A stretch of 64,000 bases of DNA from an uncultured Cocleimonas sp. (GTDB lineage: Bacteria > Pseudomonadota > Gammaproteobacteria > Thiotrichales > Thiotrichaceae), in NCBI RefSeq assembly GCF_947495625.1, contig NZ_CANLZW010000008.1, forward strand, positions 62,001-126,000. Reading direction: 5' to 3'. The notes below the pieces were generated by a model. The model made no database searches. It was not told the DNA's origin and saw nothing but the letters and a program-made list of their open reading frames with translations. The position numbers were made by a program, and so were the translations under genes. This document shows positions 1-64,000 of the stretch, in pieces (within the stretch, counting starts at the first letter, position 1; the number at the start of each line of letters is the position of its first letter).

Positions 1-541
1 TACCGCTACCAAATTCAAATGACCCTGTTGAACTATTTTTTCTATTTCTAATAATTCGATCATATTCCGTTAAAGCGCCATATAATTGAATTGTAGCGTA
101 GTTATAATGTGATGCTTTATAACCACCTAAGTATGAAGAGTTTTTTGAATTATTTAGATTTTTATATCGTGCGGCATCAAGTATTTCATTACTGTTAGGG
201 ATGTGTGAAATTCTTATTGGTCCACCTATGCGAGTAATCAAACCAAGTGTCATATCTGTGAAATTATTTGGTATTTCACTATCTGGATAAGCACTTGATG
301 AGATATTTGTTGCATCTTTTACATCAATTACTGCTAATTTTAATGGGGCAACATTATTGCCATTAGTGCGATAGGTAGAGAGCATGTCTCCAAAACAACC
401 AAGGTAGTTAGTCGCTCTTGTTTTGGTGTCTGTGGGATATTCAAGGTGCTTGCTAAACTCATTTTGAATATTTGAAGTTGAGCAAGAGCTAATCAAGGCT
501 GTGAAACTCAGAATAGTTATTTTTTTTCTCCACTCTTTCAT
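1..541 (-). CDS. CsgG/HfaB-like lipoprotein, partial
   Basis: The reading frame starts with ATG at 541 and runs off the left edge of the window, so only about 180 N-terminal residues are visible. The protein begins with a basic n-region and hydrophobic stretch ending in a lipobox (ISSC at about residue 20), so it is probably an outer-membrane lipoprotein. The following segment has a beta strand (LKLAVIDVKD) and later a LYGALTEYD-like strand, a pattern typical of the CsgG/HfaB secretion-channel family. It is the third gene of a minus-strand cluster with two small exported proteins, which fits a curli- or holdfast-like export system. The family call rests on pattern memory only and the C-terminal half is missing. 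Confidence 0.5.
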   Translation of the reverse strand, partial: MKEWRKKITILSFTALISSCSTSNIQNEFSKHLEYPTDTKTRATNYLGCFGDMLSTYRTNGNNVAPLKLAVIDVKDATNISSSAYPDSEIPNNFTDMTLGLITRIGGPIRISHIPNSNEILDAARYKNLNNSKNSSYLGGYKASHYNYATIQLYGALTEYDRIIRNRKNSSTGSFEFGSG

Positions 542-600
542 AATCATATCCTTAAATATTATTTTTATAGTTCTATTTGTTTGTTAAGTAACTAAAAACG

Positions 601-1038
601 CTATCGTTGAATAGCAATAGAGTCGCCTTCGTTTTGATTTAAAATAATAATGGTGTTGGCAGTTGTTCCTGGGGGGATTATTACTGATCCAGCAGATGCG
701 CCTTCTACACCAGAGTTGTTGGTAAAAACAGTAGTATCTTGTAAAAGGCCTTCAACTGTGTCAGTTATCTCACCTACTTCTCTGACTGTTTTTCTTCCGT
801 TATTAATAATGTGGGCCAATAGGAAATCTACATTGAAAATGCTACTGTCGATACGAGAATCAAACTCATTCAATGGTAGCTTTAATGATGGTGCATCAAA
901 TCTATTCGCATAAGCAATATTAAAAGAATTGCTAATTACAAAAAAAAGTGTATAGACTGTAAAGATGCTGATCTTTGAAATCTTAAATATCTTAGAAAGC
1001 ATTATACTTTTCATAAAAAAATATATCTTAGAGTTCAT
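601..1038 (-). CDS. Small exported protein of unknown function
   Basis: A 145-residue protein with a long hydrophobic N-terminus ending in AYA near residue 45, a plausible signal-peptidase I site. The mature part of about 100 residues is polar and has a late segment rich in Gly, Asn, Thr and Ile without cysteines. Several in-frame ATG codons (residues 1, 9 and 13) make the start uncertain. It lies between a small secreted Gly/Asn/Ala-rich protein and a CsgG-like lipoprotein, with gaps of about 55-60 bases, so the three probably form one operon. It could be a secreted fibre subunit or an accessory; I do not recognise the family. Confidence 0.55.
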   Translation of the reverse strand: MNSKIYFFMKSIMLSKIFKISKISIFTVYTLFFVISNSFNIAYANRFDAPSLKLPLNEFDSRIDSSIFNVDFLLAHIINNGRKTVREVGEITDTVEGLLQDTTVFTNNSGVEGASAGSVIIPPGTTANTIIILNQNEGDSIAIQR

Positions 1039-1092
1039 TACCCAAGCTCCTTTATTGCCTATACACTATTTTTTAGGGCTAGCTAAATTAAA

Positions 1093-1434
1093 CTAATTAC
1101 TGTATCCACCTACGTGAATAGAGCCCGCTGTTGCCGCACCAACTGCTATAGCACCATTACTCGTGTTACTTACTGAATCGAAATCACACGCACAATTTTC
1201 TAAATATATTGAGCCCGCGACGGCACGTTCACCAGATGTAGTAATTGTGAAACCACCTAAACCATTTGCGCTACCTGTACTAGAGCCAATAGCTAAAGCA
1301 TTGGTAGAATTATTGGTTAGAGTTGCTCCTTTATGAGGCATTGGCTTAGGACCGTTTGGTTTTCCTCCCGTAGCAAATGCTGCTGTTGATGTAAACGCTA
1401 TAACTACTGCTGCTGTTAATAATTGAATTTTCAT
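1093..1434 (-). CDS. Small secreted Gly/Asn/Ala-rich protein, possible fibre subunit
   Basis: I chose ATG at 1434 (113 residues) because a GAGGG ribosome-binding site sits just before it; the upstream in-frame GTG overlaps that site. The protein has a clear signal peptide ending in AFA near residue 22. The mature part holds repeated Asn/Ser-Ala-Ile/Val-Gly-Gly stretches (for example NALAIGSS and GAIAVGAA) around a Cys pair in ENCACD. Regular Gly/Ala/Asn spacing and its place at the head of an operon ending in a CsgG-like lipoprotein suggest a curlin- or HfaA-like secreted subunit. The function is inferred. Confidence 0.5.
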   Translation of the reverse strand: MKIQLLTAAVVIAFTSTAAFATGGKPNGPKPMPHKGATLTNNSTNALAIGSSTGSANGLGGFTITTSGERAVAGSIYLENCACDFDSVSNTSNGAIAVGAATAGSIHVGGYSN

Positions 1435-1751
1435 AATAATTTCCCTCACAAAATAAATTTAAAATTCAAAAGTAAACAATAATGATTTCCTTCATGTGAA
1501 CTGTTTACTTTTATCTTACGATTTAAAGAAAAAATGAACCTTTTTCCTCAACCGCAGACAAACTATATTCTTACTTATCAATATAGTTAATAGGCCATTA
1601 GGTTTAATACTAATGTACTAGTACATTTAGGTATGCTTATAACTTACAATTAAAAGTTATTAATGTTTAATAAAAACAGTTAGTTAGGGATTTAATTGTT
1701 ACTTGCATTGTTTCTGTAAATAAGTTTTCACTAAGTTTTATCTTATAATTT

Positions 1752-1767
1752 TGTGACATATTTCACA
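1752..1767. promoter_or_regulatory. CRP/Vfr-type binding site
   Basis: TGTGA, six bases, then TCACA: an exact match to the symmetric CRP core. It lies in the 573-base AT-rich gap between the divergent secreted-protein operon (start 1434) and sdaA (start 2008), 241 bases from the sdaA start and 318 from the other. Either could be controlled. Apart from this site and the G-rich repeat at 1898 I see nothing else definite in the gap. Confidence 0.5.
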
Positions 1768-1897
1768 TTATCAGTTGTTGTTTTTGTCTTTGTTTTCTCA
1801 ATATGGCTATTTTTATAGGGTAACCTCACGCTTTTAATTTAACTTTTTTGCTTTTTTAAACATTTATTTATAAATATATAATTAAAAATGTGGCTAA

Positions 1898-1910
1898 AAG
1901 TAGGGGGGTG
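1898..1910 (+). repeat. AAGTAGGGGGGTG repeat, copy 1
   Basis: Exact 13-mer, GTGAC subtype, about 100 bases upstream of sdaA. On the complementary strand the core is followed after 11 bases by a T5 run. Together with copy 2 it brackets sdaA in inverted orientation. Confidence 0.9.
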
Positions 1911-2007
1911 ACTATTTTTAATAACTATTCATGTTAAAAATCATTTTTTGGCATATATTAGTCTCTTATATTTAAATCACTCATTTCAAATCATATAGAG
2001 TCACTTC

Positions 2008-3420
2008 ATGGCTATTAGTATCTTCGATTTATTCAAAATTGGTATTGGACCTTCCAGTTCTCACACTGTTGGGCCTATGGTTGCGGCTAAAACTTTTCTT
2101 GATGGTTTAGAGAAGAAGGGTAATTTAGGTGCTGTCGCTAGTATTTCTGTTGACCTTTATGGTTCACTCGGTGCTACTGGCAAAGGACATGGGAGTGGTA
2201 AAGCGGTTCTATTAGGCTTGATGGGTGAAAAACCTGATGAAGTCGATGTGGATAAAGTGCCTGCTATTTTTAATCAAATACTCGAATCTAAAAAAATAAA
2301 ATTAGGGGGTTCTAAAGAAATTGATTTTGATTACGAGGTAGATATTACCTTTCATAGAAAGAGGTCATTACCTTTTCACGCCAATGGAATGATGTTGACT
2401 GCGTGTGATACGCATGATGAGATATTGTTGGAAAAAATATATTACTCTGTCGGGGGTGGATTCGTCGTTGATGATAGCGAGAGAGATCAAGCTACATCAC
2501 CGATAAAACAAAACGATACTGTTTTACCCTATTCATTTACTACAGGTGATGAATTACTCGCACTGTGTAAAAAAGAAAAACTTTCCATTAGTGAAATCAT
2601 GTTACGCAATGAATGTGTTTGGTTGCCCGAAGCAGAAGTGCGCGAGAAATTATTAAAAATCTGGAAAGTCATGCAGGAATGTGTAGAAGCAGGCTGCAAG
2701 AATACAGGTATCTTACCTGGTGGTTTGAAAGTTAAAAGGCGTGCTGCTGAATTGTGCCATTCTTTAGAAAACAAACTCACTAACGAACAATATAATCAAG
2801 GCAGTATGGATTGGGTGAATTTATTCGCTTTAGCGGTGAATGAAGAAAATGCTGCAGGTGGGCGTGTTGTGACTGCGCCTACTAATGGTGCTGCTGGTAT
2901 TATTCCGGCCTTAATTCATTATTATGTACATTTCTGTCGTGCTTATAAGCGTGATGGTGAAGATGGAATCATTAGATTCTTATTAACGGCAGCTGCTATA
3001 GGCATCATTATAAAAGAAAATGCATCAATCTCTGGTGCAGAAGTCGGTTGCCAGGGTGAGATCGGTTCTGCTTGTGCAATGGCTGCGGCTGGTTTAACCG
3101 AAGTTTTAGGCGGTACGCCTGAGCAAATTGAAAATGCCGCTGAAATAGGTATCGAACACAATTTGGGCTTAACCTGTGATCCTATTGGTGGTTTGGTGCA
3201 AGTTCCGTGTATCGAGCGTAATGCAATGGGGTCTGTGAAGGCAATTAATGCATCAAGAATGTCTTTAAGAGGCACGGGCGAGCATTTTGTTTCGTTTGAT
3301 AAAGCAGTCGCTACCATGCGTGAAACCGGTAAAGATATGCGTTCTAAGTATAAGGAAACATCACGCGGTGGATTGGCGATTCAGGTTATTGAAGTGCCCG
3401 TTAATATTGTTGAGTGTTAA
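2008..3420 (+). CDS. sdaA: L-serine dehydratase, single-chain iron-sulfur type
   Basis: Deaminates L-serine to pyruvate and ammonia in the cytoplasm, using a 4Fe-4S cluster. The 470-residue length is close to the usual 450-460. The N-terminus has the [12 protein letters not shown] signature of the beta domain; the alpha domain has the three cluster cysteines in the VGCQG, LTCDP and VPCIER contexts near residues 350-400. The start is ATG with the canonical [11 protein letters not shown] beginning. It stands alone, bracketed by repeat copies 1 and 2, and a CRP-type site lies 241 bases upstream, suggesting carbon-responsive control. It connects to the gcvTHP operon in this window through serine/glycine metabolism. 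Confidence 0.95.
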
Positions 3421-3476
3421 TGCAGGAAATTGTTTATTAAATACCTTAGAAAATATTAAACAGATATTAATAAAGT

Positions 3477-3489
3477 CACCCCCCTACTT
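3477..3489 (-). repeat. AAGTAGGGGGGTG repeat, copy 2
   Basis: Exact 13-mer on the minus strand, GTGAC subtype, between convergent sdaA and aat. On the plus strand the C-rich form is followed by TATAGGGCA and T6, so it could act as a terminator for sdaA: a short CCC/GGG stem followed by T's. Confidence 0.9.
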
Positions 3490-3501
3490 ATAGGGCATTT
3501 T

Positions 3502-4266
3502 TTATAGAGATTCAGTTGGGTCCCAGCGGGATAGATCGATATCCTCAACGAAATCCCAATGGGGTTGCTCGAAGGCTCGGCTTGTTTTAAGTATCTGTAA
3601 ATATTGTTTTCTTGGGATATCTATCGCGCCCATGCTGCTTAGATGTGAGTTCGCAATTTGGCAATCAATCACCGAATAACCCCAATGCTTAATATGCCAG
3701 GCGAGTGCTACAAAGGCGATTTTGGATACATCGCGTTCTCTACTGAACATTGATTCGCCGCTGAATACGCCGCCAGAGGCAACGCCATAAAGTCCACCGA
3801 CTAATTCTTCTTTGTTATTCCATATTTCAACACTATGGGCAATACCTTGTTCGAATAAGCGTTGATAGGCATCATGCATTTCATTGGTTATCCATGTGCC
3901 TCCTGAGAGTGCTCTTGGCGCTGCGCAAGCTTTAACGACAGAAGAGAAGTCGGTATCAAATCTAATTGAATAGCCGCTATTTAGATTTTTTCTTATGGAT
4001 TTTCTAAGGCTTCTACTTATTTTGATACGTTCTGGAAATAACACGGCGCGTGGGTCAGGACACCACCAATATATCGGTTCATCGGGGTTAAACCACGGAA
4101 AAATCCCGGATTTATAGGCGTTGATCAAGCGGGTAGGGGAGAGGTCTCCACCAAAAGCTAGTAAGCCATTGGGTTCATCCCAAGCCATTTCCACAGGTGG
4201 AAATGGCTCATCACTGGCGTGAGGATCAAGTAGAACTAAAGAAGAAGATGATTTTTCTGAAGCCAT
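3502..4266 (-). CDS. aat: Leucyl/phenylalanyl-tRNA-protein transferase
   Basis: Adds Leu or Phe from aminoacyl-tRNA to proteins with N-terminal Arg or Lys, marking them for ClpS-ClpAP degradation. At 254 residues it is slightly longer than the E. coli enzyme because of an N-terminal extension of about 20 residues. Family signatures visible are GLLAFGGDL, the GIFPWF motif, WWCPDPRAVL, GGTWIT and the GGLYGV...FSGESMFS core. It is 26 bases downstream of trxB on the same strand, probably one operon. Its partners clpS and clpA are about 21 kb away in this window. Confidence 0.95.
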   Translation of the reverse strand: MASEKSSSSLVLLDPHASDEPFPPVEMAWDEPNGLLAFGGDLSPTRLINAYKSGIFPWFNPDEPIYWWCPDPRAVLFPERIKISRSLRKSIRKNLNSGYSIRFDTDFSSVVKACAAPRALSGGTWITNEMHDAYQRLFEQGIAHSVEIWNNKEELVGGLYGVASGGVFSGESMFSRERDVSKIAFVALAWHIKHWGYSVIDCQIANSHLSSMGAIDIPRKQYLQILKTSRAFEQPHWDFVEDIDLSRWDPTESL

Positions 4267-4292
4267 GCTTTTTATCTATTCCGGGTGTTAGA

Positions 4293-5791
<1,499 letters not shown>

Positions 5792-8512
5792 TTGGCCACT
5801 AAAAAAGCGCCGTCTAAGCGAACTACAAGACGAAACACTAAGTCATCCACGCAATCAAATGAAGCTTCTGGTACAAATCAGGCTGTAGAGAAGGTCGCAT
5901 TAACTTCCAAGAAAAAAGGCAGTTTAAAACAAACCAGTATCTTTATCTTATCTGGTGTAACTGCTGTTATTTTGCTGGCTTTATTTAGCTATCATCCAGC
6001 AGACCCAGGATTGTTTGTTCATGATAGTAACGCCGTCATCCAGAACAAAGCGGGTTCATTCGGTGCTTATCTGGCAGATGTGTTATTTGGATTCTTCGGA
6101 TATTTATCTTATCTGGTGCCGATCGCGTTTCTAGTCTCTGCTTTTTTACTGTTTAGATCGTCTAAAGAAAGAAACAATGGCATCAATCTCGGTATTTCTG
6201 TATTTGGAGTGTTCCTCGCGTTAATCGCAGGTTGCGGTTTAGCTATCCTGCTATGGCCTGCAAGCAACCTTGCTTATGGTGCTGGTGGTCTGTTAGGTCA
6301 GGGAATTGCGCGTATATTCATGAAAACACTGGGTGATATCGGCGCTACCATGATCCTGTTTTCAGGTTTCATTGCGGGTGTCACATTATTTGCAGATATT
6401 CAGTGGCTGAAACTGATCGATAAAATTGGTGAAACCATACTTAGCACGATAGAGCTCTTTACTAGCAGTAGCCCAAATAAAGAGTCTTACGAGACTGGCA
6501 CTATCCCTATGTCATTCGAAGCGAATCTTGAGCCTCAGAAACAACCAACAAGCAATAGCGAATCAGCGAGTATTGCAGGTGCAATAGGTGCTGGTTTATC
6601 TGGCATGTTCTTATGGAAGAAATCTTCTACTGAAAATGAATCTGGCGTTGGTTTCAATCATCCACGCCTAGATCCATTGGATGATATGACTTCAGCAGAT
6701 ATAGAGCCTGAAAAGCCAAAGAAAACTAAAAAGAAACTTTTAGAGAAAGCTTTTAAAGGCAGAAAGCAGAGACAAGAGCCTGTTCTGGGTGTGCCTGACT
6801 ACATGACTAATGAAGATGATTATCATGAACAAGATGTACCTGTAGCCGGGTTAGATGATGTTATTACTGCGAAAAAAGTAGCACCTACGAGCAAGAAAGT
6901 AGCAAATCATGGAAACTCAAACCAAGGAACTGCTACTCAGAAAAATATCAAACCAGAGAATATTAACCAGGAAAAGACAAGTGCAATAAGAGTTGCGCCT
7001 TCTATTTCATTGGATAGAGCTATTACGCTTCCACCGATTAGTCTGTTGAACCCACCTCCACAGGGTCAGGGGCATTTCTCTAAAGAGCAAATTGAAACAC
7101 ATGCTAGAAATATCGTAGAAACTCTCGAACACTTCGGTGTTCGTGGTGTGCAGATTGATAGCTATTATCCTGGTCCAATCATTACTCGTTTTGAGTTGTT
7201 ATTACCACCAGGAACCAAGGTAAGTAAAATCAGTGGTCTTGCTCAAGATATGGCGCGAAGTATGTGTGTTTCTAGCATACGTATCGTTGAGGTTATCAAA
7301 GGTAAAACCACCATTGGTTTGGAGGTTCCAAACGATACGAGAGATCTTGTTGCAATCAGCGAAATTCTTGATTCGCATTTATTTAAAGAAGCTAAATCAC
7401 CATTAACGATGGTGCTTGGTAAAACAATTGCGGGTAAGCCTGCAATTGCTGATTTATCACGTATGCCTCACTTATTGATAGCTGGTACTACAGGTTCTGG
7501 TAAGTCGGTTGGTGTAAATGCAATGCTTATAAGCTTGCTATATAAGTCAACACCAGAAGAAGTCAAACTGATTATGATCGATCCTAAGATGCTTGAATTA
7601 AGCATCTACGAAGGGATTCCTCATCTATTGACACCTGTTGTTACCGATATGAAAGACGCGGCGAATAGCTTGCGTTGGGCTGTTGGTGAGATGGAGCGTC
7701 GTTATGCTTTGATGTCTCACCTTAAGGTAAGAAATATTGCAGGTTATAACGGTAAGATAAAAGAAGCGATGGATAGTGGTGAACCATTAACTGATCCTAC
7801 TTTCGATCCAACCATGCATGTTGATGTTCGTCCAAGTATCCTAGAGCAACTTCCATCAATCGTTATAGTTATCGACGAATTTGCCGATATGATGATGGTA
7901 GTAGGTAAAAAAGTTGAAGAGTTAATTGCACGTTTGGCACAAAAAGCACGTGCTGCAGGTATTCACTTGATACTTGCTACGCAGCGTCCATCTGTAGATG
8001 TAATTACCGGTTTGATCAAAGCTAATATTCCAACACGAATTGCATTTCAGGTTTCTACTCGAATAGATTCTCGTACCATTCTTGATCAGGGTGGTGCTGA
8101 ATCATTACTGGGTCATGGTGATATGTTGTATCTTCCACCAGGCACTGGATTGCCTCAGCGCGTCCACGGAGCTTTCGTTGATGATAGTGAAGTTGAAGAT
8201 GTGGTTGCTTATTGGAAGCTCCAAGGGGAACCTCAGTACATAGAAGATGTCATACAAGAAACGGGATCATCAGATGCGATTCCAGGATTGGAGCCTTTGG
8301 CTGAATCAGAAACAGACGCGCTTTATGATCAAGCTGTTGCAATTGTTACTGAATCACGAAGAGCCTCAATCTCTTATGTGCAACGTCGCCTGAAGGTAGG
8401 TTACAACCGCGCCGCATCAATGATCGAAGACATGGAAGCAGCAGGGGTAGTAAGCGCAGTTCAATCAAATGGAACGCGTGAAGTACTCGCTCCTGAACCT
8501 CCTAAAGATTAA
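5792..8512 (+). CDS. ftsK: DNA translocase FtsK
   Basis: Septum-anchored hexameric motor that pumps DNA toward dif and activates XerCD during division. The 906-residue protein has a Lys/Arg-rich N-terminus, four hydrophobic membrane segments between about residues 45 and 210, a variable polar linker to about 400, then the RecA-like motor with Walker A GTTGSGKSVG (near 570) and Walker B IVVIDEFADMM (near 690). It ends in a winged-helix gamma domain with the ISYVQRRLKVGYNRAA motif that reads KOPS. The start is probably TTG at 5792, as no in-frame ATG gives the basic N-terminus. Its partner xerD is also in this window. lolA follows 18 bases later. Confidence 0.95.
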   Translation: MATKKAPSKRTTRRNTKSSTQSNEASGTNQAVEKVALTSKKKGSLKQTSIFILSGVTAVILLALFSYHPADPGLFVHDSNAVIQNKAGSFGAYLADVLFGFFGYLSYLVPIAFLVSAFLLFRSSKERNNGINLGISVFGVFLALIAGCGLAILLWPASNLAYGAGGLLGQGIARIFMKTLGDIGATMILFSGFIAGVTLFADIQWLKLIDKIGETILSTIELFTSSSPNKESYETGTIPMSFEANLEPQKQPTSNSESASIAGAIGAGLSGMFLWKKSSTENESGVGFNHPRLDPLDDMTSADIEPEKPKKTKKKLLEKAFKGRKQRQEPVLGVPDYMTNEDDYHEQDVPVAGLDDVITAKKVAPTSKKVANHGNSNQGTATQKNIKPENINQEKTSAIRVAPSISLDRAITLPPISLLNPPPQGQGHFSKEQIETHARNIVETLEHFGVRGVQIDSYYPGPIITRFELLLPPGTKVSKISGLAQDMARSMCVSSIRIVEVIKGKTTIGLEVPNDTRDLVAISEILDSHLFKEAKSPLTMVLGKTIAGKPAIADLSRMPHLLIAGTTGSGKSVGVNAMLISLLYKSTPEEVKLIMIDPKMLELSIYEGIPHLLTPVVTDMKDAANSLRWAVGEMERRYALMSHLKVRNIAGYNGKIKEAMDSGEPLTDPTFDPTMHVDVRPSILEQLPSIVIVIDEFADMMMVVGKKVEELIARLAQKARAAGIHLILATQRPSVDVITGLIKANIPTRIAFQVSTRIDSRTILDQGGAESLLGHGDMLYLPPGTGLPQRVHGAFVDDSEVEDVVAYWKLQGEPQYIEDVIQETGSSDAIPGLEPLAESETDALYDQAVAIVTESRRASISYVQRRLKVGYNRAASMIEDMEAAGVVSAVQSNGTREVLAPEPPKD

Positions 8513-8530
8513 GAGACAGAGACATTGTTT

Positions 8531-9193
8531 ATGATTAATTCGTTACTAAGTAACAAAGTTAAATTGACGTTTGCAGCAACTTTGCTAGTAGCATCAACAA
8601 CAGTAGTTACATCAGTAAGTGCAGCAACTAGCGAAGCACGAGCTCGTTTAAATAACTTTTTTACAGGTGTATCCAGCTTAGAAGGAAGCTTTACTCAGCA
8701 GGTGTACAGTAAAAAGGGCAAAGTGATTCAAAATTCTACGGGACTTATTTCAATGAGTCGTCCGGGGAAATTCCGCTGGGTATACAAAACACCAGATCCA
8801 CAAGTCATTGTAGGTGATGGCAAAAATATCTGGGTTTATGACGAAGACCTGGAGCAAGTTACCATCAAACCTATGACACAGGCTATGTCCAGTGCGCCTA
8901 TTGCTATCCTTACGCGTAAACAAAGCCCTGATGCTCAATTTGTAGTGCAGCCAATTAAAGGTGGCGGAGGTTTAGACTGGTTTCAATTAACACCAAGAAA
9001 ACAAAGTAAAGATTTTCGTTATATTGAAATTGGTATAGATAAGAGCGGTGGAATGCGCCAAATGGTTATGCATGATCAACTTGGGCAAAAAACCGTGGTT
9101 CAGCTAAATGCCAAAATCAATGTGCCTATAAATGGGAGTACATTCTATTTTAAGATTCCACAAGGCGTTGATGTGATTGGAAAAGCTATCTAA
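8531..9193 (+). CDS. lolA: Outer-membrane lipoprotein carrier protein LolA
   Basis: Periplasmic chaperone that moves lipoproteins from LolCDE to LolB. ATG at 8531 gives 220 residues with a signal peptide ending in VSA near residue 31; an upstream in-frame TTG at 8525 is less likely. The mature protein has the LolA core: FTQ near the start, GKFRWVY, and IVGDGKNIWVYDEDLEQVT. Its position 18 bases after ftsK is conserved in gammaproteobacteria and indicates co-transcription. A hairpin at 9194-9230 probably marks the transcript end. Confidence 0.93.
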   Translation: MINSLLSNKVKLTFAATLLVASTTVVTSVSAATSEARARLNNFFTGVSSLEGSFTQQVYSKKGKVIQNSTGLISMSRPGKFRWVYKTPDPQVIVGDGKNIWVYDEDLEQVTIKPMTQAMSSAPIAILTRKQSPDAQFVVQPIKGGGGLDWFQLTPRKQSKDFRYIEIGIDKSGGMRQMVMHDQLGQKTVVQLNAKINVPINGSTFYFKIPQGVDVIGKAI

Positions 9194-9230
9194 TATTCAA
9201 TAGCTGGAATAATAATCCAGTTATTGAATA
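9194..9230 (+). terminator. Hairpin after lolA
   Basis: TATTCAATA-g-CTGGA pairs with TCCAG-t-TATTGAATA around a 7-base loop, directly after the lolA stop codon. It is a long stem with one mismatch but no real T-run, so the terminator role is probable rather than certain. Confidence 0.5.
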
Positions 9231-9317
9231 TAAAATAAATTACTTAACCAGTGCCAAACAAGAACTAAAAATAAGGCACTTAAAACTCAAGTCAACTTGA
9301 TAGGCATAGAAATTTGT

Positions 9318-10883
9318 ATGGGTAAAACATCTGTTCTCAAACCAGCAACTTTACTCAAAATAATGTGCAAGCTGACGATACCTATATTATTTCTCTTTTT
9401 ATCTGCTTGTGAAAAAGCTGAAGAACGCGTAACTGAGTCTACACAAAACTTCTGCTCTACTATTGTAAAAAAAGAAGTTGCTTCACTTTCGAAATTTTTA
9501 ACACCATTTGCCAAAAAAATGGAAAGCAGTACAGGGGTCTATGTATTAGAACAAGGTACTGAGGCGATGATGTCTAGGGCATGGTTAAGTGACCATGCAG
9601 AGTATACTATTGATGTACAGTATTTCATTTTTTCTGCTGATAATATTGGTTTAATCGCTACTGATTATCTTGTGAGAGCCGCAGAAAGAGGCGTAAAAGT
9701 TAGGATTCTCGTTGATGACCTCATGGTCGATGCGAATGGTGATGAGCTATTAAAGCTGGCTGCACATGAAAATCTATCAATAAAAATTTATAACCCCATG
9801 GCTAATATTGGGAAAAACATTGCTCAAAAGTTATTTCATCTATCAACTGACTTCCATGGTTTTAATCAACGTATGCATAACAAAACCTTCACGGTTGATA
9901 GTAAGGTATCAATTACAGGTGGAAGAAATGTTGCCGATGAGTACTTTGGTTATGATCATGAATATAACTTTAGGGATCGTGATGTTCTATTGTTAGGAGG
10001 TATGATTCAAAACATTCAATCATCGTTTGATCAATTTTGGGACGATTCATTAAGTGTTGATATTGATAGATTAGTAAAGAGTAATGACACATTTAATAGC
10101 AATTTTAACGATTTGCATCAATACGCCTGTAACCCAGTTAATTTTGTTCCAAAAGTCCGAGAGATAATAAATAATCTTTCAGCTACTTTTAGTGAAATTC
10201 AAAGTGATGGAAAGTTTTACTGGGTTGATGGGGTTGAATATGTGTCTGACATACCGGGTAAAAACGATAGAAGAAAATATTTAGGGGGTAGTGGGATTTC
10301 AACCCAGCGTCTTATCTCTCTCGTTAAAAATGCCAAGAAATCGGTCATCATACAAACACCCTATCTAGTGACTACAGATTTAAGTCGGAACATATTTAAA
10401 GAGCTTATTCAAAAAGGGGTTGAAGTAAAAATACTGACAAACAGCTTAGCCTCAAACGATAATCTTGAAGCATTTAGTGGTTACCAGAGAGATAGAAAAA
10501 AACTGTTAAGCACGGGCGTGGAGATTTATGAATTTAAGCCTGACGCTAAGATCAGACAAAAAGTTATGTCAGGAGACATGCTTGGTCAATTAGATCGTAT
10601 GCCGATTTTCGGTTTACATGCTAAGTCGATGGTTATTGATGATGAAATTACAGTAATCGGTACATTTAATCTTGATCCTCGTAGCGCAAATTTGAATACC
10701 GAAAGCATTACCATCATTCCTTCGAAGGAAATCACTAGAGACGTTAAATCTGGTATGTTAGAAGAAATTAAGCCAGAAAACGCCTGGAGAATTACAACAG
10801 AATGGAATCCTGATGGTGAAGTCGATAAAGTTAAACAATTAAGAATTAAAATAAGAAGGGTTATTCCTAAGAATATTTTATAA
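9318..10883 (+). CDS. Phospholipase D family lipoprotein, ClsC-like
   Basis: Two HKD motifs define a PLD-superfamily enzyme: HNKTFTVD with the following SITGGRN near residue 195, and HAKSMVIDD with GTFNLDPRS near residue 435. The spacing and the FRDRDVLLLG segment resemble cardiolipin synthase C, which condenses phosphatidylglycerol with phosphatidylethanolamine. The N-terminus has a hydrophobic stretch ending in LSAC, a lipobox, so membrane anchoring is likely. Starts at 9318 and 9363 (beginning MCKLT, directly before the lipobox) are both plausible; neither has a strong ribosome-binding site. It follows ftsK-lolA but is separated by a hairpin, so it is probably its own unit. Confidence 0.8.
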   Translation: MGKTSVLKPATLLKIMCKLTIPILFLFLSACEKAEERVTESTQNFCSTIVKKEVASLSKFLTPFAKKMESSTGVYVLEQGTEAMMSRAWLSDHAEYTIDVQYFIFSADNIGLIATDYLVRAAERGVKVRILVDDLMVDANGDELLKLAAHENLSIKIYNPMANIGKNIAQKLFHLSTDFHGFNQRMHNKTFTVDSKVSITGGRNVADEYFGYDHEYNFRDRDVLLLGGMIQNIQSSFDQFWDDSLSVDIDRLVKSNDTFNSNFNDLHQYACNPVNFVPKVREIINNLSATFSEIQSDGKFYWVDGVEYVSDIPGKNDRRKYLGGSGISTQRLISLVKNAKKSVIIQTPYLVTTDLSRNIFKELIQKGVEVKILTNSLASNDNLEAFSGYQRDRKKLLSTGVEIYEFKPDAKIRQKVMSGDMLGQLDRMPIFGLHAKSMVIDDEITVIGTFNLDPRSANLNTESITIIPSKEITRDVKSGMLEEIKPENAWRITTEWNPDGEVDKVKQLRIKIRRVIPKNIL

Positions 10884-10978
10884 CTCACGTACTCTGGCCT
10901 CACATAGTTTGGTAAAGACAAGCTGATTCGATCTAAGAGATGAGATCGTCCTACTAAGTTATAAAAAAAACCTCATAA

Positions 10979-10991
10979 AAGTAGGGGGGTG
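10979..10991 (+). repeat. AAGTAGGGGGGTG repeat, copy 3
   Basis: Exact 13-mer, GTGTG subtype, in the 201-base gap between two co-directional genes. On the complementary strand it runs into ATGAGG and a T8 run. Confidence 0.9.
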
Positions 10992-11084
10992 TGTTTTAAT
11001 CCATTAAAGAGTTTTTTCACAACTATTTAACATCTAGTCAGTCATAATAAGAAAACTTTCAAACTAATTTAAGGTGTTTTATCT

Positions 11085-12035
11085 ATGTATCAACAGCGCT
11101 ATTTAATTACTGGTGGTTCAGGGTTTATCGGCACTGAACTGATCAAGCAATTGCTGTTAGAAAATCATGATGTCACCGTTCTTACTCGCAATGAAGTTAA
11201 AACGGCGAAGCACTTTGCATCTGTTATGGATGCTGAACGTGAAGATTTTCAGACCAAGGCTAAAGTTAAAACAATCAGCTCTTTAGATTCAATAAACCCG
11301 GATCAGTCTTTCGATGTTGTGATCAACCTTGCTGGTCAAGGTATCGCTGATAAACGCTGGACTGATGAAGTTAAACAGCAACTTATTGATAGTCGTATAA
11401 AAACTACACGAGCGTTATATGAATATCTGAAAGAAGCCCTGATAAAGCCGGATGTTTGCATCAGTGGTTCTGCGCTTGGTTATTATGGATTAAGAGAGAC
11501 GGACGAAAATATTAATGAAAGTGGTGAAACGGATAATAGTTTTTCCAGTCAGTTATGTCAGCAATGGGAAACTGAAGCTCAGGCCATTGAAGCCTTAGGG
11601 ATTCGCACATGTTATCTACGAACCGGCATTGTCCAGGGAAAAGGCGGTGGTGCTCTGGCAAAAATGCTTCCACCTTTTAAAATGGCTCTTGGCGGACCGA
11701 TCGGCACTGGTAAACAATGGATGTCATGGATTCATATGGATGATCTTGTTGGTATCATTCGATATGCCATAGAACATGAATCAATAAGTGGCCCTATTAA
11801 TGGAACGGCACCTGAGCCAGTAACTAACAAAGAATTCTCGAAAACGTTAGGAAAAGTTTTAAAGAGACCTACTATTTTCCCGATGCCTTCTTTTGTGGTG
11901 AAGTTATTGTTTGGGCAAATGGGTGAAGAGTTATTGCTATCTGGTCAAAAAGTAATTCCTGAAAAGATTTGTCAGGCTGGATATAAATTTAAATACAATA
12001 ATTTAGCTGATGCATTAGCAAATATTGTAAATTGA
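11085..12035 (+). CDS. TIGR01777-type SDR family epimerase (YfcH-like)
   Basis: An extended short-chain dehydrogenase-like protein of 316 residues. The N-terminus has the dinucleotide-binding ITGGSGFIG motif, followed by INLAGQGIADKRW, SGSALGYYG (the active-site Tyr region), RTGIVQGKGGGAL and the MSWIHMDDLVGII stretch characteristic of the YfcH subgroup. The C-terminal segment resembles DUF1731. It is cytoplasmic and the substrate is unknown in most bacteria. It is flanked by repeat copy 3 and by a probable gene remnant, with no operon partner. Confidence 0.9.
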   Translation: MYQQRYLITGGSGFIGTELIKQLLLENHDVTVLTRNEVKTAKHFASVMDAEREDFQTKAKVKTISSLDSINPDQSFDVVINLAGQGIADKRWTDEVKQQLIDSRIKTTRALYEYLKEALIKPDVCISGSALGYYGLRETDENINESGETDNSFSSQLCQQWETEAQAIEALGIRTCYLRTGIVQGKGGGALAKMLPPFKMALGGPIGTGKQWMSWIHMDDLVGIIRYAIEHESISGPINGTAPEPVTNKEFSKTLGKVLKRPTIFPMPSFVVKLLFGQMGEELLLSGQKVIPEKICQAGYKFKYNNLADALANIVN

Positions 12036-12098
12036 TTATAAAGCTTTAGTGAATTCACGGCCATTGGTTAAATCGGTCGCTACTTTTGTAGATAAGTA

Positions 12099-12174
12099 CT
12101 AATAAATATCTCTTAAATCTTTATCTCTGAATTGTCGAAGTACTAAACGTCCGTCTCTAATTGTTCTGGGCCTA
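12099..12174 (-). pseudogene. Possible remnant of a GNAT acetyltransferase N-terminus
   Basis: Read on the minus strand, this stretch gives about 23 codons (RDGRLVLRQFRDKDLRDIY) then a stop. The pattern resembles the first beta strand and helix of GNAT acetyltransferases, which usually begin with RLxLRxF..D. No full domain follows. The surrounding gap (12036-12291) holds no intact gene that I can support. The stretch is short enough to be chance. Confidence 0.25.
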
Positions 12175-12291
12175 GAACCTTATATGGTACCTTTACTATT
12201 AAATCAGTAAATTCATATCAAAATCATCCATTATGTCCAAGGGAAAAGAATTAATAGGCACAAATCATCTCTTAATCGGAAAATACAATTA

Positions 12292-13629
12292 TTATTGGGC
12301 TAACGATTCGGGGGCTTTTGCAACAACGAGATATCCCTGTACCTGTTTACCACGTTCTAACCTGAGTTCCTTAACGATGATATCTTCTATTTTATATCCT
12401 GATTCTTGTATCGATTCTGTCAGATAGCTATGTGTATGGCTATATCTACCATGCGGTTCAAGATTGTATCCAGTTAAGGTTTTGCCATCAAATTTTTCCA
12501 CTGTAAAGATTAGTCTTCCATTTGGATTCAATGATGAAAGTGATAGTTGTAAGAATTTCTTTAAATCTCCAAAATAACAGAGCGTATCAGCAGAGACTAT
12601 AAGATCAAAGTTTTGAGTTGAATTCTGAAAGTAGAGGTTCAAGTCGCTTTCTATCAGTTCATCATATTCATTACGAAATTTTGCTCGCTGCAACATGCCG
12701 GGTGATAGATCCACGCCAATCAAATCAGAGGCAAGCGGTTTCAGAAAATTTCCACAAAGTCCTGTACCGCATCCTGCATCCATTATCCTCATAGAATGAG
12801 GTTCTGTTTCTTTGTATATTTCATCAATGATAGTCTGGATGTGCTGCGGAGCTTTATAATCAAGCTGTTCTAAAACGTTGTCAAATGTTAAAGAAAACCC
12901 GTCAAACAGATCTTTGACATACTGTTCATCAGGTTTAACAGGAACTTTTTCGCCTGTCATCGCTGCTAGCATATGAGTAGCCATTGGGTCATTGGGATAG
13001 ATCGACAAACATTTTTCATAGGTGACAATTGCGTTTTTTTTGTCATTCAGTAATAAACAAAGCCTACCGATTGATAATAGTGAAGATTTTTGATCTGTAT
13101 GGTTGTCTACATGCTTTAAACGTTCTTGTAGTAACTTCATTGCCTGTTCAAAGTGACCAAGTTTGACATACATATCAGCTAGACTTGATATACAGATTAC
13201 GTGCTCTGGGTTGAGCGCTAGAACTTTATGGAAATTCTTTTCTGCTTCTTCATAGTTTTTTCGAGTTTTTTCGATAACAGCCAAATTGTATAGTGGCTCT
13301 TCAGCCTGAGCATCTATGCTTATCGATTTTAAATAATAGATTTCAGCTTGATCAACATCATAGGTTGTCATGTACATATTTGCTAGATTGTTGCAACCGG
13401 CAGAGTGCTTAGGGAAGACTTTTAAACAACGCTTGGTTAATTTAATGCCTAAATCATAATTCCCTCTTTGAAATTCCAACATCCCAAGGTAGTTTAAGAC
13501 ATCCGCATTTTTTGGGTTTTTTTTAAGAATTTTCCGATAGGCTGTGTTGGCTTTTTCGATTTTTCCCTGCTTGTGAAATGAAACTGCTTTTGCAATAGTA
13601 GAGAGTGAGCTCATAGGCCGATACCCCAA
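12292..13629 (-). CDS. TPR-repeat protein with C-terminal methyltransferase domain
   Basis: A 445-residue two-part protein. Residues 1 to about 240 contain tandem tetratricopeptide repeats (for example ADVLNYLGMLEFQRGNYDLG and EPLYNLAVIEKTRKNYEEA). Residues 275-440 form a class I SAM methyltransferase with the glycine-rich motif I MDAGCGTGLCG, an acidic residue in GVDLS, and the LIVSADTLCYFGD strand. TPR plus methyltransferase proteins of this layout are common, with unknown targets. A second in-frame ATG at 13614 is an equally good start. It is separated from the S24-like gene upstream by 79 bases and may be the last gene of that unit. Confidence 0.8.
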   Translation of the reverse strand: MGYRPMSSLSTIAKAVSFHKQGKIEKANTAYRKILKKNPKNADVLNYLGMLEFQRGNYDLGIKLTKRCLKVFPKHSAGCNNLANMYMTTYDVDQAEIYYLKSISIDAQAEEPLYNLAVIEKTRKNYEEAEKNFHKVLALNPEHVICISSLADMYVKLGHFEQAMKLLQERLKHVDNHTDQKSSLLSIGRLCLLLNDKKNAIVTYEKCLSIYPNDPMATHMLAAMTGEKVPVKPDEQYVKDLFDGFSLTFDNVLEQLDYKAPQHIQTIIDEIYKETEPHSMRIMDAGCGTGLCGNFLKPLASDLIGVDLSPGMLQRAKFRNEYDELIESDLNLYFQNSTQNFDLIVSADTLCYFGDLKKFLQLSLSSLNPNGRLIFTVEKFDGKTLTGYNLEPHGRYSHTHSYLTESIQESGYKIEDIIVKELRLERGKQVQGYLVVAKAPESLAQ

Positions 13630-13708
13630 TAAATTGATATAATAACTACGTACATAATTTTTATAAACAGTAAATTGTGAAGAGCCCCTTTGTCAAATGG
13701 ATATCTTT

Positions 13709-14071
13709 CTAGTCATAATGCTTATGATACGTGCGTCTTTTACCCGCTCGTTGCGTGATCACACCTTCAATTTGCTCCCATTTGATTTCGATAGTTTCAT
13801 ATAGGTCGTTTAAAGGCTGAAGAAAGTATCTTTCGTTTTTGACACGTAATTGACGGAAGATGTATTCACTTTTATTGTCTACGGCAAATACGTAGGAGCC
13901 ATCGCGAGCAACATGGCCTGGATCGATTATTAGGATACAGCCGGCATCAAATTCAGGTTCCATGCTGTCATCAATCGTTCTCAATGCAAAAGGTTCTGCG
14001 GCAGAACAACTGCCTCCCTCACTCATATTTTGACGGAATGCTTCCTGTATATCAATTTTAACTTCATTCAT
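13709..14071 (-). CDS. S24/LexA-type peptidase-like protein, catalytic Lys absent
   Basis: A 120-residue protein with only the C-terminal domain fold of LexA/UmuD-type proteins and no DNA-binding helix-turn-helix. The serine motif DDSMEP is present with Ser36 as nucleophile. In the strand where the family carries the general-base Lys (vKrL), this protein has Arg73 in FRQL. If the alignment is right the Ser-Lys dyad is broken and the protein would not self-cleave. It lies 33 bases after cysG on the same strand, so it is probably co-transcribed with the cysG operon. The role is unknown. Confidence 0.7.
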   Translation of the reverse strand: MNEVKIDIQEAFRQNMSEGGSCSAAEPFALRTIDDSMEPEFDAGCILIIDPGHVARDGSYVFAVDNKSEYIFRQLRVKNERYFLQPLNDLYETIEIKWEQIEGVITQRAGKRRTYHKHYD

Positions 14072-14104
14072 GATGTTTTCCTTGCCTTGATTCGATTCGA
14101 CTAA

Positions 14105-15529
14105 CTACGTCTTGTGTCTGGTGAATTCAGATTGTTCTTTAACATGCCTTTCTGGTTCATACCAATGCAGTTTGTCATGTAATTTTACAACTTCACCGAT
14201 GATAGTCAAAGTTGGCGCACGTACACCAGAGTCGATAACAAGCTGCGGTAAAGTAGCTACTGTTCCAATATGCACGCGTTGATTCATCGTAGTGCCTTGC
14301 TCAACCAATGCTGCCGGCATATCGCCAGACATGCCATGTGCCTGTAATTGCTCGCTAATGACTTTGATGCCAGTTAAACCCATATAGAAGACGATGGTGT
14401 GATTCTTCTGAGTTAATTGCTTCCAGTTAAGATTTATTGTGCCGTCTTTTAAATGACCTGTGGCAAATGTAACTGATTGAGAATAATCACGATGGGTTAA
14501 TGGTATACCTGCATAAGCAGAGCAACCCGAAGCGGCTGTAACCGCTGGTACCACTTGAAACGGAATATTGTTTTCAGCGAGTTTTTCAATCTCTTCGCCA
14601 CCACGGCCAAAGATGAAGGGGTCGCCGCCTTTTAAACGTAAAACGCGTTTACCCTGTTTCGCTAAATCAACCAGCAGATCATTGATTTTATCTTGCGGGA
14701 CCGCGTGATTTTCTTTTTCCTTGCCTACATAAAAACGCTCTGCATCTTTATTCGCCATATCAAGAATAGCTTTTGATACTAATCTATCGTAAACCATCAC
14801 ATCTGCTTGCTGCATTAAACGCGCAGCTTTAAATGTGAGTAAGTCTGGATCACCTGGGCCCGCTCCAACCAGATACACTTCACCATTGGCATGAGATCGA
14901 TGATTATCGAGTGCTTCATCGAGTAATTTTCGAGCAGCTTTGTCTTGGCCTGCGTAAACCAGTTCTGCAAATGCGCCTTTTAAGGCTGTTTCCCAGAATT
15001 CTTTGCGCTGAGATTGTTTTGGAAAAGCATCTTTTACTTTTTGACGATATTCTTCTGTGATACCCGCTAAACGTCCGCATGATGTCGGAATCATGGTCTC
15101 AAGGCGAGCTCTGAGTAGACGTGCAAGCACTGGTGAAGCACCACCTGTTGATACGGCAATACTGACAGGTGCACGATCAATCACTGAAGGAAAAATATAA
15201 CTACCAAGTTCAGGATTATCAGCAACATTCACTAACAGATTGGCATCATTAGCGGCTTTGGCTATGTCTGCATTTACCTGTGAGTCATTTGTTGCAGCAA
15301 CGACTAAAAATGCCCTGACGATATCGGTTGCTTGATATTTTCGATTAATCAGTGTGATTTTGTTCTCTTCAGACAGTTGATTCAAAGATGTCTCAACTTC
15401 TGGTGATATGACTGTAACCTTTGCATTTGATTTGAGGAGGTTTTTTACTTTGCGAGTTGCAACGGGACCACCACCAATAACGAGGCAATGACGATCTTTA
15501 ATGTCGAGGAATATTGGAAAATGTTTCAT
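14105..15529 (-). CDS. cysG: Siroheme synthase, trifunctional
   Basis: Makes siroheme, the cofactor of sulfite and nitrite reductases, from uroporphyrinogen III. At 474 residues it is a full fusion. The N-terminal precorrin-2 dehydrogenase/ferrochelatase half has the NAD-binding VIGGGPVATRK motif. The C-terminal SUMT half, from about residue 215, has VGAGPGDPDLLT, VYDRLVS, LKGGDPFIFGRGGEE and GIPLTHRDY. It is downstream of a DsrS-like gene and two small conserved genes with gaps of 20-65 bases, suggesting an operon connected with sulfur metabolism. The last 25 residues are a charged extension. Confidence 0.95.
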   Translation of the reverse strand: MKHFPIFLDIKDRHCLVIGGGPVATRKVKNLLKSNAKVTVISPEVETSLNQLSEENKITLINRKYQATDIVRAFLVVAATNDSQVNADIAKAANDANLLVNVADNPELGSYIFPSVIDRAPVSIAVSTGGASPVLARLLRARLETMIPTSCGRLAGITEEYRQKVKDAFPKQSQRKEFWETALKGAFAELVYAGQDKAARKLLDEALDNHRSHANGEVYLVGAGPGDPDLLTFKAARLMQQADVMVYDRLVSKAILDMANKDAERFYVGKEKENHAVPQDKINDLLVDLAKQGKRVLRLKGGDPFIFGRGGEEIEKLAENNIPFQVVPAVTAASGCSAYAGIPLTHRDYSQSVTFATGHLKDGTINLNWKQLTQKNHTIVFYMGLTGIKVISEQLQAHGMSGDMPAALVEQGTTMNQRVHIGTVATLPQLVIDSGVRAPTLTIIGEVVKLHDKLHWYEPERHVKEQSEFTRHKT

Positions 15530-15581
15530 ATTATTTTCTACTTTATCTAATTTCTACGTTCTACTTTTTATATGCTGTTTA

Positions 15582-16073
15582 CTATTTGTTTTTATTCCGT
15601 TTAGGGCGAGATTGGTATTTCACAATACCTTTCACGATTTCTCCATAGGGAAGCATATCAATCGCTGTATAACGATTTAGTGCTTGTTCCATGGTTTGAT
15701 CAATATTGATTACTGTTTGTTGCTCAGCAGTTTTAAGTTGATCTTGTAGTCCATCTGTTTCTGCTTCGTCACTAAAGATGTTCTGTAACGCGAGCATGCC
15801 ACCTGCTTGTACTTGCAATTCTTTATTGTGTGGCATGGGGCCATCTATGGTGACAACCTTTAATGAAAAGCGTGAATTATCTCTAATCGCATTTAAAACA
15901 CTTGTACAACGTTCTAAACTGGTTTCCGATTGGCAGGCTACACATTCGCGGGTTGCTAATACAAACTTACGTTTACGTGCACAATCACAGCGTCTATTGG
16001 TGATTGCTTTCTCAAAAATACACCTATTTGGGTTTAACTCTTTATAGGCGTTTCTGAATTCTGTCTCGTCCAT
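15582..16073 (-). CDS. Conserved small protein with six-Cys N-terminal cluster
   Basis: A 163-residue soluble protein with six cysteines in the first 56 residues (positions 18, 29, 31, 44, 47 and 56), spaced like a zinc or iron-sulfur site: C-X10-C-X-C-X12-C-X2-C-X8-C. The rest is mostly helical with an acidic, Gln-rich middle and a basic C-terminal tail. There is no signal peptide. It sits between a 78-residue protein and cysG in a minus-strand operon headed by a DsrS-like gene. I do not know its function. A metal-binding role near siroheme synthesis is an inference from context. Confidence 0.7.
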   Translation of the reverse strand: MDETEFRNAYKELNPNRCIFEKAITNRRCDCARKRKFVLATRECVACQSETSLERCTSVLNAIRDNSRFSLKVVTIDGPMPHNKELQVQAGGMLALQNIFSDEAETDGLQDQLKTAEQQTVINIDQTMEQALNRYTAIDMLPYGEIVKGIVKYQSRPKRNKNK

Positions 16074-16094
16074 GTGAAAAAGTGTGGGCTAAGC

Positions 16095-16331
16095 CTATTT
16101 TTCCCATTCTCTAACAACGGTTTCTTCGCGTTTTTCCTGAAGTAGTTCTTCTGCCTGAAGTTGATTCGCCGCGTGAATCATTTTTACACTGATGGCGCCA
16201 TTCAACGGTAACTCTGCACGCATCGCACGAGAAAAAGTTTTAGCTTCTTTAAATGTTTCAAACTCTTGTTGGAAGTCGAGGTTTTTTATTATCGGTGTTG
16301 GTTGTGTAATTTTAAAAACGTAGTAAGGCAT
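16095..16331 (-). CDS. Small conserved hypothetical protein
   Basis: A 78-residue soluble protein beginning MPYYVFKI, with a beta strand, a long amphipathic helix with regularly spaced Phe (FQQEFETFKEAKTFSRAMR) and a charged Glu/Arg-rich C-terminus. It starts 63 bases after the DsrS-like gene ends, and its stop is 21 bases before the six-Cys protein, so it belongs to the same operon. I do not recognise a named family. Confidence 0.7.
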   Translation of the reverse strand: MPYYVFKITQPTPIIKNLDFQQEFETFKEAKTFSRAMRAELPLNGAISVKMIHAANQLQAEELLQEKREETVVREWEK

Positions 16332-16394
16332 TCTTTATTCCTGAAGATTGTAAATATAGACGTTTGATCTCTCTATATTTATTAACATGGGTCT

Positions 16395-17525
16395 TCACAT
16401 AAGTATATCAACTTTTTCTAATAAAGGTGTGGTCAATGGTAATAGACGCTTACGCATTACGGTGCCCACAGAATCGTTTCCACTGAATACAGGGATAAGC
16501 GTGTGTTCTCCCATTTGTGCCAGTACCAACATGGCATTCAACAAGGGTAGATGCTGTGAATCTAAAGTATTGATGACGGCTTTTAGGTCTTCATCGATTG
16601 GGTGTTCACAGATTTCATCGCTGTGCTGTATAGCAATTTCAATAGATCGCGTGCCTCGTCCATCTTTCACTAGAGTGTTTAATGGAAGATTAAAATAGTG
16701 ATTAATTGCGATGAATAATGAGATAACGACTTCTTGATCAACAGGCTTATTTAACGATAGCTTTAACGTTTCTAGCCAGGTCTGACCGTCGCTGTTGAGT
16801 AATTCAAAAAGTGTAGTCGCATAGATATTATTGTCGTTGATTAAGGTTTTAAGTTTATCTGTAACTTTATCAAAATGGGAACTTGGTTCTTTAGATAGAG
16901 GTATTTGCTTTGGATTGCTATGCAAAAAACCCACATAAAACGGGTTGCGTCGTTTCGCTCTTGCCCAGAGTTTTTCTTTTTCTTCTTTGCTTAATATGTC
17001 ACCCTGAAGACAAAGTCTAACCATGCTGACTATGTTCAATTGCCTTTCTTCAAATGGTAAGAATTCCATCAGGTAGTCAACCAGTTCTTTTCCTAACTCT
17101 CCTTGCCAGATTTCAGGGTATTCCATTAAGCGCATCGCAACTTCAGTTGTTGGGTGAGCCCACCATGCGCGCACACCAATATCATGTGACAGTGTTTGTG
17201 CATGAACCACTGCAACAACAGCTTCTGGTTCTCCCAGTAACAGCATATGTTCAAGTGTGTTATCGGTATGACCCATCCGTGTCCAGCGTTTGATAAAAAT
17301 GGGATAGCCGCCAGGTGAGCCAGTAATTTTTAAAGAGAGTAATTCTTTAACCGTGCGTAAGTATTGTTCATCACGTGTATTGGGATTTAGTACGACTTTC
17401 GCTTCACCTTGATCGGTGAGTGCATGCACGGTCATTGTGCCTTCGTTGATACGAATGGCTTTTAGGTCTTGAGCAAGTAAAACGTTAAGACGCAGATTGT
17501 CTTCATTGGAAAGTGAGAACTCCAT
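16395..17525 (-). CDS. dsrS: DsrS-like protein
   Basis: A 376-residue cytoplasmic, mostly helical protein without membrane segments or catalytic motifs that I can name. Stretches such as LRLNVLLAQDL, AIRINEGTMTV, VVLNPNTRDEQYLR, GSPGGYPIFIKRWTRMG and LLLGEPEAVVAVVHA match my memory of DsrS, first described at the end of the dsr sulfur-oxidation cluster of purple sulfur bacteria and also found in gammaproteobacteria without dsrAB. It heads the operon that ends in cysG. That supports a sulfur/siroheme link, but no dsr genes are visible here. A homology search against DsrS would settle the name. Confidence 0.5.
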   Translation of the reverse strand: MEFSLSNEDNLRLNVLLAQDLKAIRINEGTMTVHALTDQGEAKVVLNPNTRDEQYLRTVKELLSLKITGSPGGYPIFIKRWTRMGHTDNTLEHMLLLGEPEAVVAVVHAQTLSHDIGVRAWWAHPTTEVAMRLMEYPEIWQGELGKELVDYLMEFLPFEERQLNIVSMVRLCLQGDILSKEEKEKLWARAKRRNPFYVGFLHSNPKQIPLSKEPSSHFDKVTDKLKTLINDNNIYATTLFELLNSDGQTWLETLKLSLNKPVDQEVVISLFIAINHYFNLPLNTLVKDGRGTRSIEIAIQHSDEICEHPIDEDLKAVINTLDSQHLPLLNAMLVLAQMGEHTLIPVFSGNDSVGTVMRKRLLPLTTPLLEKVDILM

Positions 17526-17586
17526 CTTAGTAATGTAGCTCTTTGAATTTGGGGTCGAACTTGGGATTGTGTTTGGCGTTAGAAAT

Positions 17587-17635
17587 ACTGCTATTTAAAT
17601 AGCAGTCCGGATACAGAGCGTGAACACTCTGTATC
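17587..17635. promoter_or_regulatory. Two adjacent palindromes upstream of the dsrS-like operon
   Basis: ACTGCTATTTAAATAGCAGT at 17587-17606 is a perfect 20-base palindrome. Next to it, GATACAGAG and CTCTGTATC (17610-17618 and 17627-17635) form a 9-base inverted repeat around 8 bases. Both lie 60-110 bases upstream of the DsrS-like start, where operators or a leader hairpin would be expected. Confidence 0.5.
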
Positions 17636-17657
17636 TGAATACTTTTCTTAATGAATA

Positions 17658-17742
17658 AAAAAAGTGCCCGTCGAGGCGCAGCCGAGACAATCCCGGAGCG
17701 CAGCGATGATAACCTGAAGGCTGGGTTGTTTTGAAAAACCCA
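17658..17742. repeat. GC-rich module next to repeat copy 4
   Basis: A GC-rich patch in an AT-rich region: GGCGCAGCC (17675-17683) and GAGCGCAGCG (17696-17705), then a TGGGTT/AACCCA hairpin (17722-17742) ending four bases before repeat copy 4. The same order recurs at 45751-45846 before copy 9. The left edge, A-run plus GTGCCC, matches the flank directly preceding the core in copy 5, as if the patch had been inserted within the element. Confidence 0.6.
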
Positions 17743-17746
17743 TAAA

Positions 17747-17759
17747 AAGTAGGGGGGTG
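17747..17759 (+). repeat. AAGTAGGGGGGTG repeat, copy 4
   Basis: Exact 13-mer, GTGAC subtype, 24 bases past the aspS stop codon. Read in the direction of aspS transcription, the C-rich strand leads into a T5 run and a hairpin, so it may end the aspS transcript. Confidence 0.9.
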
Positions 17760-17783
17760 ACTTAATAAATAAATACTCTTTGA

Positions 17784-19559
17784 TTATTTAGCTTCTACTT
17801 CAGGTAATTTTACTTGAATACTCAATTCACGCAATTGCTTGCGTGGCACATCAGCAGGAGCTTCAGTTAGCATACAGGCAGCAGTTTGAGTTTTCGGGAA
17901 TGCGATAACGTCACGGATAGAATCAGTGTTTGTCATAAGCATCACCAAACGATCTAAGCCAAACGCCAATCCGCCCAATGGAGGACAACCAAACGTAAGT
18001 GCTTTTAATAAGAAGCCAAACTTTTCTTCTGCTTCTTCCTCAGAAATACCTAACATATCGAATACTGCAGATTGCATCTCAGATTGGTGAATACGTATTG
18101 AACCGCCACCCACCTCGTAACCGTTGATAACCATATCGTAAGCATCTGAAAGTGCTGCACCAGGATTCTCGCGTAACTCTTCAACGCTACAAGTAGGAGC
18201 CGTAAATGGATGATGTAGTGCTTGCCAGCGATTTTCTCTGTCGTCCCATTCGAACATTGGGAAGTCGATAATCCATAGCGCTGCCCAATCACCTTGTAAT
18301 AGGTCGAGGTCTTTAGCTAGCTCTTCACGTAAAGCGCCTAATGCATCATTTACAATTTTAGTTTTATCCGCGCCAAAGAAAACCAGATCGCCATCTTCAG
18401 CGCCCGTTTTTTCCATAATGCTCATGGCTACTTCATCAGGTAGGAACTTCAAAATAGGAGAGTTCAAGCCTGCAACGCCATCAGCTAATGTATTAACCTT
18501 GATATACGCTAGTCCACGAGCGCCGTAACGAGATACAAATTTAGTGTAGTTATCAATATCTTTGCGTGAAAGCGCAGCGCCTTTAGGCACACGAAGTGCT
18601 GCAACACGACTGCCTTCGTCGTTAGCAGGTCCAGAGAAGACTTTAAAGTCCACGTCTTTCATTTGCTCGCTAACTTCAACTAGCTCAAGCGGGTTACGCA
18701 TATCCGGCTTATCAGAACCGTATTTGTGCATCGCATCGGCATAGGTCATCTGTGGGAATTTATCACCCAGATCAACATTGCCAACATCTTTGAAGAGTTT
18801 GCGAATCATGTTTTCCATTGTTCCCATGACGTCTGCGCTTCTAACAAATGCCATTTCGATATCCACCTGAGTGAATTCTGGCTGGCGATCTGCACGTAAA
18901 TCTTCATCACGGAAACAACGCGCCATTTGGTAATAACGATCAATTCCGCCCATCATCAACATTTGCTTAAATAGCTGAGGAGATTGTGGTAGAGCGAAGA
19001 AGTTACCCGGATGCGTACGAGAAGGAACGATGTAATCACGCGCGCCTTCTGGTGTAGCTTTAGTAAGAATAGGTGTTTCAACTTCTAGGAAGTCATTATC
19101 GTCTAGGTAACGACGCATATTAGATGTCATTTTTGAACGCGTCTTCATGCGTTTCTGCATCTCATCACGACGTAAATCTACGTAACGATATTTTAGACGT
19201 ACATCTTCGTTAACATCGTCATCTAACTGGAATGGAGGCGTATCAGAGGCACTGAGTGTTTCTAATTCAAGAGCGAATATTTCGATCTTGCCGCTGGTTA
19301 GATTGTCATTGATCATGCCTTCAGGACGAGCACGAACAGTGCCACGAATGCGTAAGATATGTTCATTACGAATCGTTTCAGCCGTTTTGAACATCTCCTG
19401 ATCATCAGGATCAAAAACTACCTGCACTAAACCTTCGCTATCACGCAGATCAACAAAAATAACCCCGCCGTGATCACGACGACGATTAACCCAGCCACAT
19501 AAAGTGACTTCTTGATCCATTAGTGATTCATCAACTAATCCACAACGGTGTGTACGCAT
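17784..19559 (-). CDS. aspS: Aspartyl-tRNA synthetase, bacterial type, probably non-discriminating
   Basis: Class II synthetase charging tRNA with aspartate. ATG at 19559 gives 591 residues and the standard MRTHRCG start; the longer frame upstream has no support. It has the OB-fold anticodon-binding domain, class II motif 2 ([16 protein letters not shown]), the bacterial GAD insertion, and motif 3 ([13 protein letters not shown]). His30 (in RRRDHGG) and Gly81 (in RPEG) match the residues that let Pseudomonas AspRS also charge tRNA-Asn; discriminating enzymes such as that of E. coli have Leu and Lys. This predicts Asn-tRNA formation through GatCAB. It appears monocistronic, with repeat copy 4 downstream. 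Confidence 0.95.
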
Positions 19560-19739
19560 AAGAAAACCCAAATTTTGTATAAATATAAAGGCGGGAATAG
19601 TAAGCTTTGTCGGTGTTTGGTGCAAGTTTTTGCTTGGGAATACAGACAGGTATATTGTCTAGTATAGAGATAGTTGATTAAGACTGTATTAATTGCATTG
19701 AGATTATAATGTCCGTTGATTTTAAGGGACATCATATTC

Positions 19740-20687
19740 ATGGTAGTTATTACACATTTGCTTGGTTCGCTTTTGGTGATGCTTTGGTTTGCCGTTAATT
19801 TTATGGGTGAAAGCATTCTTAAGATTATTCCTTCACCTTATGGTGAAGATCTTATTCGATATAAGTGGTTAATCTTAGGGCTGGGTATCTTTCTATCTAT
19901 TACTGGTTTTGCCAACAAGATAAAGTATAAGCGAAATAATAATAGAAACCGCAATGGATCAAGATGGCAGAAGAATGATTCAAAGATTATCCGTAAAGAC
20001 TTTGAATCAGAACAGCGTAAAGAAAGTTTCATATCCAGTTATGAAGAGAAGTCTGATGGTAACTACAAAAACTACTCAAAAAGAACCAGTAAGCAAACAC
20101 TAGAATTAAATGACCTTGCAAAAAAAGTCGAGTGGTCACCTATCTCTGGCGGAGGTGCCAACTTTAAAACCAGTTATTTGCATCAGCCCAATCCATCAAG
20201 AATAGAAGTAAAAAAGTCTAACGGCGGTAAACTCTTCTCAGCAATCTTCATCTTCATGGGGTGTTTTGTGCCCGGTATCATTGCTTATCAAATGTTTAAG
20301 GAGGAAGGTTTTGGTTGGGCAATTTTGGGAATGATAGCGTTTGGTTCAATTTTTGTTGCTGTTGGGGTAGCAATGTTGTTTTACCCCAAGCCACGAATTT
20401 TTGATAAACAACTTGGCTGGTTCTGGTCAGGGAGCAAGGGATTAATGAGTGAGCAAGAATTATCAATACTTAAAAAGTCCGCACGTATTGCTGATATTGC
20501 CGCAATACAGATAGTATCTGAACGTTTGTCAGGCAAGAATTCCAGCTACACTTCCTGGGAAATTAATATCATTTCTCACGATGCCCAACGACTCAATGTG
20601 ATGGATCATGGGAACAGAAAGAGTATAGAAGAAGACGCTGAGAAACTAGCTGAGTTTCTGGATGTTCCGGTTTGGGAAAATACTTAA
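19740..20687 (+). CDS. Membrane protein, tandem paralogue A
   Basis: ATG at 19740 is preferred over a TTG at 19716 because an AAGGGA motif precedes it. The 315-residue protein has two N-terminal membrane segments (to about residue 55), a basic Asn/Arg/Lys-rich linker, then a second pair of membrane helices (about 170-220) and a C-terminal soluble domain. From the PISGGGANFKT motif onward it aligns with the next gene; both end in the same SIEEDA...EFLDVPVWENT stretch. I do not recognise the family. Paralogues lie only 35 bases apart, so this is a tandem duplication, probably co-transcribed. The divergent neighbour is aspS. Confidence 0.7.
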   Translation: MVVITHLLGSLLVMLWFAVNFMGESILKIIPSPYGEDLIRYKWLILGLGIFLSITGFANKIKYKRNNNRNRNGSRWQKNDSKIIRKDFESEQRKESFISSYEEKSDGNYKNYSKRTSKQTLELNDLAKKVEWSPISGGGANFKTSYLHQPNPSRIEVKKSNGGKLFSAIFIFMGCFVPGIIAYQMFKEEGFGWAILGMIAFGSIFVAVGVAMLFYPKPRIFDKQLGWFWSGSKGLMSEQELSILKKSARIADIAAIQIVSERLSGKNSSYTSWEINIISHDAQRLNVMDHGNRKSIEEDAEKLAEFLDVPVWENT

Positions 20688-20722
20688 AAAAATTATTTAA
20701 TCTGATTTTTTAAGAGATATTT

Positions 20723-21364
20723 GTGATAACAGAAAATCAACAAAAGCTAAAAGTTTTAGCCAAAAGACAAGAACCTCAGTTAACACAACTGGAACTAGAG
20801 CTTGATTGGACGCCAATATCAGATAGTGGCTCAAGTTTTAAAACAGCTGCATTCAACCAAGTAAATAATTCACGTATAGTAAGCAAAAAAACAATAGGTG
20901 TATGGCTTTTTACCCTTGCTGTTAACTTTATAGCATTATTAATTTCAGGACTTCTTACATACACTATTGTTATAGAAGAAAGTCCTGAATTGTTAATGAT
21001 TCTTTCATCAATACTAGCATTTTCTCTAATTTTTGTTATTGCAGGAATTTGGTTGATATTTAATCCAAAACCTTGGAATTTTGATAAAAACAAGGAGTGG
21101 CTTTGGCAAGGATCTAAAAATTTAAATAATGAGCAAGATTTTTTGCAATTTAAAGAAGCAGCTAGATTATCTACTATTGCTGCAATACAAATATTACCCA
21201 AAATAATTTCTGATGAATCAAAATACACATCATGGGAATTTAATCTTGTCTGCAAAAATGGCAAAAGAATAAACATTATGGATCATGCAAACAAAAAGAG
21301 TATTGAAGAAGATGCACAAATGCTTGGTGAATTTCTTGATGTCCCTGTCTGGGAAAATACCTAA
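20723..21364 (+). CDS. Membrane protein, tandem paralogue B
   Basis: A 213-residue protein starting with GTG at 20723. It has a polar N-terminus, two membrane helices (about residues 65-120) and a C-terminal domain sharing the PKPWxFDK, WxGSKxL, AAIQI, YTSWE, MDHxNxKSIEEDA and DVPVWENT signatures with the gene 35 bases upstream. It lacks the first membrane pair and basic linker of that paralogue. The conserved C-terminus must be the functional core, but its activity is unknown. Repeat copy 5 follows. Confidence 0.7.
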   Translation: MITENQQKLKVLAKRQEPQLTQLELELDWTPISDSGSSFKTAAFNQVNNSRIVSKKTIGVWLFTLAVNFIALLISGLLTYTIVIEESPELLMILSSILAFSLIFVIAGIWLIFNPKPWNFDKNKEWLWQGSKNLNNEQDFLQFKEAARLSTIAAIQILPKIISDESKYTSWEFNLVCKNGKRINIMDHANKKSIEEDAQMLGEFLDVPVWENT

Positions 21365-21427
21365 AAGGTAAAGGTTTACATTAATCTTACGAGCAATATT
21401 TTATTTGCCGATTAAAAAAGTGCCCAA

Positions 21428-21440
21428 AAGTAGGGGGGTG
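21428..21440 (+). repeat. AAGTAGGGGGGTG repeat, copy 5
   Basis: Exact 13-mer, GTGAC subtype, with the extended left flank AAAAAAGTGCCC. An AAGT/ACTT inverted repeat closes around the core. It lies between the membrane-protein pair and the IS256-type element. Confidence 0.9.
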
Positions 21441-21554
21441 ACTTATAATTTTATTGTTATTTTTCTATCTTTAATATGAAAAATGGCATGAACTAAAACT
21501 AAGCCCGCTGCCTTTTATGAGTACTATGATTGGTAAACGAATAAACCAGTATTT

Positions 21555-22860
21555 GAGACTGTAACTAATTCTGTGTAACTGCCCGTTTTAAACATAGTCT
21601 TTTAAGCGGTCTTCAAACTCGATAATAAACCTATTCAGTGCTGGCTTCCAATTCCTAATCGGCATCGTCCATTTTTTGGATGCTTACTTATATCGCCAAA
21701 TAAACCACTTTTTGTGCAGATTCATCCGTGTGAAAGAGCTTTCGCTTTTTCACGGCTTTGCGAATCACGCTGTTGAGTGATTCGATAGCATTAGTAGTAT
21801 AGATCGATTTGCGTATATCCTCTGGATAGTTGAACAAGGTATTGAGGTTTTCCCAGTGAGCGCGCCATGAGCAACTGATTTGAGGGTATTTGTCATCCCA
21901 ACGTTCTGCAAAGGTATCTAAGGTGTGCAGGGCTTCTTGCTCGGTGATGGAACGATATATTTGCTTTAAGTCGGCTGCGACTGCCTTGTAATCTTTCCAC
22001 GGCACATATTTCATTGCATTACGTACCATGTGCACAATACACAGCTGTATCTGTGCTTTAGGGAATACGGTATTGATCGCATCGGGAAAGCCTTTGAGAC
22101 CATCAACACAGGCAATAAGTATGTCTTTAACGCCTCTGTTTTAAGCTCTGTCAGGACATTAAGCCAGAACTTAGCTCCCTCATTTTCAGACATCCACATG
22201 CCTAGCAGTTCTTTGTGACCTTCCATATTCACGCCGAGCGCAAGGTAGATTGACTTGTTGATAACGCGCTTGTCTTGACGTACTTTAACCACAATACAGT
22301 CGAGGTAGACGATAGGATAAACACTGTCGAGTACTCTGGATTGCCATTCAATGACTTGTTCTGTGACTGCATCAGTGACGCGTGAAATGAGTTGAGGTGA
22401 GACTTCAGCACCGTACATTTTCTGGAAAGTGGCGACAATTTCTCGTGTTGACATACCCTTGGCATATAACCAAAGGATCTTGTCATTCATGGAGGTGAAG
22501 CGCGTCTGGTTCTTCTTAACTAGCTCTTGTTCAAACTCACCTTGTCTGTCTCTGGGTGTATTAATTTCAAATTGACCATCTTCAGTACGCAGAGTTTTAC
22601 GTGAATATCCGTTACGCTTGTTGTGAATATCAGAGGCTTCATGCTTGCGATAGCCTAAGTGCTCTTCAAGCTCAGCATTAAGTGCGGCTTCGACTGTGAT
22701 CTTGGTTAATATCTACCTGAAATCATTCAGGTCTGTTTCTGTTTTAATACCTTTTGCTGCCTCTTTGGCAAAGGCTTCTAGTTCTGATTTGTTCATAATT
22801 TACCTATCCTTATCCTGATGGATTAATGATAGGCAATTACACAGATTTTGTTACAGTCTC
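21555..22860 (-). mobile_element. Decayed IS256-family insertion sequence
   Basis: About 1.3 kb bounded by 29-base terminal inverted repeats (21555-21583 and 22832-22860) that begin GAGACTGTAAC and match at 26 of 29 positions. The size and transposase type are normal for the IS256/Mutator group. No target-site duplication is visible next to the ends, so the insertion is old or rearranged. Confidence 0.9.
21588..22796 (-). pseudogene. Broken IS256-family transposase
   Basis: Reading from ATG at 22796, the frame is stopped at codon 28, where a TAG replaces what is probably a Gln codon of LNDFRQIL. It then stays open through the first catalytic Asp (VYLDCIVVKV). Near 22142 a missing A in an A-run shifts the frame, before the second Asp (IACVDGLKGF in the shifted frame). 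The C-terminal part carries the catalytic Glu in TTNAIESLNS, and a further one-base change near 21690 separates the last 35 or so residues (ASKKWTMP..RLKDYV). With one nonsense and two frameshift changes it cannot make a full transposase. Confidence 0.9.
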
Positions 22861-22905
22861 GAATAATCTATAAACATTCGTCAGGCTAAAATTCATTTAG
22901 CCATT

Positions 22906-23901
22906 TTAATCCATATATTTAGCAAGCACACTCTGTAGAACTTCTTTGTCTAGTCGTGCACCAAAGGTAGCAACCGTTCTTGCTGCTGACTCGCTGGCTA
23001 ACTTGCCTGCATCATGATCACTCATGCCTTGCGTTAAACCATACATGAAGGCACCTGCGAACATATCACCAGCACCGTTAGTATCTATAGCTGTTACTTT
23101 ATTAGCTTCGATATTTACTTGTTTATCTTTTGATATAACCATTGCACCTTTACTTCCTAAAGTAACAACAAGTTTATCTGTTATTTTTTGCAGATCTAAA
23201 ATTGCATCATCCAGATTTTCTTTACCGGTGTAAGTACAAGCTTCTTCTTCATTACAAAATAAGACATCAACACCTTCGCCAATGATTTCACTCACACCTT
23301 CTTTAAAGTAGGTGACCATGGCTGGATCAGAGAATGTAAATGCAGTCTTTACATTGTTTTGTTTAGCGATATTTCGAGCTTCTATGGCAGCATTACGAGA
23401 TACGTCTGATGTAACCAGGTAACCTTCGATATATAAAAACTCCGAATTTATCAAGTCTTCAATGTGTAAATCATCTACCGAGAAGTCTGAGGTAATACCC
23501 AAATATGTGTTCATGGTTCTTTCTGCATCATCAGTAACCATAACCAGGCATTTACCTGTTATGCCATCACCCTTAATTTGATCTAATTTGGTTGTGACAC
23601 CTGCTACAGCGAGATCTTTCATATAAAAATCGCCTGTTTCATCATCGGCAACTTTACACGCATAAAAAGTATTACCACCTAGCTGGCTTATTGCAACAAT
23701 GGTATTTGCCGCAGATCCGCCGCCTGCTCTTTTCTTAAGGCCAAAACTTTCTTTTAAGTTCGCCAATAAGTTGCTTAATTGATCTTCTTCAATTAGCGTC
23801 ATGAGACCTTTTTCGATGCCGTTTTCAGCAAGAAAAGATTCAGTAACTTCAAATTCTTTGTCTACTAATGCGTTGCCAATGCCATATACATGGTATTTCA
23901 T
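22906..23901 (-). CDS. PfkB-family carbohydrate/adenosine kinase
   Basis: A 331-residue ribokinase-fold enzyme. Signatures are GIGNALVD at the N-terminus, the substrate-side GGGSAANT motif near residue 60, a lid strand with ACKVADDETG, and the C-terminal anion-hole motif DTNGAGDMFAGAF near residue 275, with the catalytic Asp. The GNALVD and GGSAANT forms are most like bacterial adenosine kinases, which phosphorylate adenosine to AMP. It is divergent from icd over 132 bases and next to the dead IS element. Confidence 0.85.
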   Translation of the reverse strand: MKYHVYGIGNALVDKEFEVTESFLAENGIEKGLMTLIEEDQLSNLLANLKESFGLKKRAGGGSAANTIVAISQLGGNTFYACKVADDETGDFYMKDLAVAGVTTKLDQIKGDGITGKCLVMVTDDAERTMNTYLGITSDFSVDDLHIEDLINSEFLYIEGYLVTSDVSRNAAIEARNIAKQNNVKTAFTFSDPAMVTYFKEGVSEIIGEGVDVLFCNEEEACTYTGKENLDDAILDLQKITDKLVVTLGSKGAMVISKDKQVNIEANKVTAIDTNGAGDMFAGAFMYGLTQGMSDHDAGKLASESAARTVATFGARLDKEVLQSVLAKYMD

Positions 23902-24033
23902 AAATGTTATCTCTTGATATAAATTTAATATTTGGCGCGTAATTTAACAGATTTTGGTAAAAACAAATACTTGAATTACGATACAATAGCTACATTATCT
24001 TATTAATAATAATATGGAGAATGTAGAACTTAA

Positions 24034-25290
24034 ATGAATTACCAACACATCGAAATACCTGAGTCAGGAACAAAAATAACGACAAATAGTGACTTCTCAT
24101 TGAATGTTCCGGATATGCCTATTATTCCTTACATTGAAGGGGATGGTATTGGTATTGATATCACCCCAGTAATGAAAAAAGTGATAAATGCCGCTGTTGA
24201 AAAGGCTTACGGTGGATCGAAACAAATCCAGTGGATGGAAATATTCGCAGGCGAGAAAGCGACTAAAGTGTATGGTGCTGATGTCTGGATGCCAGAAGAA
24301 ACCATGCATGCAATAAAAGATTATGTGGTTTCTCTTAAAGGACCTTTAACTACTCCCGTTGGTGGTGGAATTCGTTCATTAAATGTAACACTCAGACAAG
24401 AATTAGATTTATATAATTGCTTGCGTCCAATCCGTTATTACGAAGGAACACCAAGTCCAGTGCGTGAACCTGAAAAAACAGACATGGTAATTTTTAGAGA
24501 AAACTCTGAAGATATTTACGCAGGTATTGAATGGGAAAGTGGTACTCCAGAAGCGAAAAAAATTATCGACTTTTTACAGAATGAAATGGGTGTTACAAAA
24601 ATTCGTTTTCCTGAGACTTCTGGAATTGGTATAAAACCAGTTTCAAAAGAAGGTTCAGAAAGATTGATTCGTAAAGCTTTGCAATATGCAATTGATAATG
24701 ACAAAGCAAGTATGACCCTTGTTCACAAAGGGAATATCATGAAGTTCACCGAAGGTGGCTTTAAGCAATGGGGCTATGAATTAGCAAAGAATGAATTCGG
24801 TGCGACTGAATTAAATGGCGGTCCATGGCTTTCATTCAAGAATCCTAAGACTGGGAATGAAATTATAGTTAAAGATGTTATTGCTGATGCATTTTTACAA
24901 AACATCTTACTTCATCCAGAAGATTACGATGTAATTGCTACGCTTAATTTAAATGGCGATTATATTTCGGACGCATTAGCAGCACAGGTAGGTGGTATTG
25001 GTATTGCTCCAGGTGCAAACATGTCTGATACGATTGCACTATTTGAAGCAACTCATGGAACTGCTCCTCCAATAGCTGGTCTTAATAAAGCGAACCCTGG
25101 TTCACTAATTTTATCGGCTGAAATGATGCTTCGACATATTGGATGGCTAGAAGCGGCGGATCTTATTGTTAAGTCATTGTCAGGCGCTATAGCAGCAAAA
25201 AAAGTAACCTTTGATTTCTCGTCACAAATGGATGACGCAACCGAAGTTAGTTGTTCTGAGTTTGGTGATCATATGATTTCTCATATGTAA
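24034..25290 (+). CDS. icd: Isocitrate dehydrogenase with non-NADP cofactor residues
   Basis: TCA-cycle enzyme converting isocitrate to 2-oxoglutarate; 418 residues, E. coli-type subfamily. Substrate residues are intact, including the [12 protein letters not shown] loop with the regulatory Ser115 and the YAGIEW stretch. The cofactor pocket differs: the Lys344 and Tyr345 of the E. coli enzyme are Pro346 and Ile347 here (GTAPPIAG), Val351 is Ala353, Tyr391 is Phe393 and Arg395 is Ser397. Ile, Ala and Ser at three of these sites are those used to turn the E. coli enzyme NAD-dependent. NAD use is therefore predicted. It precedes clpS-clpA, a gammaproteobacterial order. Confidence 0.95.
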
Positions 25291-25339
25291 ATTCTTAATG
25301 ATCATTTATGAACAACAAGAGAGTACAGAGAATTTAAAA

Positions 25340-25714
25340 ATGTCAGTAAAGCAGTTAATGAATCAATATATAAACAGCATGAATGAAATCGTAAACCATT
25401 CAGATGATGATATTGACCATGAGTCAGGTTTGGTGGTGCAAGAATCCCGCCCGGAAGTAGCCGAACCTAAACGATATATGGTTATACTAGTCAATGATGA
25501 TTTTACTCCAATGGAGTTTGTCGTAGAAATTTTACGACAGATTTTCAATCTGGATGAAGAAGCAGCGACACGTATCATGCTTAATGTTCATACTAAAGGT
25601 AAAGGTGTCTGCGGTGTTTATTCTAAAGATATAGCTGAAACCAAAGTTGTCATGGTAAATGAATTTGCAAGAGAGCATGAACATCCATTGTTATGCACCA
25701 TGGAGCAAGCTTAG
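25340..25714 (+). CDS. clpS: ATP-dependent Clp protease adaptor ClpS
   Basis: Binds N-degron substrates and delivers them to ClpAP. The conserved core from YMVILVNDDFTPMEFV through GVCGVYSKDIAETKVVMVN to EHPLLCTMEQA is complete, including the substrate-pocket Asn-Asp-Asp and the His of the EHPL motif. ATG at 25340 gives 124 residues; ATG codons at 25298 and 25382 are alternatives. Any of them leaves an N-terminal acidic extension longer than the E. coli one. It lies 50 bases past icd and 55 before clpA, and with aat in this window it makes the N-end rule branch. Confidence 0.93.
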   Translation: MSVKQLMNQYINSMNEIVNHSDDDIDHESGLVVQESRPEVAEPKRYMVILVNDDFTPMEFVVEILRQIFNLDEEAATRIMLNVHTKGKGVCGVYSKDIAETKVVMVNEFAREHEHPLLCTMEQA

Positions 25715-25769
25715 TGGTAACAAGTAAAGTATGTAAAGTTGTAAGAAGGGCTAATGTAAGGAGATACAG

Positions 25770-28064
25770 ATGTTAAGTACTGAAGTTGAATATTCTATTA
25801 ATAAATTATTCAGGGATGCTAGAGATAAGAACCATGAATTTGTAACAGTGGAACATCTATTATTGTCAATGACAACCAACCCTTCTGCTGGTAAGGCGCT
25901 AAGGGCGTGCGGTATAGATATACCCATTTTACAAACAGAATTAGAGAGCTATATTGAAGAGAGCACCCCCCTACTTACAGAGGAAGATAAGCGTGAAACA
26001 CAACCTACATTAGGTTTTCAACGTGTAATTCAAAGAGCTGTTTACCATGTTCAAGCAACAGGCAAGGGTGAGGTAAGTGGGGAAAATATTCTAGTCGCAA
26101 TTTTTGGTGAACCAGAGTCGCATGCCGTTTATTACCTAGCTAGACAAGATATGTCGCGTCTTGATTTAGTGAATTATGTTTCTCATGATATTCGCAAAGA
26201 TGAAGCAATGCTTTCTGATTTTAGTTTAGATGAAGCGAATAGTTCATCAGAAGATTCAGATTTAAATCAAGAAGCCGATCAAGACTCTGAGGAAGCTCAA
26301 GAAAGCCCTTTAGAGAAGTTTGCTACCAACCTTAATCAACAAGCTATTGAAGGCAAGATAGATCCTTTGATCGGACGTGAATTAGAAGTTGAAAGAACAG
26401 TACAGGTTCTTTGCCGACGTAGAAAAAACAATCCACTTTTAGTGGGCGAATCTGGTGTGGGAAAAACAGCCATAGCTGAAGGTCTTGCTAAGAGAATCGT
26501 TGATAAAGAAGTCCCTGAAGTATTAGAAGAAGCCATTATTTATTCCCTAGACTTAGGGGCCATAGTTGCGGGCACTAAATACAGAGGAGATTTTGAGAAG
26601 CGCTTAAAAGGTGTTCTGAATCAAATCAAAAAAGAAGAACACGCGATTTTATTTATTGATGAAATACACATCATGATAGGAGCTGGCGCTACTTCTGGTG
26701 GAACGATGGATGCGTCTAACTTACTTAAGCCTATGCTGGCTACGGGTGAGCTTAAGTGTATCGGATCTACTACTTTTCAGGAATACCATAGTATTTTTGA
26801 AAAAGAGAGAGCACTTTCTCGACGTTTCCAGAAAATCGATATCAAAGAGCCAAGTGTTAATGAGACTGTCAAAATACTTAAAGGCTTAAAGTCTAGATTT
26901 GAAGAGCACCATGGTGTGACTTATACGATACCTGCACTAGTGTCAGCAGTAAAATTGGCAGAAAGATATATCACAGATCGTTTCCTTCCTGATAAAGCTA
27001 TTGACGTGATTGATGAAGCTGGTGCAAATAGACAGCTGCAGCCAAAATCTACCCGTAAAAAGAAAATTACAGTTAAAGATGTTGAAGCAATAGTTGCTAA
27101 AATTGCTCGTATACCGCCGAAAACGGTTTCAAGCACAGACATGGAAGTACTTAGAAACTTAGACCTCAATTTAAAACGCGTTGTCTTTGGTCAAGATATG
27201 GCTATCGATCAATTAGTTACTGCGGTAAAAATGTCCCGTTCAGGCTTGCGTGATGACTCAAAACCTATAGGATCATTTGTATTTGCTGGACCTACTGGTG
27301 TTGGTAAAACTGAAGTCACCAATCAACTTGCTGAAAATCTGGGCATAGAATTACTTCGTTTCGATATGTCTGAGTATATGGAACGACATACGGTTTCACG
27401 ATTAATTGGTGCACCTCCCGGATATGTTGGCTTTGATGATGGCGGCTTATTGACTGATGCGGTTAATAAAAACCCTCATGCGGTTTTACTGCTAGATGAA
27501 ATTGAAAAAGCACACCCAGATGTTTTCAATCTACTATTGCAAGTAATGGATAATGGTTTCCTTACTGATAGTACTGGACGTAAAGTCGATTTCAGAAATG
27601 TCATTCTTGTCATGACTAGTAACGCTGGCGCTGAAAATATCAGTCGAAGCTCTATGGGTTTCACTAAACAAGATCATTCCTTGGATACGATGAAAGCTAT
27701 TGAACAGGTTTTCACTCCTGAGTTTAGAAATCGTTTAGATGGTGTTATTCAATTCAAATCTCTGGATGAGAGCGTCATCATTTCTATTGTTGATAAGTTC
27801 CTAATTAGGCTTGAGGCTCAACTTCAAGATAAGAAGGTGACTCTTATTGTGGATGATAAGGCTAAGCGTTGGTTAGCAAAAACAGGTCATGATCCAGTGA
27901 TGGGCGCACGCCCAATGGAACGATTGATTCAAGAGAAGATAAAGAAGAACTTGGCCGATGAGATTCTTTTTGGCAAGCTAAGCAAAGATGGCGGTACAGT
28001 AAGAATTACAGAAAAGGCTGATGAATTAAAACTCACTTTTGAGTCTAAGGCAGTACCTGCTTAA
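25770..28064 (+). CDS. clpA: ATP-dependent Clp protease ATP-binding subunit ClpA
   Basis: AAA+ unfoldase that feeds proteins to ClpP. Length 764, near the E. coli 758. It has the N-terminal Clp_N domain (to about 145), an acidic linker, D1 with Walker [10 protein letters not shown] near residue 227 and arginine-finger region, and D2 with Walker [10 protein letters not shown] near 510, Walker [13 protein letters not shown], and an IGL-like loop region before the C-domain. The start has an AGGAG site seven bases upstream. A perfect copy of the G-rich repeat lies inside codons 65-69, encoding Ser-Thr-Pro-Leu-Leu. An intrinsic terminator follows at 28112. Confidence 0.96.
25964..25976 (-). repeat. 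AAGTAGGGGGGTG repeat, copy 6, inside clpA
   Basis: The only copy within a coding region. Read in the clpA direction it is CACCCCCCTACTT, filling the codons ACC CCC CTA CTT after the Ser codon. It lacks the downstream T-run seen at most intergenic copies. Confidence 0.9.
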
Positions 28065-28111
28065 TGCTTTTTTAAGTTTATAATTAGATGAGTTTTAAAT
28101 TTCTGTTCAAT

Positions 28112-28144
28112 AAAAAAGCCAAAGTATAAACTTTGGCTTTTTTA
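28112..28144. terminator. Intrinsic terminator after clpA
   Basis: GCCAAAG and CTTTGGC (28118-28124, 28131-28137) around a 6-base loop, with A6 before and T6 after. It should work in both directions, ending clpA and possibly the convergent minus-strand gene. Confidence 0.85.
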
Positions 28145-28214
28145 TGTTTGTTCTTAATAGTTAGTTGTTAGTTTTAGCTACTGATCGCTTTAAAAACTTA
28201 AGTAGCGTCTTTAA

Positions 28215-28925
28215 TTACACTGAAGATTTATGTGCAAATTTATTATTATGCAGATATATTACTTCAGCAATATGTCGATTATCTTTGTTTTCATTCGGAT
28301 ATAACTTTTCATTGATATTAGAATCTATTCTGTCGAATGTTGTATCGTCAACAACACCTGAGTTATATAAACACTCCAGGTTGTATATCAAGTTGTTATA
28401 TTGTTCTTCGGTATTATTTTGGTGTGTAGATACATCAATAACGCTATCTAAATTGTCGTCTTTTGATATTCTTTTAGTTAACTCATCAACAAAATCTTTA
28501 ATTTCATCATTATTAGATGAATCCGCATCTAAACTAAATTTGTACATGTATTGATTGTTAGATGGTCTGTGAAGTGAATATATTCTTTTTGATTTTGATT
28601 TAAAAAACAAAAGTACCATGCTGGACAATATTAGAGAAAAACTTAATAAAGTTAATATGAATTCCAGTCTATTGGGAAATGTAAATTGAAATAAAGATAT
28701 ACTTCCAGCCACTATAAGCAGCGAAGCAATTAAAATATGATTGTGCTTATTTAGTTGAGTTTTTTGAACATTCAGATATGCGTCAGTTAAATCGATTTTG
28801 TGATGAACGCTACCTATGGCAGATATTTCATTGACCTCTAGATTATTACTTGTAGATATCTTTAATTCGGTAGTTTTAAATAGACTACTTAAATAGATAA
28901 AATGTGAGTAGAGTTCTTTTTTCAT
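28215..28925 (-). CDS. Membrane protein of unknown function
   Basis: A 236-residue protein with two adjacent membrane helices (about residues 63-110), a short cytoplasmic or periplasmic N-terminal part and a polar, Asn/Asp-rich C-terminal domain of about 120 residues. It contains only one cysteine and no recognised catalytic motif. It is the last gene of a minus-strand run after the HhH-repeat and OmpA-like genes, 131 bases from the former, and converges on clpA. The AT-rich codon use is like its neighbours. I do not recognise the family. Confidence 0.55.
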   Translation of the reverse strand: MKKELYSHFIYLSSLFKTTELKISTSNNLEVNEISAIGSVHHKIDLTDAYLNVQKTQLNKHNHILIASLLIVAGSISLFQFTFPNRLEFILTLLSFSLILSSMVLLFFKSKSKRIYSLHRPSNNQYMYKFSLDADSSNNDEIKDFVDELTKRISKDDNLDSVIDVSTHQNNTEEQYNNLIYNLECLYNSGVVDDTTFDRIDSNINEKLYPNENKDNRHIAEVIYLHNNKFAHKSSV

Positions 28926-29056
28926 CTTAAGAATCAGCTTTCAAAAGAATGAATATACTTCACATTTCCCCTTAATAATTTTAAAACTACCTTGTCCGTA
29001 TTGTTACTCTGATTAAGCAAGTAAACGCTGATATATAGCAGATGAATGGCATCCTG

Positions 29057-30487
29057 CTACTTTCGGCCGCCAATTAATTCATTCTGTAATTTCTGCAAAT
29101 CTTCCCACCTACCTTCACTCGCAAGTTTCGCTTGTTGCGGCCAACTCTCTGGCTCATGAACTCTATATTGAGGGCCACCTTCATCTAATAAATTCTTTAA
29201 GAAATCTCTTTCTTGTTTAGATAAGTCCTTGAATGTATGTATTCCAGATTTTCCTAATAATTCTTGTATTTTAGGCCCAATGCCTTCAATTTTTTTCAAG
29301 TCATCTTTAGCTTTGGTTTCAGAATCCAGGGAGATATCTTTATTTTCGCTTATAAGTGATTTTTGATAATCTGCTAGAGCTTTCCAATCATTGTTGTGTG
29401 CCATCCCAGCTTGATGCGGCCAAGTGTCTGGGTTATGCATATTAAATGAATTGCCAGCGCTTTCCAGAATGTCTTTCAAGCGTTGTTGTTTAGAATTATG
29501 AAGTTGACTGAAGGTGTAAATACCATTTTTATTTAAAAGCTCTTCAATCTTTGGTCCTACGCCCTCAATTCTCTTCAGATCATCGTAATCTTTTAATTCA
29601 TTTTCGTTAAAGTTTTCATCATGGTTATCATTTGATGAAGGACTAATATCTGGATTCACTGTTGTTTCAGAATGCATGAACTCCTGATAAATGTTTAATT
29701 CTTCCCATTGACCTTTTTCAGCCATGGCAGCTTGATGGGGCCAGGATTCAGTTTCATTATTACTAAACCGGCTATCAGCATCTACAATGTAATTTTTTAA
29801 TACCTCAGTATCCGAATTACTTAGCTGTTGGAACGAATTAATTCCCTTTGAGTGTAATATTTCTTCAATTCTGGGACCTATACCTTCAATAACTTTTAAA
29901 TCGTCAGAGGCAATTGATATTGGTTGATTTGCGATATTTAGAGAAGCTTTCTGTGAACGGGAAATAAAAGCTTGATATTCGTTTAGTTTATTCCAATCAC
30001 CTTTGGCAGCTAAACTAGCCTGATGAGGCCAGGTTTCTATTTCTTTTCTATTTGTGTTTTTGGAGATAAATTTATCTTGAAGACTTTGTAAAGTTTGTCT
30101 TTTAATATCTCTTAAATCAGTGAAAGAATTTACACCTTCCTGTTTTAGGATAGTCTGTACCTCGGGTGTTATACCACTTATTTTGGTTAAGTTATCAATA
30201 CGAGGAGTTGTGTATGGTTGATCGTTATTATTTTTTACAACTCGAACTTCGCCTGTAGTTTGAGGCACATATTTTTTTTCTACAAATTTAGGAGAATTAA
30301 GTGATTGTTTAAAGTTATCTGTAGTTGAGTGATCAGGATTTATACCTTGAACTTCATTGCTACTGAATAACTTTTTAAGTAACCAACACAATATACAACC
30401 AAGTAAAAAAGCACCGAGTAGCATTATTAAGATTTCACTGGTGGCATCTTGATTATTAAAATTTCTGGTTACATCATTGTTAAACAT
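29057..30487 (-). CDS. Membrane-anchored protein with four helix-hairpin-helix/WPxQA repeats
   Basis: A 476-residue protein with one N-terminal membrane helix (about residues 20-42) and a polar linker, then four tandem repeats of about 95-105 residues. Each repeat begins LKxIEGIGPKIxELL, a helix-hairpin-helix signature, and ends with a WPHQAxxAxxGxWxxLxxYQ motif. Repeats two to four are well conserved; the first is divergent. HhH folds often bind DNA, but a membrane-anchored array more likely has a structural role. It is 61 bases downstream of an OmpA-type protein with calcium-binding repeats and probably co-transcribed with it, a pairing I have also seen in other bacteria. Confidence 0.7.
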   Translation of the reverse strand: MFNNDVTRNFNNQDATSEILIMLLGAFLLGCILCWLLKKLFSSNEVQGINPDHSTTDNFKQSLNSPKFVEKKYVPQTTGEVRVVKNNNDQPYTTPRIDNLTKISGITPEVQTILKQEGVNSFTDLRDIKRQTLQSLQDKFISKNTNRKEIETWPHQASLAAKGDWNKLNEYQAFISRSQKASLNIANQPISIASDDLKVIEGIGPRIEEILHSKGINSFQQLSNSDTEVLKNYIVDADSRFSNNETESWPHQAAMAEKGQWEELNIYQEFMHSETTVNPDISPSSNDNHDENFNENELKDYDDLKRIEGVGPKIEELLNKNGIYTFSQLHNSKQQRLKDILESAGNSFNMHNPDTWPHQAGMAHNNDWKALADYQKSLISENKDISLDSETKAKDDLKKIEGIGPKIQELLGKSGIHTFKDLSKQERDFLKNLLDEGGPQYRVHEPESWPQQAKLASEGRWEDLQKLQNELIGGRK

Positions 30488-30548
30488 AATTACTTCCTTA
30501 ATACGCTTTAACTATCTAGTTGTATAATTTTTTAATGAATATCTAGTT

Positions 30549-32528
30549 CTATATTTTTTGCAAAGGAACTATTTCTACACGCCTATTCATTAATCTTCCT
30601 TTTTCTGTTTTATTATCTTTAATGGGATCTGACTCACCGCGAGACATTATGTCTATTTGAGCTATCGGTGCACCTTTGTTTAACAAAAACTCACGTATAA
30701 CCATGACTCTTTTTATGCCTAGGGCGAGATTTGCTTTTTCTGATCCAATATTGTCAGTGTGACCCGTTAAAGTAATTGTGTTTTCTGGGCTTTTAGTCAT
30801 CCACGCAGCAATCTCATCAAAGTACTTAATTGCATCTTCGCTGTATTTGGGCTTTGCTGAGTAAAATGGGAAGTACAAACGAGCAGACTTGATATCTGCC
30901 TTTGTGGTGGAATCAATATATTCTATATTTAAGCTTTTTGAATCTACCTCTGCTTCAACTATTTTTTGTTCTTTTGAAGCGTTAGTATTTGTAGTATCAG
31001 TTTCTACTTTCTCTTTAGCTTCATCTTTTTTGATGTCATTAACTGTAGCTAAACCTTTAGTCATATCTTGAGTATCACTATCAGTAGTATCATCAGAAAC
31101 AACTACTTTTACAGAATCACTTTTATCGTCTTGTAAGGCATCAATGGTGCCATTACCATCAGAATCTAATGGTTCATCAATGTTACTCCCATATTCTTCT
31201 GCATCTGGTTTACCGTCATCATCCGAATCAATTTTTAAAGGGTTTGTACCATGCGTGATTTCAGTAGATGTTGGTATACCATCGTTATCATCGTCAGGGT
31301 CTACCGGATTAATTAACTTATCAGCATCAGTATCTTGCAAGTCATTACTATCAGGGCTTCTTACTTCATCATTGTCTTTTAAACCATCACTGTCAGTATC
31401 ATCAGACAATGGGTTAGTACCAATTCTAATTTCATAACGTGTAATAAGTTTATCGTTATCATCATCTTTATCGATTACATTAAGAATACCGTCAGAATCA
31501 GTATCTAAGGGTTCATTGATGTTTTTACCAATTTCTTCATTATCATTGATACCATCATTGTCCGAATCAGCTTTCTCGGGATCACTGCCTAACTTCTTTT
31601 CTATAGCGTCACTAATACTGTCATTATCCGAATCAGTATCGTCTATTGCATCGATAGCATCGATTATTCCATCGAGATCAGAATCCAGTGGGGCATCGAT
31701 ATTTCCACCAATTTCTTCAGAATCACTAATTCCATCATCATCAGAATCAGCTTTTTTAGGGTTGGTATTCAGTTTTGCTTCAAGAGAATCACTTAAACCA
31801 TCATTGTCTTGATCTGTTTCTTCTTCAGTATCAATGGCATCAATGATTCCATCTTTATCAGTATCAATAGGCTGATCTAGATTTTCGCCAATTTCCTTAG
31901 CGTCAGATATGCCATCACCATCAGTGTCTAATAGCAGAGAATTAGTTCCCAGCAATATTTCATTACTAGTGCTTATTGAATCATCATCATCATCTGCATC
32001 TAAGGCATTAATGATCCCATCAAGATCTGTATCTATAGGTTCTTTGGTGTTTTTACCTATCTCTTTAAAATCATTTATTCCGTCATCATCAGTATCCTGA
32101 CGTAATGAGCTAGTGCCTATTTTTTCTTCAATGGATGTCTGAATACCATCATTATCATCATCCTTATCTAATGCATCTATTATTCCATCTGAATCAGTAT
32201 CCAGAGGCGATTCAACGGATGCGCCAACTTCTTCGTTGTCAGGTATGCTATCTTCATCGGTATCTAAAAGTAGGGGATCAGTACCTAGTATCTTTTCTTC
32301 TTCATCACTAAGACCATCAGAATCAGTATCTATTACCTGGTTAGATGTGATATTTACCTTTTTATCAGGTTTGGTTTCAGTCTTAGGATTAGCAGCAAAC
32401 GTTTCTTCCGAATTAGAACCACAAGTATTTTTTATATTACAGGTGTAATGCCACCAGCTTCCAACAAACCACAGTGAAGCCGCTATCACCGTTAGCAAAA
32501 TATAAAATTTATTGGTACTTTTCTTCAT
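30549..32528 (-). CDS. OmpA-family protein with thrombospondin type 3-like calcium-binding repeats
   Basis: A 659-residue envelope protein. The N-terminus has one hydrophobic segment (residues 8-25). Residues 60-470 hold about seven superrepeats of 56-60 residues, each built on DTDSDGI-type Asp-rich motifs and an IGTNP/LGT boundary, as in calcium-binding thrombospondin type 3 repeats. The C-terminal 110 residues form an OmpA-like peptidoglycan-binding domain with TLTGHTDNIGS, a long helix, and SRGESDPI...NRRVEI. It is probably anchored at one end in the membrane and at the other to the cell wall. The next gene downstream is the HhH-repeat protein. Confidence 0.8.
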   Translation of the reverse strand: MKKSTNKFYILLTVIAASLWFVGSWWHYTCNIKNTCGSNSEETFAANPKTETKPDKKVNITSNQVIDTDSDGLSDEEEKILGTDPLLLDTDEDSIPDNEEVGASVESPLDTDSDGIIDALDKDDDNDGIQTSIEEKIGTSSLRQDTDDDGINDFKEIGKNTKEPIDTDLDGIINALDADDDDDSISTSNEILLGTNSLLLDTDGDGISDAKEIGENLDQPIDTDKDGIIDAIDTEEETDQDNDGLSDSLEAKLNTNPKKADSDDDGISDSEEIGGNIDAPLDSDLDGIIDAIDAIDDTDSDNDSISDAIEKKLGSDPEKADSDNDGINDNEEIGKNINEPLDTDSDGILNVIDKDDDNDKLITRYEIRIGTNPLSDDTDSDGLKDNDEVRSPDSNDLQDTDADKLINPVDPDDDNDGIPTSTEITHGTNPLKIDSDDDGKPDAEEYGSNIDEPLDSDGNGTIDALQDDKSDSVKVVVSDDTTDSDTQDMTKGLATVNDIKKDEAKEKVETDTTNTNASKEQKIVEAEVDSKSLNIEYIDSTTKADIKSARLYFPFYSAKPKYSEDAIKYFDEIAAWMTKSPENTITLTGHTDNIGSEKANLALGIKRVMVIREFLLNKGAPIAQIDIMSRGESDPIKDNKTEKGRLMNRRVEIVPLQKI

Positions 32529-32753
32529 AAAGACTAATCCTTTAACTACAAATCCAGTATAAATTTCCCCATATCTTTCTGCAGAAGATTTAACAGGTAG
32601 TTGAAAACTGGTGATGCACAGATTGCATATATAACTGCACAGACTCTTTATATCTTTGCAGTTAGATTTTAGTGAATGTTATTCTGATTAAAACTGAATA
32701 TTAATTGATAAGTGGCATGAGTAATTTATTACTCACCCTTTTTAGTTAACTAA

Positions 32754-33239
32754 TTATCTGGATAGTTTATGAATCCAGAAACTAATTCCCATTGTTAACA
32801 AGACCGATGTCGCGAAAACATATAAGCCATAATGTACATCCACTTTAGCTAATACTCCTAGTTTTACAGAAACTAGTAAAAGCGCTACCACGAACACATC
32901 AAGCATTGACCATTTTCCAAAAGTTTCTATAATTTGAAGGGTTTTGTCTAGAAAAGATCCTTGTTCAAAATGCATATTAGTAATTAATACCAAGCTTGCG
33001 ATTTTAATGGCGGGTATACATAAACTAAAAATAGCGATGACATAAAATAAAAACCATTCTTTTTGTAAATAAAGGCCTTTAATCGTCGAAAGTAATGAAA
33101 CAGTATTTTCAAAAAAATACATTTTTTCAAGTGTTAGTAGGGGTGCTGAGACACCTATAACAAGACAAGCCAAAGAAGCCATGAGTAATAAATTTATTAT
33201 TATTCCCTGCCTAGGAAAATTTCTTATGATAGATTTCAT
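32754..33239 (-). CDS. Paraquat-inducible protein A (PqiA)-domain membrane protein
   Basis: A 161-residue integral membrane protein with four predicted helices and one PqiA domain. Family features are the AIFSLCIPAIKI stretch after helix two and GKWSMLDVFVVALLLVSVKLG at helix three. Full-length PqiA has two such domains; this is a single-domain form. PqiA proteins work with MCE-domain PqiB in lipid transport, but no MCE gene is present here. It is divergent from acnB. Confidence 0.8.
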   Translation of the reverse strand: MKSIIRNFPRQGIIINLLLMASLACLVIGVSAPLLTLEKMYFFENTVSLLSTIKGLYLQKEWFLFYVIAIFSLCIPAIKIASLVLITNMHFEQGSFLDKTLQIIETFGKWSMLDVFVVALLLVSVKLGVLAKVDVHYGLYVFATSVLLTMGISFWIHKLSR

Positions 33240-33333
33240 TCATTTAATACCCATGATTTAAAACTTATACTTGCCTCATATGCCTGTATAGATGATGATT
33301 ATCTACTGTTTTTCAAGTTTTGAGGAAATTATT

Positions 33334-35931
33334 GTGTTAAAAGCTTACCACCAACATATCGCAGAACGCGCTGAGCAGGGAATTCCACCTTTGCCTCTAA
33401 GTGCAGAACAAACCGCTGAATTAGTAGAACTACTAAAAAACCCTGAAAGCGGCACAGAAGAAGAATTATTAGATCTTATTACTAATCGTGTTCCTGCTGG
33501 TGTAGACCAGGCGGCATACGTTAAAGCTGGCTTTTTAGCTGCCTTAACAACGGGAGAAGCTTCTTCTCCATTAATAGATGATTTAAAAGCAACACAGTTA
33601 TTAGGAACAATGTTAGGTGGTTACAATATAAAGCCTCTTGTTGATTGCTTAAGTAATGACAAATTAGCGCCATTGGCTGTTGAAGCATTATCAAAAACAT
33701 TATTAATGTTTGATGCATTTTATGATGTTAAAGATTTGGCTGATGCAGGTAACGATTATGCTAAACAAATCATGCAATCCTGGGCTGATGCTGAATGGTT
33801 TACATCAAAACCTAAACTAGCAGAGAAAGTTACTGTTACGGTATTTAAAGTACCGGGCGAAACTAATACTGACGACCTTTCACCAGCACCTGATGCCTGG
33901 TCACGCCCTGACATTCCATTACATGCTTTAGCAATGTTGAAAATGCCTCGTCCTAACTTTGTGGACAAGCCATTAGAAACGATTGAAGAGTTGAAAGAGA
34001 AAGGTCATCCAGTTGCATACGTTGGAGATGTTGTAGGTACAGGTTCATCACGTAAATCAGCGACTAACTCAGTGCTTTGGACTATGGGTGATGATATTCC
34101 GTTTATTCCAAATAAACGTGAAGGTGGTTACTGTTTCGGTAATAAAATCGCACCGATATTCTTTAACACGATGGAAGATTCTGGCGCATTACCGATTGAA
34201 ATGGATGTTTCAAAAATGGAAATGGGTGATGTTATTGATGTTTATCCATACGAAGGCGTTGTAAAACGTTCAGGAACAGATGAAGTTATTGCTGAATTTG
34301 AATTAAACACACCTGTATTACCGGATGAAGTGCGTGCAAATGGACGTATACCTCTAATTATCGGTCGTGGTTTAACAGCAAGAGCTAGAGAAGCATTAGG
34401 CTTAGAGCCTTCTGATGTATTTGCTAAGCCAGACGAGCCAGCTTCATCAACTAAAGGTTATACTTTAGCGCAGAAAATGGTTGGAAAAGCATGTGGTTTA
34501 CCAGGCGTTCGCCCAGAACAATACTGTGAGCCAAAAATGACAACGGTAGGTTCTCAAGATACTACGGGTCCAATGACTCGTGATGAACTGAAGGACTTAG
34601 CGTGTCTAGGTTTCTCTGCAGATTTAACCATGCAGTCATTCTGTCACACAGCGGCATATCCAAAGCCAGTTGATATCGATACACAACACAACCTGCCTGA
34701 TTTCATTATGAATCGTGGTGGTGTATCACTTCGCGCAGGCGACGGTATAATTCACTCTTGGTTAAATCGTATGCTTCTTCCTGATACTGTTGGTACAGGC
34801 GGTGACTCTCATACACGTTTTCCATTAGGTATTTCTTTCCCTGCAGGATCTGGTCTCGTAGCATTTGCTGCTGCGACAGGTGTTATGCCATTAGATATGC
34901 CTGAATCAGTACTGGTTCGTTTTACAGGTGAAATGCAACCGGGCATCACTTTACGTGACATGGTTAACGCAATTCCACTGGCGGCGATTAAGTCAGGTGA
35001 TTTAACGGTTGAGAAAGAAGGCAAAAAGAATATCTTCAGTGGTCGTATTCTTGAAATCGAAGGTTTGCCAGATCTAAAAGTAGAGCAAGCTTTTGAATTA
35101 TCAGATGCATCTGCAGAGCGTTCAGCTGGTGGTTGTTCTATTAAGTTAGGCAAAGAGTCTATCGCAGAATACCTAACCTCAAACATTACAATGTTGAAGT
35201 GGATGATTTCTGAAGGTTACGGAGATATTCGTACAATCGGTCGTCGTATTACTGCGATGGAAGAATGGTTAGCAAATCCAGAATTAATGGAAGCTGACGA
35301 AGATGCAGAATACGCAAAAGTATTCGAAATCAATATGTCTGAAATTAAAGAGCCTATCTTAGCTTGTCCGAATGACCCTGATGATGTGAAAACCTTATCA
35401 GAAGTTGCAGGTGCTAAAGTTGATGAAGTCTTCTTGGGTTCTTGTATGACAAATATCGGTCACTTCCGTGCAGCGGGTAAATTACTTCAAAAAGCAGGAA
35501 AAACCGTTCCTACACGTATGTGGATTGTTCCACCGACTAAAATGGATGAGCATCAGTTAATGGAAGAGGGCTACTACAGCATCTTCGGTAATGCAGGTGC
35601 ACGTACAGAAATGCCGGGTTGTTCATTGTGTATGGGTAACCAGGCTCGTGTAGCTCCTGGTTCGACGGTTGTTTCTACATCAACGCGTAACTTCCCTAAT
35701 CGCTTGGGTGATGGTGCAAATGTATACCTTAGCTCAGCGGAACTAGCATCTGTAGCTGCTTTAATTGGCAGAATTCCTACTACTGAAGAGTATATGGAAT
35801 ACGCTAAAGAGTTAGACACCATGTCAGCTGACATTTACCGTTACCTAAACTTCAACGAGATTGAGTCATATCAAGCTTCTGCGAAAATTGGTGAAGGTAA
35901 GTTACTGGATATTCCAGTAGTGGCTGCTTAA
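33334..35931 (+). CDS. acnB: Aconitate hydratase B
   Basis: Interconverts citrate and isocitrate in the TCA cycle with a 4Fe-4S cluster. I chose GTG at 33334, preceded by GAGG at eight bases, which gives 865 residues, the same length as E. coli AcnB; upstream in-frame ATG codons add a non-homologous tail. The N-terminal HEAT-like domain is followed by the swivel domain ([22 protein letters not shown]) and the catalytic core. Cluster cysteines are in [11 protein letters not shown] and GCSLCMGNQ. Two hairpins follow, the second a strong terminator. It stands alone between the PqiA-type gene and a small membrane protein. Confidence 0.96.
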
Positions 35932-35949
35932 GTTAAAAGCTAGCAAACT

Positions 35950-35978
35950 AAACATAGTGACTTTTGGTCGCTATGTTT
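35950..35978 (+). terminator. Hairpin after acnB
   Basis: AAACATAGTGAC pairs with GTCGCTATGTTT around a 5-base loop, with one mismatch, followed only by a weak T-run. A second, better terminator lies 60 bases on. Confidence 0.55.
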
Positions 35979-36038
35979 AAATACTCTTTTTACTTCATTT
36001 AATACTTCTATAAATGAGGTGAAAAGAGATACAAAATA

Positions 36039-36070
36039 AAAGGTGTTCCAGAAATGGAGCGCCTTTTTTT
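36039..36070 (+). terminator. Intrinsic terminator after acnB
   Basis: An 11-base stem (AAAGGTGTTCC with GGAGCGCCTTT, two G-T pairs), a 6-base loop, and a T7 run. Confidence 0.85.
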
Positions 36071-36193
36071 ATGAGCAGAACAGTTCATTGCTGCTAGTAT
36101 ATTATTAATTTAACTTAGATCAATTTAAATGAGATTGAATTTAATTAGCAAGGCTTAACTAAATTTAACTACTAACGATAAAAAATCTTCACT

Positions 36194-36568
36194 ATGAATA
36201 AAAGCAACCCATACGGTGTCGCATCGAATACAACAGAAAAACAAGCCGTTAATTATGCTCCTGTAAAAAATAATACATTAGCTATCACTACTTTGATTCT
36301 AGGTATTTTATCGATCTTTCTATCATTATTTACCGCATTACCAGGAGTTATCACAGGTCATATGGCTTTATCAAAAATAAAAAAAGCACCTAATGATAAT
36401 GATGGAAAGGGTATGGCAATTACTGGTCTGGTTTTAAGTTATATATTCCTAATTTTAGCTTTGCTCATCATTTTCACATTGATTTATATGTCTATTGCTG
36501 TGCCAGGCTTTAAAGAGTCAATAACAGAAGGTTATAGCGAAGGACTTCAACAAGGTATGCAACATTGA
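36194..36568 (+). CDS. DUF4190-type small membrane protein
   Basis: A 124-residue protein with a polar N-terminus, two membrane helices and, between them, the conserved turn with GVITGHMALSKIKK and GKGMAITGLVLSY. This matches the DUF4190 pattern of small membrane proteins of unknown function. The polar tail ends in GLQQGMQH. It stands alone between the acnB terminator and repeat copy 7. Confidence 0.75.
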   Translation: MNKSNPYGVASNTTEKQAVNYAPVKNNTLAITTLILGILSIFLSLFTALPGVITGHMALSKIKKAPNDNDGKGMAITGLVLSYIFLILALLIIFTLIYMSIAVPGFKESITEGYSEGLQQGMQH

Positions 36569-36604
36569 AGCATTTCTTTAAGGCTATGATAAAAAAGTGC
36601 CTAA

Positions 36605-36617
36605 AAGTAGGGGGGTG
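36605..36617 (+). repeat. AAGTAGGGGGGTG repeat, copy 7
   Basis: Exact 13-mer, GTGTG subtype, with the AAAAAAGTGCCT left flank, in the 91-base gap between two plus-strand genes. Confidence 0.9.
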
Positions 36618-36659
36618 TGTTTTATAACTATTACATTAGTTATTACACTATCGTTTTAA

Positions 36660-37424
36660 ATGGATACACTAAACAGCTTCTTGAATAATGATTTAACGGC
36701 TTTTCAGTTGATGGCTATTGCTGCCATCTTTATCTGGACTGGTTTTGTAAGAACAGGAATAGGTTTTGGTGGAGCTGCACTAGGTTTACCTTTATTGCTT
36801 TTAGTCGATGATAAACCGTTAGTTTTCCTCCCTATCATTGGTACACATTTATTGATATTCACCACTTTTACGGTGGCGACAAGAATCAAAGATGTAAATT
36901 GGCCAGTTGTAGGAAAGTCCATGTCGATAATTATAGTTCCTAAAATACTGGGGCTCATTGGTCTTTTAAGTTTGCCGAATTACTGGCTGATTATAATTGT
37001 GTTCAGCATTACGCTTTTTTATGGGACAACCTGGTTATTCAATTACACCATACGCAGTCAGTCAAAAACTGTAGATGTAGCATTACTGTCTTTGGGTGGT
37101 TATATTAGTGGCACGTCATTAACCGGCGCGCCACTGATTGTTGCTGTACTGGCGCGTTATGTGAATAAAATTCAGTTACGAGAAACACTGTCTGTGCTGT
37201 GGATTATTCTAGTTACCTTTAAAATGACGGCCTTCATTGTTTATGATGTAGAACTACAATGGCAATTTAGTCTAATTCTGATACCTTTTGTGGCAATAGG
37301 GCACTTGATAGGATTGCGTGCTCATGACTATTTTATTAATTCTGATAGCAATACTTTCCACCGTGTTTTGGGTATTGCACTCATCGTTATTTCAAGTACT
37401 GGATTGATCAAACACATTTTTTAA
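36660..37424 (+). CDS. TauE/SafE-family sulfite/anion exporter-like permease
   Basis: A 254-residue membrane protein with about seven to eight hydrophobic helices. Family traits are the early GIGFGGAALGLPLLLL turn, a repeated half with GGYISGTSLTGAPLIVAVLARY, and the C-terminal GLRAHDYF region. TauE/SafE proteins export sulfite, sulfoacetate or other organic anions; the substrate here is unknown. It begins a co-directional run with a VOC protein 34 bases later. Confidence 0.85.
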   Translation: MDTLNSFLNNDLTAFQLMAIAAIFIWTGFVRTGIGFGGAALGLPLLLLVDDKPLVFLPIIGTHLLIFTTFTVATRIKDVNWPVVGKSMSIIIVPKILGLIGLLSLPNYWLIIIVFSITLFYGTTWLFNYTIRSQSKTVDVALLSLGGYISGTSLTGAPLIVAVLARYVNKIQLRETLSVLWIILVTFKMTAFIVYDVELQWQFSLILIPFVAIGHLIGLRAHDYFINSDSNTFHRVLGIALIVISSTGLIKHIF

Positions 37425-37458
37425 GGACATTAACTAAGGTTGTAACTATAAAAAACTC

Positions 37459-37836
37459 ATGACTGAAAAAGATAATTTTATATCGATACACCACATTAGC
37501 TTCATCATTTCCAACCTTGAGAATTCTCTTGAATTTTACGCGAGCGTTTTAGGTTTAGAAATCGATGAAAGCCGTCCAGAATTATCTTTTGGTGGCTATT
37601 GGCTAACTATCAATGACACGCAACAAATTCATTTATTATTAGTGAATAACGTTGATCCTAAAGAAAGACCTGAGCATGGTGGACGAGATAGACATGCTGC
37701 TTTTAAAGTGAGGGACCTTTCCAGTATAGCGTTGCGTCTGAATGACAATAATATTTCGTATACAATTAGCAAGTCAGGGCGAAAAGCACTTTTTGTAAGA
37801 GATCCTGATGGAAATACTCTGGAACTCATGCAGTGA
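37459..37836 (+). CDS. Glyoxalase/VOC-family metalloprotein
   Basis: A 125-residue single-domain vicinal-oxygen-chelate protein with two beta-alpha-beta-beta-beta units. Candidate metal ligands are the His in HHISF (about residue 11), His in QQIHLLL and the C-terminal Glu in GNTLELMQ. It resembles fosfomycin-resistance and glyoxalase-type proteins of this length, but the substrate cannot be assigned. It lies between the TauE-like gene and an overlapping small gene, and the three are probably one transcript. Confidence 0.85.
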   Translation: MTEKDNFISIHHISFIISNLENSLEFYASVLGLEIDESRPELSFGGYWLTINDTQQIHLLLVNNVDPKERPEHGGRDRHAAFKVRDLSSIALRLNDNNISYTISKSGRKALFVRDPDGNTLELMQ

Positions 37837-38303
37837 AACAAAATACAACATCAGAACAGCAGATTCTTCCCATAGAATCAACTTTCAAAGAACGCTTCAA
37901 AGGTAAGTTCTACGGCGTATTACAGTGGAAGCAATTAGATCATATATGGGATGTGGTTAAATCAGATAAAGCAGATAGTTGGTTTATTTATGAAGTTAAT
38001 TTAACTCCACCAAGTTCGACCATTAAACAACAAGATATAGCTTTAGAAATTGACAAAATCGATCACTACTTAAGAAAAGAACACAATGAAGACTATTGTG
38101 GGATTGTTTATGCAGATGATTTAGAGTCACCTGAATTTATCAAAGTGTTTGATCCGAAAAGTTTAGGCTCGTCATGCAGTATTGCAAAGACGCCACCCTT
38201 ACCAAAATGGATAATCAGCAAGGTTAAGCCACAAGATCTGACGCTAGCAAAAGAACAAACCAATAAACCGAAACGCTGGCTAGGAAATTTATTTTCAAAA
38301 TAA
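37833..38303 (+). CDS. Conserved hypothetical protein overlapping the VOC gene
   Basis: A 156-residue soluble protein starting with GTG inside the GTGA overlap of the preceding stop codon, which indicates translational coupling. It has a mixed alpha/beta composition (YGVLQWKQLDHIWDVV, SWFIYEV, IDKIDHYLR), one Cys in DYCGIVYAD and a basic C-terminal tail. I do not recognise a named family. A hairpin at 38396 lies in the carA leader downstream. Confidence 0.65.
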   Translation: MKQNTTSEQQILPIESTFKERFKGKFYGVLQWKQLDHIWDVVKSDKADSWFIYEVNLTPPSSTIKQQDIALEIDKIDHYLRKEHNEDYCGIVYADDLESPEFIKVFDPKSLGSSCSIAKTPPLPKWIISKVKPQDLTLAKEQTNKPKRWLGNLFSK

Positions 38304-38395
38304 TGCCTAAATTGCACTATTGATTCGATCTGCCACGTAGACACTTGTAATTCTTTTCGAGTAGAATACCCAACATTATATTATAGTATTTTTAC

Positions 38396-38431
38396 CGGGA
38401 TGTTGTTCTTCAGGGAGCACCATCCCGTTTT
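38396..38431 (+). terminator. Leader hairpin upstream of carA
   Basis: CGGGATG and CATCCCG (38396-38402, 38421-38427) enclose 18 bases and are followed by TTTTG. It may end the upstream transcript or act as an attenuator in the carAB leader. The loop is large, so the fold is uncertain. Confidence 0.45.
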
Positions 38432-38501
38432 GTGTGTAAGCAATTTATAGCATTGTATTTTTGAAACCCCTTTCTTTAATACAAGGCAAAGTGGAGGCAG
38501 C

Positions 38502-39650
38502 TTGAATAAGAAGGCAATCCTAATTCTTGAAGATGGAAGTAAGTTTCATGGCAAGTCTATAGGTTACGATGGTAGCAATGTCGGAGAGGTAGTTTTCAAT
38601 ACTGCAATGACGGGATATCAAGAAATATTGACTGACCCATCTTATGCAAGTCAAATGGTTACTTTGACTTATCCTCATATTGGTAACACTGGAATCAACA
38701 AAGAAGATGAAGAAGCTGATACCATTTTTGCTACAGGTTTAATCGTAAAAGACGTACCGAGATTAGTCAGCAATTGGCGTTCAGAAGAATCTTTACCAGA
38801 CTATTTAAAGCGCAAAGAAGTCGTCGCTATAGCAGATATAGACACTCGTAGACTTACACGCATTCTTCGCGAGAAAGGCGCACAACGTGGCTGTATAATC
38901 GCTGGTGATCTTGATGATAACAGCGCTGCTGAAGCTGCAAAACACATAGAATCATTTGCTGGTCTTAAAGGGGCTGATCTAGCTAAAGTTGTATCGACTA
39001 AAACAGCTTATGACTGGAACGAAGGTACTTGGGATCTTGATCCTGAAATTAACAAGACTAAAGTTCTCGCTAAAGCAGACGCTGACTACAAAGTCGTTGC
39101 TTATGACTTTGGTGTTAAGAAAAATATTCTACGCATGTTGGTTGATCGCGGTTGTGACGTAACCGTTGTGCCTGCACAAACGCCAGCTGCTGATGTGTTG
39201 GCGATGAATCCTGATGGCGTGTTTTTATCAAACGGTCCGGGTGATCCTGAGCCATGTGATTATGCTATCGAAGCGATCACAACTATCTTAAATAAGAAAG
39301 TGCCTACTTTTGGTATTTGTTTAGGTCATCAGCTACTTGGTTTAGCGAGTGGCGCAAAAACCGTTAAAATGAAGTTTGGTCATCACGGTGCAAATCATCC
39401 TGTACAAGACTTATCTACAATGAAAGTAATGATCACCAGTCAAAATCATGGTTTCGCGGTCGATGAAGAAACACTACCTGCGAATCTTGAAGCAACACAT
39501 CGTTCTCTGTTTGATAAAAGCTTACAAGGTGTTCGTCGTACAGACTGTCCTGCATACAGTTTCCAGGGACACCCAGAAGCAAGTCCAGGCCCACATGATA
39601 TAGCTCCAATCTTTGATGATTTTATTGCTTTAATGAAGGAGGCTAAATAA
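38502..39650 (+). CDS. carA: Carbamoyl-phosphate synthase small subunit
   Basis: Glutaminase subunit that passes ammonia to CarB for pyrimidine and arginine synthesis. At 382 residues it is standard. The class I amidotransferase nucleophile Cys is in [13 protein letters not shown] near residue 270, and the His-Glu pair in [11 protein letters not shown] near 353. The start is TTG at 38502 with GGAGG four bases upstream; the E. coli carA start is also a UUG codon. The stop codon overlaps the carB start (TAATG), so the pair is coupled. Confidence 0.95.
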
Positions 39651-42600
39651 TGCCTAAGCGTACCGACATAAAAAGCATCCTAATTATTGGTGCTGGCCCA
39701 ATCGTCATTGGTCAAGCGTGTGAGTTTGATTACTCTGGCGCACAAGCGTGTAAAGCGCTCCGTGAAGAGGGTTACCGAGTTATCTTGGTTAACTCTAATC
39801 CTGCAACCATCATGACTGACCCTGAAATGGCAGATGCGATTTACATCGAGCCTATAAGATGGCAAACCGTCGAAAAGATCATCGAGAAAGAACGTCCTGA
39901 TGTTCTATTGCCTACAATGGGCGGTCAGACCGCTCTTAACTGTGCATTAGATCTAGACAAACATGGCGTATTAGAAAAGTACGGCATCGAAATGATCGGC
40001 GCGAAGAAAGAAGCCATCGATATGGCGGAAGATCGTGAGAAATTCCGTGTCGCAATGGATGAGATCGGTCTTAACTCGGCTCGCTCTGGTGTTGCGCACA
40101 GTATGGAAGAGGCTAAGCAAGTTCAGTCTGGCTTAGGTTTCCCAACGATCATTCGTCCATCATTCACCATGGGTGGTTCTGGTGGTGGTATTGCTTACAA
40201 TATGGATGAGTTTGTTGAAATCGTAACACGCGGTTTGGACTTTTCACCAACTACCGAAGTATTGCTTGAAGAGTCGCTATTAGGCTGGAAAGAATACGAG
40301 ATGGAAGTGGTTCGTGACCACGCGGATAACTGCATTATCATTTGTGCGATTGAAAACCTTGATCCAATGGGAATTCACACGGGCGATTCGATTACAGTAG
40401 CACCAGCACAAACGCTCACTGATAAAGAATACCAAATCATGAGAGATGCCTCGCTTGCGATTTTACGCAAGATAGGTGTTGAAACGGGAGGGTCGAACGT
40501 ACAAATGTCGATCAATCCAAAAGATGGCCGTATGGTTATCATTGAGATGAATCCACGTGTATCACGTTCATCTGCATTAGCATCGAAAGCGACTGGTTTC
40601 CCTATTGCTAAAATAGCGGCTAAATTGGCTGTTGGTTTCACATTAGACGAATTGCAAAACGATATTACAGGTGGAGCAACGCCAGCATCATTCGAGCCTA
40701 GTATCGATTATGTTGTTACTAAGATTCCACGTTTTACGTTTGAAAAATTCCCGAAAGCGGATAGCCGTTTAACCACACAAATGAAATCTGTTGGTGAAGT
40801 AATGGCGATTGGCCGTACTTTCCAGGAATCTTTCCAGAAAGCGCTTCGTGGTCTTGAAACTGATATCGATGGTTTGGACGAGAAGGTTGACCTTTCTGCT
40901 CCAGATGCGAAAGATGAATTACGTCGTGAATTAAGTTCGGCTGGTCCTGAGCGTATTCTATACGTTGCCGATGCTTTCCGTTACGGCATGACACAAGAAG
41001 ACTTATTTGAATTGACCTCAATTGATCCTTGGTTCTTAGATCAGATTGAAGAGTTAATCGAATTAGAAACATCAGTAAAAGGAAGAGCGACTAGCAGCAT
41101 CGAAAAAGATGAAATGTTCGAGCTGAAACGTAAAGGTTTCTCTGATCGTCGCTTGGCTAAATTGTTAAATGTAAAAGAAGACGAAGTTCGTAAATCTCGT
41201 CAGAGTATGGATATTCGCCCTATTTACAAGCGTGTTGATACATGTGCGGCGGAGTTCTCGACAGATACCGCTTATATGTATTCTAGTTACGATGAAGAAT
41301 GTGAAGCAAAACCAAGTAACAAAGACAAGATAATGATTTTGGGCGGGGGTCCAAATCGTATCGGTCAAGGTATCGAATTTGACTATTGTTGTGTACATGC
41401 TGCTTTAGCAATGCGAGATGATGGTTATGAAACAATCATGGTTAACTGTAACCCTGAGACTGTTTCTACTGATTACGACACATCAGATAGACTCTATTTT
41501 GAGCCGCTCACACTTGAAGATGTTCTCGAAATTGTTGACCTTGAAAAGCCAAAAGGTGTAATCGTTCAATACGGTGGTCAAACTCCACTGAAATTGGCAG
41601 AAGCTCTTGAAGCTAACGGCACACCAATTATTGGTACAAGTCCAGATTCAATCGACTTGGCAGAAGACCGTGAACGCTTCCAGGAAATGATCAACAGATT
41701 AGGTTTAAAACAGCCGCCAAATCGTACGGCTACTGAAGTAGAAGAGGGTGTTCGTTTAGCTGAAGAAGTAGGGTATCCATTAGTTGTTCGTCCATCTTAT
41801 GTATTAGGTGGTCGTGGAATGGAAATCGTCCATAACGAAGAAGATCTTCGTAACTACTTACAAACTGCAGTTAATGTATCGAATGACTCGCCTGTATTAT
41901 TGGATCGATTCCTGGATGATGCGATTGAAGTGGATGTTGATGCTATTTGTGACGGTAAAGATGTTTTAATCGGCGGCATCATGCAACATATCGAACAGGC
42001 GGGTGTTCACTCAGGTGACTCGGCATGTTCATTACCTCCATACTCTTTAAGTGAAGAAATTCAAGATAAGCTACGCGAGCAGTCTCGTGAAATGGCATTA
42101 GCACTTAATGTTGTTGGTTTAATGAATGTACAGTTCGCGATTAAGGGCGATGATGTTTATGTGCTTGAAGTTAATCCTCGTGCATCAAGAACGGTTCCTT
42201 ACGTATCAAAAGCAACTGGTAGACCACTTGCGAAAGTAGCAGCACGCTGTATGGCGGGGATTTCATTAGCCGATCAAGGCATGACAGAAGAGATTATTCC
42301 TGAGCATTTCTCTGTGAAAGAAGCGGTATTCCCTTTCATTAAATTCCCTGGCGTTGATCCCATTCTTGGTCCTGAAATGAAGTCAACTGGCGAAGTGATG
42401 GGTGTTGGCAAAACCTTTGCTGAAGCATTTTGGAAATCACAGTACGGTGCGAGTATAGAGTTCCCCGAAAAAGGCGGAACAGCATTCTTGAGTGTTCGTG
42501 AAAATGACCGCGTGGCAGTTTTAGAAGTGGCTAAATTATTAAATGAGCTTAACTTTAAACTAGTCGCAACACGTGGTACTGCTAGAACTTTGGTAGAAGC

Positions 42601-42859
42601 AGGTTTTGAATGTAAGACCATAAACAAGGTTCGTGAAGGCCGCCCAAATATTGTTGATTTGGTTAAAAATGAACAAGTTAATTTAATCGTAAATACCACG
42701 GAAGGTAAAAAAGCGATTGAAGATTCATTTGAAATCAGACGCGAAGCATTACAAGGTAAGGTTACCTATGCTACAACCATTACTGGCGCCTGGGCATTAT
42801 GTCAGGCGATGACACATGTTGATGAAGAACAAGTCTATAAATTACAAGACTTGCACTAG
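39650..42859 (+). CDS. carB: Carbamoyl-phosphate synthase large subunit
   Basis: Joins bicarbonate, ammonia and two ATP into carbamoyl phosphate. The 1069 residues contain two homologous synthetase halves: the first has [22 protein letters not shown] and the ATP-grasp [13 protein letters not shown]; the second, from about residue 560, repeats them with [17 protein letters not shown] and [11 protein letters not shown]. The C-terminal 130 residues form the MGS-like allosteric domain. It overlaps carA by one base and greA follows 60 bases later, a gammaproteobacterial order. Confidence 0.96.
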
Positions 42860-42919
42860 AACTTCATAGAATACATAAACTTAATAAAACCAAGAAATAA
42901 GGTATAAAGGAATTTCCAC

Positions 42920-43396
42920 ATGGATAGACCTCCAGTCACAAGCGTTGGTGCTGATCGCTTAAAAGAAGAACTTAATGTTCTTAAAACAGTAACCCGTCCT
43001 CAAATTGTTGAAGCTATTGCTACAGCAAGAGAACACGGTGATTTAAAAGAAAATGCCGAATATCATGCTGCCAGAGAGCAGCAGAGTTTTGCAGAAGGTC
43101 GTATACAAGAGCTAGAATCTGTACTCTCAACTGCTCAAATTATAGATATCACTACTTTAGGCGTTGAAGGCCGTGTCGTTTTCGGTGCAACGGTAGAGCT
43201 AGAAGATCTTGATACTGAAGAGACTGTAACGTACCAAATAGTAGGAGACGTTGAAGCAGACATTAAACGAAATCTTATTGCAGTTTCATCACCCATTGCC
43301 AGAGCATTAATTGGTAAAGAAGAAGGTGATGTTGCAACGGTTAAAGCACCAAAAGGAATTCGTGAATACGAAATTGTTGATATTAAATATATTTAA
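42920..43396 (+). CDS. greA: Transcription elongation factor GreA
   Basis: Stimulates transcript cleavage by backtracked RNA polymerase. It has the 158-residue length typical of GreA, an N-terminal coiled coil with the acidic tip in [17 protein letters not shown] near residues 39-54, and the C-terminal FKBP-like domain with [15 protein letters not shown] and the [14 protein letters not shown] turn. The start is ATG 60 bases after carB. An inverted repeat follows at 43455. Confidence 0.95.
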
Positions 43397-43454
43397 ACAA
43401 TTTAGTCAGTCTTTTAAATAATCTAATAGCATTCTCGCTTCTACATAATAAATG

Positions 43455-43480
43455 GTTAGAGATGCATACGTATCTCTAAC
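43455..43480 (+). terminator. Inverted repeat after greA
   Basis: GTTAGAGAT and ATCTCTAAC enclose 8 bases, 58 bases past the greA stop. No T-run follows, so it may be a transcript-end hairpin or an operator for the next gene. Confidence 0.4.
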
Positions 43481-43503
43481 TATTTAACAGGCTCTAATAA
43501 TAA

Positions 43504-44103
43504 ATGACATCCACAACAACAATAATAGATTTACTTCGCCACGGTGAAGTTGAAAATGATGCAGTTTTTTGCGGCAGTACTGACGATGTGCTTACTGATA
43601 ATGGCTGGCAACAAATGGTCAAGTCTTTAGAGAACAAAGGAGAATGGGATTTAATTGTCTCTGCCTCTCTAGAGCGCTGTCAGGAATTTTCAGAACTCAT
43701 CGCTAAAGAAGATGATATCGATATAGAAGTCGATGAAAGCATGAATGAGATGGATTTTGGTCTATGGGAAGGATTAAGCCCAGAACAAATCATGCACGAG
43801 GAAGGCGAACTCCTCAATTCATGGTGGCAATCACCTACTAAAATTGTTCCTCCTGAAGGTGAAGACTTCCACGTATTTCAAGCGCGTGTCTTAGCTTACT
43901 TCAAACATGTTGTTGACAATAACCAGGGAAAACGCATTCTATTCGTAAGCGATACAGGTCCCATTCGATTAATCATCATGTATATTTTAGGCATGCAGGA
44001 TGAAAATATTTTCAGACTGAATGTAGATTATGCGTGCTTTTCTCGTCTTCATATTTATCATGATGAAGTAGGTGAAAGAGGGTGCTTGATCCAGCACGGA
44101 TAG
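43504..44103 (+). CDS. Histidine-phosphatase superfamily protein, second catalytic His replaced
   Basis: A 199-residue phosphoglycerate-mutase-type fold. The phosphorylated His13 is in LLRHGE, Arg58 is in SASLERC, and the acidic general-acid region is in NEMDFGLWEG (near 82). The C-terminal motif usually reads VxHGGxxR, but here it is FVSDTGPIR, with Asp150 in the place of the second catalytic His. Activity may be lost or altered. Similar short proteins include alpha-ribazole phosphatase CobC. It stands alone after greA. Confidence 0.8.
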   Translation: MTSTTTIIDLLRHGEVENDAVFCGSTDDVLTDNGWQQMVKSLENKGEWDLIVSASLERCQEFSELIAKEDDIDIEVDESMNEMDFGLWEGLSPEQIMHEEGELLNSWWQSPTKIVPPEGEDFHVFQARVLAYFKHVVDNNQGKRILFVSDTGPIRLIIMYILGMQDENIFRLNVDYACFSRLHIYHDEVGERGCLIQHG

Positions 44104-44159
44104 TTCTAGATAATTTTCCTTTATACAGATCTATTTCTATAGAGTTTTAAGAATAAACA

Positions 44160-44172
44160 CACCCCCCTACTT
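44160..44172 (-). repeat. AAGTAGGGGGGTG repeat, copy 8
   Basis: Exact 13-mer on the minus strand, GTGTG subtype, between convergent genes. On the plus strand the C-rich form is followed directly by a hairpin and T-run. Confidence 0.9.
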
Positions 44173-44175
44173 ATA

Positions 44176-44194
44176 GGCACTTTTTTAAAGTGCC
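44176..44194. terminator. Hairpin joined to repeat copy 8
   Basis: GGCACTTT and AAAGTGCC around three T's, starting three bases after the repeat core. It lies between the phosphatase-like gene and convergent ppnP and could end both. Confidence 0.55.
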
Positions 44195-44285
44195 TTCATT
44201 CAATATCTATAAGTCTAAAGGTTTAGACCGAGTCTATCGGTCATCTAGCACTACCTAACTAGTTTTGCTAGATTTTAGCCATTGT

Positions 44286-44567
44286 TTAACCGTAGGTACA
44301 AAGATAAGCAGTTTCTTGCTTTACCACGACATCAAAAGAACTGTTTGCTTCTACATCAAAAGATTCTCCCGCTCCAAATGTTTTTGACTCAGTAGCGTCT
44401 TTAAAAGTAATTTCTAAAGCACCTGTGATGACAGTCATGGTTTCTTTATCAGCGGTATTGAAAACATATTCTCCGACTGACATAACACCTACAGAAGCTG
44501 GAAGCGATTCCGTTTTATAAGCAATTGACTTAACTTTTCCATCGAAATATTCATTTACGTTTAACAT
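44286..44567 (-). CDS. ppnP: Pyrimidine/purine nucleoside phosphorylase
   Basis: Small cupin-fold enzyme that phosphorolyses several nucleosides to base plus ribose-1-phosphate (formerly YaiE, DUF1255). The 93-residue length is exact for the family. Visible signatures are NEYFDGKVKSIAY at the start, SVGVMSVGEYVFNTADKE and the central TGALEITF, followed by the FGAGESFDVEANSSFDV strand. It is monocistronic, divergent from dapD. Confidence 0.92.
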   Translation of the reverse strand: MLNVNEYFDGKVKSIAYKTESLPASVGVMSVGEYVFNTADKETMTVITGALEITFKDATESKTFGAGESFDVEANSSFDVVVKQETAYLCTYG

Positions 44568-44730
44568 TAATGCGTCTCTTTTATTTATCTATTAAAAAAA
44601 ACGTCAAAGTTTATCAGAGTAGTGATTTAAACCAGAGAATTTATGCAAAACTATCCACGTTGAAGGTAAGAATCTGTATACTTTGCTGCAATTAAATTTA
44701 AATAATATTCTTAAGCTTAGTGAGACATAT

Positions 44731-45630
44731 ATGACAATTAAACGAATAGGCCATCGATTTACTGATGCAGCGAGTGGCAAGACTTTAGATACCTGGTTTC
44801 CGCGTTCTAATAAAGAAATCGCAAGAAGCTGTTTAGCATTAAAAGTTGGCATGTTAAAAAGTGATTTTGTAGAAGTTGAGATTGAATCATTAGACGATGC
44901 ACCTAAATCAGTCGAAGAAGCTTACCTACGTTTACATTTATTATCTGAATGTGAAGTTAAACCAAACAGCCTGAATCTTGATGGCGTTTTCGGTTTACTC
45001 GCGAATGTTGCATGGACTTCAGCAGGACCGGTTTTACCAAGTGAAGTTGAAAATCTACGTGGCTTGATCGCAGAAGAAAATCATCAACTAAATGTAACTT
45101 CAATAGATAAGTTCCCGCGCATGACGGATTACGTAATACCCGAAGGTGTTCGTATCGGTAATGCTGACCGAGTACGTCTGGGTGCACATTTAGCATCAGG
45201 CACAACTGTTATGCATGAAGGCTTTGTTAACTTCAATTCAGGCACATTGGGTGATTCCATGGTTGAAGGTCGCATTAGTGCTGGCGTTATTGTGGGTGAA
45301 AATTCTGATATTGGCGGTGGCGCTTCTATTATGGGAACGCTATCTGGTGGCGGTAAGCAGGTAGTATCGATGGGCAAAAGAAACCTATTGGGTGCAAACG
45401 CCGGCTTAGGTATTTCTTTGGGCGATGACTGCATTGTAGAGTCTGGACTATATTTAACAGCAGGTACAAAAGTAAAAACTCCTGATGGAGAGATTGTTTC
45501 TGCGCGCGATTTATCGGGTCAGTCTGGTCTATTGTTTAGAAGAAATAGTCAGACCGGTGCAGTAGAAGCTATTGTTAGTGATTCATCTGTGTGGGGCGGT
45601 TTAAATAGTAGTCTACATAGTAATGACTAA
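44731..45630 (+). CDS. dapD: Tetrahydrodipicolinate N-succinyltransferase
   Basis: Transfers succinyl from succinyl-CoA to tetrahydrodipicolinate in the lysine/diaminopimelate pathway. ATG at 44731 gives 300 residues; upstream in-frame codons add a non-conserved leader. The central region is a left-handed beta-helix hexapeptide-repeat domain: IPEGVRIGNADRVRLGAHLASGTTVMHEGFVN, DSMVEGRISAGVIVGENSDIGGGASIMGTLSGG. It matches the longer DapD type known from Pseudomonas and Actinobacteria. dapC, its pathway partner, is about 340 bases downstream on the opposite strand. Confidence 0.92.
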   Translation: MTIKRIGHRFTDAASGKTLDTWFPRSNKEIARSCLALKVGMLKSDFVEVEIESLDDAPKSVEEAYLRLHLLSECEVKPNSLNLDGVFGLLANVAWTSAGPVLPSEVENLRGLIAEENHQLNVTSIDKFPRMTDYVIPEGVRIGNADRVRLGAHLASGTTVMHEGFVNFNSGTLGDSMVEGRISAGVIVGENSDIGGGASIMGTLSGGGKQVVSMGKRNLLGANAGLGISLGDDCIVESGLYLTAGTKVKTPDGEIVSARDLSGQSGLLFRRNSQTGAVEAIVSDSSVWGGLNSSLHSND

Positions 45631-45750
45631 TTTACTCCACTAAAAAACAGGTCGGCTCTGCATAAATTTTATTTACGTTTTTAAAAAACTAAAACGAACC
45701 GAGATTTATCGAGACAAAAGCATTGTTGTTTAATGCTGACCCGAAGGAAA

Positions 45751-45887
45751 GGCGTAGCCGCATAAATATCATTCAGCCGAAGCGTAGCGGAGACCATGTC
45801 GAAGTATAACGACGACTACTCGAAGAGTGAGGTTTGAAAAACCTCATATAAGTAGGGGGGTGACCTTTTAATAGAACTAAAAGGTCA
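45751..45887. repeat. GC-rich module and hairpins around repeat copy 9
   Basis: GGCGTAGCC (45751-45759) and GAAGCGTAGCGG (45779-45790) echo the patch at 17675. Then come a TGAGGTTT/AAACCTCA hairpin (45828-45846), the repeat core (45850-45862), and a TGACCTTTT/AAAAGGTCA hairpin (45861-45887). So the core sits between two perfect stems. Confidence 0.65.
45850..45862 (+). repeat. AAGTAGGGGGGTG repeat, copy 9
   Basis: Exact 13-mer, GTGAC subtype, in the 338-base convergent gap between dapD and dapC; flanked by the hairpins described for this gap. Confidence 0.9.
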
Positions 45888-45900
45888 TTTCTCTAGTAAT

Positions 45901-45930
45901 AAAAAAGCGCTCATATTTGAGCGCTTTTTT
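45901..45930. terminator. Bidirectional terminator between dapD and dapC
   Basis: A6 then GCGCTCA-tatt-TGAGCGC then T6: a strong symmetric stem that should stop both convergent transcripts. Confidence 0.9.
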
Positions 45931-45968
45931 ATTGGTTTTAGCATTGTTATCATCGCTATTAAGTCCGA

Positions 45969-47165
45969 TTATTTAGCCTTGATAAAATCTCGTAAACGTT
46001 CAGCGCCTTCAATACACTCTTCAATAGTAGCAACCAAGGCCATACGGATTCTGTTTTCACCCGGGTTGATGCCGTCAACATTTCTCGCCAAATAACTTCC
46101 GGGGACCACTTTCAGGTTTTGCTGTGCGTATACATCGCGTGTAAAGATTTCATCATTCATCTTCACGTCTGGCCACAGATAAAATCCAGCTTCTGGTTTA
46201 TCTACTTCCATCACTTGTTGAAGAATCCCCAGTACTGCATCAAATTTTGCACGATATTGATCCCTGTTTTCTTTCACGTGCTGCTCATCATTCCAGGCCG
46301 CAATGCTGGCCATTTGAATAGGTTGAGACATCGCGCAACCATGATAGGTACGAAATAACAAAAACTTCTTTAATATCTCAGCATCGCCTGCGACAAAACC
46401 AGAACGTAATCCGGGGGCATTAGAACGTTTAGAAAGACTATGAAAAACAACGCAGCGTTTAAAGTCGTGATTGCCTGTTTTAGCCGCCACTTCTAACAAT
46501 CCTACTGGTGGCTTTGATTCGTCAAAATAAATTTCGGAATAACATTCATCGCTGGCAATAATAAAGTCATGCTTTTCTGCTAATGCGATCAACTGCTCAA
46601 TTTGTTCAGCATCAATGACTGAGCCCGTTGGATTCCCTGGGCTGCATAAATACAGTAACTGACAGTCATCCCACTGTGCAGCTGTAACCGCTGAAAAATC
46701 AGGAGAGAAATTTGTTTCTTTGGTACATGAAAGAAACACCGGTTTTGCACCAGCTAGAAAAGCCGCACCTTCGTAGATTTGATAGAACGGATTCGGCATT
46801 AGAACAGAAGCGTTGGACTTTGTTGTATCTACAACTGCCTGTGCAAAAGCAAATAAAGCTTCACGGGTGCCATTAACCGGAATGATATTTTTATCTTCTT
46901 TTAAATGACTATCGTCAAGATGAAAACGTTGAATCAGCCAGTTCTTAATCGACTCTCTTAACTCTGTAGATCCAGCCGTGAGCGGGTAATTTGAGAAGCC
47001 AGCCAGATTATCTTGAACCGCGTCTAAAATGATATCTGGTGTTTTATGTTTAGGCTCACCAATGGCAAATGAAAGCAGATTTTTATCTGCTGGTTCTACG
47101 CCCTCGTAGAGCTCTGCAATTTTTTGAAAAGGATAAGGGTGTAATTTATTTAGATTAGGATTCAT
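45969..47165 (-). CDS. dapC: Succinyldiaminopimelate transaminase
   Basis: PLP enzyme that aminates N-succinyl-2-amino-6-ketopimelate in lysine/diaminopimelate synthesis. It has 398 residues and fold-type I aminotransferase features: the N-terminal SFAIGEPKHKTP, GTREALFAFAQ, LCSPGNPTGSV, the DECYSEIYFD strand, and the PLP-binding Lys in SLSKRSNAPGLRSGF near residue 235. The NPNLNKLHPYPFQKI beginning is typical of DapC. Together with dapD it covers two consecutive steps, though the genes face each other. Confidence 0.92.
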   Translation of the reverse strand: MNPNLNKLHPYPFQKIAELYEGVEPADKNLLSFAIGEPKHKTPDIILDAVQDNLAGFSNYPLTAGSTELRESIKNWLIQRFHLDDSHLKEDKNIIPVNGTREALFAFAQAVVDTTKSNASVLMPNPFYQIYEGAAFLAGAKPVFLSCTKETNFSPDFSAVTAAQWDDCQLLYLCSPGNPTGSVIDAEQIEQLIALAEKHDFIIASDECYSEIYFDESKPPVGLLEVAAKTGNHDFKRCVVFHSLSKRSNAPGLRSGFVAGDAEILKKFLLFRTYHGCAMSQPIQMASIAAWNDEQHVKENRDQYRAKFDAVLGILQQVMEVDKPEAGFYLWPDVKMNDEIFTRDVYAQQNLKVVPGSYLARNVDGINPGENRIRMALVATIEECIEGAERLRDFIKAK

Positions 47166-47265
47166 CAGAAAATATTAAGCTATTTATCAGGTCGGTTAGT
47201 ATATTGTTAATTGAAATGATATTCACGCGATAGTCAAAATTAGTGTTTTTTAATCAAATAATTGG

Positions 47266-47299
47266 CAAAAAATGGTCTATAAGTAGGGGGGTGACCATT
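47266..47299 (-). terminator. Minus-strand terminator containing repeat copy 10
   Basis: Read on the minus strand: AATGGTC-loop-GACCATT with the repeat as the 15-base loop, then T6. It forms a normal intrinsic terminator shape, but points from the sucA promoter side toward dapC, so its target would be antisense or stray transcription. Confidence 0.55.
47281..47293 (+). repeat. AAGTAGGGGGGTG repeat, copy 10
   Basis: Exact 13-mer, GTGAC subtype, in the 281-base divergent gap between dapC and sucA. Its flanks pair as AATGGTC/GACCATT, making the core a hairpin loop. Confidence 0.9.
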
Positions 47300-47446
47300 A
47301 ACAATATTAATACTATTATTAGAAACATAAGAATTAATCATCTGTATTTAAATTTAAGTGATGAACTTTGCGGCTCTAGCTTGACTCTTTTGCTCAAGCA
47401 AACTAAAAACCGTATAGGCATATGACCTCAACTAGGAATTTATTCA

Positions 47447-50305
47447 ATGACAGAAAACGTAGACAACAATAATAATAAAAACATACAACAAGAAACATTA
47501 TTCGACGGTGATAATGCAGTTTATCTTGAAATGCTTTTTGAAAGTTATTTACAAGATCCTAATACTGTAAGTGAAGGATGGAGAAGATATTTTTCTGATT
47601 TACCTGTTCCCGCTGATTTTACTAATGGTGCAAGTCACTCAGAGATGCGTGAGCAATTTAGTAGAAAAAAACTCCATACATTACATGCGAGTTCAGCTAC
47701 ATCAGCAAACTATGGTGAAATCGAAACAGAACGTCAGCAAGTTCATGTACTCCAACTGATTAACAATTACCGAGCTTTAGGTCATTTAGTGGCTTACACA
47801 AATCCACTGAGAGGAGATGAAGTTCTTGCTAATCTCCCTGAGTTAACTTTACAAAACTTCGGTTTGGATAAAGTTGATAAAAATACGGTTTTTGATCCTG
47901 GAACTTTCCAGATGAAAGAAAAACCAACACTCGATAATATATTCCGTGCTTTAAGACATACCTATACCGAAAGTATTGGTATCGAGTATATGCATATTCT
48001 CGATACAGAAGAGAAGCGCTGGATTCAAAGCAGAATTGAACCTTGTGAAGCTCGTCCTGATTTTAATAACGACAAGAAATGTGAATTACTTGATGACTTG
48101 GTTGCCTCTGAGACACTTGAGCGTTATTTACATAAAAAGTACGTTGGTCAAAAAAGATTCTCACTGGAAGGTGGAGAGTCTTTAATTCCCATGCTGAATG
48201 AGATCATTCATCACTCCGCTAAACAAAATACGCGTGAAATCGTTTTAGCGATGGCTCATCGTGGTCGCTTGAATGTACTCATCAATGTTATGGGTAAATC
48301 ACCTGAAGAACTATTCAGTGAATTTGAAGGCAAAAAAGTAGAAGCGCTTTCAGCTGGTGACGTTAAATATCATCAAGGTTTCTCATGCGACATTGAAACC
48401 AGTCATGATCCAATGCATTTGACACTGGCATTTAACCCATCTCACTTAGAGATTGTTTCTCCGGTAGCTTGTGGTTCTGTTAGAGCCAGACAAGAACGCA
48501 GATCAGAAAGAGAAGATGATCATAACGGTAAAGTAATCGCTGTATGTATACATGGTGATGCGGCATTTGCGGGGCAGGGCGTGGTTATGGAGTCTTTCAA
48601 TATGTCTCAAACCCGCGGCTATACGATTGACGGCACGATTCATATCGTAGTGAACAATCAAATTGGTTTTACTACCAGTCAACAATTCGACAGTAGAAGT
48701 ACTTACTATGCAACGGATGTTGCAAAGATGGTGAATGCACCGATTCTTCATGTGAATGGAGATGATCCTGAAGCAGTAGCTTATGCGGCTCAGGTTGCTC
48801 TTGACTACCGTTTACAATTCAACAAAGACGTTGTTATAGATTTAGTGTGTTATCGCCGTCACGGCCATAATGAGGCGGATGAGCCAGCAATGACTCAGCC
48901 AGTTATGTATTCTGCCATCCGTAGCAAAAAAACGACTCAAGAACTTTATGCCGCAAAATTAGTTAATGAAGGTTTATTGTCTGAAAACCAAGCTGCAGAA
49001 AAGATCAATGAATACAAAGATAAACTTGCTGCAGGCAAACCAGCGGTTGAAACGTTAAGTTATAGCAGTGTGCCTCCACACTTAATCGTCAACTGGCAAA
49101 CCTATATTGGTAGAGAATGGACGGATAAAGCGGATACGCGTTTTGATCTTAAAACCATGCAATCCATGGTTAAACGTTTTCATGATGTGCCAGATCATAT
49201 GGTTATTCATCGCCAGATAAGAAAGATTTTAGATCAGCGTAATGAAATGGCTGAAGGTAAACGTCCTGTCGATTGGGGAATGGGTGAAACTTTAGCTTAT
49301 GCCACACTGGTTAGTGAAGGTTACGATATTCGAATAAGTGGTCAGGATAGTGGTCGTGGTACGTTCTCTCATCGTCATGCAGTACTTCATAACCAGGAAA
49401 AAAGACAGGCTTGGGTTCCTTTAAAACATGTTGCTGATAATCAAGGTCGATTCACTGTTATTGACTCTGTTCTCTCTGAAGAAGCTGTTCTTGCTTTTGA
49501 ATATGGTTTCGCTACTACTTCTCCTAACACCTTAAATATCTGGGAAGCACAATTTGGTGACTTCGTGAATGGTGCGCAGGTTGTTATTGACCAGTTCATT
49601 AGTTCAGGTGAGCAAAAATGGGGTCGCTTATGCGGTCTGGTTATGTTTTTACCACATGGCTATGAAGGTATGGGAGCAGAACATTCATCTGCTCGCTTAG
49701 AACGTTTCATGCAGCTTTGTGCTGAAGATAATATGCAGGTATGTGTGCCAAGTACACCGGCTCAAACATTCCACATGTTACGTCGACAAATGCTTAGACC
49801 GTATCGTCGTCCGCTAATCGTAATGACTCCCAAGAGTTTATTACGTAATCCTGCTGCTGTAAGCACCATGGAAGAGTTGGCTGAAGGTAATTTCAAAACT
49901 ATTATTGACGACGCTAGATTCTCTCAATCTAAACAAGATGTAGAGCGCGCAGTTATGTGTAGCGGTAAAGTCTATTACGATCTTCTGGCTAAATCTGAGG
50001 AAGAGAATGTTAAGAACATTCCTTTGATTCGCTTAGAGCAACTTTATCCGCATCCAGAAAAGTTAATGAAGAAGATTCTGGAATCTTATCCTAATTTGAA
50101 AGAACTGGTTTGGTGTCAGGAAGAGCCACGCAATCAGGGAGCATGGGATAGCGCGAAACATAGATTCAGAAAATTTGAAGATCAATATGAAGTAACGTGT
50201 GTGAGTAGACCTAGTGCAGCAGCACCAGCCGTAGGATCGCATAAAGTTCACGTTCAACAACAAAACGAATTAGTACAACAAGCACTTAAATTAGAGACAA
50301 AATAA
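47447..50305 (+). CDS. sucA: 2-oxoglutarate dehydrogenase E1 component
   Basis: Thiamine-diphosphate enzyme of the 2-oxoglutarate dehydrogenase complex. The 952 residues match the usual 930-950. Visible are the N-terminal E2-binding stretch (YLEMLFESYLQDP), MAHRGRLNVLINVMGK, the TPP-Mg motif GDAAFAGQGVVMESFNMSQ...VVNNQIGFTT, and the C-terminal transketolase-like domain with GMGETLAYATLV and FLPHGYEGMGAEHSSARLERFMQL. sucB begins at the base after its stop codon. No sdh, lpd or sucCD genes are in the window. Confidence 0.96.
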   Translation: MTENVDNNNNKNIQQETLFDGDNAVYLEMLFESYLQDPNTVSEGWRRYFSDLPVPADFTNGASHSEMREQFSRKKLHTLHASSATSANYGEIETERQQVHVLQLINNYRALGHLVAYTNPLRGDEVLANLPELTLQNFGLDKVDKNTVFDPGTFQMKEKPTLDNIFRALRHTYTESIGIEYMHILDTEEKRWIQSRIEPCEARPDFNNDKKCELLDDLVASETLERYLHKKYVGQKRFSLEGGESLIPMLNEIIHHSAKQNTREIVLAMAHRGRLNVLINVMGKSPEELFSEFEGKKVEALSAGDVKYHQGFSCDIETSHDPMHLTLAFNPSHLEIVSPVACGSVRARQERRSEREDDHNGKVIAVCIHGDAAFAGQGVVMESFNMSQTRGYTIDGTIHIVVNNQIGFTTSQQFDSRSTYYATDVAKMVNAPILHVNGDDPEAVAYAAQVALDYRLQFNKDVVIDLVCYRRHGHNEADEPAMTQPVMYSAIRSKKTTQELYAAKLVNEGLLSENQAAEKINEYKDKLAAGKPAVETLSYSSVPPHLIVNWQTYIGREWTDKADTRFDLKTMQSMVKRFHDVPDHMVIHRQIRKILDQRNEMAEGKRPVDWGMGETLAYATLVSEGYDIRISGQDSGRGTFSHRHAVLHNQEKRQAWVPLKHVADNQGRFTVIDSVLSEEAVLAFEYGFATTSPNTLNIWEAQFGDFVNGAQVVIDQFISSGEQKWGRLCGLVMFLPHGYEGMGAEHSSARLERFMQLCAEDNMQVCVPSTPAQTFHMLRRQMLRPYRRPLIVMTPKSLLRNPAAVSTMEELAEGNFKTIIDDARFSQSKQDVERAVMCSGKVYYDLLAKSEEENVKNIPLIRLEQLYPHPEKLMKKILESYPNLKELVWCQEEPRNQGAWDSAKHRFRKFEDQYEVTCVSRPSAAAPAVGSHKVHVQQQNELVQQALKLETK

Positions 50306-51493
50306 ATGACTATAGAAATCAGAGTACCACAATTACCAGAGTCAGTGAGTGACGCTAGCATTGCTGCATGGGTTGTTAAAGTAGGGGATTCAGTAACTGA
50401 AGACCAAAACATTTTAGAACTTGAGACGGACAAAGTTGTATTAGAAGTTCCTGCTCCAGCTTCAGGCGTTATCCTTGAGTTAAGTGTTGAAGAAGGAGAT
50501 ACCGTTTTAGCGGGAGATTTGTTGGGTAAAATTGATGAGACTGCTACCGCAGCACCTGCAGCAGAAGCTACCGCTGAAGCAAGTGCTCCAGCGTCTGGTG
50601 ATGCTGCAAATGCGAGCCCTTCTGTTAGAAAGACAATGGCAGAGAATGATATATCAGGATCTGATGTTGCTGGCAGTGGTAAGAACGGCCGCATCCTGAA
50701 AGGTGATGTTGAGAATCATCTACAAAAACCAGCTGCTGCCGCAGCGCCTGCTAAAACAGCACCTAAAATTGAAACTATGCTTAACACGGAAGGCCGTGAA
50801 GAGCGTCGTGTTCCAATGACACGTTTACGTGCAAAAATTGCTGAAAGACTTTTAGATGCTCAACAAACTGCAGCAATATTGACGACGTTCAACGAAGTTG
50901 ATTTAACTGAAGTTATGAGATTACGTAAGAAGTATCAAGATCGCTTTACTAAAGTTCATGATATTAAATTAGGCTTTATGTCTTTCTTCATCAAAGCGGC
51001 TACTGAAGCATTAAAACGTTACCCAGAAGTTAATGCAAAAATTGATGATGGCGATATCATCTATCAAGGTTTTTACGATATAGGTGTGGCAGTATCATCT
51101 GAGCGTGGACTTGTTGTTCCAATTATTCGTAATACCGATGGCATGGGTAATGCAGACATAGAAAAAGCGATTGCAGACTACGCTACACGTGCCCGTAGTG
51201 GTCATTTAGAGCTAAACGAACTAACAGGTGGAACATTCTCTATCACTAATGGTGGTACTTTTGGTTCAATGCTTTCAACACCAATATTGAATCCACCACA
51301 AAGCGCGATTCTTGGAATGCACAATATTCAGCAACGTCCTATGGCTATCAATGGCCAAGTTGAAATTCGCCCAATGATGTATCTTGCGCTTTCTTATGAT
51401 CACCGCTTAATTGATGGTCAGGCTGCTGTTAGCTTCCTGGTAAAAATCAAGGAACTACTAGAAGATCCAGCTATCTTGTTCTTAGAGCTATAA
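50306..51493 (+). CDS. sucB: Dihydrolipoamide succinyltransferase (E2)
   Basis: Core of the 2-oxoglutarate dehydrogenase complex. The 395 residues have one lipoyl domain with the modified Lys in [14 protein letters not shown], an Ala/Pro-rich linker, the peripheral-subunit-binding domain ([28 protein letters not shown]) and the catalytic domain ending with the DHRLIDG active-site motif. It follows sucA without a gap. The operon ends at a terminator built from repeat copy 11. The E3 (lpd) gene must be elsewhere. Confidence 0.96.
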
Positions 51494-51584
51494 TAGCTCT
51501 GAATTAAATAGCAAGAGTGTCAGTCATGACACGCGGTCTAGTATTTATGCGACTAATTAATTAAGTCATATAAAATACGACCAA

Positions 51585-51597
51585 AAGTAGGGGGGTG
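51585..51597 (+). repeat. AAGTAGGGGGGTG repeat, copy 11
   Basis: Exact 13-mer, GTGTG subtype, 92 bases after sucB. Its G-run is the 5' arm of the sucAB terminator. Confidence 0.9.
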
Positions 51598-51618
51598 TGT
51601 TTACACCTCCCTTTTTTT
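51590..51618 (+). terminator. sucAB terminator formed by the repeat
   Basis: GGGGGGTGT pairs with ACACCTCCC (one G-T pair) around a 4-base loop, then T7. It is a classic intrinsic terminator, with the repeat core supplying the 5' arm. Confidence 0.85.
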
Positions 51619-51632
51619 ATTTACTGATATCT

Positions 51633-51672
51633 TATTTATGTATTTATGTATTTATGTATTTATGTATTTATG
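51633..51672. repeat. Five tandem TATTTATG octamers
   Basis: Five perfect head-to-tail copies of an 8-base unit (40 bases), ending 5 bases from the stop codon of the neighbouring minus-strand gene. Such arrays are prone to slippage. Confidence 0.9.
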
Positions 51673-51677
51673 AATAA

Positions 51678-52163
51678 CTAATACTGAACTGCGAAATTAA
51701 TCTTATTTAAAGAGCCATTAGTCAATCTAACAACTCTAGGATTTTCTGACTGAATAATTGATCCTGTGGGTAAACTAGCCGCATCAATTTTTACTATAAA
51801 ATTTCTGGAAAGTTTAGGATTAATCTTATTATCTGGAATGTGATATCTACCGTAACCATCTGTTTCTAAAAGCAAACCTGACACTGTCGCAAGTCTGACT
51901 CCTGGTATGCCATATTCATTCGTATCTTGAATGCCATTATTGTTTTCGTCATGAAATACTTTTCCAATGATCGTAGCGTTGTCAAAGTCATGTTTTGTTT
52001 CCATCGCTCCAGAAGGACTAAAGATTACAGGTAAAACCACAAAACAAATTGAGATAGGCAACGTTTTAAACTTTTTTCTCACAGAATTTAAAACTTTGCT
52101 TTTCGTTATCTGTTTTCTTTTCTGGGCTTGAGTATTTGTTTTTATATTGTTGACTGATCTCAT
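51678..52163 (-). CDS. Small exported protein with SdrD B-like domain
   Basis: A 161-residue protein with a basic N-terminus and hydrophobic segment (about residues 35-50), so it is probably exported. Residues 60-161 form an SdrD/Cna-B-like domain: IIGKVFHDENNNGIQDTNEYGIPGVRLAT..DGYGRYHIP, then FIVKID..LPTGS and NPRVVRLTNG. In large surface proteins this domain is followed by OmpA or DUF11 sections, but here the gene ends just after it, and the octamer array lies directly downstream. It may be a truncated remnant or an independent short form. Confidence 0.6.
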   Translation of the reverse strand: MRSVNNIKTNTQAQKRKQITKSKVLNSVRKKFKTLPISICFVVLPVIFSPSGAMETKHDFDNATIIGKVFHDENNNGIQDTNEYGIPGVRLATVSGLLLETDGYGRYHIPDNKINPKLSRNFIVKIDAASLPTGSIIQSENPRVVRLTNGSLNKINFAVQY

Positions 52164-52637
52164 TCTAGATTCCTTTCTAGTGATTCACTGGTATTTATAT
52201 TAATTAATAGCTATTAACATTTTATAAATATACCTTTCGTCAAAAATAGATCTTTAAATTAAACGGATCTAGTCACCAAACTACTAACAGTATTAGAGTG
52301 AAGATAGTCGGTATTTTCGTAATTTCAGAAAATTCACTGTCATTAGTTTAAAACGCAAAGTTATCAATATTTTACGAGTAAATTGCTAAATAAATACCCA
52401 TTCATCTAGTAATCACTTACGTATAGATAAGAATTGTTTAATATGGAATTCGCATGACTTAATATAATCACAGTATGTAACGTTTAAGTCGCAATTAATT
52501 GTTTCAATATGAATTATGAGGCAAATGATAGCTCAGTGATTATCGTAACTAATACTAAATTAATTAGTAATAATTTACGTTTTAGTTTTCGTAACAAATA
52601 AAGTAATAATAAATTTAAATTTTAAGGTTAACAATAA
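52164..52637. other. AT-rich divergent intergenic region
   Basis: A gap of 474 bases between the SdrD-like gene and the Wzc-type kinase. It is very AT-rich and should contain both promoters. I see no short gene, RNA or clear inverted repeat in it. Confidence 0.4.
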
Positions 52638-54890
52638 ATGTCAGTTCTTACAAAGCAGACGAATAATACTCATTTACAGCCAATTGATGGGAAAATATTA
52701 ACAGTTCCTGCTTCGCAGCATACGGCACCTATGCTGGAAGCCCCCAAAGAAATGTCATTGCGTGATATTTTCGGAATACTTCGTCGTCGTAAATTTACTA
52801 TATTGTTAACTCTCCTGACTACACTGGCTTTAGCCCTATTGTATACTTTTTCGATCAAGCCTAGTTACCGCGCAAATGCGATTATTCAAATTGAAAGGGA
52901 AGGTACTGAAATTGTAAATTTCGGTAACACACAACAAACAGCAGGTTATTCAGAAAACGATCCTTTTTTCAGAACCCGTTACGAAATGTTACGTGGTCGT
53001 GTCATTGCTCAAAGAGTCATTGATGATCTTGATTTAAAAAGTAGTCTTGTGCCAAAACAGACTAAAGAACCAACATTCTCTTTATCAGGTCTTAAGAAAG
53101 CTATAGGACTTGGCGGTGAAAAGAAACAAGTTACAACCGGTGCAGCAGCAATTGACTACACTGCTATTTTTCTTAAAAACCTTTTTGTTCAACCTATAGG
53201 TGGTACGCATTTAGTAGAAGTATTTTATGAAGCGCCTTCACCAGATGAAGCCAAGGCTATCGTTTCTAGCTTATTGGATAATTTCATTAAGTTACAGATT
53301 GAATCAAAAAGCGAGACAGGCGAATACGCTAAAGAGTTCCTGGCTAAACAACTCATTGATGCTGGAGATCGTTTGCGATCTGCAGAACAAACGCTGGTTG
53401 AATATGCAAACAACAACGGTATTTTAGGTGTTGACGAAAATCAAACAAGACAAGTTAAAAAATTAGAAAATCTTGATAATGCCTTGGTTCAAGCAGAAAT
53501 TCGTCGCATCGAAGCAGAAAGCTTATACCTCCAAATGAAAAGGGCTGGTAGCGTTTCAACAGTCTTAACAAACCCTGTCATCACCAGTTTAAAAGCTAGA
53601 TTGGTTCAGTTGGAAGGTGATTACCAGGAAATGCTTAAAACCTTTAAGCCGAATTACCCTGATATGAAACGTTTACAACAGCAAATTAATTCTGCCAGAG
53701 GTAAATTGCAAAAAGAGATGGTTAATATTCAAGGTTCTATGGAAGCGGATTACAAAGCGGCCAAGAGACAAGAAGATAAAATCAGAACTCAACTTGGTCA
53801 ATTCAACACTACTATGCGCAACCTTCAAGACAGCGGTGTTGATTACAATAATTTAAAGCGTGAAGTTGAAAGTAGCAGTAAAGTTTACAATAGTTTGTTG
53901 CAACGTTTAGAAGAAGTAAACGTTTCTTCAGCGGCCAATACCAGCAGCATCAGTATTGTAGAACCAGCAATATTACCGGTTTCAAAATATCGTCCAAAAC
54001 CAAAAATGAATATGATGCTTGGATTACTTTCTGGATTAATCCTTGGATTGGCTTTTGCTTTCTTACGTGAGTCTCTTGATCAAAGCATTAAGACATCTGA
54101 TGATCTTGAAAAAGTGACAGGTCTTCCTGTTTTAGGAATGATTCCTCGTGTGACTAAATCTTCGATGAAAAAGCAACTGGATTTAATTGCACATAAAGTT
54201 CCTCATTCGCCCGCAGCAGAAGCCTATAGAATTCTCGCAACTAATATCCGTTTAATGTTCAAAAATGAAGCGGATCATGTCATGTTGATAACTAGTGTTC
54301 ATTCTGGTGAAGGAAAGAGTACAACCGCTTCAAATATTGCATGTTCATATGCTCAAATGGGTAAAAAAGTATTATTGGTAGATGCAGACATAAGAAATGC
54401 GTCATTACATAAAAAACTTAATATGAGCAATAAAAGAGGACTTAGTCATTACTTAAAAGGTGAGAGCGATCTTGTAGGCATTACTCAACCAGTAAAAAGT
54501 ATTCCAGGCTTATATGCAATTACGGCTGGAGAATATGAACTTGATCCGGTGAGTTTATTGAGTCATGAAAGAATGTCTTATTTAACCACTCAGGGGTCAA
54601 CTATCTTTGATTACGTTATTATTGATGCTCCACCAATTACTGGTTTTGCAGATACGCTTGTGTTGTCTTCATTGGCAACATCTACACTAATCGTCGCGCA
54701 AGAAGATAATTTAGATGCTCGTACTATTAAAAATATATTGGGACAATTAAGGCGTGTTAAAAACAATGTGTCAGGTTTTTTACTTGTTAATGTGAAAAAT
54801 CCAAGTGTGAATGCAAAATACTATTCTAAATATCATTCTAAAAACAAAAAGAAAGCTTTGCTTGAGAATAAGAAATTAAAGTACGCCTAA
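52638..54890 (+). CDS. Wzc-type polysaccharide co-polymerase with BY-kinase domain
   Basis: A 750-residue inner-membrane protein for exopolysaccharide export and chain-length control. It has an N-terminal membrane helix (about residues 52-73), a Wzz domain, a long periplasmic coiled-coil section with FKPNYPDMKRLQQQI, a second helix (about 455-475), and a cytoplasmic kinase domain. The kinase has Walker A SVHSGEGKSTT, Walker A' LLVDADIR and Walker B VIIDAPP. The C-terminal tail has only a few tyrosines (KYYSKYHSK and a final KYA) instead of a large Tyr cluster. No glycosyltransferases or wza/wzy genes are nearby. Confidence 0.85.
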   Translation: MSVLTKQTNNTHLQPIDGKILTVPASQHTAPMLEAPKEMSLRDIFGILRRRKFTILLTLLTTLALALLYTFSIKPSYRANAIIQIEREGTEIVNFGNTQQTAGYSENDPFFRTRYEMLRGRVIAQRVIDDLDLKSSLVPKQTKEPTFSLSGLKKAIGLGGEKKQVTTGAAAIDYTAIFLKNLFVQPIGGTHLVEVFYEAPSPDEAKAIVSSLLDNFIKLQIESKSETGEYAKEFLAKQLIDAGDRLRSAEQTLVEYANNNGILGVDENQTRQVKKLENLDNALVQAEIRRIEAESLYLQMKRAGSVSTVLTNPVITSLKARLVQLEGDYQEMLKTFKPNYPDMKRLQQQINSARGKLQKEMVNIQGSMEADYKAAKRQEDKIRTQLGQFNTTMRNLQDSGVDYNNLKREVESSSKVYNSLLQRLEEVNVSSAANTSSISIVEPAILPVSKYRPKPKMNMMLGLLSGLILGLAFAFLRESLDQSIKTSDDLEKVTGLPVLGMIPRVTKSSMKKQLDLIAHKVPHSPAAEAYRILATNIRLMFKNEADHVMLITSVHSGEGKSTTASNIACSYAQMGKKVLLVDADIRNASLHKKLNMSNKRGLSHYLKGESDLVGITQPVKSIPGLYAITAGEYELDPVSLLSHERMSYLTTQGSTIFDYVIIDAPPITGFADTLVLSSLATSTLIVAQEDNLDARTIKNILGQLRRVKNNVSGFLLVNVKNPSVNAKYYSKYHSKNKKKALLENKKLKYA

Positions 54891-54990
54891 CAGCTATGAT
54901 CATATAGTGTTATTTCAGCAATAAGCTTTTTAATAATGTATAGATAATTAACTATCTATACATTAACTAAATAATTGGTAGAATTAGCGA

Positions 54991-55518
54991 ATGCTATTTC
55001 TTAAGCCAATATTTAGGACTGTTTTTTTATCAATAATTCTTGCGTTATTGATAATATATTTAGGGATAAAATATCATTGGAGTGACTATTTAAAAGCGGA
55101 TGAATCAAGTAAAGTCAGCTCTCTAGAAATTCCACCACTGAGTAAGAATAATTTACCTTCCCAAAAAACCACAATTCAAAACTCAGTAAAACCTGAAGTT
55201 TTCGTACCGGAAATTATCCCTTTAAATCATAACAATGACCTGATCTCTAGCATGAATAAAGATCAGGTAGAAATGCATTGTAAATCCTTGTTAAGTAAAT
55301 CAATTAAAAACGATGATCAGCTAAATCTGGCTGTTGTGAACTGTATGGTAAGCAATTATCAAGAGCCACTACAGACAATCAGAGAAACAAGCATCATGCA
55401 AAAGAGAGAGAAGTTTCGTCAAACCTGCCAGAAACAATTTGCTAATAATAAAAAATATTCCAACATAGAAATACAGCTGTTAATTGGAATTTGTACTTCC
55501 GATATAGTTACTCAATAG
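54991..55518 (+). CDS. Single-pass membrane protein of unknown function
   Basis: A 175-residue protein with one N-terminal membrane helix (about residues 8-28), a Pro/Ser/Lys-rich linker and a helical C-terminal domain with four cysteines (in MHCKS, VVNCM, RQTCQ and GICTS), which could form two disulfides if periplasmic. It lies 100 bases after the Wzc-type gene on the same strand and ends one base before the stop of the convergent phosphatase gene. It could work with the polysaccharide system; this is only context. Confidence 0.6.
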   Translation: MLFLKPIFRTVFLSIILALLIIYLGIKYHWSDYLKADESSKVSSLEIPPLSKNNLPSQKTTIQNSVKPEVFVPEIIPLNHNNDLISSMNKDQVEMHCKSLLSKSIKNDDQLNLAVVNCMVSNYQEPLQTIRETSIMQKREKFRQTCQKQFANNKKYSNIEIQLLIGICTSDIVTQ

Positions 55519-55519
55519 A

Positions 55520-56290
55520 TTATTCTAAATAAGAAATATCTGCTAAAACCTGAGCATGAACATCTTTATTGTTACAAGCTAGAACAGACCTAGTTTCAAG
55601 GTTAAGTTCATTTCCTGATAAATCCGTAAATATGCCTCCAGCCTCTCTGACAATAACAGCCAACGCAGCTATATCAAGGATATTGACATCAGACTCTAGT
55701 ACGATATCTATTTTGCCACTTGCTAATAAATGGTAATGATAAAAATCACCATAACCTCTGATTCGATTAACATTAGCGACTAAATTACCTACGTTACTCC
55801 ACTGAATACTTTTGGCAATTGATGCAATATTACCGAGGGAAAGTGTAGAGCCTTTAATCGTATCAATATCACTTACTGTGATTTTTTCACCGTTTAACCA
55901 GGCACCTTTGCCTTTCTCTGCATACGCCATTTCTTTGAATTCTGGGCTGTTAGAAACACCTAGTATTAACTCGCCATTTCTCATTAATGCGATTTGTGTT
56001 GAGAAGAAAGGGTAACGACGCACAAAGCTTTTAGTGCCGTCTATAGGGTCAATTAACCAGTTATACTCTGCATCTTCATTTACCTTACCGGTCTCTTCAC
56101 CAAAAAATCCATGATCCGGGAATGCATCCAGGATTATTTTTTTAATGGTTTTTTCTGTTTCGATATCTGCAATCGTAACGGGAGTTTCATCCGGTTTGAT
56201 TTCAATTTCAAAGTCTCCAGCGTAATATTTGTTAATGATTTCTTGTGCGGCTTGGGCGGCTTCTAAGGCTGTTTTAAGAAATGGACTCAT
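55520..56290 (-). CDS. Inositol-monophosphatase-family phosphatase
   Basis: A 256-residue metal-dependent phosphatase. The metal sites are visible: GEET near residue 70, WLIDPIDGTKSF near 87, and the C-terminal DVNILDIAALAVIVREAGG near 210. Family members dephosphorylate inositol phosphate, histidinol phosphate (HisN) or 3'-phosphoadenosine 5'-phosphate (CysQ). The GTKSFVRRYPFFSTQIAL stretch looks more like the histidinol-phosphatase group, but the substrate is not settled. Confidence 0.85.
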   Translation of the reverse strand: MSPFLKTALEAAQAAQEIINKYYAGDFEIEIKPDETPVTIADIETEKTIKKIILDAFPDHGFFGEETGKVNEDAEYNWLIDPIDGTKSFVRRYPFFSTQIALMRNGELILGVSNSPEFKEMAYAEKGKGAWLNGEKITVSDIDTIKGSTLSLGNIASIAKSIQWSNVGNLVANVNRIRGYGDFYHYHLLASGKIDIVLESDVNILDIAALAVIVREAGGIFTDLSGNELNLETRSVLACNNKDVHAQVLADISYLE

Positions 56291-56428
56291 GTTGAAAACA
56301 TCATAGTGTTATAATAAAGCGATTATTATACTGTTTTTATCATTAGTTAATATCAATCTTGGTTAATATCAATAATTATTATAATCGCTGAAAACTCCAA
56401 GATAAGTGAAACCAACTGGAAATAAAAT

Positions 56429-57325
56429 ATGGCTAGCGATATCGACATCATTGAAAGCTTTCTGGATGCTTTATGGTCAGAAAGAGGATTAAGCAATAAT
56501 ACCCTGGCTGCTTACGGGCGTGATTTAAAAGCATTATCCATATGGCTAGTATCAAAACAAAATAACTTATTATCAGCTAATCATTCGCTGTTATTAGAAT
56601 ACATCGCAAATCGTATCAATAAAGGCAGTAAAACGACCAGCGTAGCCAGAGTAATCTCAACTTTAAGACGTTTTTATCGATATCAATTAAGAGAAAGAAA
56701 TATCGAAGAAGACCCGACGGCTTTGATTGAATTACCAAAGTTAGGTAAGCCACTACCAAGTACATTGACTGAGACAGAAATAGAGTTATTGTTGAATGCT
56801 CCTTTGATAGAAGACCCTTTAGGGCTTAGAGATAGGGCAATGCTCGAGCTTATCTATGCGACTGGTTTACGAGTTTCTGAGCTTGTTTCCTTACGTTATA
56901 ATCAATTAAGTTTACAACAAGGTGTTGTCAGGGTAATCGGCAAAGGAAACAAAGAAAGACTAGTTCCTATGGGAGATGAAGCAGTTATATGGATAACGAA
57001 ATATTTAGCTGAATCCAGAGGAGATTTAATGACTGGTAAAGGCGTTTGCGATCAGCTATTTGTCACACGAAGAGGCTCTGGAATGACCCGTCAGGCATTC
57101 TGGTATCTCATTAAAAGATATGCTCAACAGTCTGGAATTAAACAAAAACTATCGCCTCACACTTTAAGACATGCATTTGCGACACATTTATTGAACCATG
57201 GAGCAGATTTGAGGGTCGTACAGTTATTGTTGGGTCATAGTGATTTATCAACGACACAGATTTACACGCATGTTGCTAAAGCACGTTTGCAATCGATTCA
57301 TCAAAAACATCATCCTCGTGGATAG
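56429..57325 (+). CDS. xerD: Site-specific tyrosine recombinase XerD
   Basis: Works with XerC at dif to resolve chromosome dimers under FtsK control. It has 298 residues, the normal length. The N-terminal SAM-like domain has RGLSNNTLAAYGRDL. Catalytic residues are Arg in ATGLRVSEL, Lys in GKGNKERLVP, the HTLRHAFATHLL box, His in LLGHSDLSTT and the nucleophile Tyr in IYTHV. XerD is favoured over XerC by the HGADLRVVQLLLGHSDLSTTQIYTHVA form and by the following dsbC, an order shared with E. coli. Confidence 0.95.
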   Translation: MASDIDIIESFLDALWSERGLSNNTLAAYGRDLKALSIWLVSKQNNLLSANHSLLLEYIANRINKGSKTTSVARVISTLRRFYRYQLRERNIEEDPTALIELPKLGKPLPSTLTETEIELLLNAPLIEDPLGLRDRAMLELIYATGLRVSELVSLRYNQLSLQQGVVRVIGKGNKERLVPMGDEAVIWITKYLAESRGDLMTGKGVCDQLFVTRRGSGMTRQAFWYLIKRYAQQSGIKQKLSPHTLRHAFATHLLNHGADLRVVQLLLGHSDLSTTQIYTHVAKARLQSIHQKHHPRG

Positions 57326-57497
57326 TGATTAAATTATATTTAATATTAGATGCATCTAATTCACCATATAATACGTTGATCAGCTGTGATTTGTGCGTAA
57401 GGGCTGTTTTATTATAAAATCACTGTGGATAATATAAATAACGACCTTATATTGGGTATATACAAGGTTTGAAAATTAAAAAATTTAAGGGATAGTA

Positions 57498-58238
57498 ATG
57501 ATTAAGAAAATAATATTAGGAACCACGTTGTTCTTTCTTGCTTCAACAATGACGCCTGCATTTGCTAAAGTTGAAAGTACAGATGCCGATACAGCAAAAA
57601 CCATAACTAGTTTAAAAGCAAAGCTTAAAACACGTTTTAGATCGGAGCCTTCTTCAATTAAAGAAAGTTTGCTTCCTAATGTTTTCGAAGTGATGTATGG
57701 AACTGAAGTTATTTATGTATCAAATGATGGTAAATACTTTTTAGCTGGCGATATGATTGATCTGGATACTAGAGAAAATCTCTCTGAAGTCGCAAAGCAA
57801 TCGGTCCGTAAAGAAATTATGGATAAACAGGATAATAAGCCAGTTACTTTTAAGGCAAAAGATGAAAAACATGTACTACAGGTTTTTACTGATATTGATT
57901 GCCCATACTGTGCAAAATTACACAGAGAAGTACCAGAGTTAAATGCAAAAGGTATAACTGTTGAATATTTGATGTTCCCACGAGCCGGAATAGGATCGGG
58001 ATCATTCAAAAAGGCAGTAAGCATGTGGTGCGCTGATGATAATCTGCAAGCAATGACTGATGCTAAAGAACGCAAGCCGATTGCTGACAAGACTTGTGAT
58101 AATCCTATTGAAGCTCAATATTTACTAGGACAGGAAGTTGGCGTGACGGGAACACCTGCTCTAGTAACTGAAACTGGGCGTTTAATCCCTGGTTACATGC
58201 CAGCAGATAAATTGGCAGCTGCATTGGATGCTGAATAA
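57498..58238 (+). CDS. dsbC: Thiol:disulfide interchange protein DsbC
   Basis: Periplasmic disulfide isomerase. A signal peptide ends in AFA near residue 23. The N-terminal dimerisation domain is followed by a thioredoxin-fold domain with the active site Cys135-Pro-Tyr-Cys138 in FTDIDCPYCAKLH; E. coli DsbC has Cys-Gly-Tyr-Cys. The second structural Cys pair and the cis-Pro loop GVTGTPALV are present. It lies after xerD, but a 172-base gap suggests its own promoter. Confidence 0.93.
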   Translation: MIKKIILGTTLFFLASTMTPAFAKVESTDADTAKTITSLKAKLKTRFRSEPSSIKESLLPNVFEVMYGTEVIYVSNDGKYFLAGDMIDLDTRENLSEVAKQSVRKEIMDKQDNKPVTFKAKDEKHVLQVFTDIDCPYCAKLHREVPELNAKGITVEYLMFPRAGIGSGSFKKAVSMWCADDNLQAMTDAKERKPIADKTCDNPIEAQYLLGQEVGVTGTPALVTETGRLIPGYMPADKLAAALDAE

Positions 58239-58312
58239 GTAGAAATTTGATATTTAAATTTCTTTCTCGTTAATCCATCCTGAGGTATAGTCATTGCTTC
58301 AGTAAATTTTCT

Positions 58313-58530
58313 GCAGGAGAGATTCGGCATTTATTGTTAACTACTTAGTTTAGTTATCTAGTTATTGTTGAACACCGAAGGCGCAAATCCGCTCGGAAAC
58401 GCTCAGGTAAAAGGACTGCAAGTAAAAACACTGGCTCTGGAGAGTGAAACACAGTTTCCACCGAAGGGTTTAACCTAATCTTGCTTTATTGGCATATATT
58501 TAGGGAATCTCTCAGGTACAAGGACAGAGG
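58313..58530 (+). promoter_or_regulatory. Tandem glycine riboswitch
   Basis: Two successive aptamers in the gcvT leader. The first, about 58313-58421, has GGAGAG, ACCGAAGGCGC and CTCAGGTAAAAGGAC; the second, about 58434-58530, has GGAGAG, CACCGAAGGG and CTCTCAGGTACAAGGACAGAG. These are the hallmark conserved segments of glycine aptamers and the order with gcvT downstream is classic. A strong terminator overlaps the end of the second aptamer, so control is probably by transcription attenuation. Confidence 0.93.
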
Positions 58531-58566
58531 GGCGGCAGATTGAATAATCTGCCGCCCTTTTTTTTG
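58530..58566 (+). terminator. Riboswitch expression-platform terminator
   Basis: GGGCGGCAGATT and AATCTGCCGCCC form a 12-base stem with a 4-base loop, then a T8 run, ending 29 bases before gcvT. Its 5' arm begins at the end of aptamer II, consistent with glycine binding altering its formation. Confidence 0.9.
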
Positions 58567-58594
58567 TTTAAATTTAAGTTTAAAGGAAATTTAT

Positions 58595-59701
58595 ATGTCC
58601 GAATCATCACAGAATCAAACACCTAAAAGAACCCCGTTATACGAAAAACATCTTAAAGCTGATGGCAAAATGGTAAATTTTGCTGGTTGGGATATGCCAA
58701 TCAACTATGGATCGCAAGTAAAAGAGCATAAACAAGTCAGAGAAGATGCAGGTATGTTCGATGTTTCCCATATGGTTGTTTTAGACTTTAAAGGAAACGA
58801 TGTAAAAAAATTCCTTCAGCATTTACTAGCTAATGATGTTGCCAAATTAAAAGATCCCGGAAAAGCGCTATATAGTGCAATGCTAAACGAAAATGGCGGT
58901 GTTATTGACGATTTAATCGTTTATTACCTAGCAGATGATTTTTATCGTATGGTTGTTAATGCAGCGACTCGTGAAAATGATCTTAAGTGGATAGAGAAAG
59001 TAGCAGCGGATTTTGATCTTACTCTTACAGAAAGAGATGATCTGGCAATGATTGCAGTTCAAGGACCTAATGCACGAGATAAAGCTAATGCTACTTTGAG
59101 CGAATCTGATCAAAAATTAGTTTCAGGTTTAAAGCCATTCTTCGGTGTCCAGATAGGTGATAGTTTCTATGCTCGCACTGGTTATACTGGTGAAGATGGA
59201 TATGAAATCATGGTACCTAATGAAACAGCTGCTGAGTTGTGGGACAAGCTTCTAGAAAACGGCGTAGAACCTATTGGACTTGGCGCACGTGACACACTTC
59301 GTCTAGAAGCAGGAATGAATTTATATGGCACAGATATGGATGAGTCTATATCGCCTTTAGCTGCAGCCATGGGTTGGACGATAGCCTGGGAACCAGAAGA
59401 TAGAGACTTTATTGGCCGTGCTGCTCTTCAAAAAGAAAAACAAAATGGCTCTAAAGAAAAACTGGTTGGATTAGTTCTGGAAGACAAAGGCGTATTACGC
59501 GGTCATCAAAAAGTAGTTACTGAATTTGGCGAGGGTGAAATAACGAGCGGTTCTTTTTCACCAAGCCTAGGTAAAGCCATTGCATTCGCACGTATTCCAA
59601 CAGAAGCAAAGGAATCATGCCAGGTTGATATCAGAGGAAAGCTATTAACTTGCCGAATCATCAAACCACCATTCGTTCGAAATGGTAAATCACTCATTTA
59701 G
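58595..59701 (+). CDS. gcvT: Glycine cleavage system T protein
   Basis: Aminomethyltransferase that moves the one-carbon unit from H-protein-bound aminomethyl to tetrahydrofolate. The 368 residues contain the folate-binding GCV_T fold: [45 protein letters not shown], the Asp in [13 protein letters not shown] and [16 protein letters not shown]. The start is ATG at 58595 directly after the riboswitch terminator. It is the first gene of gcvT-gcvH-gcvP. Confidence 0.95.
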
Positions 59702-59772
59702 AACTAGAGTGTTAAACACATAATTTTAAACTTTTTTATTTAGAAAATATTAACTGTAATCGGAGAAAAAAT

Positions 59773-60162
59773 ATGAGTAATGAAAATCCAAGCGATCTTA
59801 AATATACCAAAACTCACGAATGGGTTAGAGACAATGGCGATGGAACTGTAACTATTGGTATCACTGAGCATGCTCAAGAATTATTAGGTGACGTGGTTTT
59901 TGTAGAATTACCAGAAGTTGAAACGACGCTTACTGAAGAAGAGAACTGCGGTGTTATTGAATCTGTTAAAGCGGCGTCTGATATGTACGCACCTCTAGCA
60001 GGTGAAGTTACTGAAGTTAACGAAGAGCTTGATGGCGAACCAGAATTAATCAATTCAGCACCATTTGGCGAAGGTTGGATTTTTAGCATGAAACTCAACG
60101 ATATTGCTGACCTGGACAACCTCCTAAGTGCAGACGAATACGAAGCTGAGTGTCAAGAATAA
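59773..60162 (+). CDS. gcvH: Glycine cleavage system H protein
   Basis: Small lipoyl carrier of the glycine cleavage complex. The 129-residue length is normal. The lipoylated Lys lies in [20 protein letters not shown] near residue 66; the N-terminal [36 protein letters not shown] and the C-terminal [10 protein letters not shown] are family signatures. It is the second gene of the operon, 71 bases after gcvT. Confidence 0.95.
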
Positions 60163-60220
60163 ATAACGCTCTCTAAATACCATTTGATTATTAACCCTTA
60201 ACAATGCATTCAACTTATCT

Positions 60221-63109
60221 ATGAAAAATTTACCACTAAATATTTTAGATCAGCACGATGATTTCATTTCTCGTCATATCGGACCTCAAACGGAAGACTT
60301 GAATGAAATGCTGGAAGTTATCGGCGTTTCATCACTCAATGAACTTGCTGATAAAACTGTCCCTGAAACTATTCGTATTCGTGAGCCATTAAAGCTGGAT
60401 GATAGTTGTTCTGAAAGAGAGGCTTTAGAGACGCTACGTGAAATTGCAGATAAGAACATTGTTAATAAATCATTTATTGGCATGGGGTATTACGACACTA
60501 TCGTACCTTCAGTAATACAGCGTAATGTATTAGAAAATCCTGGGTGGTATACCGCTTATACACCATATCAGGCTGAAATTTCTCAAGGCCGTTTAGAAGG
60601 GCTACTGAATTTTCAGCAAATGATCATGGATTTAACCGGCATGGACATGGCGAATGCTTCATTACTTGATGAGGCAACAGCCGCCGCAGAAGCAATGGCT
60701 TTATGTAAACGATCTAATCGTTTAAAAACAGATAAGTTTTTTGTAGATGAGGCTGTTTTTCCACAAACACTTGAAGTGATGAAAACACGCGCACAATATT
60801 TTGGTTTTGAGTTAATTGTGGGTAATCCTCAGGAAGATTTAGAGCAACACGAAGTATTTGGTGTTTTACTGCAATATCCCGGCACTTCTGGAGAGATAGC
60901 TAATATTGAGCCAATTATTACACAAGCGCACGAACAAAATGCGCTTGTGTGTGTGGCTGCTGATTTGATGTCTTTAGTGTTGATAAAGTCACCCGGTGAA
61001 ATGGGTGCTGATATTGTTTTCGGCACCTCTCAACGTTTTGGTGTACCAATGGGCTTTGGTGGTCCACATGCTGCATTCTTTGCCGTTCAAGATAAACTAA
61101 AACGTTCTGTACCTGGTCGAGTCATTGGTGTTTCTGTAGATTCTCGTGGTAATCAAGGTTTGCGAATGGCTATGCAAACACGCGAACAACATATTCGTCG
61201 TGATAAAGCCACTTCAAATATTTGTACTGCTCAAGCTTTATTGGCAAATATGGCTGGCTTCTATGCGGTTTATCATGGAGCAGAGGGTTTAAAACGTATA
61301 GCTTCAAGAATCAATCGTTTAACCAGTATTTTTGCTGCAGCGGTTCGTCAAAGCGATCTTTCAAAGGCTGAATATATCGTTAATACAAGCTGGTTTGATA
61401 CTTTAACTGTATTTGTAGGCGATCATCAGCAGGAATTTTACAAAGCGGCACTAAATAAAGGCATAAACCTAAGATTAGTTGAGTCTGACAAACTTGGAAT
61501 AAGTTTTGATGAAACTAAAACAGCTAAAGACCTGGAAACACTCTTTGATATCTTCTTCGGCAGTGATCATGGTTTAACGGTAAGTGCACTCGATGATCAA
61601 ATAATCAATGAGAAAGCTGAGTCTGGCATTCCAGCAGATTATCAGCGTGAAACTTCATTCCTAACTCATGAGGTTTTCCATCAGCATCATACAGAAACAG
61701 AAATGATGCGTTACCTTAAGCGTCTTGAAAACAAAGATTTATCACTCGTACATGCAATGATTCCATTAGGGTCATGTACGATGAAGTTAAATGCAGCTAG
61801 CGAACTAATGCCGCTTAGCTGGTCAGAGTTTTCTAACGTCCATCCTTTTGCACCTAAAGATCAAACAGATGGCTATCGCGAAATGATTGATCAGTTAGAA
61901 GCATGGTTATCTGAAGTGACAGGTTATGCTGCGGTGTCAATGCAGCCTAACTCTGGCGCACAAGGCGAATATGCAGGCCTTGTTGCCATCAATCGTTATA
62001 ACAAAAGCATAGGGCAGGGACATCGTAATATTTGCCTTACACCGACTTCTGCTCATGGAACCAATCCAGCATCAGCAGCAATGGCTAGAATGAAAATTGT
62101 TCTGGTTAATTGTGATGATAATGGCAATGTTGATCTTGAAGATTTACGTACTAAAGCAGAAGCAAATAAAGACGATCTAGCCTGTATTATGGTTACATAT
62201 CCTTCAACACACGGTGTATTTGAAGAAGGTATTGTAGAGATGTGCAAAATTGTTCACGATTGTGGTGGCCAAGTCTATCTCGATGGTGCGAATCTAAATG
62301 CTCAAAAAGGTCTATCTAAACCAGGTGTTTTCGGTTCGGATGTTTCTCATCTTAATTTACATAAAACCTTTGCGATACCGCATGGTGGTGGCGGACCTGG
62401 CGTTGGTCCAATCGGTGTACGTAGTCATTTAGCACCTTTTCTTCCGGGACATATTAATAACGAAGAAGATAAAACACACGCTGTATCTGGCGCACCTTTC
62501 GGCAGTGCATCTATTCTTACAATTTCATGGATGTATATGAAAATGTTAGGCGCCGAAGGTAATGCTGCTGTCAGTAAAATGGCAATACTCAATGCTAATT
62601 ACATCACTGAACGCTTAGCACCTTATTATCCGGTACTTTACAGAGGCAAGAATGGTCGAGTTGCTCACGAATGTATCATTGATATTAGACCGATAAAGCA
62701 TGATTCTGGAATTTCTGAAGAAGATATCGCTAAACGTCTAATGGATTATGGTTTCCACGCACCAACCATGTCATTTCCCGTTGCTGGAACGTTGATGATA
62801 GAGCCAACCGAGTCTGAATCTAAATATGAATTAGACCGTTTCTGTGATGCCATGATTGCAATTAAAGAAGAAATCATGAATGTTCAAACGGGTGTTTGGT
62901 CGTTAGAAAATAATCCTTTAGTGAATGCGCCACACACTATATTCGATGTTTCAGAAAACTGGGATCGTCCGTATTCTCAAGAAACGGCTGTTTTACCAAA
63001 GGGTGTGATAGCAACCAGTAAATATTGGCCTACAGTTAATCGTATAGATAATGTGTATGGTGACCGTAATTTGGTATGCTCTTGTCCTTCTATAGAAAGT
63101 TACCGATAA
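60221..63109 (+). CDS. gcvP: Glycine dehydrogenase (decarboxylating), P protein
   Basis: PLP enzyme that decarboxylates glycine and loads H protein. It is the single-chain form of 962 residues with two homologous halves. The N-terminal half has HIGPQ and [40 protein letters not shown]; the C-terminal half has [27 protein letters not shown] and the PLP Lys in [19 protein letters not shown]. It ends the gcvTHP operon with a 58-base gap to gcvH. Confidence 0.96.
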
Positions 63110-63158
63110 ATACCCGTAACTTTAATTAGATCTACATAATCTAAATGAAGGAGCCACT

Positions 63159-63521
63159 ATGGCTGGCAGCGGTAATACAGGCATAACACGCTGGGTAAAA
63201 GCTTTAGGCTTTACCTGGCTTGGTCTAAAAGCGACTTATAAGCACGAAGAGGCGTTTCGCCAGGAAGTTTGGCTATTGGTGGTATCGACACCTATCGCTT
63301 TATGGTTTGGTGAAACAGGAATAGAGAAAGCGCTGTTAATTGGAAGCGTGCTTTTATTATTGATTGTTGAGTTATTAAACTCTGCTATAGAAGCAGTTGT
63401 AGACCGCTTTGGTGGAGAACACCATGAGTTATCAGGCAGAGCTAAAGATATGGGTTCTGCTGCGGTATTCGTTGCAATGATGAATACTGCTATTGTTTGG
63501 CTATTTGTACTTTGGCCTTAA
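63159..63521 (+). CDS. dgkA: Diacylglycerol kinase, prokaryotic
   Basis: Small integral-membrane enzyme that phosphorylates diacylglycerol and thereby recycles lipid during osmotic glucan synthesis. The 120-residue length and three membrane helices are standard. The conserved core is in VELLNSAIEAVVDRFGGEHHELSGRAKDMGSAAVF, with catalytic Glu and Asp. It starts 49 bases after gcvP with an AGGAG site upstream, and may be partly read through from it. Repeat copies 12 and 13 follow. Confidence 0.95.
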   Translation: MAGSGNTGITRWVKALGFTWLGLKATYKHEEAFRQEVWLLVVSTPIALWFGETGIEKALLIGSVLLLLIVELLNSAIEAVVDRFGGEHHELSGRAKDMGSAAVFVAMMNTAIVWLFVLWP

Positions 63522-63585
63522 TCAATGCCTTCAGTGAACAAAATATAAATGCTTAAATACACCTGTGAGTAAAAAAACTGCCGAA

Positions 63586-63598
63586 AAGTAGGGGGGTG
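63586..63598 (+). repeat. AAGTAGGGGGGTG repeat, copy 12
   Basis: Exact 13-mer, followed by TC instead of AC or TG, in the convergent gap between dgkA and prc. Copy 13 lies 84 bases away in inverted orientation. On the complementary strand it runs into a T7 run. Confidence 0.9.
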
Positions 63599-63648
63599 TC
63601 ATAATTACATATTGGCATTAGATCTAGCTCGATCATCGTCCATCGACA

Positions 63649-63679
63649 TTTTACCAGACTTATATAAGAACTGGTAAAA
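63649..63679. terminator. Hairpin between repeat copies 12 and 13
   Basis: TTTTACCAG and CTGGTAAAA enclose 13 bases in the convergent gap between dgkA and prc. As both arms carry T/A runs it may act in either direction. Confidence 0.5.
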
Positions 63680-63682
63680 CCA

Positions 63683-63695
63683 CACCCCCCTACTT
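63683..63695 (-). repeat. AAGTAGGGGGGTG repeat, copy 13
   Basis: Exact 13-mer on the minus strand, GTGTG subtype. It forms an inverted pair with copy 12. Its plus-strand continuation, TATAGGCG then TTTATTTG, lies just before the prc stop codon. Confidence 0.9.
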
Positions 63696-63703
63696 ATAGG
63701 CGT

Positions 63704-64000
63704 TTATTTGTTTGCTGACGCTGCCATTATATTAAATTTCTGCAAGTCAGTCAGTATATGCGCCGCTTCATTCAAGAACACATCTACTGGTTGTTTAGTG
63801 AAGATATCGTCATTTTTCTTTTCTTGTGCATCACGTAATTCTTTAATTGTTTTATATGCAGGTAAACCATTCGCTTTTTGTAGATTATTCTCCAACACCA
63901 ATAATTGCTTATTGAAATCTTCACGTTTTGCTTTTCGTTTTTTCAGGTTTAGAGAAACAACTTTTTCATTGCCCGCATCTACCAATAGCTTTACTCTATC
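63704..64000 (-). CDS. prc: C-terminal end of tail-specific protease Prc, partial
   Basis: The frame is open to the right edge of the window, so this is the end of a larger protein of which about 98 residues are visible. The sequence (SLNLKKRKAKREDFN, GLPAYKTIKEL, DVFLNEAAHILTDL) fits the C-terminal extension of the Prc/Tsp carboxy-terminal protease family, which degrades tagged periplasmic proteins. The catalytic PDZ-S41 part lies outside the window. It converges on dgkA across the pair of G-rich repeats. Confidence 0.65.
   Translation of the reverse strand, partial: DRVKLLVDAGNEKVVSLNLKKRKAKREDFNKQLLVLENNLQKANGLPAYKTIKELRDAQEKKNDDIFTKQPVDVFLNEAAHILTDLQKFNIMAASANK

Follow-up and report, generated by a model that had tools for sequence, protein, structure and literature searches.

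MotB and TssL both consist of an N-terminal membrane helix and a C-terminal OmpA domain that binds peptidoglycan, and in OmpA-like domains an Asp/Arg pair binds diaminopimelate. RodZ crosses the membrane once and has, in the cytoplasm, a DNA-binding-like fold that binds a protein and connects it with the wall machinery. The locus that we discuss here couples a protein with the MotB and TssL layout to a membrane anchor that carries helix-hairpin-helix (HhH) modules with a WPxQA end. It differs from MotB and TssL in having a single-pass HhH protein as partner and a TSP3 spacer, whereas RodZ is set apart from the anchor by a helix-turn-helix in place of HhH and by having no OmpA partner.

As to the module itself, a sequence search of solved structures gave only two matches below E 0.01, namely an NADH dehydrogenase subunit and protein-O of the RC-LH1 complex of Dinoroseobacter shibae (PDB 8YY9 chain O), whose C-terminal HhH module is of the same kind (E 5e-6). 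Protein-O resembles the anchor in being an inner-membrane protein with N-terminal helices and a long linker, but it has a helical hairpin where the anchor has one helix, and it carries a single module. In its published description, the protein-O gene sits between nuoE and nuoF, the module is said to occur also on NuoE and others, its function is called unknown, and the module part of the protein is not visible in the map (PMC12079452). The joining of a membrane hairpin and a module within a photosynthetic RC-LH1 complex was counted as support for the module as a protein dock (PMC12079452). Four NCBIfam models for proteins with HhH tails (PRK12373, PRK12278, PRK12311, and NF045508, covering NuoE, L21, S2, and the phasin PhaH) match the modules of our locus at 1e-33 to 3.5e-19, which is far below the cut-offs of the models, with the best stretches lying in the tail part. 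In terms of fold, the closest solved structures include the RadA N-domain and the HhH regions of DNA polymerases theta and iota; the match to NusA AR2 (Z 7.1, 64 aligned, rmsd 2.3) is no better than those to the RadA and polymerase HhH domains, and Foldseek, run on the complete model of the anchor, returned no match below E 0.001. To our knowledge, NusA AR2 is without the WPxQA end helices. It is characterized as an acidic repeat of dual HhH type with SuhB and alpha-CTD as its binding partners (PMC6614801). The module may share this fold, which AR2 uses for protein binding, and the resemblance was counted toward protein docking, although a Z of 7 falls short of decisive. Judging by titles and the starts of abstracts, in a literature search whose coverage largely excludes subscription journals, no paper on the gene pair was found, nor one on the module beyond the protein-O paper, and the DUF4332 literature contained nothing relevant to the pair.

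The window analyzed here, a stretch of 64,000 nucleotides from an uncultured Cocleimonas sp., belongs to a genome of 4.6 Mb in 89 contigs. A longest-ORF script served to call genes, and membrane helices were assigned from a threshold on hydropathy. The following features are discussed below.

28110..28145, strand not assigned: terminator-like hairpin of 16 pairs, lying between the preceding gene, read by eye as clpA, and the gene that closes the cluster
28215..28925, minus strand: two-helix membrane protein, with sequence homologues in the genus only; probably accessory
29057..30487, minus strand: HhH membrane anchor, 476 aa, one helix and four HhH/WPxQA modules
29063..29305, minus strand: HhH-WPxQA module 4, at the C-terminus of the anchor
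29342..29584, minus strand: HhH-WPxQA module 3
29669..29905, minus strand: HhH-WPxQA module 2
29948..30196, minus strand: HhH-WPxQA module 1, the most divergent, with hairpin GITPE
30362..30454, minus strand: anchor residues 12-42, its membrane helix, for which an N-out/C-in orientation is predicted (AlphaFold, positive-inside rule)
30549..32528, minus strand: OmpA/TSP3 partner, 659 aa, with N-terminal membrane helix, Asp-rich TSP3 rod, and C-terminal OmpA domain
30588..30857, minus strand: OmpA domain of the partner, residues 558-647, predicted to bind peptidoglycan (Pfam, structural match)
31119..32333, minus strand: seven superrepeats of TSP3 type that cover roughly residues 66-470 and make up a spacer whose length varies (Pfam, AlphaFold)
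32421..32471, minus strand: conserved end of the partner's membrane helix, W..GSWW.Y.C.IK..C, residues 20-36 (19 family partners compared)
32754..33239, minus strand: PqiA-like membrane protein, encoded just upstream of the OmpA gene at 17 of the 21 loci examined (window included)

The order on the minus strand is thus PqiA-like gene, OmpA gene, anchor gene, and the gene of the two-helix protein, with 61 bases between the OmpA and anchor genes; by eye, the convergent flanking gene reads clpA and the divergent one acnB. The coordinates and reading frames of an earlier sequence-only reading of this stretch proved correct. That reading had joined a third membrane protein to the pair, and the protein does follow the pair and has two predicted membrane helices, but it lies outside the conserved core, given that a sequence search found its homologue in 9 of 39 genomes (its own included), all of the same genus; a Pfam search with it yielded no family above the cut-off. 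The PqiA-like gene upstream, which the earlier reading did not mention, is missing at four Thiothrix loci among the 21 examined, and was not seen at the named Bacteroidota loci examined. A promoter scan found fewer sites than in shuffles, and its result was set aside.

Pfam recognizes TSP3_bac in eight stretches of the OmpA partner (8.6e-16) together with an OmpA domain (9.9e-15), and in the AlphaFold model short helices come in seven pairs, spaced at about 56-60 residues, in agreement with the roughly seven superrepeats that had been read from the letters. The model of the OmpA domain matches the peptidoglycan-binding domains of OprF, OmpA, and MotB (structure search, best E 1.7e-9). Asp592 is kept in all 19 family partners and Arg607 in 17 of them (it is lost in L063 and L065), and the window protein has both residues, which we take to be the ligand-binding Asp/Arg pair of OmpA; from sequence and model together, we infer that the partner binds peptidoglycan. 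At the end of its membrane helix, nine of the ten columns checked are identical in 19/19 family partners, with I, L, or V at column 32, and a Y.C.IK..C or similar helix end is also present in part of the Bacteroidota partners, the L123/L126-type partners being without the motif. No lipobox was seen by eye ahead of Cys30. Counts of Lys and Arg on the two sides of this helix are ambiguous, with more after than before in 8 family partners, the reverse in 4, and ties in 7 (n = 19), and corresponding numbers of 11, 4, and 4 in Bacteroidota (n = 19), and the placement of the OmpA domain in the periplasm is therefore taken from the known location of such domains. The stretch between helix and domain is variable. 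Because the number of D.D.D motifs ranges from 0 (L075 and L077) to 19 among the 19 family partners, the TSP3 rod behaves, as far as sequences indicate, as an exchangeable spacer of variable length. Among 26 upstream neighbors at named loci (29 minus three that were themselves anchors), Pfam found OmpA in 23 and TSP3 in three, and the calcium aspect of the TSP3 repeats consists of an Asp pattern read from the sequence.

The anchor was described by the sequence-only reading as a protein with four HhH/WPxQA repeats, and this is borne out by Pfam, which finds four HhH stretches (HHH_5, 4.7e-21), and by the AlphaFold model, in which one long N-terminal helix (12-42) is joined by four well-predicted modules (pLDDT >90 in most ten-residue blocks). 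All four were recovered as modules in a protein that has the full-length module with the invariant alignment columns; three end in WPHQA and one in WPQQA, and this ending is indeed a real and widespread signature, as had been suspected. Across the family loci, an anchor carries one to four modules. An envelope location outside the cytoplasm had been assumed for the repeats, and here the evidence points the other way: Lys and Arg are more numerous after the anchor helix than before it in 57/57 anchors, comprising 22/22 of the family, 19/19 of a hand-made list of Bacteroidota, and 16/16 further ones among which the Bacteroidota left off that list fall, so that the positive-inside rule predicts an outer N-terminus and cytoplasmic HhH modules; the module is also found on cytoplasmic proteins. 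Periplasmic HhH repeats were rejected on this count. Of the counter-scenario of cytoplasmic and nucleoid-bound repeats that the earlier reading had named, it is the cytoplasmic half that is predicted.

The pair is real and conserved, and it occurs in two phyla. Adjacent OmpA and anchor genes are found in Cocleimonas-type genomes, in Leucothrix, in g8, in the genera g4 and g5 (L328, L327), and at four of four Thiothrix loci, where the anchor gene begins 150-159 bases after the OmpA gene. At named loci (80 of 458 confirmed, found with the anchor alignment and hence favoring anchors, and favoring Saprospiraceae), an OmpA gene lies on the same strand and at most two genes away for 27 of 30 membrane-type carriers of the module, immediately upstream for 23, and near 7 of 61 other carriers, 6 of which are clustered with a carrier of the membrane type or with a fragment of one (L136); before this count, L190 (not membrane-type by eye) and L128 (S1-type, with a wrong start) had been moved to the other carriers. 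A fairer sample is an even draw of Bacteroidia (G778 C42 left out), in which 14 of 197 genomes, centre included, hold the module at 1e-12. In 12 of these, with lineages pooled, OmpA is directly upstream of 7/9 membrane-type carriers vs 0/15 soluble ones (p = 1e-4), and adding the drawn genome G705 and the centre G692, from which come two anchors that have an OmpA neighbor and two membrane-type carriers that lack one, gives 9/13 vs 0/21 (p = 1.4e-5). Four of the 15 soluble carriers form two ActC/ActD-like pairs (L342, L346) with an OmpA-domain gene downstream, which is a different arrangement. A further module search covered 20 genomes and took loci from eleven, leaving out G686, G688, G690, G691, G694, G695, G697, G700, and G701. 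The lack of co-occurrence elsewhere that had been named as grounds for dropping the pairing is thus not what the genomes of the family and of Bacteroidota display. Part of the Bacteroidota anchors have a helix like EIL.MLL.AFLLG and, since this likeness and the Y.C.IK..C helix end are shared in part, the Bacteroidota pairs look like relatives of the family pairs and not like chance neighbors.

Outside the anchors, the module sits on a broad range of proteins, and among 182 distinct carriers, the last module ends at most 15 residues from the C-terminus in 181. Names of these carriers were given from sequence motifs, which left 41 unnamed, with Pfam-based names coming from separate scans; L263, L264, L271, L272, L277, L291, L302, L306, and others were added by scans other than the ORF script. 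In 56 soluble carriers (59 minus three fragments or unclear starts), Pfam identified S1 in 20, S6 in 3, and S2, L21, L27, and S16 in 2 each, along with NrfD in 5, nitrate reductase beta in 2, CBM48 in 6, and a P-domain in 3; carriers of the L19, L17, L20, ActD, and jacalin-like kinds were confirmed one by one. An HU-like identity assigned by eye to soluble carriers in L123 and L131 found no support in Pfam and was dropped. Six further module carriers in the window's own genome had gone unmentioned in the earlier reading; Pfam-identified carriers there include S2, L21, the PHA synthase PhaC, and a cytochrome b561-type subunit. In a quick tree of 139 modules, with branch support values left aside, the fewest changes of partner number 29 (shuffle minimum 60, in 60 shuffles), those of lineage 29 (minimum 64), and those between anchor and soluble carriers 12 (minimum 38). 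These counts, all below the shuffles, suggest several switches of partner in the history of the module, though no free shuffling. More widely, module matches occur in 44 of 276 gammaproteobacterial genomes at 1e-4, many to the HhH part only, and in 71 of 397 Pseudomonadota genomes at 1e-8, where, among the matches listed, most are without the last helix. Of 98 anchor-class modules, among which some loci count twice, 79 have a negative net charge (the mean is -2.6), and basic modules occur as well, reaching +9 within this class and +11 outside it. The EGIGPK hairpin of many modules is of the usual DNA-binding kind, and its lysine is lost in part of the anchor modules (GIGPFF, GITPE, GIGPTF).

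The explanation that we favor, tentatively and with slightly less than even confidence, is that the two proteins form a linker across the inner membrane whose modules dock proteins. It draws on the computed gene pairing, the conserved membrane segments, the predicted orientation of the anchor, the fold and binding residues of the OmpA domain, and the C-terminal position of the module. The OmpA protein would sit in the inner membrane through its N-terminal helix, cross the periplasm with a spacer of variable length, here the TSP3 rod, and grip the peptidoglycan with its OmpA domain, while the anchor, in physical complex with it, would pass through the membrane by one helix in the opposite orientation and turn its one to four modules toward the cytoplasm; the complex would in this way fix some cytoplasmic assembly to one point of the wall. 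Docking of proteins rather than DNA is favored because most anchor modules are acidic, the hairpin lysine is partly lost, and the other carriers are of the nature described above. Such a pair would offer a physical route from the peptidoglycan to the cytoplasm, and within these genomes its module is also present on core proteins of the ribosome. Binding of the modules to one another would provide a direct, testable handle on the placement of ribosomes and enzymes at the membrane in some bacteria; should their target be a different one, the pair would still indicate a wall-linked machine.

Alternatively, the module could be a common C-terminal address tag and the pair an envelope receptor that keeps tagged ribosomes, PHA synthase, and respiratory enzymes at the membrane, which we regard as possible but doubtful. 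Besides the near-invariant C-terminal position of the module and the tagged S2, L21, PhaC, and cytochrome b561-type subunit of the window's genome, it would account for five gene rows in which a soluble module protein directly follows the OmpA and anchor genes (L123, L126, L131, L143, L144), and for 196 evenly drawn Bacteroidia in which the pair occurs in 8 genomes, soluble carriers in 10, and both in 6 (p = 8e-8, uncorrected for kinship). However, in four of four Leucothrix genomes full modules (E <= 1e-12) occur in the anchor only, weaker and divergent carriers such as that of L132 existing beside it, and the two anchors of Siphonobacter are its only carriers at E <= 1e-12. Conversely, in the gammaproteobacteria G698 and G699 the module is attached to S2, nitrate reductase beta, jacalin-like, and L19-like proteins, with no OmpA gene near the carriers examined, and, of the 12 Bacteroidia, four have soluble carriers only and two the pair only. 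Module-tagged proteins are therefore attractive docked partners but not required ones. The broader proposal of a general bacterial tag-and-anchor principle, with modules repeatedly added to ribosomal proteins, the storage-granule synthase, and respiratory enzymes and recognized by wall-bound HhH proteins, is in our judgment unlikely; if true, it would tie translation and metabolism to fixed places at the envelope.

A tether for the nucleoid, in which the cytoplasmic modules bind DNA and the chromosome is attached to the wall through the pair, would fit the matches to HHH_5 and to several HhH profiles of DNA polymerases and recombinases, the EGIGPK hairpin, and the presence of RadA and the polymerases theta and iota among the nearest folds, yet the acidity of most anchor modules, the partial loss of the hairpin lysine, and the placement of the module on S1, S2, L21, L27, nitrate reductase beta, PhaC, and a cytochrome b subunit, which have no known need of DNA, make it rather improbable. 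A calcium-responsive envelope assembly, as originally proposed for this locus, keeps its foundation insofar as the two genes belong together and the sevenfold TSP3 repeats are real, but the family partners devoid of D.D.D motifs, the 0 to 19 spread, and the scarcity of TSP3 among upstream neighbors leave it very improbable. Calcium sensing as the core function was rejected, some partners being without TSP3 repeats. Finally, the pair might belong to a stator-like or transport machine, the OmpA protein acting as MotB or TolR and the PqiA-like and HhH proteins on the channel side. The N-terminal helix and OmpA domain are as in MotB and the PqiA-like gene is frequent upstream, but helix counts and inspection by eye revealed no MotA/TolQ/ExbB-like gene beside the pair at 21 family and 80 named loci, and the PqiA-like gene is itself missing at the four Thiothrix loci and unseen at the Bacteroidota loci examined; we consider this reading extremely improbable.

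Some membrane-type carriers stand without an OmpA neighbor, namely L114, L150, and L176 among the named loci, L333 and L339, L256 and L269, and L294, L295, L296, L324, L325, and, in the window's own genome, L058; the neighbor of L150 resembles a shortened OmpA partner. The window's genome also contains a second arrangement, in which an anchor-like protein with a coil and one module (L057:6920-7735) is encoded immediately ahead of a coiled-coil protein in which an OmpA domain is recognized (1.5e-10), and L299 and L326 look like further cases of it.

At all four Leucothrix loci carrying the pair (L069, L070, L071 and L072), a reading frame of 47-50 aa lies between the OmpA and HhH genes, as in the following example:

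L072:6425-6574, small intergenic reading frame

At each of the four loci this frame is similar to the N-terminal membrane segment of the anchor, a similarity suggesting that this segment has a separate role.

The HhH-WPxQA module also terminates both of two adjacent subunits in two gene rows from other loci, and in both rows the gene that follows these subunits has an OmpA-like domain at its end; a Pfam check on L342 identified its module-bearing subunits as ActD and an NrfD-type one.

L342:1637-5276, gene row resembling alternative complex III
L346:1894-5574, gene row resembling alternative complex III

The module is also carried by a PHA synthase, where it is preceded by a long Lys/Pro/Ala-rich, histone-H1-like linker (4.5e-7 against Pfam HC2, below the HC2 cut-off).

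L059:9773-12235, PHA synthase with the module

It also ends small gammaproteobacterial proteins with a jacalin-like lectin domain, recognized by Pfam for L273 and by eye for L278, L292, L304 and L308. Six divergent HhH modules occur in one membrane protein:

L132:4456-7827, membrane protein of 1123 aa, Leucothrix pacifica

Module matches in MAGs named Thermaceae and Paceibacterota (L160, L176) possibly represent contaminating contigs. Within the window, positions 51632-51672 hold five consecutive copies of TATTTATG.
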